Below are positions 1 through 64,000 of a DNA stretch of 64,000 nucleotides, piece by piece. The first letter of the stretch is position 1. Every line of letters starts with the position of its first letter. The position numbers and the translations under genes are program-made. The stretch is from positions 12,684,501 to 12,748,500 of the forward strand of contig OX485805.1 of NCBI GenBank assembly GCA_950295325.1, given 5' to 3'. Below the pieces are notes generated by a model. That model ran no database searches, was not told the origin of the DNA, and was given only the letters and a program-made list of their open reading frames with translations. Source of the DNA: Polytrichum commune. Lineage: Eukaryota > Streptophyta > Polytrichopsida > Polytrichales > Polytrichaceae.

Positions 1-199
1 ACATACTTGGACACATCACATGAACGTGATTCCATGTACCTTCTAATCGTACCAAAACTAGATTGCAAGTCACTATAAGATGGAATGGGTTCCACCTCAC
101 ACTCCTCTCCCTGTGCATCGCCCTAACGCATGGTGAGAGAGAGAGGAATGTAACTGGATGTGTCGTTTTTATCATCCATATTATGGTTGTATTTCATTC

Positions 200-350
200 G
201 TTAACATTTATAGAGTCAAATTTACAAAGAAGGGAGTACCATTTTGTTAACAGTTAACACGTTTAACATTTATAGTGTGCAATATGTGGGGAGTAGAAGA
301 AAGTTAACATTTAGAGAGGGTTAACACTTATAGGTGTAACATTTATAGAG
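200..350. repeat. Degenerate short repeat TTAACATTTATAG
   Basis: Five imperfect copies of a 13-base motif (TTAACATTTATAG) lie at about 200, 262, 303, 320 and 336 with irregular spacing. The rest of bases 1-360 shows no gene; the open frame at 63-257 has no recognisable protein features. Confidence 0.6.
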
Positions 351-365
351 GGTGGACTGTAATTG

Positions 366-773
366 CTCAAGATCTCAGAGCTTCCAAGTCCAATCGGTTC
401 CCATGTTGTGGTCATTTGGTTTTTCTTCATGCTTTTGACATATATTCTACAGATTTCTTTAAAACTGATGCGTAAATTTCTTGCAGTCTTTTTTTGTTCT
501 TTTTTTCTTTTGGGAGACGGAGGATTGACATGCTAGTGCCAAAGCACAAGAGGCGGTTGACCATATGGCAAGTTTTCCGTCAAGTAGAGAGGAGGTTTCA
601 CAGTCGGGAATCGAACTGCCAATCTCATCCTTGAGATTTGGGTATCTCTCCACCATCATCTGGTAGTTTATGGTGGTTTGGGACCATTCCTTTCCTACAG
701 TCTTCAACTTCAACCGGTTATTCTCAAATTCAATCAGTTAATTTGTAACTTAGCGGTCGGTTCTCCCTAATTG
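366..773 (-). mobile_element. hAT-type MITE, copy 1, split by a SINE
   Basis: The flanks match the 226-bp hAT MITE family seen intact at 52090-52315 and 59471-59696: shared segments include CAACCGGTTA and the CGGTTCTCCC end. The copy is diverged and its own target duplication is not clear. It is interrupted at 491-697 by a SINE. Confidence 0.7.
491..697 (-). mobile_element. tRNA-derived SINE with 7-bp target duplication
   Basis: A 207-bp insert is flanked on both sides by CAGTCTT (484-490 and 698-704). Read on the - strand it ends in an A-rich tail (T-rich at 491-510 on the + strand) and carries AGTTCGATTCC, close to the Pol III B-box consensus GGTTCGANTCC. The same site is unoccupied in related MITE copies (CAGTCTTGAACTTCAACCGG at 52.2 and 59.6 kb). 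B-box, A-tail and variable target duplication are hallmarks of a tRNA-type SINE. An A-box was not clearly identified. Confidence 0.75.
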
Positions 774-780
774 TTCATTG

Positions 781-2093
781 CTTTGACATATATTAGGCCT
801 TAATGGATCGAGGGAGTTTATGTACATGATACATGACTATTTGTATGAACTCCTAACAATTACTATAATAACCTCGCATTAGTTAATGTGATCTACTTTA
901 AGCACACTTCATCAAGCAGAGGAAGTGGATGAAAGTCATGTGTGACAATAGTGATTAGATATACGTGATATGTATATGACTCTAAGTGAATCATATGAAT
1001 TTATAAATCATCCTACATGTATAAGTATGCAGTTTGATTGGAATAATGCATATGATAGACGTGTTAACTTCAACTCGGGTCATTTTTGACACCTTTAGCT
1101 AAAAACATGAAGAAATGATCTTGAACCATTTGACATGGCATATTCAGGCATGGAATGGGTCTCTCGGACCTTTAAGGGTTTGGGTAAACGTGCCTTAGTC
1201 CAACATAGCAATAATGGTATGTGGTTAAGTGTGGATCATTAAAAAGACGTGTGTTTAAATTACATTTGGACTATGCGCTCAAAATATGTTAACTATTCTA
1301 GGCTCAATAATCGATGAAAATGGAAGCATGGGAAGGGGGGGGGGCGTTATGGCCCCTTGATGAGCATGAGAATCTTCACTTTGATCATGAATAGGATGTT
1401 CATATGAGCTCCAAAATTTATGAGGCAAATGGATACATGTTTGCCTTGGATGTGTTATCCATCTTGCACAAATTGCATGTAGTGTATCATATTGGAAGTG
1501 GGTGCAAAGGGCAAAGTAAAGGGTTCTCAACATTTTCACTTTTATATGACTCGAGTGGCACAAATCCTCGGGCCCCTCAAAAGCGTTGGTGTACTTTCTA
1601 GGCCATATGCAATAGAATGAACAAGTCGACGACAAACATCAACTCTTTTGGGAGTGAAGTGATATCTTAATGTAACCTACGCCATAGAGGAAGTGAAAGT
1701 ACAATCATGAGTGATTTTGGAGATAAGATACACGTGGTATGTATTTTTATGTAGCTTGTTTATACATACTCAAATATCCTTGCACTTTCTTTAACAAATG
1801 TGCATGTTTCGGTTGGGAAAATGAAATTGACATGTGAGTTTATTGAAGATGGGGTCACTTTTTTGAAGACTTCCATGGGACACCTTGATGCCGGGATGAG
1901 GCTTTTGAACCTTTCGGGTATGTGTGCCTTGTGTGGCCACTATAGTTATTGGTGCCACATGTATATATAAGAAGCAATCAAGTCATTGAGGGCATAGGTG
2001 CACAAACTTGGATGACCACTTTCATTATGGAGTTTGATGCCAGTAATTGAAGGAGGAGTGCCTCAAGTTAGCCACAATGACATTTGAAGATAC
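781..2093. other. No gene seen; one repeat fragment
   Basis: No coding signal is recognised. About 1180-1345 matches a dispersed repeat (also near 33.6 and 62.7 kb) with a subterminal segment like GGTATGTGGTTAAGTGTGGATC, and ends in a 9-G run near 1336. Confidence 0.5.
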
Positions 2094-2096
2094 TGA

Positions 2097-3192
2097 GGGC
2101 CGGTTTACACTATGGACCATGAAGTCGGACCATGAAAGATGGCCTTTGTCAATGGTCCGACTTCATAAAAAATTAGTTTTAAGAGACTTGGGCCCCTCAC
2201 TAGGTGTAAACCAAATGTGGACCAAGAAGAATGACCATACACCAAAATGTAAAGGTGCTGATTTTTTTAATACATGCAAAAAGGGCAATTTTGAAATTTT
2301 TTGAGTTTGATCATTCTCTTGTCTTTTCTTGGGCTTCACTTGTCTTCACTTCTTGTTAAATGTGTCGAAGATGTGGCTTGCAAATCTTCTCATAACAATT
2401 TTTACCAAAAAATGAGCGATTTAATTTGTACATGTTCATTGTAATTTACATGTGACATGTACCTTGTGTTGTCACTACATTAAATAAGATATTTAGTGTT
2501 TGATTATATTAAATGTTGTTATCACCATAGCTTGCTCAACGCTAAAGCTCAATTCTTTGATGATTAGTGTTAGAAGATTTCCCATTGCAGTTCTTTTGAC
2601 CACCCTGATCTACAGTCACTAAACAACTACAGATGTTTCTTTTTTGTTTTTCAACTGTAATTTTACATTTTCTTGGGGCGTGTAATATACCGTTGGAAAT
2701 TTATTTTCAAGACCTTTCCAACGGTATATTACAAGCCCACAAATTCCAAACATTTCAATTGGTAGAGCCAAAAAACAAATCTGCACTCAAATTCTTGAGT
2801 TTTAGATGTCCCACGTTGTTTGGTGAAACACGTGGGAGCCAGTTTAAGGGGTAGGGCAAGGTAGTAATGATGTGTCTAATGGGATATGATATGACTAAGG
2901 CACATAGAGGGTAGATTCATTAAAAATTACTAAAATGGCATTTCTTTGCCATGGGCCCTTGCCTTTTCCTACCGGACTACCTCTCTTGCCTCTCTCACCG
3001 CAAAACCCGTCAAACCATGTCAATGCATTTATTAGGCCTTAAAAATTATATTTTGGGGACCTCGACCTTCATGGTCCCTTTGACATTTTTTTCTTAGTGT
3101 AAACCGAAGTTGTCCCAGGACAACTTCAACAGCCAATCAGTTGCCTTGCAGAGCCATGGTCCAACTTCATGATCCACAGTGTAAACCGGCCC
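2097..3192. mobile_element. PIF/Harbinger-like TIR element, 1096 bp
   Basis: The ends are inverted repeats: GGGCCGGTTTACACTATGG at the left, and a right end whose reverse complement starts GGGCCGGTTTACACTGTGG. A 3-bp duplication TGA flanks it (2094-2096, 3193-3195). The ends contain further inverted matches (CCATGAAGT...GG). No transposase is seen inside, so it is non-autonomous. PIF/Harbinger elements make 3-bp duplications, usually TWA, so the assignment is by inference. Confidence 0.75.
2682..2732. repeat. Perfect 18-bp stem, 15-base loop hairpin
   Basis: GTAATATACCGTTGGAAA at 2682-2699 is the exact reverse complement of 2715-2732. It lies inside the 1.1-kb TIR element. It could be a fold-back remnant or a small-RNA-like hairpin. 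Confidence 0.85.
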
Positions 3193-3195
3193 TGA

Positions 3196-4070
3196 AATGT
3201 AGTTGTATTTTGATATCACTTCCATGTTTACAACAAATATCTCATAGGTAGAGTTTCAAAACTAAAACTTGCTTGTTTGAACGTGGAGAAGTATCCATTT
3301 TCAAACACCATTTAACACTCAAGTAGGCACATGTGAATGCCACTCTAAGCACATGCAAAACTCTAAAATAAAAACAACCACACGTGCTCATAGTAGGCGC
3401 ATATACCTCACTCATTACGAAAGTAGACATCAATGTTTCGTGTTGAGATTCATGAACAATAATAACAACATTAACATAGGCTTTAAAAACGAGAGTTAAT
3501 TGGTCTTCACAAAGGTATCTCAACATTTGTGGTATCAACTTAAAAAACATTGGCAGAATGGCATGTTAAGAAACTCTTTAAAAATATGAAAAGAACATTT
3601 CACACAATGGGACTTTTTTCATGCAAAACTTTGTTCATAGTTGGATTCTTATTGATGGATATAATTGCAAGCTTCAGTGGGAGATAACATGAATGAAGAG
3701 CCTCTTTGGTTAGTGGTTACTTCCCCAAGTCGAGGGCATGCTTTATTCATGATGGATTGTTAATGGCGTTCTTTGTAATACAAGGGCCATTTTACACAAG
3801 TGACCAAGGGTTGTAAGAAACAATGATTTAGGATTTCTCATGGCCATGATTGGAAAATTGAAAATCATGACCAAGAGAGACCAATTCACTTTAAAAAGCC
3901 TTGGACATGGGACATAGTATAACATGGACTTAGACGAGGACGTAGTGTTTTAATGGAAAATAACTAAACATGTCATTTTGCTCAAGATAGACCCTACTAG
4001 ATTTGGATGTTTCCAATTAATTAAATAGTAAATTTCTTGTGACATGGTCACCTTAAGTTTTTTCTAAGAC
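3196..4070. other. No gene seen
   Basis: AT-rich spacer. Open frames here have no recognisable domains or splice partners. Confidence 0.5.
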
Positions 4071-4077
4071 AACCTAT

Positions 4078-4290
4078 GTGGGTTCTCTTGCCACAAAATC
4101 TGGGCGACCAACAAAAGTTATTCACTTATGGGCATATAAGATTCCATGTCACTTCTATTTTGATGGCCTCGTGGAAAACGAAGTGGGACCACCCACTCAT
4201 TTCTCAACCAATGAGAGATTTTCGAAAGCGGTGGTCATGGTCACTATTCACTACATCATTTATGGTAATTGGTGTCACATACATTGTTTG
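4078..4290. repeat. Dispersed repeat, second copy near 12.5 kb
   Basis: The stretch around 4130-4280 (CTCATTTCTCAACCAATGAG and neighbouring CATGGTCA motifs) is related in reverse orientation to 12490-12670 (CATTGGTTGAGAAACGAGTA). No coding content is recognised despite two overlapping open frames. Confidence 0.5.
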
Positions 4291-4344
4291 CAAAGGGCCC
4301 ATATTAGATGCCTAGAGGTCTCAAATCATCACCTCCACCAATTA

Positions 4345-5400
4345 CCAATATGATACTATTTGTTAACAAAATTAATTGTCTTGCATGAAATTTACATTAT
4401 GATATTAAGAAAAAGAAAAGTAGGATATTTGAAGGGAGTAAGAATGGTCAAGTATACGGGAAAAGTGCTCCAGTGTACTAAAACCATGGTTGTTTTTCAA
4501 ACGCCTAAAAATAGAAAATATTGTTTAAATTGGATCTTTTTCATGGTGCCCTCTATAGTTGTGTTAGGTTCTCAAATATAGAATATGAAGTTTAGATCTT
4601 CAAAACCTATGATAAAAGTGTTGCTCAAAAGGTGATGGCTAAATCCAGTTTTGAAAGTAGATTTCATGACCCTAAATATTTTGAAGTTGGACTCTTATTT
4701 CATGTTCCTTGAATTCATTATAAACTTGAGGGCGCAATTACAAAAATTGGTAAAAAAATTAAATCAAATTATTTTTAAAAATCATATTTTAAGCAAATTT
4801 TAGACAACCATGTGCTCAATATACATACTTGCACCATTTTCTTAAATATGTAGGCTTTTCTTGAAAAACACTTTGTCAACATAAATTGCTTGGCTTTGTA
4901 GATCATTATGTTTTTTAATTGTTTATGACTTTTCCTTCACAAAATTCAATGTTAGTATATAGTTGTGAAACACTTTCACTTAAACTTATGCACGGTAATG
5001 GAGTTGTGTACTTGACCGTGCTTCCACCCTAAGATGATATTTTTTCGTTTCAGTTTTGAAGGGTAATATATTATTGAGCATAGTAATCACAAGTGTCATG
5101 TGTTTACATTCTAGTTTGCAAGTAGAAGATATTCTTGAGCATACTAATGCCAAGGGTCATTTGTGTACACTTTCAATGAAATCGTAGACCATTATGTAAC
5201 ATATGCATACACCTCATAACACTACTGAACGTACTCATGCCAATATATTAGTAAGTGCACAATGAATGCCAAGTGTCATGAGGTGACACTAAATGATGGG
5301 GAGGTTGGCCATGTGTGTAATCTAGCATAAGCCTAAAAAATGGGTAAGTGGTATTGTTATGCACGCCACACCAAATACCCTAAACAATGTAGTATATTAC
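4345..5400. repeat. Dispersed repeat, long copy (about 1.05 kb)
   Basis: The left end (CCAATATGATACTATTTGTT) and the right part (TAACATATGCATAC, CATACTCATGCC, GTCATGAGGTGACACTAA) match 44465-44845, which is only about 380 bp and looks like an internally deleted copy. The superfamily is not recognised. Confidence 0.6.
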
Positions 5401-5923
5401 CAACCCTACGAAATAGGCATGGGAAGTGGCATCACCGTCCCAATAAGGATGAGGCATCCATACTCGACTGTGTCCATTTAACCACTCACTAGGGTCATGT
5501 AATGCCAACATAGATGACATCTATAATTTTTTAGGCGAACGGAGTTAAAGTTTATGTGGTGGCGGCTTGTGATTGATCACCCTCACAACTGTCGTGGCCA
5601 AGAATTAGCATTTAGATGAGCAGGTATGGGCTAACCTAGAGATCAACTATGTGTTACCCTAACTTTACCACTTCGAAATTTGTAACAATTACCATATTCG
5701 TGGAAGAAAGAGAAAAAGAAAATTGTTACATTTTGTTTAGAATTTGTTTCTCTTCACAAAAAAAAACAATTCCCTGCTATTACTCCTCCTAAACATATGC
5801 AAATTCTCTTATTATATTCGTTATAGATGCCTCAACATTAGCATGTATGAACGTTTGTAGGATCACTCTGGACGGGGTTTTCCAACCATTCCCCAAGCTC
5901 CACAATGGTTGGTTCTTGAAGGG
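5401..5923. other. No gene seen
   Basis: AT-rich spacer without recognisable features. Confidence 0.5.
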
Positions 5924-5931
5924 TCCCAAAG

Positions 5932-6158
5932 CAATGAGCAAGGAGAACCAACTGCTAGTTGCATATGAACTGGTTAAGTTTTGAGAAACGACTAGTTGAA
6001 GTTCAAGACTTCAAAGGAATTACACATCGTCTTAGAAGAATCTATAGAATATACCTCAAATTAATAAAGGAAAACTGAAAGATCACACCATGTAACCGGT
6101 TGGACTTAGAGACACTAGGATCTTGACCGCTTACACCGAAAAATCTGCCCAGACACTG
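5932..6158 (+). mobile_element. hAT-type MITE, copy 2, with 8-bp TSD
   Basis: The element starts CAATGAGCAAGG and ends AGACACTG (reverse complement CAGTGTCT). It is flanked by an exact 8-bp duplication TCCCAAAG (5924-5931, 6159-6166). The interior matches the copies at 19.2, 43.2, 52.2 and 59.6 kb. An 8-bp duplication and CA(G/A)TG ends are diagnostic of hAT transposition. Confidence 0.9.
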
Positions 6159-6169
6159 TCCCAAAGAGG

Positions 6170-6203
6170 TTTAGGGTTTTAGGGTTTAGTGTTTAGGGTT
6201 TAC
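6170..6203 (+). repeat. Interstitial telomere-like TTTAGGG repeats
   Basis: Four units: TTTAGGG, TTTTAGGG, TTTAGTG and TTTAGGG. This is the plant (Arabidopsis-type) telomere motif. The array begins three bases after the right target duplication of the hAT MITE. Confidence 0.8.
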
Positions 6204-6204
6204 T

Positions 6205-6798
6205 TGCCCCATATAACTTTGTTGCCGGTTCATTACAATTTGAGTGTGAAACATGACAATTGCATGAATTGGCATTAAAGCAACATAAATTCATACAAGC
6301 ACCTACATCAATTTTCCACAAATAAACAATTAATATGATTCAACTTGATTGAAGAGGATACACATGGTGTGGATTGAAAGGAATGTGGCCAACATTAATT
6401 TTCATTATGACAGTCAATTGTAGTTCTTGTTAACTACTTCTCCAGCTTCTTGTCGTTCTCCCTATGGTTAGTGTCCCTTCTAGTTACCTTCTATAGATGC
6501 ACCTATCCTAGGGGCTTTCCTAACCCTTCCTTGACTTGGTTGTGCTTGATCCAAGGGGCATTATCCTACTTTGGTTCCAATGGATTATGTGTTGAACATT
6601 TTTCATGTCATGGTTCTAAGCCATGGTTGTTTGTCTCTAACATGGTTCCGTGGTCCTCCCTTTGGGGATGTCCAAAAGCTGGACCAAGAATTTAGTTTTG
6701 GTTGTGTCTAGTTCATGGTCATGTTTTGTCTTGCGCTAACCATTTGTCTATCTTACTTCGCTAGGATTTGTATGGGCATTTGCTTGGAGTTGCCCATG
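6205..6798. other. No gene seen
   Basis: Spacer. The open frame at 6450-6695 shows no recognised domain. Confidence 0.5.
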
Positions 6799-6806
6799 GT
6801 TCCCAC

Positions 6807-7342
6807 CCAGCGACGCTATCTTGTGAGCGGTGAGCAGTGAGCGGCGAGCGGTGAGCAAAAAAATTGATTTTTTAAAAAAAAAATCAGAATATTTGACTTA
6901 ATTCTTACACCGAGTAGGACTCTTTGTATAGTTTCTTTACAAATATGACTAAAAGTAGATGGTACGTTTAACTGTGGATGGTGCCTATAACCGTGGAGTG
7001 GAAGAAATTATAAACTTTTGAAAAAACCATCCATAAAAAGAAACGGAAGAAAACGAAAAAAAAAATTTAGAAAAAAAATTTCCAAAATAATAGGGAACAT
7101 AAAATAAGGGATAAGAATGTAAATTAAAATTTTAAGTATTTATCCACGAAAACTCAAAAAAAGGAAAACAGATAATAAAAAAATGAATTTTTTTGTCAAG
7201 GTCCTTTTGGATCTGAGACAAGAATATTCTATAGTCACAATTGAGTCATAGGGTCTATATCATACATTTCATTGAAAATTTTGAAGAATAAAAATTCAAA
7301 TTTTTTGCTCACGGCTCACTGCTCACAAGATAGCATTCTTGG
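6807..7342. mobile_element. hAT-type fold-back element, 536 bp
   Basis: The left end CCAGCGACGCTATCTTGTGA pairs with the right end, whose reverse complement starts CCAAGAATGCTATCTTGTGA; 12 inner bases match exactly. It is flanked by an exact 8-bp duplication GTTCCCAC (6799-6806, 7343-7350). The left arm contains several GTGAGCG/GTGAGCA subrepeats, partly mirrored as GCTCAC in the right arm. The interior is A-rich with no open frame. Confidence 0.85.
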
Positions 7343-7350
7343 GTTCCCAC

Positions 7351-9975
7351 CTCTTTGGCTAACATGTTCAACCAACATGACTTCCCAAGCTCTTAAATCC
7401 TTATACAATATTCACCAATAAGTCAAGGGTATCCTTGTTTCCTTCTGTAATGGCCATTGGTATAAAACCTAGGGCAAAGGCCCTTAGTTATGTTAACTAC
7501 ATCTTCGCAAAGGTGTTTTTAGCAAAACAAATAAATAAAATACGTTTCCCTCACTCAACCCTTATATCTAAAATCCTAGATCCTAAAATTATAGGGTCAT
7601 CCCATTTTCCAATTGCCCAATACAACTTTGAGCTCCCTTGTTGACAACTTTGCCTTGGTTGGTTGTTTGTTAGCGCTTTGCCTCACTATTCTTGGGTCCA
7701 ATATTTGGTTGTTGGATCAATCTATTCTTAGTACTACCTTCACAATTCTAGAGAGTTTTTGTGGCCACGTCGATTTAGTGGACCTCATGGAATTCAACTT
7801 CTCATTGGTCAAAGATTTAATGCATCTTGTGGAACAAAAATAATTTACCCAATACTTCACTACCTACTAATCATGTGTACATGCAATGGGAATGTTGATG
7901 TCTATGGACATGGTTTGAAATCCATGACATGTCTAGTTCAAATCCATTTATCCTAGGCTAGTACCCTGGGCACTTGGAGAATCCACAAGCATTTTTCCTA
8001 TGGGTAGCTTGGACTACCTACTATGCTTGTATTTTTGACATATCAAGCAATTACTTGGGAATTCAGTGCATTAAAATCAGAAGTAAATTTACTTTAGATC
8101 GTTACCAACCAAAAGTTGCTTAGAAGTCGTGAATTACATGGGGAAATTTATCACCGTCAAAGTTCATCATTTTGTCAGACCTGGAATGCATGGAACAAGC
8201 TCAAAGCACATGATTGACTACAATTTATTGGGACCTTGGGCCTGACCCATATGTTTCACAACCAAGGAACGAGGCATTTGCAATCGGTTCCAACTCAAGA
8301 GGGTTGTGTGATGGGATGCACAATCCTACTAGTGCATGGCGGGTGCAATGCAAACCTACCCTCCTATAAGTTCGTTGCCATTTCATTATGCTTTAACTTC
8401 AAAAGACCAATTCAAGGTCTTTGACCCCGATTTAAATCTGAATATGGCCCAAAACATAAAACATTGAACTCTACATAGCAATCAAGTATTTCACCATCCC
8501 CCCTTGGTAGGTGGTATGGAACCTCACTATTAACTCCAATTTTGCATGTCATTTCTACGCATGTAACACACTTTGACGTTGAATCCCTACATCCTAGTAA
8601 AAACATATATATAAATAGGCTCTCATTCACGTGGGTGCATAAACACCAAAATATTTTTTCTTTTCTTTTTTTCTTTTTTCTCTTCTTTCCTTTTCCTTTA
8701 ACAAAACGTAATACTCAAGTAGGTTGAAAATGTTATCTAGCAAAGCTTTAACGTGCCCACGAAGGGTAAGGGAGCACAAAGTGCATGAATTGTAGACTTT
8801 TGTAAAACAAAATAGATTCTGACACATTCATTGTGGCAGTCTTTTCTGTCCATAGCTTTCGCCAACAACATGCTTCGCATTCAATGTCCAAGGTAGGTGA
8901 GTAACCTGCATATTGGAAATTGTTTTCAAGCCTTGATTATTAGTTGTGGAGCACTTGCATGACAAGGTATACCTAGTAGGTTGACTAGGGATGACAATCT
9001 TAAACATGTTGCTCACTATCCGAATCATGAGAAATCGTTTTAGATGAGTTTGGTAGAGTATGGAGTTCTCAAAAGATCACTTGCTAGATGAGTTTGGTAG
9101 AGGGTGCTTAAACCAACACTTCGAGCTATTGCACATACATTGGCTATGTGGTTGATAACAAAAAAAATCATATTAGGCTTTGGGCTAAACATAGCTATAA
9201 ATTCAAAATGACTAGTTTCCTTAGACCAATCTCTAGGCCACGTGTATGACGACCTTGCATATGATGAGGAATCCATCTTCAGTAATTAGGGTTAACATAA
9301 CATAGCTGGGTATTAGACCCAAGCAAGATTAGAGTCCAACTAGTGATGGTGCACAAAGCCACATGGCCACCTCCACGATCCCACCCAGTTCGGTTGCAAA
9401 ATCATCGCATTGCATCCTGGATACTAACCCCCTTTGTGCTATGTGGGCCTACGTCCTTGGCTTTGTGAACATAGTGGCTAGAACCGTCCCCCCTCCCCTT
9501 GCCTGGTGAATAGAGTGGCTAGTATAGGCACCTAAAACCATCAGTTTGTGGGCCATGGGCACTCCTACACCATGGGGAATAGTTCAAGTTAGTAGAGTGT
9601 TAGTGATTGGGAGGCGTTTATAAGTGTTGGGTTTAGGGTCCAAATTCAAAATACCCATGGCCTCCATCAAAACTACTTTCAAAAATATTAACACCATTGC
9701 AATACAATATGCCATGTCTATCCTCCTCCATAAAAGGAGAATTGAAAACCACCAACCACTCCCCCACAATCCTGACCCCCCATAACTCAGAACTTAAAAG
9801 TTAGGGGTAAAGGGCACGGGGTATTATATTAGGTGTAGTCTACATTATTGGTTTCTTGTGTCTAAAGTGTCTACTCTCGAAAGGGAGGAGTAGATCTTCT
9901 CCTTCATACCTCTGTCCTGTGGGCTCGGGATTGAAGGTAGATCGAACAGACACTTAATTCACGTCGGTCTCCGAA
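7351..9975. other. No gene seen
   Basis: A 2.6-kb spacer. Open frames (for example 7613-7843, 8412-8630, 9040-9276) carry no recognised motifs. A pyrimidine-rich stretch lies at about 8654-8700. Confidence 0.45.
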
Positions 9976-9976
9976 G

Positions 9977-9979
<3 letters not shown>

Positions 9980-10013
<34 letters not shown>
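9980..10013. repeat. (ATT)n microsatellite
   Basis: Eleven uninterrupted TAT/ATT units. Confidence 0.95.
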
Positions 10014-10335
10014 GGGTTTAGGGTGAGTTTCCATGTAGGCCCCTCGCCCACCATATTCTATATAATATTAAATTGGAGGTGTTCACATGTAGTTAAGCAC
10101 AAGCCGCCATCCAACCACAATATGGGGATCCACTAGAATGTGGAGGGTCGTGGACACGGGCTACTAGACTTCCATGCGCCCACTAAAAAATCTTAAATCT
10201 ACAAGTGTTGGTCACAGAAAGATTAAGACTTGTTGGAGACTGGAGAGAACCAATGTTGGTCTAGAGCTCCGTCCTTGGTCATTGTGAGGAGGAGATTAGT
10301 AGGTGGGCCCAAGTTTGAGAAGATGAGAGTAAGTA

Positions 10336-10552
10336 CACTTAATATGTATTTAGTGTCACTTGCTATCTGGGGTTACACGTTCATATATCTTTATACTATT
10401 AATGCAATTTTCTATCAAGTAAAGATGCTAGTGTTCTATAATGTCCAAATAAGCAATTCAACCTTTGCTGGTAAAAAAATTGAGATGTACAATAACAATT
10501 ATAACATTATGTAATTCCAAATAGTGAGTGACATTAAATATCATACTTAGTG
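10336..10552. mobile_element. TA-MITE, copy 1
   Basis: It starts after TA with CACTTAATATGTATTTAGTG and ends with a degenerate inverse (CATACTTAGTG). It shares interior blocks with the copies at 44.9 and 50.9 kb (GTTCTATAATGTCCAAA, GTAATTCCAAATAGT). The right TA is mutated. Confidence 0.7.
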
Positions 10553-10725
10553 GAGTTGGCACATACGAACCGTACCCAACTAGATTCCCTCTACATTTGG
10601 GGGGAGGGTGGTCCTTAATCAAAGTAGAATCTAGTGATGAATGGCCTACATGGAAACTCACCCTTAGCACCCTCAACCTTAGATGGAATACAGAAGGTCA
10701 TATGGATTCCTCAACTCTATGCAAT

Positions 10726-11119
10726 AGAGTTATCCGTGACGTCTCTCAAAGAGGGATGAAAACTTTCTATTAAGAGCTTGTTAGCTCGTCGTGTATCGTA
10801 GCCTATTTTGAAAGTTGGGTAAAATTTTTTGGACCTCTTTTTCTACCTCTCAAACTTTGAGAGAATTTTGGGATCCAAAATAAGGTATGCAAATGGGACC
10901 CGTTGTCCTAAATCCCAAGTCGACCTATGCAAGACTAGCTTGGCCCAACATCCTAGTAGGACAAGCTATAGAACTGATTTGAAATAGCATGACATCACTC
11001 TTTGTGTATGGCAATTTAAGCATTAAGAAACTTGAGTTACTTTGTGTTAATTCTCATAAACTTAGGGTTTGGGACTAAACCCATGGTTTCATCTACTTTA
11101 CTAAGTTACAAATAACTCT
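10726..11119. mobile_element. AGAGTTATCC MITE, copy A1
   Basis: It begins AGAGTTATCC and ends AATAACTCT. The interior matches 41843-42611 (CTCGTCGTGTATC, ACTCTTTGTGTATG, CATGGTTTCATCT) and, in reverse, about 21880-22185. Its target duplication is not clear. Confidence 0.75.
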
Positions 11120-11702
11120 CATACATGATTCTTCGTTGGTCTCGCAAAAATTCTTTTAATTATTCACCCATGTATCTTGAAGCAAATGCGATCGTTTCTA
11201 TTTTACTTATCAACCACCCATGGACATGGCCTCGGCCTCTCGTTATCATTAACAAGAGCAAACCATGGCACACCCTTTCTAAATGGGGGAGGCCCAATTG
11301 TACGTTGGTTGAAAATGCCAAAAACGCAAGGCTTGCACCACGCGGTATTTACAGTTGGGATTTTCATAGTATTTTTTAATTAAAAAACCCAATCATTTGA
11401 GGTTCATGAAAATATTATTTTATTCAATCTTATTGCATATAAGTTGAGATTATAGGCCAGAAGGCCCAATGTCCACCAATGGCGGTGTCGATTGCCAATT
11501 GCTGGACTAAAACCATGGTTTTATTTGCAAGATTTGGGTTTTTTGCATTAAAACCAAAATCCGATGCATTGACTGGAAAAAGTTAGATTTTCCCCACCCT
11601 TGCAAAAACAAAGGTATGAATTTGTGGCCCATGGGAGCAAGCACTTCGCCATACCAAGAATTGGTGTCAAGCTATAGGTTGGGTTGTGCCAACACTGCTT
11701 AA

Positions 11703-11737
<35 letters not shown>

Positions 11738-12480
11738 GACTTTTCAAAATTTTTACAAAGTTGGAACTTCCTCTTTTCAGAGGCCAAATCCTTCAATAAC
11801 TTCTTCATTGCAATACAAGGGTGGGTGGGTGGGAACTTTCACAAGACTCTTTCTATTCTCTTGGCATCGTCCTACTTGGTAACACAATAGCATTTTGCAT
11901 AGTGTAGTTGTTTTCAATCATGCTCATCTATGTGTTGTATCACTTGGATCTTGTCAAGTACTAAAATCAACAAAAATCTCAGTCACTAAACTTGAGAGAC
12001 CATGATGAGGACCCCATGGACCAGCCACCCAAAAATATTCAAGTCCATAGAGTTTTGCAAACTTCTAATTTGATAACTCTTATTTAAACCTAAAGTTTAA
12101 CAAGATCGTATGACCATGAGATTAATTAGCTCTCATATAGGTTAGCTACCTCAAATATTAGCTAATTCCCTTAACCATGTGGTGGAGGCATAATTTAATC
12201 AATTTGAGTGGTTATCTACTCTAAGTGAAGTCTTTAACCCGGAAATGCAGGTGGGCCCTAAGGTAGTTGGGTAACTTGCACGTTGTGTGTTGGTATACCA
12301 TTAGATGTAGGAGCACCAACATGACAATGGCAGGTTGCGGATTTGGGGTGACACTCTTAAATATGTTGCTATCTAACCTATTTACAAGAAAAAAATTATG
12401 AGATGGGTTCAATAGAGCATGGGTGGCTTAGAGAATTATTTCACTTCAAACATGATAAAAATATCATTTGTATTAATCAA
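11120..12480. other. No gene seen; (GA)n at 11707-11735
   Basis: Spacer with a 29-base GA microsatellite. The open frames 11125-11379 and 11177-11383 overlap in two frames and show no recognised domain. Confidence 0.5.
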
Positions 12481-12489
12481 CCACCAACG

Positions 12490-12670
12490 ATGGGATCTTT
12501 TACTTGGTGGTTTCCATGGCCCAAGGCCATCTTTATAGTAGTGATGATCATGGACCATGACCACCGATTTCTAAAATCTTTCATTGGTTGAGAAACGAGT
12601 AATAATTCCACTTTGATTTACACAAGGCCACCAAAAAAGAGTGACCATATCAAAAAACAAATGTGAAAGT
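12490..12670. repeat. Dispersed repeat related to 4.1-4.3 kb
   Basis: CATTGGTTGAGAAACGAGTA and the surrounding sequence match 4130-4280 in reverse orientation. Confidence 0.45.
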
Positions 12671-12679
12671 ACATAAAAT

Positions 12680-14937
12680 TCTACATATATAGAATGATAT
12701 ATTGTTTGGTAATCACCCGGATTTGCATGCGAGAGAACCTAAATAAGTTCTCACAACAAAAAATGAAGGTGACCATGTAACTTTCTTCATACTAATTTTC
12801 ATTTTAACAACGTCTTGTTAGTACGTAGATTAATGTTATGAGTAGCTCTGTAATTCTTTTATTTATTTATATCAAAAGCATCATGGTATGGTCTAAGCCC
12901 ACTTTATACTATGTCCCATGACTAAAGCTTTTTAGAAGAAAAAAAATGTTCATGATTCATTTTTGATCATGACTTTGAACTGCCAACCGTGACCACAAAA
13001 TCCAACATCAATTGTTGTCACGGTCCTTAGTCACATGTGTAAAACAATCCCAAGCTTTGTACTTGGCTCCTTTTTTGATGCAACAAAAACAATCTAAATA
13101 CTTATAGAAAAGTGCACGTCCCTAGCAATGCACAAGCTAGCACAAAATGCATGGACCAAAGGTTCCTCTAAATAATATATAATCTAGGGTCCGGACATGT
13201 TCATCATGGGTTGTCTCTTTAGCCTAGAACTTTCGACAACGCCACTTAAACTAAATGCGTGAGGTAGGTGAGTAACTTGCGTAATTTACGTTTTCATGTT
13301 TTGACTTCCGATTCATTCGGATGCAACACTTCCTTGATGGTTCCAAGGTCACATGTAAAGAAAGTTGAGATTGTTTTTAATTTATGTGCGTCTTTTGTTA
13401 CTACAAGCATATAAGTTCTAGGCTACTATCCTCAAGTGCTGTAAGATTGTCCTATGTCATTAGAAATTTTGCAAATCTATCACAATGGTAGATCTTCATA
13501 TTTTTTTTCCAACACATGACAATTGTCTACGACTTGTATGTTAGTAGTATGTGGTCCCCTATTCTTGATTGGACACCTACATGACTTTTAGCAAAAAAAA
13601 TGAACACCAACAAGTCACATGTCACGACAAGATCGGAACATGTGCTCAAAACATAGACAAATTAGAGGATGTATAATCATTTGAAAAGAAGAAAAGAAGA
13701 AAAAGACAACCTCTTCTCTTTGTCCTTCTATAACTCCTACATTGCAAATATGATGATTATGAAATTTGAAATGGCAAATTGCATGATTCAACATTGCTAA
13801 GTGGATGAGACAAGTTGCGATCCGATCCAAAAGTCAAAATTGTCTATGGCCTTGGAGATGCCCGCCATATGGTGACATACCTTATTACTTTGTGGTCCAA
13901 ATGTCATGATACAAAGAGCAAATAGAATCCACAAGAATCCTAAAGATGCCCAACATTTTGTTAAATCTACCCCCCGAAAAGGAAACCAACAATAAGGAAT
14001 GTATACCAACCTTTGACACACCAACTCCATGAACATGAAAGACAATTTAATCAATCTTTGTCACACGGATGGGACTGGACATGCAGCCAAGCTTTAACTT
14101 ATAGAGTGCTTGCTTTGCCAACCCATGATGGAGCTCTTTGAATGTAGGGCATCATACAAAGGAAAATTGCAAGTGACCAAAATTTCACATGCTTGGATGT
14201 TGTGTGTTTTTATATCTTTTGAAGAACAATACCTTTAAAGGTGGTCTACAATTTGGCACGAGTTGAAAATTTCACAAGGAAGCCACCTTTGTTTGGACCA
14301 ACATCCACATAGCGGCGGTGGTCAATGATGGGAGAGGCCGGGGGTTCCTCTTGGACTTATTAGGCTTGTCCTCACTAACACTAAAAGCATACGAGTCTTA
14401 GGCAATTGACTTACGTCACTAGAAATTTGTCTTATGTAACTAGAAAATTTGTAAATCTAGTTTAATGGTAAGTTTGCATTGTCCTTTCATCAACTTGTGA
14501 CAATTGAGTAGGACTCATGAATATGCTAAAAGTATATCATTTGCATGTTGTTGAGATGGTGGAGCACATGTTTTTCAACTTTCTTTTTCTTATAGCACAA
14601 TGGTTGTGAGATATGGTTCCAACATCATTTGGCAACTCCTCTCTAGGACAACCAACACGAGTTTTTGAAAAGCATGCACATTGATGCACTATCCCTTTGA
14701 TGAAATCCTTGCCAAGGATTTGTGGACGTTTAACCCTTTCTTGCCCTACGGTTCGTTCCATGGTTTGCTTTAGTTTTAGACCTCCCCTAATGGTTCTTCG
14801 TTTGATTGTCCTTGAGTACATCCATTTTATGGAACTAATTGGAGGGAGTGATATAATCTCATCTTTTGGCATGAGAGATAACATACTTAGAAAGTTCACC
14901 AAGTGATGCAAGAAACTCTTTTAGATTCCCGTAGAGA
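12680..14937. other. No gene seen
   Basis: A 2.2-kb AT-rich spacer. The 124-residue open frame at 14537-14911 on the - strand is opposed by a 69-residue frame on the + strand, and neither resembles a known family. Confidence 0.45.

Positions 14938-14940
<3 letters not shown>

Positions 14941-14990
<50 letters not shown>
14941..14990. repeat. (CT)n(TA)n compound microsatellite
   Basis: About 16 CT units followed directly by about 9 TA units. Confidence 0.95.
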
Positions 14991-14992
<2 letters not shown>

Positions 14993-16001
14993 CCCCCTCC
15001 AGTCTTGCCACATGTTAATCTTACATTGGTTGAGACAATCTTGAATCCCACATAAAAACTACTTTCCAACACTGCTAAAGATGAAATAGAATGCCCTCTA
15101 TGATATGGCATAAAGGACTTGAAGTTTTTTCACAAAGCTCTGGAAGCTGCACAACATGATGTATCGAGACATTTTGACACCAAATGGTGATTAGTGTTGG
15201 TAATTAGTTAAGTTAGATGGGATTTATTGGTTAGGTACTTGGAAACTTTTCAATTAGGCTATGGGTTTGGTGCATTACTCTCATAATGGTTTTGGCCCAC
15301 TCTAATGTGTCATGGAAGTGTGCCCTAATACATAGTGTACGGTAGCCTTTGGAGTGGGAGGATATACAAAGTACGGGTATCATGAATCATATTTGATTGG
15401 TAGGAGGTTTAGGGACTACCTAAGTGTGACCAAAGTGGCCCGTCTTTGTCGAATCAAAATCTTGGGTGAGACCGGACCCTTTGGGTTCTTGACATGCATT
15501 GCATGGACTAGGGTATGCTTTTGCTTTAGGGCTTAGAGAAGGACGGAGGGGTGGCTGATTGATGGACTTGGTAGTGGGCATTGATATGCTCGATCTGGTT
15601 TGGGTTTTTGTTCTTGCATGCGATATAGGATTTTTGGGAGAATTATGGAATTATCTATAATGAATGGTCTAGGAGGTAGAGAGGCACCATGGTTGCAAGT
15701 TTTTTGTTGGGTTTGGGTCCTTAGACAATCATTGTGCATTTATTGTTTTTAGCATTGGTGGTTTCTTTTATGTCTACTACCAATGCTACTATTTGTTTGC
15801 ACTCTTCTTGTACTCCTTGTTGTCATGCTTTCTTGGACTAGAGCTAGGAAGGCCGTTGCTCTTTTCATGCTTTAGGTGGACTATCTTTGGCAATTTTGAT
15901 CACAATGCATGCAAAAGACAAACATCAAGGTTAGTTTGGAGGATAAAGGTCATGCACAAAAACACCATGGTCAAGGCATGTCGTTCATATTATGTGGGTG
16001 C

Positions 16002-16003
<2 letters not shown>
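14991..16003. other. No gene seen
   Basis: Spacer between two long microsatellites; no recognised coding content. Confidence 0.5.

Positions 16004-16072
<69 letters not shown>
16004..16072. repeat. (AG)n microsatellite, 69 bases
   Basis: More than 33 uninterrupted AG units, the longest simple repeat in the window. Confidence 0.97.
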
Positions 16073-16077
<5 letters not shown>

Positions 16078-16779
16078 ATTAGATGTCACTATTGTTGTCA
16101 AACCTATAAGGTTTGGCAGTGTTGGTGATTAGGAGGAGGTCATATGATTTCTTTTTGGTGGTGAGAGGAAGAGGGGGTGTTTGTTATGTAAGGGTTTCAA
16201 ACATGGAGGGTTTATCTTTTAACAATTATTAATGGAAGATGGATATTGAAATGGGTGCTACAAGTTTTATTAAGGCTTGGAGCATACTCATAGGTCTAGC
16301 AACAATGCCCACAAATATGTATAGCCACCTACAGAGGTTATTCAAGTCGAGGAGCTTGTTGCATGGTGGTTGCGCTATGTGATGTTACTCCACGCGATGT
16401 GAACCTGGGTGCCATACCACTGTACAAGTGAAATGTGAGCAATTTGGCTTGGAAGGAACTTATATGTTGCAAATGTGATGCAAACACAAATGATGAGGCG
16501 CATCATCTACCATCCGCATGCCACAAACTCAAATTTATTTGCCAACTCTTCTACCAATTCATCCCACCATAGCATCACCTATTCTAGAAAGGGATTTTTG
16601 CAATATAATGCAATGCATGGATCCACCTCCACAAAGAAACACCTAGTGAATGGCCATGGAGATGATTGGGAATGGTTCAAGCTAGAGAGGAATGCAGAGG
16701 AGGCAACTACAAGTGAGGGCAAACATAATTCAAAGAAGCGTAGGGGAATGGCCTCTCCAACATAATATTAGACTTTGGG

Positions 16780-17700
16780 GCAGGTGACAAAGGCTACTTG
16801 AAGAATGACCTTGCCCATGTACAATTTATTGAGGACCTTGTCCTCTACATTTGGAAAAGGTACGAGGCATTGCATATGGTAGAGAAATCATGGTTGAGGA
16901 GGTTGGTTATGCGTAGAGTTCCAATTATTCAATTCCCCTCTCGCAAGGCTTTTGTGCAAGAGCATATACCAGCAATGTTGAAGCGCACAATGAACATATA
17001 TCTCCATTCAACCATTGCTAGTTGTGTGACAATGAGCATCACCTTCAACTTATGGATGAGTAGGTACGGGTGCACTACATTGGGTACAATTATCAATTTT
17101 ATTGAAGACACTTGGACATTGAGGCACGTCGTTGTGGGGTTGTTTGGGGTGGCAAACACATCGAGTGTTGCCCTTGCAAAGATTGTCAAATCCTTCTTGA
17201 ATGTTTTTTGATTGACTGGTAAGATTATGGCCTATGTTAAGGACAAGGATGCCAATCTGAACACCTTGGATGTTGTTCACCAATCTATTGTCTCATGCAA
17301 GTCACTCTAGCTTGACCATCCCTATGTCTAAGTAGCATTGGGCATGCTATGTCTAAGTGATGTCCAAATGCTACTAATGAGTTGAGAGTATGTCAGGTTA
17401 TAAAGAAGATGTCTTTGAGAAATGCACATGCAACCCTTTAGAAGACCATCACATGGATGAAGATGAATGGGAGGGGGCAGATTGAATGGGAGAAGGCATG
17501 TGTGGATGCAACCATGCTACCCCAGAAACTATAAACATTTATGAAGATGAGGTTTGCAATCAAGGTTTTTTCTTTCAGGAGACCTTGGCGTATGCCATTA
17601 AATTGTGCTATGAGCACCAAAGCTTATAGTTGTAGATTCACTTGCCAATTAGCATCACTTGGGTCATTGGAAGGGTTGTCACTGATGTACCCAACCTTGT
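16780..17700 (+). pseudogene. hAT-superfamily transposase fossil
   Basis: The best-preserved frame (about 16798-17208) has the hAT transposase core: VQEHIPAMLKRTM, then FNLWMSRYGCTTLGTIINFI, then HVVVGLFGVANTSSVALAKI, typical of the ...FDLWMSR.../...VTVGLFEAPNT... plant hAT group. After an in-frame TGA at 17209-17211 the same frame resumes as LTGKIMAYVKDKDANLNTL until a TAG near 17308. A later block (about 17420-17630) with TITWMKMNGRGQIEWEKACV and FQETLAYAIKLCYEHQS matches the downstream part of the same family in shifted frames. Hence it is a decayed copy with at least two stops and frameshifts. The N-terminal zinc finger and C-terminal dimerisation domain were not found, and no terminal repeats were identified. 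Confidence 0.85.
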
Positions 17701-19205
17701 TGTGAACCTCAAACAATGTTTGTTAATCCAATATGGGGGCTATTAGTTGCTAATGGATGCAGTCTATGGTTCTCCTTGTGGGCTCTTTGTATTGTAAGGA
17801 AATTGTTGCAAAGTATGCAAGGATGCAACTATGGTGCCTCCGCTAGTTTGCGGCTTGCCGGATGTAGAGTTAGAGATTTTTGTATGTGCGCATGGCCCAA
17901 GAAGGCATTCAAGATTTGAGGTTTTTTGGGGTCATTTGCAAGGTAATTTGACGTCAATAATTTTTGTTCCCCTCATTTCTCCCAAGCTGAAATCACACAT
18001 GTTGCACATGTCATGCAATGCGAATATTCTTTGTTCAAAACCCCCGTTGCCAAGTGCATAAACCAACAAATGAGCATATACCAAGGAGCTATACTCCTAC
18101 TTTTGTTGTATTCATAGGATTGTGAACGTCCTCTCCTCTAATTGATGGAGAATTGTAGTCAGTTCCCTAACATTGGCTTCTTGACCAAACAAAATTTGGA
18201 AAATCTTTGGTATCCAAATAGAGTGTGAATGCATCTTCTTCATTAGAGTTGTGATGGAGTAAATGCAAAGGTGCACGTCGGGGATCTCAAACTTGGACGC
18301 CTTCATTTTGATATGCAAGGATTGGCCGGAACATGCAAAAATTGGAGATGCAATTTGCAGCAACGATGTCAATGGTTTCTACATCAACTCGGCATACCTC
18401 TTGGATGAAGCGGAGGAGGAGCTAGATGAGCAAGCCCTTTTGAAAAGGATGTGAAGTAGAGTACCATGTAGAAAACGAACTGAATAACACCCACATACGT
18501 TATTAGGCCACGATGGCTGTTGGCCGTCAGCAGGTCCCGGAGGAGGCGCGCCTGGAATTTAAGTGAAGTTAAGCATCATTATTCCAATGCACATGGTCCA
18601 GTTCGAGTTGAAGGCCTTTTACCTGGAACTGCACTTAAGTGAAGCTTGTATAGTTTTGTGTTTGTCTAGCTCCTTGTCCTCCGCACCCAGTTATGTAGAA
18701 TAGAACAAATCAACCAACAAATTTGGCAGTGTCCGGGGACATATATGGCAGGTCTTGCTCAACCCCATGCAGCAACCAGAACAAAACCCTAAAGTAAGAC
18801 AAACTGAGGAGGATTGACTCAATGGGGACCTGACAGACACATACTCCTACTTAAGTTTACAAGGGCGTGTGCTTCTCCCTTTTGCTGCAGTCATGAAGGA
18901 GCCTAACTTCCCTCCCAGAGATTTGATCATTTCACAGAAGCAGTTCTCTACTCGGATCTAAGAAACAAAAAGAAAATGAAAAGAGAAAAACAAACGTTGG
19001 ATCTTATTCCGACGTGAATATGAACCCATTGGCTCTACTATGTTCAGATCTAAGTTTACTTATAAGTTAACTAAGCAGGCCTTCACGAAACCGTTTTTAG
19101 CTCTGCACTCGTGTCTTGTGGGATATGAAACGTGCGATTAGTGCAAGATGATGATTAGCAAATTCAACTTGTGCCTGTAGCCATTGTTCTCGTACTCTTT
19201 CATTA
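17701..19205. other. No gene seen
   Basis: The first few hundred bases may still be transposase debris. Opposed open frames at 18112-18372 (-) and 18263-18454 (+) show no recognised domain. A copy of GAATAACACCCACATAC near 18483 is an end motif of the repeat at 23.9 kb. Confidence 0.45.
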
Positions 19206-19213
19206 GAGGAGGG

Positions 19214-19440
19214 CGATGAACGGAGAGAACCAATCGCTAGGTTCAGATGAACCGGTTGAGTTTGAGGAATAACCAGATCAGATTCAAGACTCCAGGAAAA
19301 TTACCGATCGATTTAGAGGAATTTATAGAATATTCATCAATTCAATAAAGAAAACCCGAAAGATGTCAACATGTAACCGGTTGATGTTGGAAATGCTTAG
19401 GATCTTGACCAATAATGCCCAGAAATCGCCCCAGACACTG
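19214..19440 (+). mobile_element. hAT-type MITE, copy 3
   Basis: A 227-bp element running from CGATGAACGGAGAGAACC to CCAGACACTG, flanked by GAGGAGGG (19206-19213) and GAGGAGGA (19441-19448), a 7/8-matching 8-bp duplication. The interior matches the family (ATGAACCGGTTGAGTTTGAG, ATGTCAACATGTAACCGGTT). Confidence 0.85.
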
Positions 19441-19448
19441 GAGGAGGA

Positions 19449-20200
19449 CATGCTATAATAGTGGGCTCAATCCATGTCACATGAAACATGGCTTTTCGTT
19501 TTCTTTCCTCTTGTGGGTGCTTGAGTGCAATTTACGTCAAAAACAAATTGGCAGTTGGATTGGATAACCCAGATTGTCATTTCAAGAATTGGAAAACGGA
19601 GTTGAAATGCAAATGTTCTGGGAATTCAAAGTGTAAACTCTTTTTCTTTAAAAACGATAATATAGGCCCTCCTATTGTGTTAACAATTGATCTGAGAATG
19701 GTGTCTACATGTTGAGCACACAATTCAATCTCATCACAATAGGTTGTAACACATCTCTCGTTGTCTTTTGTTCTTGCTCCAAACTTGCAGTATGAGTACA
19801 GATGTGTGTCTGATTGAGAAAAGTGACCACATAAAGTCCACATACCTTACATGGAAACTAATGTAATGGTTCAAAATAGAAAACTATGACAACTTCCATT
19901 ACTACTTTATGGAATTCATCGTGGTTTAAGTAAAGTAAACATATTCAAAACGACACTATCTATTGTAATCATACATTTTAAACTTTGTATGTATGATTTA
20001 GTAGATAGTGTTGGTTTTGGGCATACATCAACATTGGACTAGTACATAGGTATCAACAATCAACATCAACAATGATATCAAAGAACCTACCCATGGGTAC
20101 AACAGTTGTATTATTAGTCAAAATTTGATAATTGGTGGATATGTCAAGGTGAGAGAATCTATATATATAACCAATCCAACTTGTGAAGACATTGCGCATA
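19449..20200. other. No gene seen
   Basis: Two overlapping opposed open frames (19488-19715 +, 19577-19843 -) without recognised motifs; otherwise spacer. Confidence 0.45.
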
Positions 20201-20600
20201 AGAGTTATCCTTAGAGTCGTTCAAGAACTCATGGTTTGGTAGGGAGTTTTGGACCAGTTTTGACATTTCAAAATGATTAAGAAGTGTTCTAGTGGTGTAG
20301 GATCTCGCATATTTAGTGGAATGAAGGGAAATCGCTTGACTTTGGCCAAAAGATAGCTATACAAAAATGAACTTGTTATCAAATTTTTGAGAGCACCAAT
20401 TTAGGTGCCTCCAAAAGTTTGCCATGAAATTAAAATTAAAATAGCCAGCTTTTAGCCAAAGTCAAACGCCTCCCATTCATTCCACTAAATTTAGGGGATC
20501 CAAGACCACTTGAACACTTCTTGATCATTCTAAAATGTCAAAAGTGGGCCAAAACTCTGCACCAAACCACGAGTTTTTGAAAGACTCAAAGGGTAACTCT
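20201..20600. mobile_element. AGAGTTATCC fold-back MITE, copy C1
   Basis: The arms are long inverted repeats: the left arm (AGAGTTATCCTTAGAG ... AGTGGAATGAAGGGAAATCG) is mirrored by the right arm (CATTCCACTAAATTTAGG ... GGGTAACTCT). It is flanked by ATA on both sides, consistent with a 3-bp target duplication. Confidence 0.8.
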
Positions 20601-20695
20601 ATAATACAATTTGTAGCCTTGAGAATGATACATACTTTAAAAATTAACACATTCAAATGCTCCTTGGATGATTGATCTTCTTTCTAGATTTTGGA

Positions 20696-20930
20696 GGTCA
20701 AATTTATGCTAATGATGAATGTTTGATGCATGTTTTGAAGTGCAAGTGCTATGTTTTTGTGGTTTTGGTTTTTTTGGAGGTGTACGAGGTCAAATATTTG
20801 CTAATGCTAAATTGTTGATGCATATTTTGAAGCTCAAGTGCTATGTTTTTGTGGGTTTGGTTTCTTGAAGGTGTAGGAGGTAAAATGTGCATTGATTCTA
20901 GAGCATAAGTATTTGCTTTTGTAGTTTTTT
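20696..20930. repeat. Tandem repeat, about 92-bp period, 2.5 copies
   Basis: Units start at 20696, 20788 and 20879 with GGTCAAAT/GGTAAAAT. The first two share GATGCAT-TTTTGAAG and AAGTGCTATGTTTTTGTGG. The third decays. Confidence 0.8.
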
Positions 20931-21196
20931 TGAAGGCTAATATAGGTAGATAATTTCAAGAGCATTAATGCATATGAGGCAACACAAGCCCAATCTTCCA
21001 TGTTGAAGATTATCACATGAAAATGATCTATTTGAAATCACATTGTTTTGCATTTCACAATCTCTGTATAAACTAATTACTAATTGTCATCATGTGTCAC
21101 CAAAAAACAACTAAGAATACCAATTCAACCACCCAATCACCTAACAATACCCTACACCATGACTCACTCTGATACTTAACCCAATAACTATCAAAT

Positions 21197-21325
21197 ACCA
21201 ACCCGGCAGCATCCACAATCCACCCAACGTCCACCAAACAACATCCAAGACCCACCCAACACCAACCCGATAGCACCCACAATCCACTCAACATTCACCA
21301 GGTTACACCCACGATCCACCCAACA
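21197..21325. repeat. 64-bp tandem duplication
   Basis: ACCAACCCG(G/A)(C/T)AGCA(T/C)CCAC starts at 21197 and again at 21261, with internal 30-base subrepeats ending CCACCCAAC. It produces a W/G-rich open frame on the - strand that I do not consider a gene. Confidence 0.75.
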
Positions 21326-21879
21326 TCCTCCAAGCAACACCTACACATAAGCTCCGTAAACTTGAATCACTGCCCATGATGAGGTGGAGAGGTGCACTCC
21401 AAACTCAATACTCGGTGTATCACCCACATGGAATTCAATCACCCTCATATCACTCTATGCTACTAAGACAACCAACCTTTTGATTTGGCCATCAAGACTA
21501 CACCCAATATTGCCCAAAGACTATGCATGATTGTTTCCACTGCAATTTCAACTACCCTACATGGCTACATGAGGGTAGTTTTGAAGCACAACCCATAACA
21601 TCTTTAGTGAATGAAAAGTCTACATGGAAGCATGCATGGCAAGCACAGATGATGTTGGTAGGCATTGCAAGGAACTTTATTTAAGACAACTTTTGAAGGT
21701 AGGCATGACGGAATTTTCAATGGGAATTTGGGTTCACGCTAAGGGCTTGTGGCCTCCAAAAGACTTTGGGCTATAAACCGTGGACTTCGCTATGGTCTCA
21801 TCCAATAAGAGGGTTACCAAGGTCATTTATGAATCATAACCTAATGCCTTTGGTATAAACATGCCCTTATCATACACAA

Positions 21880-22185
21880 AGAGTGGTGTCGCAATTATTC
21901 AAAACTGGTTTTCTAGCTTATCCTACTAAGATGGGTGGGCCAAACTAACCTTGCACCAACCAATCTTGGATTTAAGACAGCGAGTCCCATGCACATACCT
22001 ATTTTAAATCCTAAAACTCTCTCAAAGTTTGAGAGATGGAAAGAGAAAATCCCACAAGTTTCACCCAACTTTCAAAATATGCGCCAATGTACAACAAACT
22101 AGTGAGCTCTTAAGAAAAAGTTTCCTCAAGGAAAAATCAAACCCCACGGTTTTGTCCCTCTTGGAGGACTTTGCAAATTACTTTA
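21880..22185. mobile_element. AGAGTTATCC MITE, copy A2 (reverse, decayed)
   Basis: In reverse orientation it contains the blocks of copies A1 and A3: CATACACAAAGAGTG, AGCTTATCCTACTAAGATGG, CTCAAAGTTTGAGAG. The ends are decayed. It preserves the empty site (AGATGGGTGG) for the insertion found in copy A3. Confidence 0.7.
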
Positions 22186-22889
22186 ATACATGAAGTTTTT
22201 GGGGGCAAAATGCAATGAGATTCAAGGACACAAACCCACAGTGATGTGAGAACCTCCGTGCTATGTCCTGAATAATTTCTCTGTAAGTGCTACCCTGAAG
22301 ATCACTAGGATAACGGCACATTCTCCAAAACACAACCTTTCACTAGAAACATGGATCTCTGCGACTTCGCTTTGATTGAAAGAATCGGAGCCCTCTGTTC
22401 GAATTCCAAGCCCCATTTGTAACCCTAACTCTAGCAAATGAAGTGGCCGCCTCAAAGAGCAACAATTCGGGAAAGGACTGTAAGCCTCCTCCTCCTCAAT
22501 CATCTAATTCATAGAAGATGGAGAACAAGAAAAGCTAACATAATAATATGACATATCATCTGAGGTACCCGTTTCTTATTCCAAAGCTTTCTGAAGTGCA
22601 ACCTCAGGACATCAACACAAGACGCATTGTGTCCTTGCACAAATGACAAGAAACTATTTCAGTACCTCTGATGCTGAATCAATAACTATGCATACAGTTC
22701 CATCATAAAAAGATCTGCTTCACTAGTTTTTTGAAGAACAAAATCTCGATCCGAGTACGTAAGGTATGCGGGTATTTTTTTTTTCTTTCCATTTTCCATA
22801 TTCTCTGACTTCTACCGATTAGATTTACACAACTAATCTCAAATTTATCTAACATTCTTGTAATGAAATACTGAGATGGGGGATTCAAT
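22186..22889. other. No gene seen
   Basis: Open frames at 22261-22503 and 22703-23026 on the - strand lack recognised motifs; the second overlaps a repeat. Confidence 0.45.
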
Positions 22890-23078
22890 GTGGGTGAGAA
22901 ACGCTTAGAAAGCGACAATAATTCCAACATTGTAAATCTACAATGCCCAATTTTTGTTTTACAAGGATTAAGAAATAATCTTACATTCACATTCAATGTT
23001 GGGGACACTACATGGGCGATCGACAATTAGAATTGAGGAAGACAAATAGAATTGGTGACACTAAATACAATATTTTGT
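22890..23078. repeat. Dispersed repeat, second copy at 44.1 kb
   Basis: Shares ATTGTAAATCTACAATGC and a run ending ATAGAATTGGTGACACTAAA with 44095-44283. The ends resemble the TA-MITE family (GACACTAAATACAATATTTTG). Confidence 0.6.
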
Positions 23079-23350
23079 GTAGTCATACATCGCTAAGTAC
23101 TGTAATTAGCGTAGTTTGGGATCCAAGTCACCGTTTGCACCCTGCTGTCAGTTCTTTGGCCAAGTGTTGAGTTTCCTAATGCAACAAGTTTACCATTTGA
23201 AAATCAGAAGGAAAAAAAAAAAAAAAAAAAAAATAGAGAAAAAAAGAAGAAGCTTATAGGTTTCCCTTGGTACGTGATTGTACTCAAGGCTTGAACTTAG
23301 CCCTCGTCATGAGATGCAAGTATTTCCTTGGTACTAACACAGCATATAAG

Positions 23351-23848
23351 GGCCACTTCACACACGTGCCAAGAGCCATGACCATGAAATTGTGAGAGCC
23401 CAAAAGAAAGTGTCCAAAGGCGGTCCCAACACACCTCCAAAATCATGTAGCCTGAACATGGGCCCTCAAGTGTAGTGTGAAGTCATATATGTGACCAGGC
23501 TCTCAACCAAATGCTACTTCAACGAATTTTTATTTGCATGGGTCCTCACATATGATAAAATAGACTAAATCAATGGTTGTGAGCGTTCGGAGTGCCATGG
23601 TCTCTTGGTTTGTGTCAGGCCTACCTCCAAGAAGTGCTTTTTGAAAACAATCCAAGTGACCATGAAACATGATCCATTTGATGCCATGTAGGAATCCATG
23701 CAGACTCTACATCCATCTTGCATTCACACATTCAGTTGGTCCCTCAAGCTTGGTGTGAAGCGAACTTGGACCGGCTCCGCCTTTTCCACCAATGAGAGTG
23801 CTTGAAGTGTAATGGTCATGGGCTCTCAGTCTCGTGTGTGAAGTGGCC
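23351..23848. mobile_element. PIF/Harbinger-like MITE, about 500 bp
   Basis: The ends GGCCACTTCACACACG and CGTGTGTGAAGTGGCC are exact inverted repeats, with extended arms (GCCAAGAGCCATGACCAT against ATGGTCATGGGCTCTCAG). It is flanked by ATAAG on both sides, read most simply as a TAA 3-bp duplication plus a terminal base. The same end (TTAGGGCCACTTCACACACG) starts the Harbinger transposase fossil at 59.7 kb, suggesting that this is its non-autonomous partner. Confidence 0.8.
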
Positions 23849-23911
23849 ATAAGTTCAACCTTATAGTTGGCATCAGGAAAGGGAGTTTTCAACTTCCAGA
23901 TATGCTATGTA

Positions 23912-24117
23912 AGGTATGTGGGTGTTATTCTATTCGAAAACATGTTCTCCAACTTCTACAGGTTGTTTAGATTTACACAACATAATTTGTAGACATTGGG
24001 TGATCTCTTTTGAACATGTGTTTTTATGAGTGTGTATTTTTGATTTAAACTGAACCTCACGCCACTCAAACATAGGTGTCCAATTAAGAAATGCAAGTGA
24101 ATAACACCCACATACCT
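23912..24117. mobile_element. Short TIR element, AGGTATGTGGGTG ends
   Basis: A perfect 19-bp inverted repeat (AGGTATGTGGGTGTTATTC) bounds 206 bp. The interior holds CACTCAAACATAGGTGTCCAA, a subterminal block shared with the larger relative at 25.2-26.0 kb. It is probably a deletion derivative. Confidence 0.75.
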
Positions 24118-25200
24118 GATGTAGTGTTGGTACTACACTCTAACCTTCTTAATATCATGGTGTGGCAAGCAAAGTGCATGGGATATTAAGGAGGTCTAGA
24201 ATGTTGACATGGATGTGTGATAATAGAGAATTAGTGTAGCATGTGCCATTATGAAAGAACACAAAGTCAACATTGTAATAATGACAATGATGGCAACATG
24301 ATGTGTGCGAGCGTGTGGTTTGATTTCTTTGGTGCATTATTTTAAAATCAAAACCCATGATATATGAGAGGAAATGTGACAACAAGAAGGGAGTTTTAAA
24401 TTGAGCATATCCATTCCCTAGGGTTTTAGGAAAGTGACATAGCAAAGGGTGACATTACAAAAGTTAGGGTGTGCTACTGACACTACCATATGAGTGAGGT
24501 TTTGTTGTACCTAAGTACTTTGCTCTTGATTTCATGCCCATTTTAGGCAATTATGTGTGCAAAGGGATCCAAAACTTCCTCTTTGGAATCTAAATTAAGG
24601 TAGATGGGTCTTTAGTGGTTCGTTTTCTTAATTGGATCCTTGTATTTGATTGATATGTGGTTTAGTGAGGATCAAAGAGCAATCATCATAAAGACATATA
24701 TTTAAAAGAGATTGGACTATGTCTTCAAATATCAATAACTACTCCACACTAAATAGTGAACACAATTGGGAGGACCTATGTATCTAGTTAAGATGCACTT
24801 ACGATAACCATAACTAAATCAAGGGAGGTCCGATTTTCAATTTGCTTTTGGCAGATGTTTCATCACAAATTTTGTTAATGCAACATGAGTTTTGTTGTTT
24901 CAAATCTACAATAGAAGTTGGAGGATATGCAATTGGCTTTACACGGGAATTAGTTTTAAAGTTTCCAAATTAGTCCCCAAGGTCATTTGGAGATGTATCA
25001 ACAACAAACCTACAAGGGGGCTAAGGTTTTATGTTGGAACAACAAGAGGTACGCTTGTATACGATAATTGAATCCTCCCTCCGTTATCTAGTAAAAGTTG
25101 TTGAAGCAACATGGGATCCACACTTACATTGGGAGGCTTGGTTAATGTCTTACGGATCGGAGGAAGAGCAATTCAAAAGGGGTCAACAACATATTTTGAT
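24118..25200. other. No gene seen; repeat fragment near 24.6-24.78 kb
   Basis: The block near 24640-24740 (TTTGATTGATATGTGGTTTAG, GATTGGACTATGTCTTCAA) belongs to the same dispersed family as 25.2-26.0 kb. No gene recognised. Confidence 0.5.
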
Positions 25201-26003
25201 AAGGTATGTGGGTGTTATTCCAATACTTTTCTCACTCAGACACCTGTATTTGATTGGTGTGTGGTTAGGTGAAGATCAATTACAAGCACCATAAATACAC
25301 AAGTTTGAAAGGGTGATTTTTCATAGGTCTAGACATTTATATCAATGTTTAACTAAAAAATTCACAACTATTTCCAAGTTTTGAAATAATTGCAAATCTT
25401 CAAAGGCAAGATTCTCTCCCAACCCATATTCATAGCACATGTCGATCTATTTCTGATAATTAGAGACAAAAACTTGAGTACACAGTGCCCTTTTCAAGGA
25501 ATCCAAATTTGCACCCATTTAGCTTAGTTTTTTCCATCACGCCAAATGTAACGGCTATATGTGTGATTCTTCATGACTTTTTCCATCATGTTAGAAAATG
25601 ATGGCTACATATGTGGAGCTTCACGACTTTAGGGGACTCTATGTATAAAGATTTTAGAATTGGGGGGGGGGGGTAATCGGAAATGAGTGTCTCTACTCTA
25701 GTACAAGATGGTTAGCAAACCCAAATCAAGGCCAGAGCTACTTTCCTCATAAATTTCTGAGCTCATATGTATAAATTATTCATTCTTAGAGTGAAGATTC
25801 TCGTGCTCCTTAAGCGATCATATAGGTCCCTCCAATCATTTAGACTATCGAACCTAAAATAATTCTCATATTGAACACATGGTCCAATCTCTCTAAACAC
25901 ACATGTCTTTTTCATATCGGTTCTTGGAGCCACATCCAACCACATACCACTCGCATATAGGTGTCCAACTAAGATAAGCAACCGAATTAGGCACGTTTAC
26001 CTT
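25201..26003. mobile_element. TIR element relative, about 0.8 kb
   Basis: The left end AAGGTATGTGGGTGTTATTC is followed by CACCTGTATTTGATTGGTGT. The right side carries the inverse (CCAACCACATACCACTCGCA, TAGGTGTCCAAC) and ends GGCACGTTTACCTT. A 13-G run lies near 25663-25675. Fragments recur at 1.2, 33.6, 43.5, 50.3 and 62.8 kb. Confidence 0.6.
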
Positions 26004-26258
26004 CATTCCCTCTCTCCTTAGATAAGACCCCATGCAAGACAATTCTTACCCAACCCCAAGCTTTCTCGGTTCAACATTCAACAACATGCACATGACATAT
26101 CATCCGTAATGAAAGTGTCGGAGAGCACCCACCTCTCTACAATGACCCCCAACTGCTCATAGATTCCCTCTCTAAAGGTTAGTTATGGAATCTACATTTT
26201 CATTAGAATCTGGTGGGCAACGGCCTACACAAAAACTAACCCTAAGAACACCCTCATG

Positions 26259-26468
26259 AGATTGGGGAAATTTTTGGGCACCATTAGATTTTCAAGTCCA
26301 ATTGGCTACATGTTGTGATCTTTCGGTTCCTTTACATGGATTCGGAGTATATTCCCTAGATACCTTTAAAATGATCGGTAAGTTTCTTGAAGTCTTGAAC
26401 TTCAACCGGTTATTTCTCAAATTCAACCGGTTCATCTTATAACTAGCGATTGGTTCTCCCCGTTCATT
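26259..26468 (-). mobile_element. hAT-type MITE, copy 4, with 8-bp TSD
   Basis: A 210-bp copy with GGGGAAATTTTTGGGCA at the left and GGTTCTCCCCGTTCATT at the right, flanked by an exact 8-bp duplication CCCTCATG (26251-26258, 26469-26476). Confidence 0.88.
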
Positions 26469-26626
26469 CCCTCATGCAGCAGCTCAAGATTAGCAAGATT
26501 AACGTCTCCCCCTCCAACAAAAATAATAACACTAGATTCAATCTCTTGCAAAAGCATTGTCACTTCTTTGCTTTGACTTGATCCTAGCCGCATCCTCCGA
26601 GAGGACATCGCAACAACATAAAATAG

Positions 26627-26980
26627 TTCAATTACTATGGGTCACAATAATTTTTTAGAGTTCACTAAAATTTTCATAATGATAATTAATGTGGGCCATA
26701 TTAATTTTCAATCCATGTTAAATTTTTAGTAGAATTTCTTTGTGGGTCATATTATCTGTTTTTCTAAAAATTAGTGTGGGTGATTATTTTGTTTTGTGCT
26801 ATTTTCTTCCTATAACTAATATTCAACGTTGATGGTCGGAAGTCTTCGAGAAGACTTGGAGGAAGACTTGGGGTCTTGGACCCATGTTATTTCCACCTTG
26901 ACTAGAAAATTAGTGCGGCCCACACTAATTTTTTCCACGCTAATTTTCCACCCACACTAATAGGACTATTTAGTGAAGTT
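26627..26980. repeat. Dispersed repeat, partner at 41.5 kb
   Basis: Related in inverse orientation to 41520-41826 (TTAGTGCGGCCCACACTAAT, GACTTGGGGTCTTGGACCCATG, TAATAGGACTATTTAGTG). Probably a MITE; the ends were not resolved. Confidence 0.6.
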
Positions 26981-27749
26981 CACAAAACTATGATGTGCAA
27001 TTATTCACACAAGATAGGGTGTTTGAGGTTGCATGACTTTGATGATACGAAAGCAATTACATTGTTTATTCTAGTTTGTGTGAATTATCATTCAAAGTGC
27101 TATAACTACAATACACCTGTCACGCCTATTACTATGGTTCACCAACATGAGACATGTGTTGCTATAACCTTGTATTGACATCATCATCATTATTATTTTT
27201 GTGTCCAAATTACATAAATTGATAACATACACGTTAAGGAACATAACGTAACCTATTTGGTAGAAAATGTTGCTCTTAGTAAAAAGTTACAATGGTCTTA
27301 AGCAATGTGTAACTTGAAATGATAAAACACACTAATTGGCGTGCAAAGGTGTGCTCACAAAATATGACTTCTTGTAGTGAAAGTTTTGCTATTTATTGTA
27401 TCGATTGCAAGGTGTCATGATATCATCTCATTTTCATTCGACATGTTCAATCACATTACATTAACCCTATTTCACATCCGTCAAACCCTATTCATAAGAA
27501 AAAAACATAACACAAACATGAGCGACTGCCGACATTGCAACCTAAGGAATATAATTGAATTTACTTTCATGTGAAAGTTTTGTTTATGAATAATGTAATT
27601 AGATAATTTAGATTGCTTTAGCCCAATGCGATGGGCACCATTCTAGTTCTCTTTAGCATGTATAAGTATCATCTCTTTGTGTAATCAAAAAATACCTTAC
27701 CTATTAGAAAACCACAGTGTAATATACTTCCAAACGCTCGTAATCCAAA
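26981..27749. other. No gene seen
   Basis: AT-rich spacer upstream of the SUMO protease gene. Confidence 0.45.
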
Positions 27750-28715
27750 GTGATTGAAATGCAAGGTGTAGTGTTGAAATTGCCGAATTTTCTCCTCTAT
27801 CTTGATGATATCCTTCCAATTTTGTCTCTGTTGGATCTTCACTGGCTGGAGTCCTTCGAATGCCCAACTTCCCTCCACTTTCCCGTCCTTTGGACGATGT
27901 CAGAAAGGAACGGAAGAGGATGCAAAAACCCATCAAAATAACTTGGAAAAATCATCTCCATGGATGTTCATCAGCGCCACTTGAAAGATCCGGTATTTCC
28001 AAAGCACTATTAGGGTTTATGTATTCTTAAAGTTCTGCATAGTTTTTGTTTTTGTTTTTTTTTGTTTTTAAAACAATTCTGTTATGTAATCGGCTTTACA
28101 CAAAAGGGTTAATTTTAAGGAATATATATTTCTCAGGTCAAACCTAATGCAATGTCCCAGATGTGGAAGCTTCACAATTCCAGTGTGGTGCTCAAGAATG
28201 TGGTCTGCAGATATAGGGTAGATGAGGTGAGGATCGGTGCGTTTGGCTCACAGGTCGGTTTTTTTTAAGTAGATTGTATCTTATGCATTTGTAATCTGGA
28301 TATTGTGAAACATTTTGTGATTGTGTCAAATCAAGGATTTACTTCAAGAGAGAGCCGATTGCTGTTTCCTGCAAATATGTTTTCCTGGGTTATTCCGGGT
28401 CTGGAAGGGGCATAGAAAATTCTGGTGGATCTTGACTAGGTTTAAGGTGTTTCTATGTTGAGGCAAGTGTGACAATCTAATGAGACTTTCTTGTAATTTT
28501 GCAGGTTTAGGATTTAAGGCGCGTAAGTCTCGGGAGGGATGTGGGAGTATGCTTTACGATTGGGTGCTTTTGGTGAACTGCGAGCTTGTGCTGTGGAGTA
28601 TTCAAAAAATTCTTCAGCCAGAGTGATTGAGGTTGCGCACTTCGAAATCCCAGGAGATAAATGAGGATTTGAGGACCTAACCCAGTTTTATCCTCATGAG
28701 TGATTGAAGTTTGTA
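27750..28715 (+). promoter_or_regulatory. Putative spliced 5' leader of SUMO protease gene
   Basis: Three GT-AG boundaries fit a noncoding leader: an exon ending at 27992, an exon 28137-28253, and the main exon starting at 28505. The stop TGA at 28701-28703 is in frame with the first ATG at 28716, so the leader cannot extend that frame. If spliced this way, the middle exon opens with an upstream ORF (ATG at 28152) of 35 codons that stops two codons into the next exon. The boundaries are inferred from consensus only. Confidence 0.45.
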
Positions 28716-31700
28716 ATGATCAAAATGTCTGTGAAAGGTGGTGAGGAAGTTGCACAAGACTCTGCAACTGGCGAACAAGAATTGATTGCATGGTCGATTT
28801 GTACGGGTCGTGGGGGTTATGGTGAGGGTTTAAGTGCCATGCCTTCTCTCAATGTGACGGATGTCAAAGAAAATGTAGGAGAAGAACTCCAATCTCAGGC
28901 CAAGTATGAAGTTAGGGATAATCTAAACCCAGAGGATGTGTCTGCTAAACTAGAATCAGCGAATCTCGACTATCTGGTTATTACAGAGCCTGGCGAGAAA
29001 ATTGCACCAGCTTTAAATTGTGGAGTTGAAGAGGTTCTGGGTGAGAGCTTAAGTTGTGATGATGGAGATGATGAAAGATTAAGTGACATGCCTTCTCACA
29101 ACAGGACAGATGCCAAAGAAAATGGAGAAGAACTCCAGACTGAGGCAAAGGATGACGTTAGGGATAACCTTCACCCAGGAGATGTGTCTGCTAAACTAGA
29201 AACAGCGAACCTCAACTGTCTGGTTATTACAGAGCAATTGAAGTCGAAAGACGGCAAAAGAATTACGCAGATGCAAGGAGAGTGTGACGCTGATAATAAT
29301 GAGATTGCAAATCGTGGAGAAGGGCATAACTGGGTTGTAGGAAGCTCCGGCTCTCTGTTTGGCACATTGCCATGTCAAGCTCTTGAAGACTGGAGTAGGA
29401 ATTACACTGATGAGTTCAATAAATGGGGAGAAAGTTTTGAAGCTGGACATTTACCTGAAAGTGGAGGATGCCAAAGTGATGATGTGCAGGCAAAAAGTAA
29501 TTTGGAGACACACAATCACAATTCCGGTACCCAAGACACAGATATGACAGTACCCCATTCAACTCGAGCTCTTGACAGTGTAGGTATAGTTTTTAGTTGG
29601 GGCTCTCTGATTGGGCATGGTGAGCTTGTGCTAGATCAAAATGCCGCATGTCAAGACCAAGATGAAATTGGACATGACACAGAAGCTAGCACACAAGGAG
29701 ATGAAATTGGTAACTCCGGTGAGAAGTTCCTCCTTGAGGGTGGGAGTGGGCAGACTGATGAGTCCTTTGATGGAGGCAAAAACAAAGAGATTAAGGTAGA
29801 TTTTCCGACTGCAGTCACGGCTGAAGATCTTTCTGCACATTTTACAAAGCTGGGATTGCAGACGGATAAGGAAGAGTTACAAGATGACAAACAAAAGGAC
29901 CGGCTTGCTACAAGGGATAAAAATAAATTGGTATGTGTCATCAGTATTGAAAACATATACTTATGGGCCCGATTTAGATTTCTATGGGTTCACAAATATG
30001 ATAACTAGGTCACATTTTTGTCATCATGGATCACATCGTCAAAGGTCATATCACAATGTTCACTATTTTAAAAGTGGTAGCCACTGTAAATAAAAATTAG
30101 AATCACATTGACAGGTGTGTAGTAAATGGCGACCTTTGAAGAATTAGTGGTTGTAACTCAGTTTTCTCATCAGTTAGCAACACTCTGAGACTTTGTTGTG
30201 TGAACCTCTTGACATGGTAAGCAATGACTATTAGGAGGTATATTTCTGTGTTGTATTCTTAGTTCTTCAATGAGCAGCTGGAGCTTTGAAGATGTCTTGA
30301 GATTCACATCTGGAAATACACCTCCCAATGGTCATTACTGAATGTCATCTGATCAGCAAGGTATGCAAGCTTTGCATATAAACACTGTAGTAAGTATACC
30401 CTACTTGACTTGTCATCCATTTTCTAAGAAATCAAACAAGAATGTCAAGTGTAAATGCTGCTATGAGCATTGGTTTTCCTGATGATCGGTTATACTTGCT
30501 AGCAGTGTGAGGTTTTTACTCCTCTTTCATGGGAAGCAGAGAGTGCAGTCAACAAAGCCTTGGGACAATCAAGAAGGTACTCCAGTTGTCAACATCGTCA
30601 ACTCAAATACCAGTAAATTTTTCAGCTGTTCAGGGAAGAGTTTAATACATGCTTACTCGACTACATAAACCTGTGAACCGCATCTTGCTGTTTTTATCAG
30701 TTGCATTACTAACCTGTGCAATTCTTTTGTTATGTTACTTGCACCAGTCATTTTGATTACACAATTATGTCAACATGCTGTATTGGCAAGCGAAAGGTGT
30801 CTGACTGAAGTCTGCTTTGATCAGGGATGAGGTTCTTGTGTTTCATAGGCGATCTAACATAGAGGTGACAAGAGCTGTCATACAATGCCTACGACCAGGC
30901 TCCTGGCTAAATGATGAAGTAGGTTAACCTTTCATTTGAATTTTTTTGACAATTTGTTTCTTTTGGTAGCAGTTCCAGAAATGCCAAGAGGATCCTTATG
31001 GGTTTGTACTTTGCAGTCTCTCCTGGAGACTATTGGTGTGATCTTGCAGCAATAATAAAGGGCTAGCAAATGTGGGCAGATTTCCAGATCATACCATTTG
31101 CAAGATTTCATTGTTCATGTTCACGAGACTTAGAATTTTGGTGCCAGTATATCTGCAGGTCATCAATGTGTATATGGAATTGCTTAAAGAACGGGAACTG
31201 CGGGAGCCTAAGAAAGTTTTGAAGTGTCATTTTTTCAACACATTCTTTTATAACAAGGTTCCTCCTTGGTCCCTTCCATTATCTGTTTTGAAGATTCTGT
31301 AGACCTTTACAAAATTGAGATGATCTTGTAATCACAGCTGAGCAATGTTCCCTAGTGTGTTGTATTTCATGTTAAGGAAAACTCAATGACTGTCCCGAGC
31401 TGTTTTTATTTTGTGAAACTGAATGTCAACCTTCTTCTACTCCATTTGTGTGACACAGCTCTTTAAAAATTCTCGAACCTATGACTACCAAGCTGTGCAG
31501 AGATGGACCACACACAAAAAGCTTGGTTACAGCCTCCTCGATTGTGACAAGGTTGTCAATCACTAAACCAAGCACTCATGATTTCATGATTTGATAATCA
31601 CAACAATTTTGGTTTGTGGGCTGAAATCTTTGCAATGTGGGATATAATGTGCAACAGATCTTAATACCCATCCACCATGATGTGCACTGGTGTCTTGTGG

Positions 31701-32985
31701 TGATTGATGTGCGCATGAAACAACTCCAGTATCTTGATTCACTACAAGGGAGGGACAAAAATGTTCTACCAGCTCTTGTAAGCCCAATATTATTCTTTTG
31801 AAATTATTTAATGCCATTCTAATTCTTTTTATTTGTTGCTGAGGTTTCATTTTAGTTTTGCTTCAGAAGGCATTGTCATGCTGATATACATCTTATTGCT
31901 GGTAAGAATAGTAGCTCCCTTTGTTGTGATCTCATGTCATTTGGTAATGCCCACCATCAGCTGAAAAATTGTTGTGATCTGATTGGTGGCATCTCAAGGC
32001 CCGATACATTGCGGATGAGTCAAAGGACAAAGCAGGTGAAGAGTTGGATGTCAGCATGTGGGAGCACATTTACACTAAAAACATCCCCAAACAGCACAAT
32101 GGGTACTTCTTGCACCCCCTGCCTCTGATGTAAACAGGTTTGATTCTTTGCATAAATTCAGTACAGTAGAGTTATCCTTCAATTCAATAAGACTTTTGGT
32201 AGGGAGTTGGTTGTTTTGCATACAACACTTTCCATGTTTGGTAAGTTTTTAGTGCATGCTTGGAGTTGGTGTGGAGGTTCAAATGAAGAACATTCTATAT
32301 TGGTCAATTGAGAGCTGAACTCCTTTTGGCTTGCCATGAGGTGTTATGAGGACTTTGGCCCTCAATGAACTGATATAGAAATTCCTTCTTTCAAACCTCC
32401 ACATCAACTCCAAGCATGCACGGAGAACTTACTGAACATGGAAAGTGTTGCATGCAAAACAACCAACTCCCAACCAAAAGTCTTGTTGAATTAAAGGATA
32501 ACCCTAGTACATCTTGATCAAAAAATAAAGAATAAACTGGAATTTCATGTTTGTGTGTTTTTCAGTCGATTAATATCTTTTCAAGACTTGACTCTGTTTG
32601 TGCTTATTGTTTCATACAGTTGTGATTGTGGCATGTTCATGCTAAAATATGCTGACCTTCACAGCCGTGGTGCACCACTAGGCTTTACCCAAGTGAGTTG
32701 TGCTGGCCACTTGTTGTGACATAATTAGATAGTTAAGGTTTCTGGACAAGACTTCATTCTGTTTATGATGATAAATGCTTGTTTCTCAATCATGCTAATG
32801 TTGTGTAGTATTTGAATATTGTTGCTAGCAACCCAACTGTTATATTCCTGGAATTATTAGAATGTTGTCTGTTATTGTGGCATCTTATGTCTTTCATAAC
32901 ACATGGATACTGTACTTTTAAGGCACATATGAACTACTTTCGAAGACGTACAGTTTGGGAGATCCTCCAATTAAGTGCAACATAA
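28716..32985 (+). CDS. ESD4-type SUMO protease (Ulp1/SENP, C48), 9 exons
   Basis: A nuclear cysteine protease that would mature SUMO and remove it from substrates. Exons: 28716-29930, 30506-30576, 30825-30918, 31159-31257, 31459-31551, 31658-31777, 31999-32102, 32620-32692 and 32923-32985. All have GT-AG junctions in phase, giving 643 residues. The C-terminal 240 residues match plant ESD4/ULP1: RPGSWLNDEVINVYMELLKE (about 453-472), KKVLKCHFFNTFFYNK, QRWTTHKKLGYSLLDCDK. The catalytic tetrad is His534 (VHW), Asp551 (YLDS), Gln596 (PKQHNG) and Cys602 (DCGMFMLKYAD). The usual NGYDCG reads NGCDCG. The acidic N-terminal 405 residues are poorly conserved and contain a roughly 60-residue tandem duplication. 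ATG 28716 follows an in-frame stop; 28725 is an alternative start. A further exon between 29930 and 30506 cannot be excluded. The eighth gap holds a MITE. Confidence 0.93.
28816..29248 (+). repeat. Tandem coding duplication in SUMO protease N-terminus
   Basis: Two adjacent copies of a segment of about 60 residues: the first includes NVTDVKENVGEELQ and EDVSAKLESANLDYLVITE, the second NRTDAKENGEELQ and GDVSAKLETANLNCLVITE. The DNA is also similar (GATGTGTCTGCTAAACTAGA in both), so the duplication is recent relative to the divergence of the rest of the N-terminus. Confidence 0.9.
32168..32505. mobile_element. AGAGTTATCC fold-back MITE, copy B1, in intron
   Basis: 338 bp, AGAGTTATCC to GGATAACCCT, flanked by a 3-bp duplication AGT. 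Long inverted arms (GGGAGTTGGTTGTTTTGCAT against ATGCAAAACAACCAACTCCC). It sits in the intron 32103-32619 of the SUMO protease gene. A relative lies in the LysM kinase intron. Confidence 0.9.
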
Positions 32986-33420
32986 TAATATAGCCCACTA
33001 TTTATGCCTTCACAAACACCTGTTTGGTCAATGAAGAGGTACGTCAAATGTTTGATGTCCATTTGTTGTTTGAAGTTTGGTTTGTGATCTGAAGCACTTA
33101 CATAGTGGTTATTAAAGATGCCTAGTAGTCCTGAAATTTTTTGTCGGTGTTTGTGTGATGTTATGATTGATGACCATGCACCTGCAAACTGAGCTAGTAC
33201 TGATTCCTGTTGTCACTCTTATCTGTGTTTCCTCTTGATTGCTAATATGATGCATTTGGATTCTACCCTGATCGTCTTCTTGATTGCTTTGCAGAGCATT
33301 TTGTGTGTACATGAAGACATCAGAGAAGCCATCTGTAGAACTGTTCTCCAGCAGACATGTGCAGGCCAGCTTAAAGCCACTCATTTACAGAAGTAATTCA
33401 ACACACTGTATGTATATTGA
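32986..33420 (+). other. Probable 3' UTR of SUMO protease with an intron
   Basis: After the stop codon, a donor (GAAGAG/GTACGT, GT at 33039) and an acceptor (TGCTTTGCAG/AGCATT, exon from 33295) suggest a 3' UTR intron of 256 bp. Open frames here are not credible genes. Confidence 0.4.
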
Positions 33421-34100
33421 TATTATTAATTTGGATGCATGAGTTTTGAAGGTCAAGTATTGTATGCGAACTATTCTTTTTTCAATGCAAGTGCTTGTAA
33501 CACCCAGTCTTTAAATGAACAGAATATATTTCACCCAATCGCAAGTTAAGTAGTTTTTGAATTCGGGCATTTGTTGACACCTCTATTTGAGTGGGGTGTG
33601 GATATAAGAACGGATGTCAAAAAGACATGTTAGAAAATATTGGACTATGTGCTCAAAATTTGTTAATCATTCTAGGCTCAATACAGAACTTAAATGGGGG
33701 CTGGGGAGGGGGGGTTGACCTATATAATTATTTAATAAGGAGAATTTTCACTTTGATAATGAAGATCATAACCAAAGGAGCTCTGAAAATTATGGGGAAA
33801 ATGAGTACAGCTTGGATTTGGATTTGCTGATTATCTCATACTAATGTGTTTAATATTGGAAAAGTAACCAATCAAGGCCCACTTACCTTAAAGCTCCATA
33901 ATATGCATTCAGATATTAAACAGGAAGTTCTGGTCCCTTGACTGCCTGAACTGGTGAACAAAGTAAATGACATCCAATAAGACTCGAGAGTCTTCAACTC
34001 TTGCATGCAGCCGCAAACTGGAATATAATTGCAAGGCCTCAATTTTGATGATACAAAAAGGTTGGGTAATGGAAACAAAAATTCCCTAGTCTCAAAGTCT
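33421..34100. other. No gene seen; dispersed repeat fragment
   Basis: 33570-33830 is a fragment of the dispersed family at 25.2-26.0 kb (CACCTCTATTTGAGTGGGGT, ATTGGACTATGTGCTCAAAA) and includes G-rich runs near 33697-33716. Confidence 0.5.
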
Positions 34101-34109
34101 AGTGGTTGA

Positions 34110-35060
34110 CTGAGCCACCACTTCCCAAGCTGTTTTGTATTCTACTGAAAATTGAGCTGTGATATGAGCTGCAGGCAATGTCTTGTGTCCATGCGGTTGT
34201 GACACTTGTCACAAATTTGTCTGACATTGCAATCCCTTATATAGTTGCCACCAGCCATGCAGTTTGAGGCTGTACTTCTAGGCTGTGTGAGATAGTCTAG
34301 CACATTGGAGACATCCCCATTCTTGTTCAATGGTGGAAGCCTGCTACACAGTAACTACACAGTAAACTAAAGAAAGTAAATTACAATCAATGCAACCATT
34401 CTCAATTATATTGTAGTTGATAGAATAATAGTTGTTGTGGTTGAAATTGTCTTATCCCTACAAATCCTTGAAAAACAGGGGGTCAAAGAATGTAAACTAC
34501 AAACCATCAACAATCAATCAACTATGATTGTAGTTGCATGTAAACCCCTTGTGACATCCAACAAGCACTCAACAACCTTTATGCAACTGCAACATGAAGA
34601 ATGATTGCAATACGTTGCCAAAACACGATGATATGAAAAATTGGAGAGTTGAAAGAAAGCCTCTTTAGTCTCACCATCAACTAAAGATTGTATGATTGAA
34701 CAAGCCACCACTTCCCAAGATGCATTACAAAATATTGAAGAATTGGACCAGTGTCATAAAGTTTTTGGCGGCAACAAACTGACCCAGATGGCTGCAACAC
34801 ACTCTTGAGAAACTTGTCATGCATGATGCCACATTTCCGACTTGCAACACCAATGTTAGCATGCCGTCCACCACAACATTGAGTGTCGGTGCTGGCTATA
34901 TAACCTCATGGTTGTTGTGGCAGTACCACCAGTGCTTGCAGGCTGTGCGAGATACTCCAACCATGTAGACGTAGTTCCATTGATGACCAAATTTGTGCTT
35001 GCGGACACTGTAGGGTGCAAGTGCTTGATGCTCCCTCCTGCCAAGATGGATTGGCTTGAT
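34110..35060 (-). other. Unknown duplicated segment, coding-like remnants
   Basis: Two diverged copies, roughly 34110-34350 and 34690-35050, share AAGCCACCACTTCCCAAG-like lead-ins and related - strand peptides: NGDVSNVLDYLTQPRSTAS (about 34250-34318) and NGTTSTWLEYLAQPASTGG (about 34924-34980). No family is recognised and neither copy is a complete open frame, so it may be a decayed gene pair. Confidence 0.35.
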
Positions 35061-37060
35061 GTTGGAAGTTACATGGAGATCAATTGGGCTTGGGCTTCCA
35101 TATCTATATCAATATAGTGCAAAGGTGGAGGAATTGTGGGCGTCACATTGTAGCTTGCTAGCCTCGAGCTGATTAGTGGCCAATTTGTGTTGCTGAGTCG
35201 TTTGCGCTTGGAAGTGCAGTCATGAGGTGATCCATTCTTGCTATGGCTATGGCTATGGCTGCCTCCTATCTGTAAGCAGGCCGCAAGGAGCCATCATGAT
35301 GATCATGGGAAGGCACAAAAAATGAGATCAAAAGAGTTCCAGCCACAAAAAGTAGTTGCAACAGATTTTTTTGTTGGGTCGTCTGTTGAATCTTGATTCA
35401 ATAGCACTCATAACATTGTTGAGCCTCGTGTTCCCTCACCCTTTCTAAATTAAAGGGGTGCCATGTTTCATGGGGACCGTGCCACATCACTAAGACTTAT
35501 TCTGTTGTTCTTAAAGAATCACAAGATGCCTATTCTTGGCCATAAGAACTCCCAACAAATAAGGAGGGTTGTTGCCATATGGTCCATCATAAACTGTCAA
35601 ATTCAAACTAACATGGCAAAAAAATATCCATGTGGAATAAGATTAGGCCAATCATAATACTCCATGCTAGCAAACTAGTTGGCTTGTTGGTTAGCAAAGA
35701 ACATTTCTTAATTTTAGGGCTTACTTTTAGTTTAATGACCAAACCGGTGGATTGGGGTAGTTGATCTAAATTTTTTAGGTCAATTGGTCAGATCTACAAA
35801 TCATATTATTCCATGCCAACTTGATTGGTTGACCTCTAAGTTGACCTTCCAAAACATATGATTTTTTTGAAAATAAAAAATCCACTAATAAATTTGATTA
35901 GTTGATTACTCAAGTCACTTTAAAATTCATGTCAACCAATAAATGTTTAAATATATATATAAATATATATATAAATAAATAAATATATATATATATATAT
36001 ATACACATACATATTTATACATCTACGTTCTATGATGTGTGATAGATGTCTTGTTTGATTCATTACTAAAAAACATACAAGGTCACCAAGACTTGAAATA
36101 CAAGGCAAGGAAATTTTCTAGAGTACACACGGTGAACCCACAAATTAATTGAAACATACATGGACAAAAGACTCGTCCAAAAATAATAATACATTTTAAA
36201 TATTTTCTTTAAATTAAATTAATTTAAGAATAAATAATTTTAAAAAAGAAAAATTTCCCTTCACCGTCAAGACATGCTCGTTACAAAGCAAAACTAAAGT
36301 TGGGGAAGATGCAAACTGCCCCTCCTACGGGCTCCTCAAACTTCAACCTCCTCCTACAATTGTGTTAGCCACAAATTTTCATTCTCCAGGAAAAATTGAA
36401 AGTCATTTCCCTGTGGATGTGGGGGGAGGGACAAACGTGACCGGAACATGGAAGACTTGTGCCCTAGCGTACTAATCTGAGGAAGTTAGTTTTGGGATTT
36501 TTACATTAGCTTTAGCTCATTGTTGTTGTATTGAAACAACCCAACAGTTTGAAATGTGTCATACTGGAATTCAGATATGCACATCTTGAAGCATCTGAAT
36601 TTTTGTGATCAGCATCTAAGGCTGATATGTGCTAATACAACTTTCTAGGTAGTCAAATCGAACTCATGTCTCCACGACATGGATTGCGTAATCATGAAAG
36701 ACACTTCACCTCTTATGATTCAGTAACAGCATATAGAGTATTAATTGATGGTCTGCTCCAAATGCTGCAAACAGACACTGTGTAGCTGCAATTTAGGAGT
36801 CTCAAAATGGAGGATTTGGTCGCAGACGACCACAAACATTTAGTGCAGCATCAGTTTATTTGGTGAGTCTTTGCCAGAAATAGAATATAGCTTCAAACCT
36901 CCTGCTCGACTAGGTTCCAGAGATGTTATTTATTTGAATCTCCCAACACCTGATGAAAGATCACCTGGTGAGCAGAATATGGGTTTTAATCCAATAATGT
37001 GCAGATAATGAACAGCGGAACGGATCCTGCAACCTGATTCAGGTCAAATCTATAGAAGTA
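35061..37060. other. No gene seen; (TA)n at 35950-36004
   Basis: A 2-kb AT-rich spacer with a TA-rich simple repeat and short GCTATG repeats near 35238-35260. No coding content recognised. Confidence 0.45.
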
Positions 37061-37127
37061 TTGAGATATCACAAGAAAGTCTCCCTGAGCAGCCTTCGCC
37101 CGAGCCTCATATGAATGCTGTTTGCTT

Positions 37128-37437
37128 TTAGTGTGGGCTGAGCATGCAGGGAGACTTGATACGTTTGATCAATTTGTAGAATGTGCATGCTTACTACGGT
37201 CGAGATAGACGGGGCCTGTACCAGTGATGCTTCAGTGCAATGAAGATTTCGCCCCATCTGAAAGGATTCTTCCAACAGAAGTGTACAGGCGATGACTTTT
37301 ATTCAAATGACTTTGTCCAGTAAAGGAATAAAGATGTACATGATGTAGCTCAAAGGGGACTGAGTATTCTGGGAGAAATGGTGCGTTTGATCGATTTGTA
37401 AAATGTGCATGCTTACAACGACCCGCGAGATTGAATG
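37128..37437. repeat. Tandem duplication in haloperoxidase 3' flank
   Basis: CGTTTGATC(A/G)ATTTGTA(G/A)AATGTGCATGCTTAC occurs at about 37161 and again at about 37384, 223 bp apart. On the - strand both give the peptide VVSMHILQIDQT. The second copy abuts the stop codon, so the unit is probably duplicated 3' UTR. Confidence 0.8.
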
Positions 37438-37438
37438 A

Positions 37439-38840
37439 TCAGAGTTGGAGCTTGACAGGGCTGTAATCGCCCGCCTCATCGGGAAGTTGCGCAACCACAT
37501 TCAGGTAGGTAGCGTCAGGGAGCACCCCTGAGTTCGGCGCTTCGGTCCAGAACTTCTCCACAAAATCCGCAACCTTAGCCCCAATCTCAGCTCCGTGCGT
37601 CACGGAGATGTTAAAGTGATGACCAGCATACATCCTCCCAAGCTGCGCATCCCGCACCGCCGCATCCACCGATGCGTAGTGCCGAGGGCCGATGCCAGGG
37701 TCCGATGCGTTGCAAGCATCTCCAGTTGTACCTCCCTCCACAGTAAAACTGCTCATCTTCTTGTTCTGTTTCTTGAAGAATGTCTTCAAAACCTCGGCCC
37801 CGGCTCCGGCGATGGAGGTTGTGAGGCTAGGGTACTCAGGGTGGAGGTTGTAAGGCACCCACGGTGTCCAGGCAGGGTCAGGCTTATGGTGTGGATCTCC
37901 AAGCCTGTATGCGGAGATTGGACGCCAAAACCAATACCCCCACTGCAAGTTCGACCCCACTACAGTCGCATCATGTATGGCCACATGCATCTTCGCAAAC
38001 AGCACAACAGTCTCAAATAAGGGAGTGCTCGCCGGTAGCAACTCAATGGCAACCGAAGCCCAGAAGGTTGTCTGCGTGCACAGGGAGCCTTTCTTCGGTG
38101 CACCAAACCAGAAGCTCGCGGTGTTGTCGATCTCTGTTGTTCGACCTGCCCAATCTACTCGACCAATGTCCTTGAGGTCATTGTACTCTTTATCCCAAGC
38201 GGACGAAGGCACCGCAGGGGGCTTGTAGTCCTTTAGGTAAGCCTCTTTGAACATATTCGGATTAGGGACAACATACGTTCTTACCAGAGGGAGATGCGAG
38301 AAGTAGTTGCTAGTGGGGGTTTCGAGGTATCGGTATAACCCTGGCGCTTGGTATGCATCCAGAGCTTCTCTCGTTGCTTCCTTCGCGAACTCCCTGCCTG
38401 GATCGCCAACTCTGGAAATGACAAGCCTAAGTGCCACCGCTTCGCCCAGCCGCTTCGCAAGCCTCTTCTGTGAGGTGCGGAGAGAGGTTAGTGCTTTAAG
38501 CTGTGATTCTAATAGCGGGTCGAGGTAAACGTCCTGCGTCAAGGGGAGGTAGTTTGTGAGGATTGTGTGGCTTGCATACGCAACTACCGCTTCTTCTGTG
38601 ACCGAGCTACTGCCGGTGTCACGGAGCGCAAGAAGAGCGTGCCATTGCGCTAGGTGTAGCTGGGAGTAGTAGGTGTTGGCGTCGAGGTATATGACCGAAT
38701 CTGCGCAGATGATTGAAGTGAGGAGCGAGTTCCACTGCACTGCTACATTGTCAATAACCTTCGCATGAGAAGTTGAGCTTGCAGCTGCCAGAATAGCAAC
38801 AGCAGCGGCGATATAACCCTTGCCATGGTTTATAGCTTCG
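37439..38840 (-). CDS. Vanadium haloperoxidase/PAP2-like secreted protein
   Basis: Homologues are acid-phosphatase-fold enzymes that either oxidise halides with vanadate or act as phosphatases. Numbered from the upstream TTG of the open frame (38875), the 478-residue frame has a hydrophobic signal-like stretch (AAAVAILAAASSTSHA, 23-38), WRPISAYR (317-324), HPEYPS (345-350) and GRMYAGHHF (413-421). Arg414 and His420 have the exact R-x5-H spacing of the vanadate site (R490/H496 in Curvularia chloroperoxidase). The second motif, normally P-S-G-H, reads P-S-L-T, so the acid-base His is Thr352. No ATG lies in frame upstream. An acceptor ATTGCAG at 38847-38841 suggests an unseen first exon, and the nearby ATG (38826) is out of frame. 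Mature secretion is inferred. Confidence 0.82.
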
Positions 38841-39235
38841 CTGCAATGGATCAAAATCAAGCAAAGCGCAAGCAATTAATGTGAGCAAGTCAAGTGTCTA
38901 CATGTCTTCAAGCTGCAAATTCAGTTCAGATCTTCGAAAAGAGATCTGAGCACAAATCGATCTCGATCTTCAAGACACAAAATCAGCTCAGATCTTGGAA
39001 ATGGTCTGCGGTTCTTACTCGATGCAACTGCAGACCTACAATTTAGAATCGACAAAACACACAGCGGCACAGCAGCGGCGCTCTAACCCTTGCCATGGTT
39101 TTTGTCTTAGCCTGCAATGGAATAAAAGGAAGCAGAGTGCAAGCAATCAATGTGAGCGAGTCACGTGTTTTCACGTCTTCAAGATGTAGACGCAGCTCAG
39201 AGCTTCGTGACTTGGTCGATTTCGAACCTGTCTCT
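38796..39235 (-). repeat. Tandem duplication of haloperoxidase 5' region
   Basis: About 38796-38965 is repeated at about 39067-39235 (offset 271 bp). Shared blocks: CAGCAGCGGCG, AACCCTTGCCATGGTTT, CTGCAATGGA and GCAAGCAAT(T/C)AATGTGAGC. Both copies keep the ATTGCAG acceptor and the ATGGCAAGGGTT sequence on the - strand. Confidence 0.85.
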
Positions 39236-39239
39236 TTCC

Positions 39240-40034
39240 GAATATCCTAAGAACTTGAATCGACAAATTGCTGGACCCACTCAATGCTTTTACGTACCTC
39301 GTGTGCCGGGGAGATCAATTCCTTCGCCCTCCACCCCAAGGCAGGCACACTGAACTGGGAAATCTGAGGCTTGTGACCATTTTATTATCGTGACGACGGT
39401 TTCGCAATTCTAGCGATGCATCAGGGCACGTGCCTCGAGCTGAATCCTGACTCACTAGCCAGCCTCATCTTGTGGTTCACTGATGTGCATGAGAAGTTGA
39501 GCACCGCACTCACATATTCCTCGGCATTCCCGATCCTCGCAGATTAAATAAAGGTTGCTCGCCGCGCGCGCTTGGAAGATAGTTTGCATGAGCTGCGTGT
39601 GCATCGTAAATGCACGCCAGGATCGATTCAAAATTGAGACCTCAAGAGTCAACGCAGATCCTACTAATTAAGTGATGAGATAAGACAAGATAAGGAAACC
39701 TCATCGCTGTGTGTGCGTCCAGCACCCACTTTTGCCAGGTCCTCCTGATGACCTTAACACCATACCCGGATGCCGCAGATTCCATTTCTCTGCGATCTCT
39801 CTCTGCAACCACACAACCACCGCGATGTCTCCTCATGTGGGTCATGATCTCATCAAGTTCCAACTGTGAGTCATGGAGAATTAAGCCAAGAGGACAGATG
39901 AAGTGATATCTGTAGACTTCATAAATTAATTACCAGGAATGCTGGCGGTGTAGATGAAGTCGGTCCGAGAGTTGCACACAATGCTCGTGCACGTGACAGA
40001 GTAATAAAGCACTCGAAGTGCAAGCCAAAAGTCC
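39240..40034. other. No gene seen; upstream flank of haloperoxidase
   Basis: Probable promoter side of the haloperoxidase gene. Overlapping opposed open frames near 39642-39906 have no recognised domain. Confidence 0.4.
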
Positions 40035-40037
40035 TTA

Positions 40038-40617
40038 GAGCCGGTTCACATGGGGTCCCAAGTCCCAATCATGTAAGCAAGTCCCAACATGGAGGCAAAG
40101 TCCCAACTTTTGAGCCTCAACAAATCATTAGATTATGGTTTATACGCATTAAAGTCGGATCTTCATTATTGTATGCAAAACAGTCTTTGGATTTCATAAC
40201 ATTATTCAGTTGCTATCAACCGTTCCATTCTAACTATATCAATACATTGCTTCATCCAAGTTTTCCAGTTTGAATATACTAATGCAGTACTCTGGTGTGA
40301 AAATAAACAAAGTATAACTCCGAATGAAATCCAACTTATTCCCCGTCCCACCCAACACACAAAGTCAACTGAACAATGTTATGTTGTGTTAAAACTTGGG
40401 ACCAACTTTTTTTCTTGACCCAATTCTCAATACAAATCCCGAGCCGAACCAAGCCCCCAAAAAATATCGCCATGTAAACATTCATGTCATACTTGGGCCT
40501 CAGGACTGCGACCCGTGTGAAGTGTTAAGTCCCAACTTCCATGCTCTCAATGGCTTATGCACGGATTGACCTCATGTGAACTGGGACTTAGGACTGGGGA
40601 CGCATGTGAACCAACCC
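40038..40617. mobile_element. PIF/Harbinger-like MITE, 580 bp
   Basis: The left end GAGCCGGTTCACATGGGGTC pairs with a right end reading CGCATGTGAACCAACCC, with inner arms AGTCCCAA against GGGACTTAGGACTGGGGAC. Flanks are TTA (40035-40037) and TTC, an imperfect 3-bp duplication. The ends resemble those of the element at 2097-3192 (GCCGGTTTACAC). Confidence 0.7.
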
Positions 40618-40620
40618 TTC

Positions 40621-41519
40621 ATTAATTCCCTGGAGTTGTAGGCCATGTTAGTTATTTCCAAGTCAAAGCGAATCTTTGCAGCTTCTTCACATGCATGAGA
40701 CAAGGCCTCCTTCGATTCAGTACTCTCACTGCATGTTGAGCTATAGCGTTACCAGCAGATCACTATAACTTTATGTAATATAAAAGACTTTAGTTACAGC
40801 GGTAAAGCCGGCTTTGCATCCTGATTTGGAGCTGCAATGTGAGTCGTGAGGATAAGTTCTTAACGTTGATCTGTTCGAATCAATTGACTTTTCAGTGAAT
40901 GTTAATGAATTGCTGAGGAATTTTCTTTGCCACCTTCAAGTGAGTCATTTGTACAAGCCAAATTGCAATAGCAAGCAGCACATCTCTTCAGTTTTCTGCG
41001 GCCTCCATATATGTCACGGTGTAAACTAAAAGGATTTTTTTCCAAGTGAAGCAGTGACTAGTTCAGATCCTTGAAATCTAAAATGAAACAGCAGGCCGAG
41101 CCAACACTGAATTCATCTGAACAAATGATTCTTCCTGCTACAAATTGATTCATATGATGTTCATCGTAACATTACTTGGTAATGTGGGCCCTCAGAATAT
41201 AACAGTGGGATGATGGGAGTTCAGTTTGAATTTGAGTCTCTTTGCACAACTTTTTGAACAACCCACTGTTGTATTCTAAGGGCCCACGGAACAAGAGTTG
41301 CACGCTGAGTGATTTTATGATGGGTGTCCTCATGATCCAACTTCTTACTAAAATGGCAAAGATGCTCTAAAATCGACTCGAGTTGCAAAGGGATATCTGG
41401 GAGGAAACAAACAAACAAACAAACAAACAAACAAGGTAAGCAATGCTTGGAGGGAGTGAAAAGGGAGAAATTTGAGCTAACTTGGTCGCATCCTTACTTC
41501 TCTATTAAATTGGGTGTAT
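40621..41519. other. No gene seen; (AAAC)n at 41405-41434
   Basis: Spacer with an AAAC microsatellite. Confidence 0.5.
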
Positions 41520-41826
41520 AATTAACATGGAGATAATTAATGTGGGCCACACTAATTTTCAAGCCAAAGTGGTATTAATGTGGGTCCAAGACCCATGGTC
41601 TTCCCCTAAGTCTTTATGAAAACTTCTTATCAACATATTGAACATTAGTTGTAGGACAAAAGTAGCACAAAATAAAATAATCACCCACATTGATTTTCTA
41701 CAGAAAAAATTTAGTGTGGGTTAAGAGATTAATGTGACCTACATTTATTGTTCTTACAAGAATTAGTGTGAGCTCTAGAAAAATTACTATGGCCCACAAT
41801 AATAGGGCTATTTAGTGTAGTAGCCA
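41520..41826. repeat. Dispersed repeat, partner at 26.6 kb
   Basis: Inverse relative of 26627-26980: AATGTGGGCCACACTAATTT, GGGTCCAAGACCCATGGTC, AATAGGGCTATTTAGTGTAG. Confidence 0.6.
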
Positions 41827-41842
41827 GTTCTTCCCGCTCATA

Positions 41843-42611
41843 AGAGTTATCCTTAAAGTCCCTCAAAGAAGGACGGAACCGTGGGTTTAATCCTTCTATG
41901 AGAAAACTTTTGTTTTTTTTATTAAGGGCTTGTAAGGTCGTCGTGTATCAAGCCTATTTGAAAATTGGGTGAAACTTTTAGGACCTCCTCTTTCCACCTC
42001 AAAAACTTCGAGAGAATTCTAACATCTAAAATAGGGCATGCGTATGGGACTTGCTATCCTAAATCCCGGACCAACCTATACAAGGCCACCCATCTTAGGT
42101 TGATACCACATGAGTGTCAGCCTGGGAGGAGGTAAAGGCTAGGGTAAAGCCTAGGGTGGGGGGTGGCACGTCAGCCGCTGCCCCTGACCCCCACCACACT
42201 CTGCCGCAGAGGGCCCCGGCAGCTCGGAGCGGGGAGTGAGGGAGCTCGGAGCAGGAGCGGGGAGTGAGGGTGGTGGAGGAGACGCCATATGGTGGTCCCG
42301 CCATTTGATGTGGCACGGCAGGTGAGCGCTGCCAATGTATTTTCCCTGGTAGAGTCTCCCTGCCGCTCGGGGATGCCACCGGGGATAGCCTCTCACCTGC
42401 CTGCCCTTGGTGTGGTAAGTGGCAGGTGGGCTCGGCCAATGGGGGCAAGCAGTACGGCCTGCCTACCCCCCATGTGGTACCCCCCTTAGTAGGACAAGCT
42501 AGAAAGTTGGTTTTTTTAATAGCCTGGCAACACTCTTTGTGTATGATAATTCTCCTAAACTCAAGGTTTTCATACTAAACCCATGGTTTCATCTCCTTAA
42601 CTTTACAAATA
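41843..42611. mobile_element. AGAGTTATCC MITE, copy A3, split by nested MITE
   Basis: It begins AGAGTTATCC and ends near AATAACTTT; the interior matches copies A1 and A2. It is interrupted at 42098-42485 by a GC-rich insert. Confidence 0.8.
42098..42485. mobile_element. GC-rich PIF-like MITE nested in another MITE
   Basis: A 388-bp insert, far more GC-rich than its surroundings, flanked by a TTA duplication (42095-42097, 42486-42488). The left end GGTTGATACCACATG pairs with the right end, whose reverse complement reads GGGGGGTACCACATG. The host copies A1 and A2 show the uninterrupted site. Overlapping open frames on both strands are a by-product of high GC. Confidence 0.9.
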
Positions 42612-42851
42612 ACTTTATTGTCTGAAATTGTACTTTAGAAGAGATTTTATTGATCCAGAAAGTGGTTATAGAGCGGCATTTGGAGCAATGTGGGTCATGA
42701 GGATCCACAGTAATTGTTTGGCATTCAGCAATTGATAGATGCAGCCAAATATCGCCGCATGCCATGACAGTGTTCAAAGAAGTTAATAAAAATAAACTTT
42801 GAAAAAGAAAGCAAATGCTCATTTGGAAGTTGGCACTAACTCGAGGTAGAC

Positions 42852-43292
42852 CAATGAACGGGGAGAACCAACCACTACACTAGATATGGTATTTAGTGTG
42901 ACTTACTATTTGGAATTACACAATGCTATATCTATTTACTGTACATCTCATATTTTACCCAAAAAATTAAAAATTGGTAGTTTGGACATTAGAGGACATT
43001 GACAGCTTTACTTGATAAAAAAATATTTCATTAGTAAAAAAGATTTAGCACCGTGTAAAATAGTAAGTCACACTAAATATCATATTTGGTGTAGTTGCAG
43101 GTGAACTGGTTGAGTTTGAGAAACAACCAGTTGAGGTTCAAGACTTCGGGAAAATCACCCATCGCTCTAAAGGAATCTATAGAGTTTACTTCAAATTAAC
43201 AAAGAAAACCCAAAAGATCACAACATGTAACTGGTCGGATTTGGAAACACTTGGAGTTTGACTGGTTATGTCCAAAAACTCCCTAGAGACTG
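42852..43292 (+). mobile_element. hAT-type MITE, copy 5, split by TA-MITE
   Basis: The outer halves match the family (CAATGAACGGGGAGAACCAA at the left, GAGACTG at the right). The flanking octamers AGGTAGAC and AAGTTGAT are only 5/8 alike, so the copy is old. A TA-MITE lies at 42878-43091. Confidence 0.8.
42878..43091. mobile_element. TA-MITE, copy 2, nested in hAT MITE
   Basis: 214 bp from CACTAGATATGGTATTTAGTG to CACTAAATATCATATTTGGTG (inverted repeats), flanked by TA (42876-42877, 43092-43093). The family members share the GACTTACTATTTGGAATTAC motif and its inverse. TA duplication suggests Tc1/mariner mobilisation. Confidence 0.9.
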
Positions 43293-44464
43293 AAGTTGAT
43301 GTGTGTTATTTGGTACTTTTCTTGCTACGTATAGTTCACGTAGGAAACCTTAAGCAAATCCATATTCCGCATGTAGCAATTTGCCTCATGGTTTTCGGAG
43401 CTCATATGACTATCATGTTCATTTTTTCAAAGTGAAGATTCTCGTGTTCATTAAGTGGTCATACAACTGTCTCTCCCCCGATCATATTGATTATTGAGCC
43501 TTAAATGATTAGCATGTTTTGAGCACTTAATCCAATCTCTTTTAAACACGTGTCGTTTTGGTGTTCATTCTTAGATCCACAACTGGCCACATACCTTCAA
43601 ATATTGGTGTTCAAATTATTTTTGTATTGGAGTTAGGCACGTCTGCCTTAGCTTGTATCCAGTTTACCCCCTCATCAAAGTGATTGGAATGTATTACTAG
43701 AATGTGCAGGTCGTAGACATGCTTGAATTTTTGTCAGTATCAATTGCACGTCATTTAGGTATTCATCTTCATTGTCATTTCATTGACTCTTTTTTCAACA
43801 TAACATTACCAAGCAACTACATGATGGTCTCTTTCCAAAGAAAAAAGCTGCTGCAATTTAAAAAAGCTTTGATATTTTACAGCTACTTGTTGAAAAGTTC
43901 AAAGTACATAACCTAGTATTTCATTTCACTGTGGTAACATTTTTAGTAACACTTCTTATGAATAAGTTCACAAATATTGTCATCCCAACTTACTTTCAGT
44001 TCATCCAAATGCCAATAATTGAAACAAAGTTTGGTGTGTTTTGCATCCTAACAATTCTATGATGAAATATTGTCATAGATGATTGAATTTTGGATGAAAA
44101 ATCACTTGGTAAGTGACCATAATTGCAACATTATAAATCTACAATGCACAACTTCCTTACAAGGGATGACAAAACAATGTTAAGTTTATATTTAGTGTTA
44201 GTGACGCTTTAGGGTTGGTTTACATTTAGTATTGAGCAAGACAAATAGAATTGGTGACACTAAATACAATAATTTAGTGTAATGATGCTTGAGAAGTGGA
44301 AGGTGGTTGTGTGCACAAGGCCCACATATGCGAATCTAGCAACCTTCTTCAAGAGGACGTCTCCTTTACACTTGAATTTTGTAACTAGGAGAATTATAAG
44401 CCTTGCCATATAGTATTCAAAGTATAGGTGCATGATTAAGAAGAGTGACCACATAAGGCCTACA
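43293..44464. other. No gene seen; dispersed repeat fragments
   Basis: 43430-43650 is a fragment of the 25.2-26.0 kb family (reverse). 44095-44283 is the second copy of the repeat at 22890-23078. No gene recognised. Confidence 0.5.
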
Positions 44465-44845
44465 TACCAATATGATACTATTTGTCAACATAAGTTATTT
44501 TTTTGAAGTGGAACATTGCTTACATTATGATGTTTAGCATAGCACATTGGGATACTTGAGGTGATATTCAAGGGGAAGATACTATTAAGTATACTAACGG
44601 TAAGTGTCATTTGTGTACACTTTAATCAACTTGTCAATCATTTTGTAACATAAGCATACAACTCATAACATTATTGAACATACTCATGCCAAGATATTAG
44701 TAAGCGCATTTGAACAACCAAGTGTCACGAGGTGACACTAATGATGAAGTTGTTGATCATTAGTGTAACCTAGCATACGCCTTAAAATAGGGCAAGTGAC
44801 ACTATTACACAGGTGGCACTAAATACCAAAAATTATGTACTTAAG
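44465..44845. repeat. Dispersed repeat, short copy of 4.3-5.4 kb element
   Basis: CCAATATGATACTATTTGTC at the left and GTGTCACGAGGTGACACTAA at the right match the two ends of 4345-5400, with about 700 bp missing between. Confidence 0.65.
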
Positions 44846-44868
44846 ACTAATTACGATTGTGTAAACTA

Positions 44869-45085
44869 CGCTAAATATGATGTTTAGTGTCACTTACATT
44901 TGGAGTTACATAATGCTATAACGTTTTACTATTGATGTAATTTTTTACCAAGTAAAGTTGTTAATGTTCTATAATGTCCAAACAACCAATTTGACATTTG
45001 TTGGAAAAATACGAGATACACAATAAATAGATATAGCATTGCGTAATTCCAAATGGTAAGTGACACTAAATATGAGTATTTAGTG
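44869..45085. mobile_element. TA-MITE, copy 3
   Basis: 217 bp from CGCTAAATATGATGTTTAGTG to GACACTAAATATGAGTATTTAGTG, flanked by TA on both sides. The subterminal CACTTACATTTGGAGTTAC is mirrored by GTAATTCCAAATGGTAAGTG. Confidence 0.88.
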
Positions 45086-45369
45086 TAGTGGTTGCATTTT
45101 CTTTTTAAAATTTCGTTTGGTTGTTCCGTCGCTTCTTGTGTGCCTCTAGGTTTTACCTTGGAACTAATACATCTTACGAATGCATTGATGAGCACCTCTA
45201 TAGGGAAAATATCTAAATATCTATGGTTTTTTGTTTAAGGACCTGGTCCAATATTGAAGCCTGATAGGTGAATCTAACAGTAAGTAGTGGTGATACAAAG
45301 ATACAAGCTAACCACTGAAACAATTCACAAGCTTCTGCCACACTGGGATCCAAGTTTCTGAAAGAAAAT

Positions 45370-45628
45370 GAACGATCAGGTCAAGAGATTCCAGGGCCAG
45401 AGAAATCCACTCAAAAATGAAGATTGTCAAATGAATAACCTAAGAAGTGGACTTGCAACCACTTCGCCATGAATTGATTGATGCAACTCACAAGCAAGAG
45501 CTCCACTGTCGTCTCTAAATCTTATCTAATGGCTCCCCAAACAATCGCAGTTGTTTTGCATATTTCTTGAGCTGCTTGCTCTAAGTTGACAAGGATGTAA
45601 ACGCTATACATTCAAGCACTGCCATCGC

Positions 45629-45664
<36 letters not shown>

Positions 45665-45845
45665 GCTCACCTGACTGCAAAGAACTGCACAAGTGAATTT
45701 GTGGTGGAGTGCACTTAGAGGTTAAATATGTTACAAAATATTATACTACAGATGTTTTATACTGGAGTTTCCGAGATGGAGGCCTTTAGCACGCTTCAAT
45801 GGATTGTGGACATACGTCTTGTGAAAACTACAGTGAAGTGGAGTC
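45370..45845 (-). pseudogene. Fossil second 3' end of LysM kinase gene
   Basis: About 45370-45845 is a diverged tandem copy of 45850-46375. Shared blocks: CCTAAGAAGTGG(A/T)CTTGCAACCACTTCGCC, GAATTGATTGATGCA, CATATTTCTTGA(G/A)CTGCT, ACTACAGATGTTTT. Near 45795-45843 the - strand encodes a degraded copy of the kinase C-terminus (SIEAC for the SIEAR ending) with an in-frame stop. It includes a (TTTC)n array at 45629-45664 that is only two units long in the other copy. Confidence 0.85.
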
Positions 45846-46308
45846 AAGGAGAGAGCCACTCTTGAAGAAAATCTGTCAAATGAATACTGTTCTGGACCTC
45901 CCTATTGAAGCCAAATCCGAAACAATCAAGTAAAATCAAAGTAGGTTTGATATAATTTCCTTTGTGCCCTAAGAAGTGGTCTTGCAACCACTTCGCCGTG
46001 AATTGATTGATGCAGGTAACAGGCAAAAGCTGCACCGTCGCCTAAAACTCTCATCTACCTAATGCACCTTTCTGCCACTAATGGATGTAAATAATATAAA
46101 ACAATCACGGTTGTCATGCATATTTCTTGAACTGCTCGCTCTAAGTTTACAAGGACGCAAACGCTATATAATTTCGCACTGCCACCACTCTTTCTTTCTT
46201 GCTCACCTGAGCGCAAGAATTGCAGTGGAGTTGTGGTGAGAGTCCGCTACAGGTTACATATGCTACAAAATTTAGTACTACAGATGTTTTCTTCTGAAAT
46301 TTAGGGCT

Positions 46309-48846
46309 TCAGCGAGCTTCAATGGAGACATTAGACATACGGCTCGTGAAAACCACAGTAGACTCCCACTCCAAGGACGCGGCCAACATTTTCGACAGCG
46401 CATATGTGATGTCTTTCATGGTTGGACGCAACGCTGGGTCAGGATCGACGCAAGTCTTCGCCAAGCTTGCAACGCTGTAAGCTATGTCAGGAGGATAGGC
46501 ATTCTGTAGCCGCGGATCCATCCAGGCCTGCAGCTGCGGCATCTGATTCTCACCCTCGAGAACCTCGAAAACCATCAATGACAACATTTGGTCCTTCCCT
46601 CCACTGTCTTGCTTCACAATGGCCTCCTCACCAGAAAGCAACTCCAGAAGCACCACTCCGAAAGAGAAGACATCCACCTTGGTTGTGACCAAGCCGTGCT
46701 CAAGATACTCTGGCGCCATGTACCCCTGCGTTCCAACGATGTGGTTTGTGAGCATTGGGCCTGCCCCAGACATGTTGGCAGACTTCGCCATCCCAAAGTT
46801 GGCCACCTTCGCCCGGAAATTCTCGTCCAGAAGAATGTTGCTGCTCTTCACATCCTTGTGCACAAAGCTAGGGTTTGTGTAATTGTGGATATACTCCAGG
46901 CCGGAAGCCACATCTAAGGAGATTTGCACCCGTTTTGTCCAGGGCAACAATCCAACAGACCTGGAGAAATTGGAGCTTGGATTTGCAACTTGATAGTGCA
47001 GGCAATCACTGAGTGATCCATTTTCGGCGTACTCGTACACAAGGAAGACGTTGCCGGCATTGTTTGCGCATATTCCAACAAGCCGCACCTGAAGTGAAAC
47101 AAAAAATCAGTAGGGTTACATAACCATTGCAACCTTCATGTAAGCAAAGCAGAGAATATTTCCTCTCTTGATATTTCTATGTGTCCTCAGAGCAAGACAT
47201 TAAAGTTATCCTCTAACTCAACATGACATTTAGATGGGAGTTGGTTGTTTTGCATACAATACCTTCCATGCTAAGTAAGTTTGCAGTGCATTGCTTGGAG
47301 TTACTGTGGAGATTTGAAAGAAGAACATTCTATATCGCTTCATTGAGGGTCAAACTCATTTTGGCATGTGAGAGGTGCTAAAATGAGTTTGGCCCTCAAT
47401 GAACTGAAATAGGTTAGTCTTCATTCGGATTCAAACACTACCACGAAGCATGCACCATCACAAGTGGAAAGAAATTACTGATATTATATGCAAAACAATG
47501 AATGGAACATCATGGGACGGAAAGTCCCATTGAGTTAAGGCTCAACTCTATTGATGCTGGTGTCGAGAGGAATCTGGACAAGAAAATGAAAATCAGGCAT
47601 TTGCCAAAAGGCTTACCACATTGCCATGATGGACTTGTGAAAGAATTTTCAGCTCCTGTGTCATATTTCCCTTCATCTGTTTGATGGCCACAAGCGTCCC
47701 CTGCAATTTGCCGAAGTAGACAGACCCTTGAATCCGGCTGTCATCGCTGAAATTGTTCGTGGCATGCTGCAACTCCTCATATGTAAACACAGTGGGCTTA
47801 TCGCTGCCCATTACATCAGACATGTTAGCAAGGAATCCAGTCTCAAGGCTCGAGTTCATCGAGTCCTGATGATTCTGCAAACCAATTAGAGCAGCATCCT
47901 TCTTCAAGCTCCTCTGGCTTTCATGCTGCGATCTGGCATTCTTTTGTCTTCGACGCGTGACCAACACAAGAAGAGCTCCAAAAACAGCTGCTAGAACCAT
48001 TCCAAGGACTCCAACTGCGATGCCAATGTACAAAGGCGTGTTGGATGCACTCTTCGTTACCGTTGCACCTGTAGAAGCAGAGCTGTTATTGTTACTGCTT
48101 GTGGGAGGGGGAGGTGGGGATGGGGAGGTTGGAGAAGGATAGACGAACGAGATAGCGCTCAAAGCTTTGCGTGCTTTGAGAGGTATCAGAAATGTCGAGA
48201 ATGCCTGCAGGACAGTGGTGGCGGTCACGTTGTTCGCAGCTTCCAGGTCTGCAAGTGAATTACCGAAGTAGCCACTCATAATTCCCAAAGTTTCTTGCGG
48301 GAATATCACATATGTAAGCAGCAGGTTAGTTCCATTGGCTGTCTGTGAAGCTGAAGGACAAGCACAACGCAGGGGCACATCGAGCACCTGACCAACTTGA
48401 AGACCATTTGGCAAGTAAGCAGGATTCGCTGCCTCCATCGCCTGGTAGGTTGTCAAACCCTCATATGTGTTGTTGGCGAGCGCAGAGTAAGTGTCAAGTG
48501 CAACAACCTTGTGTGTCACAGTTCCACGGTATGTGCCATTCGTGCAGCCACATGAGAGTTTGATGTACAAAGCTGTCTTCGCAGCCAGAGCGGCGGTCGT
48601 CAAGTTCATCCCACTGTCCCTGGCCACCTCCGCTGCCGTAAGGTTGAAAATATTACCAACTGTTGCAAAAGTTTCCTGGCTGCTCTGCGTCCTGTATATG
48701 GCGTATGTGGTGCAAGTCAGGTTTTGCCCTGTGCACGCATAGCCGTTAACGTCGTTGTACGATTGCTGTGCACTCGCTCCGTGGGAGAGTCCAAGAGCAA
48801 TCATCACCACAAGAACAACTCCATAAATCGGTGACAAGATCTCCAT
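46309..48846 (-). CDS. LysM receptor-like kinase, LYR type, pseudokinase
   Basis: A predicted plasma-membrane receptor for chitin or lipo-chitooligosaccharides; these are the known ligands of the LYK/LYR family, and the actual ligand is unknown. Exon 1 is 48846-47617 and exon 2 is 47088-46309 (GT-AG, phase 0, intron 528 bp), giving 669 residues. Signal peptide about 1-26 (ending ASA/QQS). Three LysM domains follow (about 37-98, 105-160, 175-225), separated by the family's CxC pairs (CGC 99-101, CAC 161-163). Then come a Pro/Ser linker, a transmembrane segment 272-297 and a kinase-like domain about 365-640. Lys389 (VAIK), Glu398, HKD (487-489) and APE (535-537) are present. The P-loop has lost its first glycines (IQGSVYFG), and DFG is NFG (507-509), which predicts weak or no phosphotransfer, as in NFR5/LYR receptors. 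Such receptors usually signal through an active LYK partner; none is in this window. Confidence 0.95.
47202..47549. mobile_element. AGAGTTATCC fold-back MITE, copy B2, in kinase intron
   Basis: 348 bp inside the intron 47089-47616, from AAAGTTATCC to a degraded GGCTCAACTCT, flanked by a 3-bp duplication ATT (47199-47201, 47550-47552). The interior matches copy B1 at 32.2 kb (GGGAGTTGGTTGTTTTGCAT, AAGAACATTCTATAT, CCCTCAATGAACTG). It makes up two thirds of the intron. Confidence 0.88.
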
Positions 48847-49090
48847 CTCCGAAACTCCACCGACGAGAATTCAACCTCGTGGTTGTTCCAGACTCTCACT
48901 CCTTCAACAAGAGATGCTTACCCTACCATCCCATCCGAACGTCAACGTGCCCAAGGCAATTTCGCCAAACCCTGAAGCTGAAGCCGTACGCTGTTCCTCC
49001 AACCACGGGCCGAGGTTACAGGTTTCTGCAACACACATCCACAGAGTTTTTGCAATCAGCTCCCCTTTATATTTTCAAACTTGTGCTGGT
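48847..49090 (-). promoter_or_regulatory. 5' leader of LysM kinase, conserved with paralogue
   Basis: The leader contains a splice-donor-like GTAAGCATCTCTTGTTGAAG whose G is at 48921, 75 bp upstream of the ATG. The equivalent site (GTGAGCATCTCTTGTTGGTA) lies 101 bp upstream of the paralogous LysM gene. A short 5' UTR intron is possible. Confidence 0.5.
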
Positions 49091-50100
49091 GCATATTTAG
49101 TACTGATCGGCAGGAACTGTACATGCCCATTATAGGGGTTTTATGAAATGTTTCTTGGCTACCTCTCCACGAATTCATCCAAGCATTAGAATTAAATCGT
49201 GACAGAGAGATGGACCCGGTTTTCCTCGCTACCATCCTCGTCTTAATCAATTACCGACTACACACTCTAAGTAAGAAGGTTGAAGGTTTAGATCAAAAAT
49301 GCTTTAGAGCAGCTACAGAAGTACTTACGAAGGAACGCTAAGTCCTGTTTCAACAAAGGCTTGCACTCAAGGTATCCAAAACTTCAATCTTCCCTTAAGA
49401 AACCCCCTTGCAAAAATCCTCAATTCAGCCTTGCCGCACAATCTATAAAACAGAGAGAGCAAAGCACCTTAGTACATACCCCCCCAAGAATGCACACAAT
49501 TTTCAAAACCCTAAACCTCGCGTATCTCTCCGCACAAATGACTGCGAAACTGCCAAGTTTGGAGGACTCTCCGCCCCGACAAATTCTGGTCGAAAAAAGC
49601 CTACTTCCGACAGAAAAGGAGAAAACAAAATACAAGCTACGGAATCACACCCGCCCCGAGAAAATTCAGCCTACGCCTTCAATTACCTTCCGTAAGCATC
49701 TCCGAATCAGTGAGCTTGTTGCCTCCCCGTTTCAACTCCTCTTGCAGCTGGCTACCGGATTCAACCCTCAACCTGCCACCCGTTACGAGCTCTGACCGCA
49801 GCAGATAGAAATCAAAATTGAAAATCGCAGTCTCGGCCCAGTCTCGGATTCGGTGTAAGTTCATGGTCGCGATCGATAAAACAAAGGATTGTTTGAGCTC
49901 AGCGGGAGGGTTTCGGGGAAGAAGCTTGGGGAGAGGAGAGGTGGACTGTGTTGACTGACCAACATCAGTCCCCCCTAACATTACGCAGCCTCAACCCTCT
50001 TCAATACCGGGTGGCCGGGCTTAACACCGGTTGGCCGGGTGACCGGGTTCAATACCGGTTGGCCGGTGCAGGGACTCGGGCTCTGGTGAAGATACAATAG
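49091..50100. other. Upstream region of LysM kinase; GGCCGG repeats
   Basis: Promoter-side sequence. W-box TTGACT at 49951-49956 lies within a 14-base block shared with the paralogue's upstream region. At 50005-50075 there are three imperfect copies of ACCGG(T/G)TGGCCGG. The 144-residue open frame at 49361-49795 (+) overlaps frames in both other registers and has no recognised domain, so I do not call it a gene. Confidence 0.45.
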
Positions 50101-50804
50101 GTCCCCTAAAGGTAAGCAAGGCTTAAATGGACAATGTTCTCTCCGCCCTTATTTCTTGTAGGATATGAAACACACAAATTAGTGCAAGATGATTAGCAAA
50201 TCCAAACCTCATGACTGTAGGGGGCACTTTCTTTACAAACATTTCTCAGAGTTTGTATGAATGTTATGCTCATTGCCAAAGTGATCATATTGGTTTCCCT
50301 CCATTCTTGTTGATTGTTGCATCTGGAATAGTGAATGGATTTTGAAGACATTGGCAGTCTTTTTTGAAGATATGTATTTTTGGTGTCCGTTCTTAGATTC
50401 ACATCCAATCATACACCACTCAAATATAAGGGATGCAAGCGTTTATATCGACGTTGCAACATCTATGTGATCTTGGTTCAACACCCTTCCGATGAAGCTT
50501 TTGCGCAAGTGGATGTGGCATTCTCCCATTAGACCTAGCCCCAATCGGACAACAAAGATTAAGTCTACAAGAATTGGGGAATTGTATTAGAACAAGGGTA
50601 GTGCATATTGCTCATGAGCAATGGATGGGTTGAGTTACCAACAAAAATCCACAACTAAGAACAACAAGTGATGCAATTCATATTCCAAAAAGCCCCCCAA
50701 AAAATGTTAGTCTTAAACCCTCTATCGCTTACCTATGTAAGTGACAAGGAAGGTGGTTTGGATCCTAGGCACAGAATATGAGTACCACAAGATCATGGTC
50801 ACCA
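50101..50804. other. No gene seen; dispersed repeat fragment
   Basis: 50230-50440 is a reverse fragment of the 25.2-26.0 kb family (CACATCCAATCATACACCAC). Confidence 0.45.
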
Positions 50805-51019
50805 CACTAAATATGATATTAAGTGTCACTTACGATTTGGAGTTACACAATGCTATATGTCTTACTATTAATATTTGTTTTACCAAGTAAAATCGTTAAT
50901 GTTCTATAATGTCTAAACAACCGACTTGGCAATATTTATAAAAATTTGAAATATATAATATATAGATATGGCATTGTGTAATTCCAAATAGTAAGTGACA
51001 ATAAATATAATATTTAGTG
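50805..51019. mobile_element. TA-MITE, copy 4
   Basis: 215 bp from CACTAAATATGATATTAAGTG to its inverse ATAATATTTAGTG. TA is present on the right (51020-51021) but mutated on the left. The interior matches copy 3 (GTTCTATAATGTC, AATTCCAAATAGTAAGTGAC). Confidence 0.85.
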
Positions 51020-51021
51020 TA

Positions 51022-51733
51022 CATTAGTACTTGAGCATTAACCTATTCCTCTTATGAAAATCCTATGGACCTTCTTTTTCTAGGATGTTTCCACCTCGTG
51101 GCCTTGTCATGTGGCCAAGGTGGTGCCCCCCCCCCCCCTTGAAAATGTACATTCCTTGTTTTCTAACAATAGATTCATGAAACTCTCATCCAATTTAAGG
51201 TTGAATATAAAGAGAATGATCATCCGATGTGTGATTGGAGACCAAAGGAGGTCACAAAGCCTTGAGGGTGGAGACGACCTTATTGTTTGACATATTTTTA
51301 TATATGTCATGCATGAACATGAGGTGTAGTAGGTGTGATGTTAGCCTACGTAAGACTCTATGGAATATTGCATCATCTCTTTGTATGTCAAAGTTTAGTG
51401 ACAATCGTACCAAGACGTTGGCCCATGGTCATTGCATATTGTAAGAATAAAACTATTTTTAGCATTTGGGAAAGCCGCCAAACCAAACTTGCCCCAAACA
51501 TAGTATTGAGCTATTTATTGTCATTCTACCATTTCACGATGTTGATGACCACCTTCATTATAAAAAGAAAACAAATCAGTGTAAGGTACACATGTGTGTT
51601 ATTGGAACTTTTCTCCATGCACCCACTTCCCGTACGGTAAGAAGCACACAATTACGGCGAGAAAATTAGTAATCCCAAATTGCGCATGTAGCGATTTTCC
51701 CTCATAGTTTTTGAAGCACGTCTAGATTGATGG
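51022..51733. other. No gene seen; 13-C run near 51125
   Basis: Overlapping open frames at 51235-51669 are in three registers and carry no recognised motif. Confidence 0.45.
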
Positions 51734-52034
51734 GTAGTTCCATATAGTCTTGAATTTCAACCGGTTGTCTCTCAAAATGAACCGGTTCATCTACAACTAC
51801 ACTATTTTGTCTGATTATTGTGGATTACCATATGGAGTTACGTGTTGCTATAACGTTTTACAGACATTCTCGTTTTTTGCCAACTAAATCATACCATATT
51901 CTTCAGTCTACATACTAACTACTTATGTTAGTTGAATAGAAAATGACACTCTCAGTACAATGTTATATCAATGCGTAACTCCTAATGGTAACCCGCACTA
52001 ATTAGACATAATAATGTAGCAGTTGGTTCTAATC
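51734..52034 (-). mobile_element. hAT-type MITE, copy 6 (truncated), split by TA-MITE
   Basis: Matches the family from AGTCTTGAA through CAACCGGTT and AACCGGTTCAT, then resumes as GCAGTTGGTTCT after the insert. The left half of the element is missing. Confidence 0.75.
51800..52016. mobile_element. TA-MITE, copy 5, nested in hAT MITE
   Basis: 217 bp, CACTATTTTGTCTGATTATTG to CGCACTAATTAGACATAATAATG, flanked by TA (51798-51799, 52017-52018). A diverged family member (GGAGTTACGTGTTGCTATAA and inverse GCGTAACTCC). It occupies the same host position as copy 2 at 42878. Confidence 0.85.
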
Positions 52035-52089
52035 TACCTTGGTAATACGAGTGTGAAAAAAGGTCCGTTCACCAACAATCACATAAGAG

Positions 52090-52315
52090 CAGTGATCGGG
52101 GAAATTTTTGGGCATCACCGGATGAGATCCTAATGTTTGCAAATCCAACCGGTTACATGTTGACATCCTCCGATTTTCCTTTACTAAATTGGGATACATT
52201 CTACAAATTCCTCTAAAATGATCGATAATTTTCATGCAGTCTTGAACTTCAACCGGTTATTTCTCAAACTCAACCGGTTCATTTGTAACTAACTGCCGGT
52301 TCTCCCCTATCATAG
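52090..52315 (-). mobile_element. hAT-type MITE, copy 7, with 8-bp TSD
   Basis: 226 bp, CAGTGATCGGGG to CCCCTATCATAG, flanked by an exact 8-bp duplication CATAAGAG (52082-52089, 52316-52323). Nearly identical to the copy at 59471-59696. Confidence 0.95.
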
Positions 52316-52323
52316 CATAAGAG

Positions 52324-55300
52324 CCCTATTAACTCTTCTAACATAAGATGATTATTAAAGTGATTGGAAAGGCACGGTGAGGGAGGGGGGGGGGGGTCAT
52401 TGAAAGTCTATGTTGGAGATTTGTTTTCCCGAGGACAAGTACAATCCTACGGCCATACCCATCATTAAGGAACTTGTACAAGGCAATTGCAAGTTAGTCC
52501 ACGGTACTATTACTTCAAGAGTGAGTCAAGATCCCCAGCCGGGCCATATATGACATGAAGAATGGTTAAACAATACGGACTTATCTTAGAATACGTTACT
52601 TGGAGTTGATGGAGTTGACAAAGGAACCTACCGTTATAAGGAGCTATGGTTTCCGGGCTAGAGGTTAACTCTTCCATTGGGAAAGTGAAATTGCATTGAA
52701 CAATTTCAAAAACTGAATTTCTTAGAGTATGATTTTGGTATTGGCAATATGACCCTCAAATTGCTTTAGTAAAGCTCAATTAAAGTGAATTGGCTCTCAA
52801 ATTATACGGGGTTTGGTTTGATTACAACCCTTTACATCCTTGATGATATATGAGTTTGAATAGACACCATGAAACCCCAACGTGATGTGTGTCACATCAA
52901 AAAATAAATGATCGGTTTGGGGGTTGAAGAGCTTTCCAAACAGTTTATGGAGTTCTTACATTAGCACAATGGTGTCAAAAGCAAGCAATAAAGTAGCAAT
53001 CCAACACATTGGTTGTTGTCAATGTCGATAATTACTATACAGAATCATTGGACACGAGGAGTAAAATTGTCTATCAATTTCACTCCATAAAGTAAAAAAA
53101 CCTCTATCCACCATCTTCCTTTTGAATAGAAATTGGTCATGTATGTTCGGCTCTCTTATAAACGAAAAAGAAAAAGAAAAAGAAAAAGTATTTGGTATGA
53201 AGAGAATCGAACTTATGCATAATCACGTGAACACAATCTCACCACCTGATATTCATGTCTTTAATATGATCTTTAGCTAACTAGATGCTTTGTAGATTTT
53301 GATAAGCTCACAATTGACAAGATAACTAGATGATTCATCAAGGATTTTTGGATCATATTCTCATGCAAAACAACACTAAGGTTTATTTATATTTTTCTCA
53401 ATCTCCAAGCAACTCCATTGGTAATGAAATCATGGTATGATGGTTTACATATTGTCATGGCCCAGGTTTCAAATATTTGTTCCAAATTGTAATGTTACAA
53501 TGTTCGGAGCAAGGAAATATATGCCCTTGTGACAATTAAGTGTTTTGTGCCCACAATATATTACATTACTTACCACTAATGCATGTATTAGTAGGGGGTG
53601 GAACATGTGAAAGATACACTTAAAGTGTCAGTTGTGGGGATGGAAAATACTGCAAACCACCTTAAAACGATTTCTAGATAAGAGTTCGAGTGGGGGGAAA
53701 GTTGAAAGTTCCTTGACATGCAAGCTCTTTCTCAAGACCTCGTTGTCGCAAGACATCAAAAACTTTATTGTTCTTGAATCTATAACTTCAAACTTCCAAC
53801 AACTATATCATCTATGCTACCCAACATTAAAGTTTATAAATGAAAAATTATGGATAAAGATGTGAAAGGGTCCACATGATATTCAAAGTTGAAGAATAAT
53901 GTAGATTCTTTGAATGTATTCTTTGAACGTCCAAGTGAATTACACATTTTAGTCTAGTCACAAAGTTAAGACATTCAACAAGGCTATTGCAACAAAAGTG
54001 CACATATGATGTAATCATGTTGATTTTGTGGGCCACTAGTGGAGATGGCTTACAAAGAAGATCATGGCAACAAACTCAAGTAGCCGCATACTATGAAATC
54101 GTACTACATAAAATGTCAACCACAAGTATGGGAAACTTTCAATCCACACAAGCATCATAGATTTGGTCAAAACTTTGGGCATTCAAAGGATAGCACGTGA
54201 ACCTCATCTCTAAAACCTATCCACAAACTACTAGTATACTGCATGACCCACATCATTCATCATCGACCACCTAGTACATGATTTTACAATTACTATGTGG
54301 CAACTAGAGAAGATGGCATGATAAGTCATGAATGTTACTTTTATCAATGTGGAATATTAGTTTTTAATACAACCATGCATACATAATTTTGAGGTACTTA
54401 GCACAAATGATTTTTGGACTCCCAAAATGTCTGGTTTTAATTAATTAATTTTTCTATGTAGATGCATATTCACTTGTTCTCGGGTTTCCATTCTCAAATG
54501 CCAAGTTGGCATAAAAGGTTGAGATTGGCTTACGTTTGATCCTCAAATTGGCATGATGTTGGCGCAACACACACATATGTGCTAGTCCATTCTTTTGAAG
54601 GTTAGTTCCGACAAAGTTATGAATGGCATATGAGTTGCCACAATGTACTTAACAACATGGTGTATCTAGTCTAGGTATATCTTGAGTACTTACAATTTGC
54701 TTCAAGAAACCCTAGAGCATAGGGTGAGCTTCTTGAATTCAAAATGAACGAATGTGTTTTGTTTTGTTTTGTTTTGTTTTTCACAAGGTAAAGTAGAGGA
54801 TGCTTAAACCAACCTTTTGGCTAATGTAACCTATATATAGCATCATGCTCGTATAAGTGAAGGCATAATTGACTTAGCAAATGAAAGCACATTGCCATAA
54901 AAATGAATATTTACACACAACATGAATATTGTAGGCAAATGTTTTTTCACAACATGCACTAGCTTCTCCATGTTAGATTGTAGGGTGTCCTTGACCAGGC
55001 CATTGAGTAGTTGCAAAGTAAGTCGCATATAATAATATTCCTTCTCTTCCTAGCTTTTTCTCATCCCATTTTATCCCAACTAGTCTCTTAGAGCCTTATT
55101 GTGAGCCCTCCCTCAGGCACTCCACATACTATTGTTGAGCCAAATAGTTAGCACAAGGTGACATAAGGCTTAATAAAGGTACAATAATGGGAGGTGGGTA
55201 TAGGAGGGCAAAACTTGGTAGGGATAGCGATTTTCAACTTGGCCTTGCACTAGTGATTGGCAATCTAAAAAATACTTTTTTTTTTTACAATTATCACATG

Positions 55301-55500
55301 ATGTTGTGGATGAATTAGCCCAAATATCCGTTAAAATCATTAAAACTTAGATGAATGTGTATGATTTGGATGAAATTTATGTATTCATGCATATGTGGCT
55401 TCGTCACTCCAATGTTTGTAGCCAATGCTCCTCTCTTGAATATTTGAAATAAAAAGCACTGGGTAGGGGATGGAAGTAGTATCTAGCTACCTCAATTGGT
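52324..55500. other. No gene seen; simple repeats
   Basis: A 3.2-kb AT-rich spacer. It holds a 12-G run near 52385-52396, (GAAAAA)n at 53164-53188 and (GTTTT)n at 54756-54781. Open frames (53632-53865, 54843-55028 and others) have no recognised motif. Confidence 0.45.
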
Positions 55501-56305
55501 TTCATGATGAATGACCTTCTACACGGCATTTTTAACACTATTGGAATTTAACCCCACAACAAGATTCATGCATTCCTGTAACAACAACAACAACAACATT
55601 GTTGAGGTCTACATGTCCAGTTGTGAGTACTGGCTGATCGATGCATTTGATACTCAATTGGATGCTCCGATACAAAGAAGATTCACGACAGGGCCTGTCA
55701 CCACACTCTCTGAAACTACCTTTTTTTTTTTTTTTTGGACAGAAGGCCAACCTCTGAAACATTCTTAACTTCACAAACATAATGCCTTATAATTTGCTGA
55801 AAGCAAGAAATATGTGCCCTTTTCAGGCTAGCAGTAGCAGCCATCGCCGGCCCACATCAGATATAGCTTATTATACATGTTTGAATCCCTAGAATCCTTC
55901 CCCAAAAAGCGCCTAACTGCGACGCCCACATACAAAAGGCGTACAATATACTGTGCTCAAAAAGCTGCAACTTCTAGTCCCCAAGACTCCACCAACCTAC
56001 GAAGGCATGACATTTGCGAGCTAAAATCGTAGCTTTTGACTCCCAATCAAAAGGCGTCCCAACTGGGACGCTGATATACAAATGACCTCCCTCATCAGAT
56101 GAGATGAGACTTATTATCATGTTCTTCAGAAACCGAGAATTGTCATTCCGAAGCCGCCATCTGCACCGCCAGACATACATAGGCTTGACATAGTTTGGGA
56201 GCTCAATCGTTCTTGGTATCGAATTGAATCCAAACGCCAACAGACACCGGCACGCGGTCAACTAGACCTCCCTCGTTAACGAGCATCATCTTGTCGACAC
56301 GCTCA
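55501..56305 (-). repeat. Degenerate tandem repeats of a LysM-gene 3' segment
   Basis: Downstream of the LysM paralogue the - strand repeats GAGGGAGGT with about a 180-bp period (56274-56266, 56093-56085). Each copy is followed by a transmembrane-like piece: VPVSVGVW (near 56240), then ISVPVGTPF (near 56060). A further piece, LLYVGVAV, lies near 55935. They resemble the hydrophobic segments of the two LysM genes (VPLCVSIGVSVFG; PLYIGIAVGVLG). Bases 55501-55890 otherwise hold short (AAC)n and poly-T runs. Confidence 0.55.
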
Positions 56306-57214
56306 CTAGAAGCCGAAGCCGGAAACCATTGCCCCAAAAACACTGACTCCGATGCTAACACACAAAGGCACGGTGAAGGTCGCGACCTTCGTTGCCGCCG
56401 CTGACGACGGCGGCGAGGGTGTGGGCACGGGCGTCGTGGACGAAGACCCAGCACCGCTGCCGGTAGAGTTCAAGTTGATGGAGCTCAACGGAGGCAACGT
56501 GGTGAATGGCACAAGCAGTGTCGTGAAGGCTTGCAACTGTGTGCTGTTCACATTGTTCGCGGCCTCTATCACGTTGGTCGTGACATTGAAGTGGCTGGCG
56601 ATTGCCGCCAAAGACTCTTGCGGGCGAACGACGTATGTGAGCAACAGCGTGGTCCCGCTGTTTGTCTTCTGAGAAGCCGTTGGACACGCACACCGCAGGG
56701 GCACGTTCAACGTCGCGTTGACCTGGATGTCAATTGCCGGAACAGTCGGGTTCGCGGCCTCCATTGCTTGGTAGGTCGTCAAATTCTCGTAAGTCACTGT
56801 GGAAATTTTCGAGTAAGTGTCGCCTGAAACGACCTTGTGGCCCACGGATCGGGAGTAGGTTCCATTCGAGCAGCCACATGCGAGGCGGATGTACAAGGGG
56901 GTTTGGGACGCCAGGGCTGTCGTCGTCAGGGTCTTGCCGCTGTCCATGGCGACGTCTGCGGCCGTTAGGTTGAAGAGAGCACCAACGCTGGTGAATGTCT
57001 CTGTGGCGTTCTGCGTCTTGTAAATCGCGTAGGCTGTGCACGTGAGACTTTGCCCATTGCACACGTAGCCGGTGACGTTGTTGTAATCTTGCTGCGCATT
57101 CGCTGTGTGGAAGAATCCACTGAGGGCAAGCGTCACAACAACAACTGTGTAAATCGGTGAGGCAAAGGCGCGGCTCTGCTGCTGCTGCTGCTGCTGCCTC
57201 CTGAAGGTCGCCAT
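56306..57214 (-). CDS. LysM receptor-like protein without kinase, likely GPI-anchored
   Basis: A 302-residue single-exon paralogue of the ectodomain of the LysM kinase at 46.3-48.8 kb. A Gln run (about 7-13, from CAG repeats) precedes a signal peptide core (about 21-38, cleavage near ANA/QQD). Three LysM domains follow (about 50-112, 118-174, 190-238) with the CGC (113-115) and CAC (175-177) pairs. The Ser/Thr/Pro-rich linker (246-275) leads to a hydrophobic C-terminus (277-302) ending GFGF just before the stop. A hydrophobic tail with no cytoplasmic residues fits a GPI-attachment signal, as in LYM/CEBiP-type chitin co-receptors. Alternatively it is a kinase gene truncated in its membrane segment. 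The ATG at 57214 matches the start region of the paralogue and two upstream fossil copies. Many N-glycosylation sites (NxT/S). Confidence 0.88.
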   Translation of the reverse strand: MATFRRQQQQQQQSRAFASPIYTVVVVTLALSGFFHTANAQQDYNNVTGYVCNGQSLTCTAYAIYKTQNATETFTSVGALFNLTAADVAMDSGKTLTTTALASQTPLYIRLACGCSNGTYSRSVGHKVVSGDTYSKISTVTYENLTTYQAMEAANPTVPAIDIQVNATLNVPLRCACPTASQKTNSGTTLLLTYVVRPQESLAAIASHFNVTTNVIEAANNVNSTQLQAFTTLLVPFTTLPPLSSINLNSTGSGAGSSSTTPVPTPSPPSSAAATKVATFTVPLCVSIGVSVFGAMVSGFGF

Positions 57215-57500
57215 TGCCGAAGTAGACTAATGCGGAGGCAAAACTTGTTGTGGAAGGAAGGGTGTAGTGTCCTCGAATCAACCACACTCTTACTCTACCA
57301 ACAAGAGATGCTCACCCTAACCTCCTGTCACTCGGCATTACCGTAGTGATCTGCACGCCACCACACATACACACAGATAGGGTTAATTTATGCAGTGAGC
57401 CCCATCCTTTCACATTTCAATGGTGACTCTACCATCTGTGAAGAAAAGCATCCTGTGTGTAGTCTTGGTGCGCTTCTAATCCTGGTTGAAACAAATGGAA
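57215..57500 (-). promoter_or_regulatory. 5' leader of LysM paralogue (unit A)
   Basis: A donor-like GTGAGCATCTCTTG whose G is at 57315 and an ATTAG acceptor-like site 13 bases before the ATG suggest a short 5' UTR intron of about 90 bp. The same donor context occurs in units B and C and in the LysM kinase leader. Confidence 0.45.
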
Positions 57501-58240
57501 CTCTTGAAGATCGCCATTGCCGAAATTTGATCGAAGGCAATCCTGTGGTTGCTGCAGCAAGGAATTAGTGTCACCGAGTCAACCACACTACGAGCCTTCG
57601 AACAAGCGAATCTCACCCTAAAATTTCATCACTCGGCATTACCGCCCAACTCTGTAGCAGTACGACTCCCTCCTCTGCAACACGCGCGCACACACACACA
57701 GAGGGTTAATTGATGCAAGAAGCTCCAGACTTACAAGCTTAAATTTCAATGGTGACTCTACTATCTGCGATCCACCCCGTCACTGTGAAGAAATACATGT
57801 GTCATCCTGGGTGCGCATCTAATTCCGATCGGAAGAAATGGGGCTACATCGGTGAAGCAAAGGTGCGGCAACTCTGCTGCTGCTGCTTCTTGAAGATCTT
57901 CATTACCGAAGAGATATACTAATCTCGAGGCAAAGCTTGTGGAAGGAAGAATTCCCGAATCAGCCACAATCTAACGCCTTTAACAAAGAGATTCTTACCT
58001 TAAAATCCTATCAAGACGTCACAGCCCTGTGCACTACCGCCGAACTCTGTAGCAGTACGGTTCCCTACAAGCGACAGGAAATCTAAAGTACAAACAGACA
58101 GACAGGCAGAGTAAATTTTATACAAATAAGCTCCCTGTCGCATTTCAATCGTGACTCTACCACCTGCGACCTCTCCACTGTGAAGAAAAGCACTGGTGCG
58201 CATCTAATTCGAATCGGATGGAAATGGAGCTGGGCCAATC
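57500..58240 (-). pseudogene. Two tandem fossil copies of LysM start region (units B, C)
   Basis: Unit B (about 57503-57850) and unit C (about 57844-58240) repeat the leader of the LysM gene. Shared blocks: CATTTCAATGGTGACTCTAC/CATTTCAATCGTGACTCTAC, ACTGTGAAGAAA, TCGGCATTACCG, AACTCTGTAGCAGTACG. Unit C keeps an ATG at 57903 and 19 codons (MKIFKKQQQQSCRTFASPM, stop TAG 57846-57844) clearly homologous to MATFRRQQQQ...FASPI. Unit B keeps an ATG at 57517 (MAIF...). Conserved donors lie at 57616 and 57998. Confidence 0.88.
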
Positions 58241-59462
58241 TTTGGGCCCGTCACAAGTATGTAACCCTATTCGAAGTACTATTCCGGTGTCTTAGTGAAT
58301 GATCGAGACTCAGAGAGATTGCACCACCTTGGCCCTTGAACGGAGATTGTTGCACCTGGATGGTACCCTCATTGCCATCTTTGTCTTACTCGATGAGTAC
58401 AAACTACATACTGCAGGCACGAAGCTCGAATCATGTCTATATTGAAAATGCTTCTAGACCCGCCGAGTACAAGCAAGTCGAGCTTATAAACTCTCACGAA
58501 TGAACCTTCCAGGGCGACCCAGAAATTCGATCTTTTCTTCAGCAACACCCATCATCCCGATTCGACATGTCGAAGCGAAAACAGTAACAAAGCTCACAGC
58601 ACCATTCCGTTGCAACAATCGACCTTAAAATTCTTCCAGCAACAAGACAGACACAAAAATTTTTTTGCACAGATGTTCCTCACCAAACACTCCAAAAGTC
58701 ACCCACCCCTCAGTAAACTGGCACTTGAGGAGGACTTAAATGCCGCCAAGACCGACAGACCGATATGTTAAAAAGATTCAAACACCAAACTCACCTTCAC
58801 AAACCTCCGAACAAACTCAACCAACAAATGTGCCCAGCCCAACCTCTCTCTCTGCGTGCTCCCGCATCTCCAATCAATGATCCGAGGCTCCAATTCAACC
58901 GCTAATGACTGGCCACAGATTTTCAACCCAAGCTGACGACGACGACGACAACAACAACAGCAGCAGCTGCAGGGAGCCACTACAGCAGCAGAGAGTAGAA
59001 TTCTATTAAACATGCACCACTGGAGTGGCTATTGAATGATGATGGTCTTGGTCACAATAAATGATTAAAGGAAGGATTTGTGGAGCCCGGCCGGTCGGGA
59101 GCAAAGCCAAGTTCGGCGAAGAAGACGAAGCAGCTCATGATGATAATGAAAGACTGTGTTGACTGGCTCTGTGTGGCTGAAATGTACATGATGGGTACAT
59201 ACTCCGACGTGGCCATCGGTAAGTAAGTGGAGGGGTCAAATGGAAAGGGAGCCATTCTAGAAAGAGAGAAAAACTAGGCTCCACACTTAAACAGTAGTCT
59301 GTGTGTGGATAGTAGTGTCATACTATAATCACTTTTTTTATGATACGGATTCGGACTCGGAGGTAGTGGACGTAGTAGGTGCCATATTTAAGCCTCTATT
59401 TTAGGGTTTGATTGCATAAGGGTCAGGGTCCGGGTCCGGGTCCAAAAACACACACACGCACA
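58241..59462. other. No gene seen; distal upstream region of LysM paralogue
   Basis: Contains the shared 14-base W-box block at 59152-59165, trinucleotide runs near 58934-58968 and a short GGGTCC repeat near 59426-59442. Open frames at 58768-59013 and 59052-59255 (-) have no recognised domain. Confidence 0.45.
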
Positions 59463-59470
59463 CCGCAAGG

Positions 59471-59696
59471 CAGTGATCAGGGAGATTTTTGGGCATAATC
59501 GGTTGAGATCCTAGTGTTTGCAAGTCCAACCGGTTACATGTTGACATCTTTCGGTTTTCCTTTATCAAATTGGGGTATATTCTATAAATTCCTCTAAAAT
59601 GATCATTAATTTTCCTGCAGTCTTGAACTTCAACCGGTTATTTCTCAAACTCAACCGGTTCATCTGTAACTAACTACCGGTTCTCCCCGATCATAG
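59471..59696 (-). mobile_element. hAT-type MITE, copy 8, with 8-bp TSD
   Basis: 226 bp, CAGTGATCAGGGAG to CTCCCCGATCATAG, flanked by an exact 8-bp duplication CCGCAAGG (59463-59470, 59697-59704). Confidence 0.96.
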
Positions 59697-59718
59697 CCGC
59701 AAGGTATGTGGGTGTTAG

Positions 59719-62150
59719 GGCCACTTCACACACGAGCCAAGGGCCATGACCATGGAATGGTGAGGGCCTTTGACTATCATCCAAAGGCCATACCATGGGT
59801 GTTAGGCTACCCATTGTGTGTGGGGAGGGGTCCTCAAACATAGTGTGAAGTGAGAATGGACCATGTTGAGGGACCGTTGCATATTTTATTTATTATTGGG
59901 AAAAGAGGGGCAATCCTACCTCACTACCTACATATCTTCATTCTCTTCTTTTTTTCACTTTCTTTTTGAAATTTACATCGGTGAGGAAGGAAAAGAGAGC
60001 ATGATGGATCGTATTGAGAGAAGAGGGAAGATTCTTATTGCATTGGCTTTATATTGGTGGTTGCACATGATTGTGAAACATGTGCTTGATATGCAAGCAT
60101 TGGCACTCAATGGAGAATGGGAAAATGCCTTGATTTTGAGCATTTGCTTTGAGGGTATAAGATGAGCAGTCGTAGTGTGTGGGCATTTGAAAGAAATGTA
60201 GGGTTCACCGATAGGTTACTATTGGGTTATTTTACGGAAAAAAATGTTCAAACAAAGGACTTGTGTATGTCACAACACATTCAAGTTTCTTTGTGAGATG
60301 TTAGGTCCATATTTGCAGAGAAATAATGCATATATGAGAGAGACAATTTTAGTTGAGAGAAGAACTGCAATGTCATTACAGAGGCTTGGGATTGGAAATA
60401 CTTTGTGTACTATACGAGAGGTATATGGGGTGGTTGAAAGTAAAAATTTAGATATAGTTAGGAATTTTTGTAGATTGGTAAGAGTGCATTTGCAAGAAAC
60501 TTTTATACAATTTCCAAGTCCAACTCGGTTTAGGATTTTAGTTCAAGAATTTGAGGCCCTTCATGAAATTCCTCACATTATAGGAACAATCAATCGATCT
60601 CGCATTCTGATCATTGTACTTGTAATTGGAAGAGAGAATTATTATTGTAGAAAACACATTTCATTCGGCTTTATTGCAAGATATAATAAATACAAAATGT
60701 GTTTTTTGGGATTACGAATTTGGATGGGTAGAAAGTTTGTACAATTGGACATTGTTTCAATTGACAAAAATTGGAAAAATTGCATTACAGACAAATTCTT
60801 ACTTTATAAGCTTATTGGAAATTGTGCATATCCAATATGGCCGTGAATTTACAGCCCATTTAAAAGATATGCAAAAGATTTAGAAGGCTTACAAGGTTAC
60901 AAAGCAAATTTTGAAAGTTCTACTTGTATGTTGCGTACCTCTCCATGAGGAGTGTCCGAAACACCATGGGCACAAGGGGGACTCCGGAGTGACACTTGGG
61001 ACTTATGACGCCGTTGGTGAATGGGCCCAAATGATCATAGTGTGGGCGAGGGCCCCGGGCGCCGAAAGTGTCTCCCATCCATAGAGACTAGGAGGCACGA
61101 GGATAAGGCCATGAGCTATGCTTAGCTTATGGCGTGTAAATTCTAGAATGTTCAAAAACACCTCAATCGGAGGTCTGAGCTAGAAGATATGGCAATTTGA
61201 GTGGGGCGTTGTCCCGGGACATTGCCCTGGTGCATCAGTGGCCTAGAAGTGATTCCCGGGACTACCAAGATTTGAACATGCATAACTTCCTCAATACTTG
61301 TCTGAATGGAGCAAGTGAGATTTCCATTAGCATCTACGTGAAGCGTAAATGAAGATGGAATGGTCGCTTGTTAGCATCAGATATTATATAAGGAAGTTAT
61401 GATGGTCTGAAGTTGCTGGGGGCTTCTAGCTCCAACGGCTAAGGGAAAATGTCTACTTGGCTCCAACTCTTGGTAGAGAGACAAAAGGTTTCTTGACGAT
61501 GGTGTAGGGGCCCTTAAAAAATCCTAGAGGCTTACATTGGTGAGGTGGTGTGGCCTCACCCACCCGAGGCCGAATGGCATGGCCTCCATGGGCTTTGGTC
61601 CAATGTGAGGGCATAGTTGCCTAATACGATTCGGGTTGTTATAGTGTTGCTCCGGCTATGCGATGATCAACATAAGATTGGATTTTTATAGATAGAAGTC
61701 CACATCTAAGAATCGGCTATCGATTAAGAGGATGAGTTCCAAAAGCAAAATAGAAAGGTTGGTTTTCCTCTTATGAAGTATAAGGTCCTGGGTAGGAGAA
61801 GCTAATCATTAGCATGGCAGAATGTGAACGGTTAGCGTTCATGCCCCTTGCTAGAAATGAAAATGGTCAAGATGGTTAAGGGGAATTAGCAAGGGTTGCG
61901 ATATCGTATCTATGTAAAACATGCTTTCAGAATCTTAAAAGACAGATGGTGAATCATTATGAGAAGAATTGATATACCATTACGGCATATGGCTGATATA
62001 GTTGCTACATGTATTGTACTACATAATATGTGTACAATTGGAAATAACAAATTTGATATGTAATGGATAATAGAAATAGAGAGAATATTAAATAGACGTA
62101 TAAATAGTAGATTATTGAAAGAAAAAAAGAAATAAGGGTTGAATTAATAG
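59719..62150 (+). pseudogene. PIF/Harbinger transposase fossil, interrupted
   Basis: An end motif GGCCACTTCACACACG at 59719 (after TTAG) matches the MITE at 23.35 kb. The N-terminal region (about 60001-60165: MDRIERRGKILIALALYWWL, VLDMQALALNGEWENAL) stops at 60163-60165. Another frame (60244-60846) has CHNTFKFLCEMLGPYLQR, MSLQRLGIGNTLCTIREVYG and FQ-like ETFIQFPSPTRF, and the frame then shifts near 60640 to HSALLQDIINTKCVFWDYEF, the DDE region of Harbinger (DDE_Tnp_4) proteins. After a 979-bp insert the C-terminal part resumes at about 61916 (MRRIDIPLRHMADIVATCIV, LHNMC) with in-frame stops. At least two frameshifts, three stops and one insertion make it inactive. The right terminal repeat was not found. 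Confidence 0.88.
60932..61910. mobile_element. 979-bp insertion in Harbinger fossil, solo-LTR candidate
   Basis: The transposase homology breaks off at 60931 and resumes near 61916, flanked by a 5-bp duplication TATGT (60927-60931, 61911-61915). 5-bp duplications are typical of LTR retrotransposons. The insert starts TG but ends TC instead of CA, is more GC-rich than its host and has no open frame, so a decayed solo LTR is the best but unproven reading. Confidence 0.6.
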
Positions 62151-64000
62151 TAATAGGTAATATCAAAATAATCAGTATTACAAAAAATAATGCAAAAAAA
62201 AGATGTTGAAGAAAACACTAAAAATATCTTAATAAAAAAAATAAAAAAAACTTTATTGTTGGAAGCTACAAAAATGCATAAAGTAATAGCCAAATTTTTA
62301 TGGCAAATAAAAATCCAAAAAAATCAAACATACAGTTCTAAGATATAAATATTGATTATGATGTGTGAATACCTATAATTTTTGTACAAAGGTTGTCATA
62401 TAAGCATCCACCCAAATTACCAAGGTACAAGATCTTGGAGCTTTTGATACCAATGTAAAGCCTCTCAACAAGAAAGAGGAAAAATAAATAAAAGGCATGT
62501 TCCACCTAACCTTGAGCCTTATATACTTATAGGAACTAAGAGTTGAAGCTCCCTTCAACTAGTCCTCAAGCATATAGTTGATTGGCTCTTCCTCCCTACT
62601 TTTGGGGTGAGTTAAGTGGTCTTAACAAACGGTTGTTACTTACGAGGTGAGAATATGCTATTTTGTGCATGGAGAGGCTCGATTTGGGCCTCTCAGATGT
62701 TTAAAAGTTAAGGGGTGCGTGTGTAGTGTTTAGTTACTTTTCACAATCAGGCACCTTTATTTGAATGGTGTGTGGTTTGGTGTGGATCTCATAACAAACA
62801 TCATATACATATACATGTTCAAACGAGATTGTACTACGTCTCAAGATTTCATTAACTACTCTACATTCATTAGGCAACACAATTGGGAGGGCTTATGATT
62901 TTTTTGTTGATGTTTGTTTCATCATACATTTTTTAGTAATGAAACACAAACCCAAAGAGGTAAAGATTGATTAATAGAAGGTGAAGATCAAGAAAACGAA
63001 CCCACTTAACACCCGCCTACCTTAATGGACCTTATTTTCCAACTCCATATTGGGTTCTCAAACCACAAGGGATATTTTCTTGAGTGAGGACTGCTAAGAA
63101 TTGATGGGAAATGGTGCCATGTTAGTGTCACTTCATTAGTTTAATACCTTGGATCCGGACCCGAGAGTACACTCGTGTGGTCCAAATATATATTCTTGAC
63201 CAAAAGGATCATTTAAATTTGGACTTTCTTTAGTCTCACACCCTAGTATAATCTCACCCTAAGTACTATGTTGTCGGCTTTATTAGGGTAACGACGTTAT
63301 CACAAGGGGGAGGCACCATTCCAACGTGTGCAGACGTACGGTGTTCTTTGGACATGTCCACTAAACCGAAATTTGGCTTCTAAACTAACAACTTCAAGCA
63401 TATTTTGTTGGCAACCCTAGGTCACCATAGTTGTACATATCATATAATATTGTCAACAATCAATGAAACTTGATGTATTTATGGTACTTCAACATAAAAT
63501 TATCTAAGGGAAAACTTGTAATAATATGGCTATGGGTCCTTTTATAAAGAAAACAAATTTACTTGTTCTATACATATTAAGGTTTATTTTTTCCAATATG
63601 AGATCTTCAAGCTTTTTTTGGTTGTTTATTTTATTTATTTTCCTTCTAAAAAACCTTATGTTCATGTTCTTAGATCCTTTTGTCAAGATTGAAATGTCTC
63701 ATTTGTAATTAGTTGACATTCTATTTTCTAGAAATTTTTATATATTTTTTACAACATTTTTTTTGGACCAAAATGAACAAATGTATATTGTTGTTGCGTG
63801 GATAGTGTAGTATATGTCATTGAAATCGAGCTTTATGAATACGAGGGTTGCGTAAATACGATTGGAATGGGTCAAAATTATACGTTGAGTTGGTCAACCC
63901 TCAAGTATGGATTTGAACAACCCCAAAAGTTCCCCCTATGTATACCCCCGGATACTTCCAACTAAAGCAATATTTCCTATCCTCCGCATGCCTACATTTG
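62151..64000. other. No gene seen; dispersed repeat at 62.7-62.88 kb
   Basis: AT-rich spacer with A-runs near 62160-62320. 62720-62880 matches the 25.2-26.0 kb family (TTTGAATGGTGTGTGGTTTG). Opposed open frames near 63504-63708 are not credible genes. Confidence 0.45.

Follow-up and report, generated by a model that had tools for sequence, protein, structure and literature searches.

The DNA analyzed here (the window) is a stretch of 64,000 nucleotides of the Polytrichum commune genome; it lies on C3, one of the seven large contigs (C1-C7, 78 to 42 Mb) of the 408 Mb in 64 contigs that were searched. On the minus strand at positions 56306-57214 it carries a LysM gene without a kinase, a single open frame of 302 codons plus TAG whose product begins with a signal peptide, continues with three LysM domains and a Pro/Ser/Thr linker, and closes with 26 uncharged residues running to GFGF and the TAG. 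The signal peptide (residues 1-40, including seven consecutive glutamines; 57095..57214; all features of this gene are on the minus strand) has a best 12-residue Kyte-Doolittle (KD) mean of 2.49, and its predicted cleavage, between ANA and QQ, is taken from alignment with the ASA and QQ of the neighbouring LYR. LysM1 (residues 58-115; 56870..57043) matches PF23446 (LysM1_NFP_LYK), LysM2 (residues 124-174; 56693..56845) matches PF23472 (LysM2_CERK1_LYK3_4_5) and LysM3 (residues 191-236; 56507..56644) matches PF23473 (LysM3_LYK4_5), all over the Pfam cut-off, with an additional match of LysM3 to PF01476 at 194-236. The six ectodomain cysteines (52, 59, 113, 115, 175 and 177) align with the cysteines of LYR and LYM ectodomains whose structures are solved, and a seventh (285) lies in the tail. 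This tail, the former membrane segment, comprises residues 277-302 after K276 (56309..56386, with the TAG at 56306-56308), and a rule-based listing gives S270-A273 (56396..56407) as candidate GPI attachment residues. Both the frame and the Pfam domains agree with the original prediction, made from the letters, of a kinase-less LysM paralogue with a 26-residue tail and a stop directly after GFGF.

The kinase-less gene is a tandem paralogue of an LYR receptor gene, of a type known to sense fungal chitin, that spans 46.3-48.8 kb; the kinase-less gene lies upstream of this neighbour on the same strand. Exon 1 of this neighbour occupies an open frame at 47593..48846 (minus strand; the exon finishes short of the stop of its frame) and contains the signal peptide, three LysM, the membrane segment and the start of the kinase, the rest of which is encoded by exon 2 (46309..47106, minus strand; Pkinase E 1.1e-34). 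Active kinases carry HRD and DFG; the neighbour's kinase is LYR-type and pseudokinase-like, with HKD and NFG and without a glycine-rich loop (read by eye). The distance between the genes had been put at 7.5 kb and measures 7.46 kb to the neighbour's start codon (48846). Similarity of the two is strong (tblastn E 5.5e-79), and the collinearity of their ectodomains, likewise predicted, extends from the mature N-terminus into the membrane segment with 144/254 aligned residues identical; it is claimed at the protein level because the DNA alignment places compensating one- and two-base gaps in the ectodomain.

When the kinase-less protein was used as a tblastn query against the whole genome, seven matches were obtained at E up to 0.01, four of them LYR-type ectodomains (the kinase-less gene itself, the neighbour, and one each on contigs C7 and C4) and three in CERK1-type genes. 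A LysM profile search gave 17 matches, which beyond the LYR-type comprise LYK exons and LysM-only frames that look intracellular. Two near-identical LysM-only frames 11 kb apart on contig C3 (7998590-8013091; L003, L006) look like a recent tandem duplicate. Of the four LYR-type ectodomains, two are joined to an LYR kinase, the kinase-less gene to none, and that on C4 is followed by a different, canonical kinase. The neighbour and the C7 LYR are built alike, with ectodomain, membrane segment and kinase start in one exon and the remainder of the kinase in a second, and their second exons are 72% identical; among the best candidates only, the next full-length kinase match, a general receptor kinase, falls to ~40%, and two short CERK1-type exons match the neighbour's second exon at 60-61%. 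It is this drop from 72% to ~40% on which the count of two LYR kinases for four LYR ectodomains is based. At the C4 locus (L026 3323-8560, plus strand, about 60.3-65.6 kb of contig C4) an LYR ectodomain and membrane segment are followed within ~300 bases on the same strand by canonical receptor-kinase exons (GEGGYG, VAVK, HRDIK, ADFG and APE; best solved kinases PBL2, BRI1 and BAK1), making it a candidate for a kinase swap or for an adjacent cytoplasmic-kinase gene.

Sequence comparisons give good support to the kinase-less gene being a truncated LYR, outside the LYM/CEBiP lineage. Its Pfam subfamily profiles are of the NFP/LYK4/5 kind, and among solved structures it matches LYR ectodomains best (lowest E 1.8e-27), followed by AtCERK1 (2.4e-15) and OsCEBiP (5.4e-11). 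Over the ectodomain and membrane segment 111/257 residues are shared with C7 and 97/244 with C4, while C7 and C4 agree with each other at 144/251; a codon quartet (203 codons) prefers the topology (kinase-less, neighbour),(C7,C4) by 94.6 log units over either alternative. In a 14-row protein tree, flagged by the tree tool for long branches that meet, the kinase-less gene is grouped with all LYR rows (support 97/95) and pairs with the neighbour (support 83/87). The rows include solved LYR and LYK ectodomains and one LYM (9gxf, 9h6v, 9h3b, 6xwe and 7vs7 were excluded); among the genome's three LYK-type genes, the one on C7 was excluded and that on C2 entered by its exon 2 only. A tree joining the neighbour, C7 and C4 without the kinase-less gene is 11.5 log units worse and not rejected (p-AU 0.117); it is contradicted by the codon quartet and by the upstream homology described below. 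Since the kinase type and the position of the intron are the same in the neighbour and in C7, the kinase is ancestral and was lost in the kinase-less gene.

The build of three LysM domains, no kinase, a hydrophobic C-terminal tail and a possible GPI signal is also that of the LYM/CEBiP proteins (OsCEBiP, AtLYM1-3, OsLYP4/6), and on this ground the gene might be taken for a true member of their lineage. That reading is scarcely credible: the subfamily profiles are LYR-type, identity to CEBiP is 31% compared with 57% to the neighbour, upstream sequence is held in common with the neighbour, and pairing with CEBiP in the tree, where one LYM row on a long branch represents that lineage, was rejected (p-AU 0.019). 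No counterpart of the cysteine-rich C-terminal stretch of CEBiP was found in the kinase-less gene by comparison with OsCEBiP. LYMs are described as having 3-4 introns behind the LysM part and LYRs 0-1 introns (PMC6207691); the kinase-less gene is a single open exon, unbroken from LysM3 to the stop, and the neighbour and C7 each have one intron, in the kinase. With OsCEBiP as a query of the genome 12 matches were returned at E up to 10, seven over the LysM part, all in known LYR/LYK loci, and five over the C-terminal part with E above 1; thus no LYM-type gene was found by the rice query, which a divergent LYM could escape. In the moss Physcomitrella an earlier survey describes a LYP, assigned to its clade II, that has no predicted GPI anchor (PMC2728734). 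The proposal that the gene is a truncated receptor kinase, reached by a route apart from LYM/CEBiP, is well supported by the Pfam profiles, the tree and AU test, the codon quartet, the upstream sequence and the lack of a LYM-like match to the rice query, and in the LysM phylogeny the gene nests within the LYRs, away from CEBiP.

The kinase-less gene stays homologous to the neighbour across the linker and into the membrane segment (PLCVSIGVSVFGAMV in the kinase-less gene vs PLYIGIAVGVLG-MVL), where the homology ends. Beyond the membrane segment the alignment is no better than that of shuffled sequence (77 of 500 shuffles as good); in the 3 kb downstream compared with the neighbour's kinase region, one of 12 slices beats its shuffle maximum (36.8 vs 33.8), and in the comparison with the neighbour's 3' flank none of six does. 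An origin of the stop by frameshift, attractive in the DNA alignment, was dropped, as sequence behind the membrane segment aligns at shuffle level, and for the same reason only a break point is claimed. Within the DNA at 54800-56310, matches elsewhere in the genome (best 40 of 265 candidates) occur only from ~55473 down to 54801, a part that looks repetitive; for the first ~830 bases behind the stop no other genome match was found among the same best candidates. The membrane span followed by a kinase-like domain without a glycine-rich loop that marks an LYR is lacking, the stop lying within the membrane segment and no kinase having been found downstream. The comparisons establish LYR descent, a missing kinase and a break in the membrane segment. 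That the gene model is instead incomplete, its exon being spliced to a distant membrane-kinase exon such as the neighbour's, is very improbable. The kinase-less gene does lie upstream of the neighbour on the same strand, and long introns are possible in plant genes; however, the neighbour and C7 hold ectodomain, membrane segment and kinase start in one exon, no kinase remnant was found downstream with nine exon queries (best minus-strand match at 49.0-56.3 kb, E 3.0), and the minus-strand open frames at 52513-52755 and 55977-56261 match no Pfam family.

Upstream of the kinase-less gene, six of six slices compared with the neighbour's upstream sequence score above their shuffle maxima, with pieces 71-82% identical in local alignment, a procedure that favours conserved pieces. 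An upstream module of the neighbour (~48850-49083) occurs three times before the kinase-less gene, in each case on the minus strand: a proximal copy at 57282..57325 (36/44 identical to 48888-48931), a second at 57520..57740 (84/110 and 43/53 identical, to 48849-48978 and 49025-49082) and a third at 57964..58153 (129/177 identical to 48888-49083), beside which stands a copy of the start-codon region with a CAG run (57845-57911). Because two of the three module copies in 57150-58170 keep the start-codon region, the 5' end of the gene has been duplicated twice more. More distally, 58340..58603 (minus strand) is collinear with 49202-49468 of the neighbour (135/183 and 71/100 identical). Together with the end of homology in the membrane segment, these matches indicate a duplicated unit that began at least 0.6 kb ahead of the neighbour's start codon and extended as far as the membrane segment. 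Another stretch upstream of the neighbour, at 50152-50292, shares a block of ~130 bases with sequence upstream of the C4 LYR (L026, about 1754-1884; score 94 vs shuffle maximum 44), probably a dispersed repeat, with an old promoter element as the alternative. Upstream likeness by itself is therefore no proof of kinship; the match between the kinase-less gene and the neighbour is collinear with the gene start.

The codon evolution of the two genes is that of an old duplicate. At fourfold sites 50/79 differ (63%) compared with 29% at codon positions 1 and 2. Synonymous change approaches saturation, and a single omega for the whole tree is 0.128. Freeing omega on the kinase-less branch gives 0.34 (2 x 1.91 log units, p about 0.05), and freeing it on the neighbour branch instead gives 0.47, so the split between the two sister branches is poorly determined. 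With synonymous lengths free, omega 1 on the kinase-less branch is not rejected (lnL -2618.53 vs -2618.00, 0.53 log units); with equal synonymous lengths on the sister branches, omega comes to 0.19, and fixing it at 1 costs 23.7 log units. In simulations of 2000 runs each, modelling substitutions only, the frame stayed open in 12% at 0.1, 2.6% at 0.18, 0.5% at 0.3 and 0.05% at 0.5 changes per site, and in none at 0.9. Given equal synonymous rates, these comparisons indicate long-term constraint on the ectodomain, which has probably been under constraint, perhaps relaxed, for most of the time since the duplication. By its fourfold divergence the kinase-less gene is old, yet its ectodomain frame is intact and its upstream blocks are still recognizable.

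These results bear on whether the gene could be a functionless truncated duplicate whose frame is open by chance, or one truncated recently. The gene is, after all, partial, and neutrality stands when synonymous lengths are free; against this are the cost of omega 1 under equal lengths, the rarity of an open frame in the simulations at 0.3 changes per site or more (though not at 0.1), the excess of fourfold over first- and second-position differences and the identity of the locally aligned upstream blocks. Recent truncation of a long-constrained gene is made somewhat less likely by the absence of any detected kinase remnant in the 7 kb downstream. A pseudogene is consequently improbable in our estimation. 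The pseudogene alternative that the original prediction had set against itself is made unlikely by codon evolution, with the reservation that neutrality is rejected only if the sister genes have equal synonymous rates.

A run of 21-24 uncharged residues at the extreme C-terminus, preceded by a small-residue site, is typical of GPI signals. By such rules the attachment residue could be S270, S271, A272 or A273 (SSAA), followed by a spacer of 6 residues and by 21-24 hydrophobic residues at the end (KD mean 1.65-1.82), a rule-of-thumb fit that weakly suggests a GPI signal. The best 19-residue KD mean of the tail is 1.89 compared with 2.79, 2.48 and 2.92 for the membrane segments of the neighbour, C7 and C4, and no basic residues stand behind it. 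The tail could also be a plain membrane anchor, or could fail as one so that the protein is secreted. AlphaFold2 on a two-row alignment of both window proteins gave no usable model (mean pLDDT 43). A secreted or weakly anchored decoy, whose tail is no GPI signal and whose ectodomain in the wall binds the ligand or LYK partners and damps signalling, is unlikely although not negligible: the lower hydrophobicity relative to three paralogues speaks for it, as does the dominant-negative action possible for receptors without kinase (discussed for MpaLYR and ERECTA in PMC12184373), whereas the uncharged C-terminal residues after a small-residue site look like a GPI signal by the rule above. Sequence alone does not separate the two kinds of tail.

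The explanation that we give slightly better than an even chance is that tandem duplication and truncation turned an LYR into a co-receptor or decoy that has no kinase and is held by a GPI anchor. An LYR-type receptor gene would have been duplicated in tandem along with its promoter, and one copy would have come to be without everything past the middle of the membrane segment, whether at the duplication end point or by later deletion, with an immediate stop. The remaining product would be a secreted three-LysM ectodomain, in which the former membrane segment, having no stop-transfer basic residues, would act as the GPI signal at the C-terminus and direct attachment near S270-A273. The anchoring, ligand, partner and sign of effect that we infer are then as follows: once mature, the protein would be attached to the plasma membrane from outside, LysM2 would bind chitin-type oligosaccharides, and signalling would depend entirely on a partner, either a CERK1-type LYK or the neighbouring LYR; alternatively, the protein would compete with these as a decoy. 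The protein is probably exposed at the outer surface of the cell and has no signalling part itself; like LYM/CEBiP proteins, which bind chito-oligosaccharides or peptidoglycan, it is expected to need a LYK partner. A liverwort LYR has nM affinity for chito-oligosaccharides and is required together with a LYK for calcium signalling; kinase-less receptors are discussed in the same paper as possible dominant negatives (PMC12184373). CEBiP binds chitin via LysM2 with a critical Ile given as I122/I150 (PMC6207691, section 12). I163 of the kinase-less protein aligns with the LysM2 Ile at chain position 121 of CEBiP, where the three paralogues have leucine; if position 121 is the critical residue the match would bear on chitin binding, and it is only a hint. 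A kinase-less LYR ectodomain held at the surface could take the role of CEBiP in rice, or compete with intact LYRs.

Kinase-less receptor-like proteins are in themselves common. The present gene resembles LYR receptors (AtLYK4/LYK5, MtNFP, LjLYS11 and the liverwort MpaLYR) in ectodomain architecture and sequence, six-cysteine pattern, signal peptide, intron-free ectodomain and LYK4/5-type LysM3 profile; unlike them it has no cytosolic kinase-like domain, and its membrane segment is shortened with the stop right behind. From LYM/CEBiP proteins it differs in its lineage in the tree and in the unmatched C-terminal part of CEBiP. The gene appears to represent an independent origin of a kind of receptor that other plants are known to have. 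Partial LysM-RLK genes arising from duplication and loss are in print, namely the truncated PaNFP2 orthologues of Trema and peach, called likely non-functional (PMC6207691), and LYK-II of Marchantia polymorpha, without an ectodomain (PMC12184373); in contrast to these, the kinase-less gene keeps a whole ectodomain. Among the literature matches listed, with subscription papers mostly outside that scope, no kinase-less, GPI-tailed LYR was found; truncated or uncertain proteins were excluded from the trees of PMC6207691, as its text describes them, and kinase-less LYR genes may therefore have been passed over there. LysM receptor-like proteins are seen in that source as an old lineage in which LysM and a GPI tail were joined independently of the kinase forms (PMC6207691), and a 350-genome survey did not decide whether ectodomain-only or kinase-less forms gave rise to LysM receptor kinases (PMC10834447). 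The present locus is a case of the reverse direction, and a polarised one: a kinase receptor became a surface protein lacking the kinase, and the break fell in the membrane segment. More tentatively, and with less than an even chance, a CEBiP-like chitin co-receptor with a GPI anchor may have arisen anew in a genome where no LYM gene was detected, the cut of an LYR in its membrane segment making a GPI signal in one step; with the C4 locus, the LYR ectodomain would then have been re-tailed repeatedly in one lineage. If confirmed, the locus would offer a direct test of how a GPI-anchored co-receptor arises in one step and of whether signalling requires the kinase-like domain of LYRs.

Two further elements lie in the vicinity of the genes. 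A repeat of 228 bases, 91% identical between its copies at 52089-52316 and 59470-59697 and rich in AACCGGTT-like words, precedes each of the LysM genes. On the plus strand at 60202-60843 there is an open frame of 214 residues with no Pfam match at E up to 0.05, which we take to resemble a decayed transposase.
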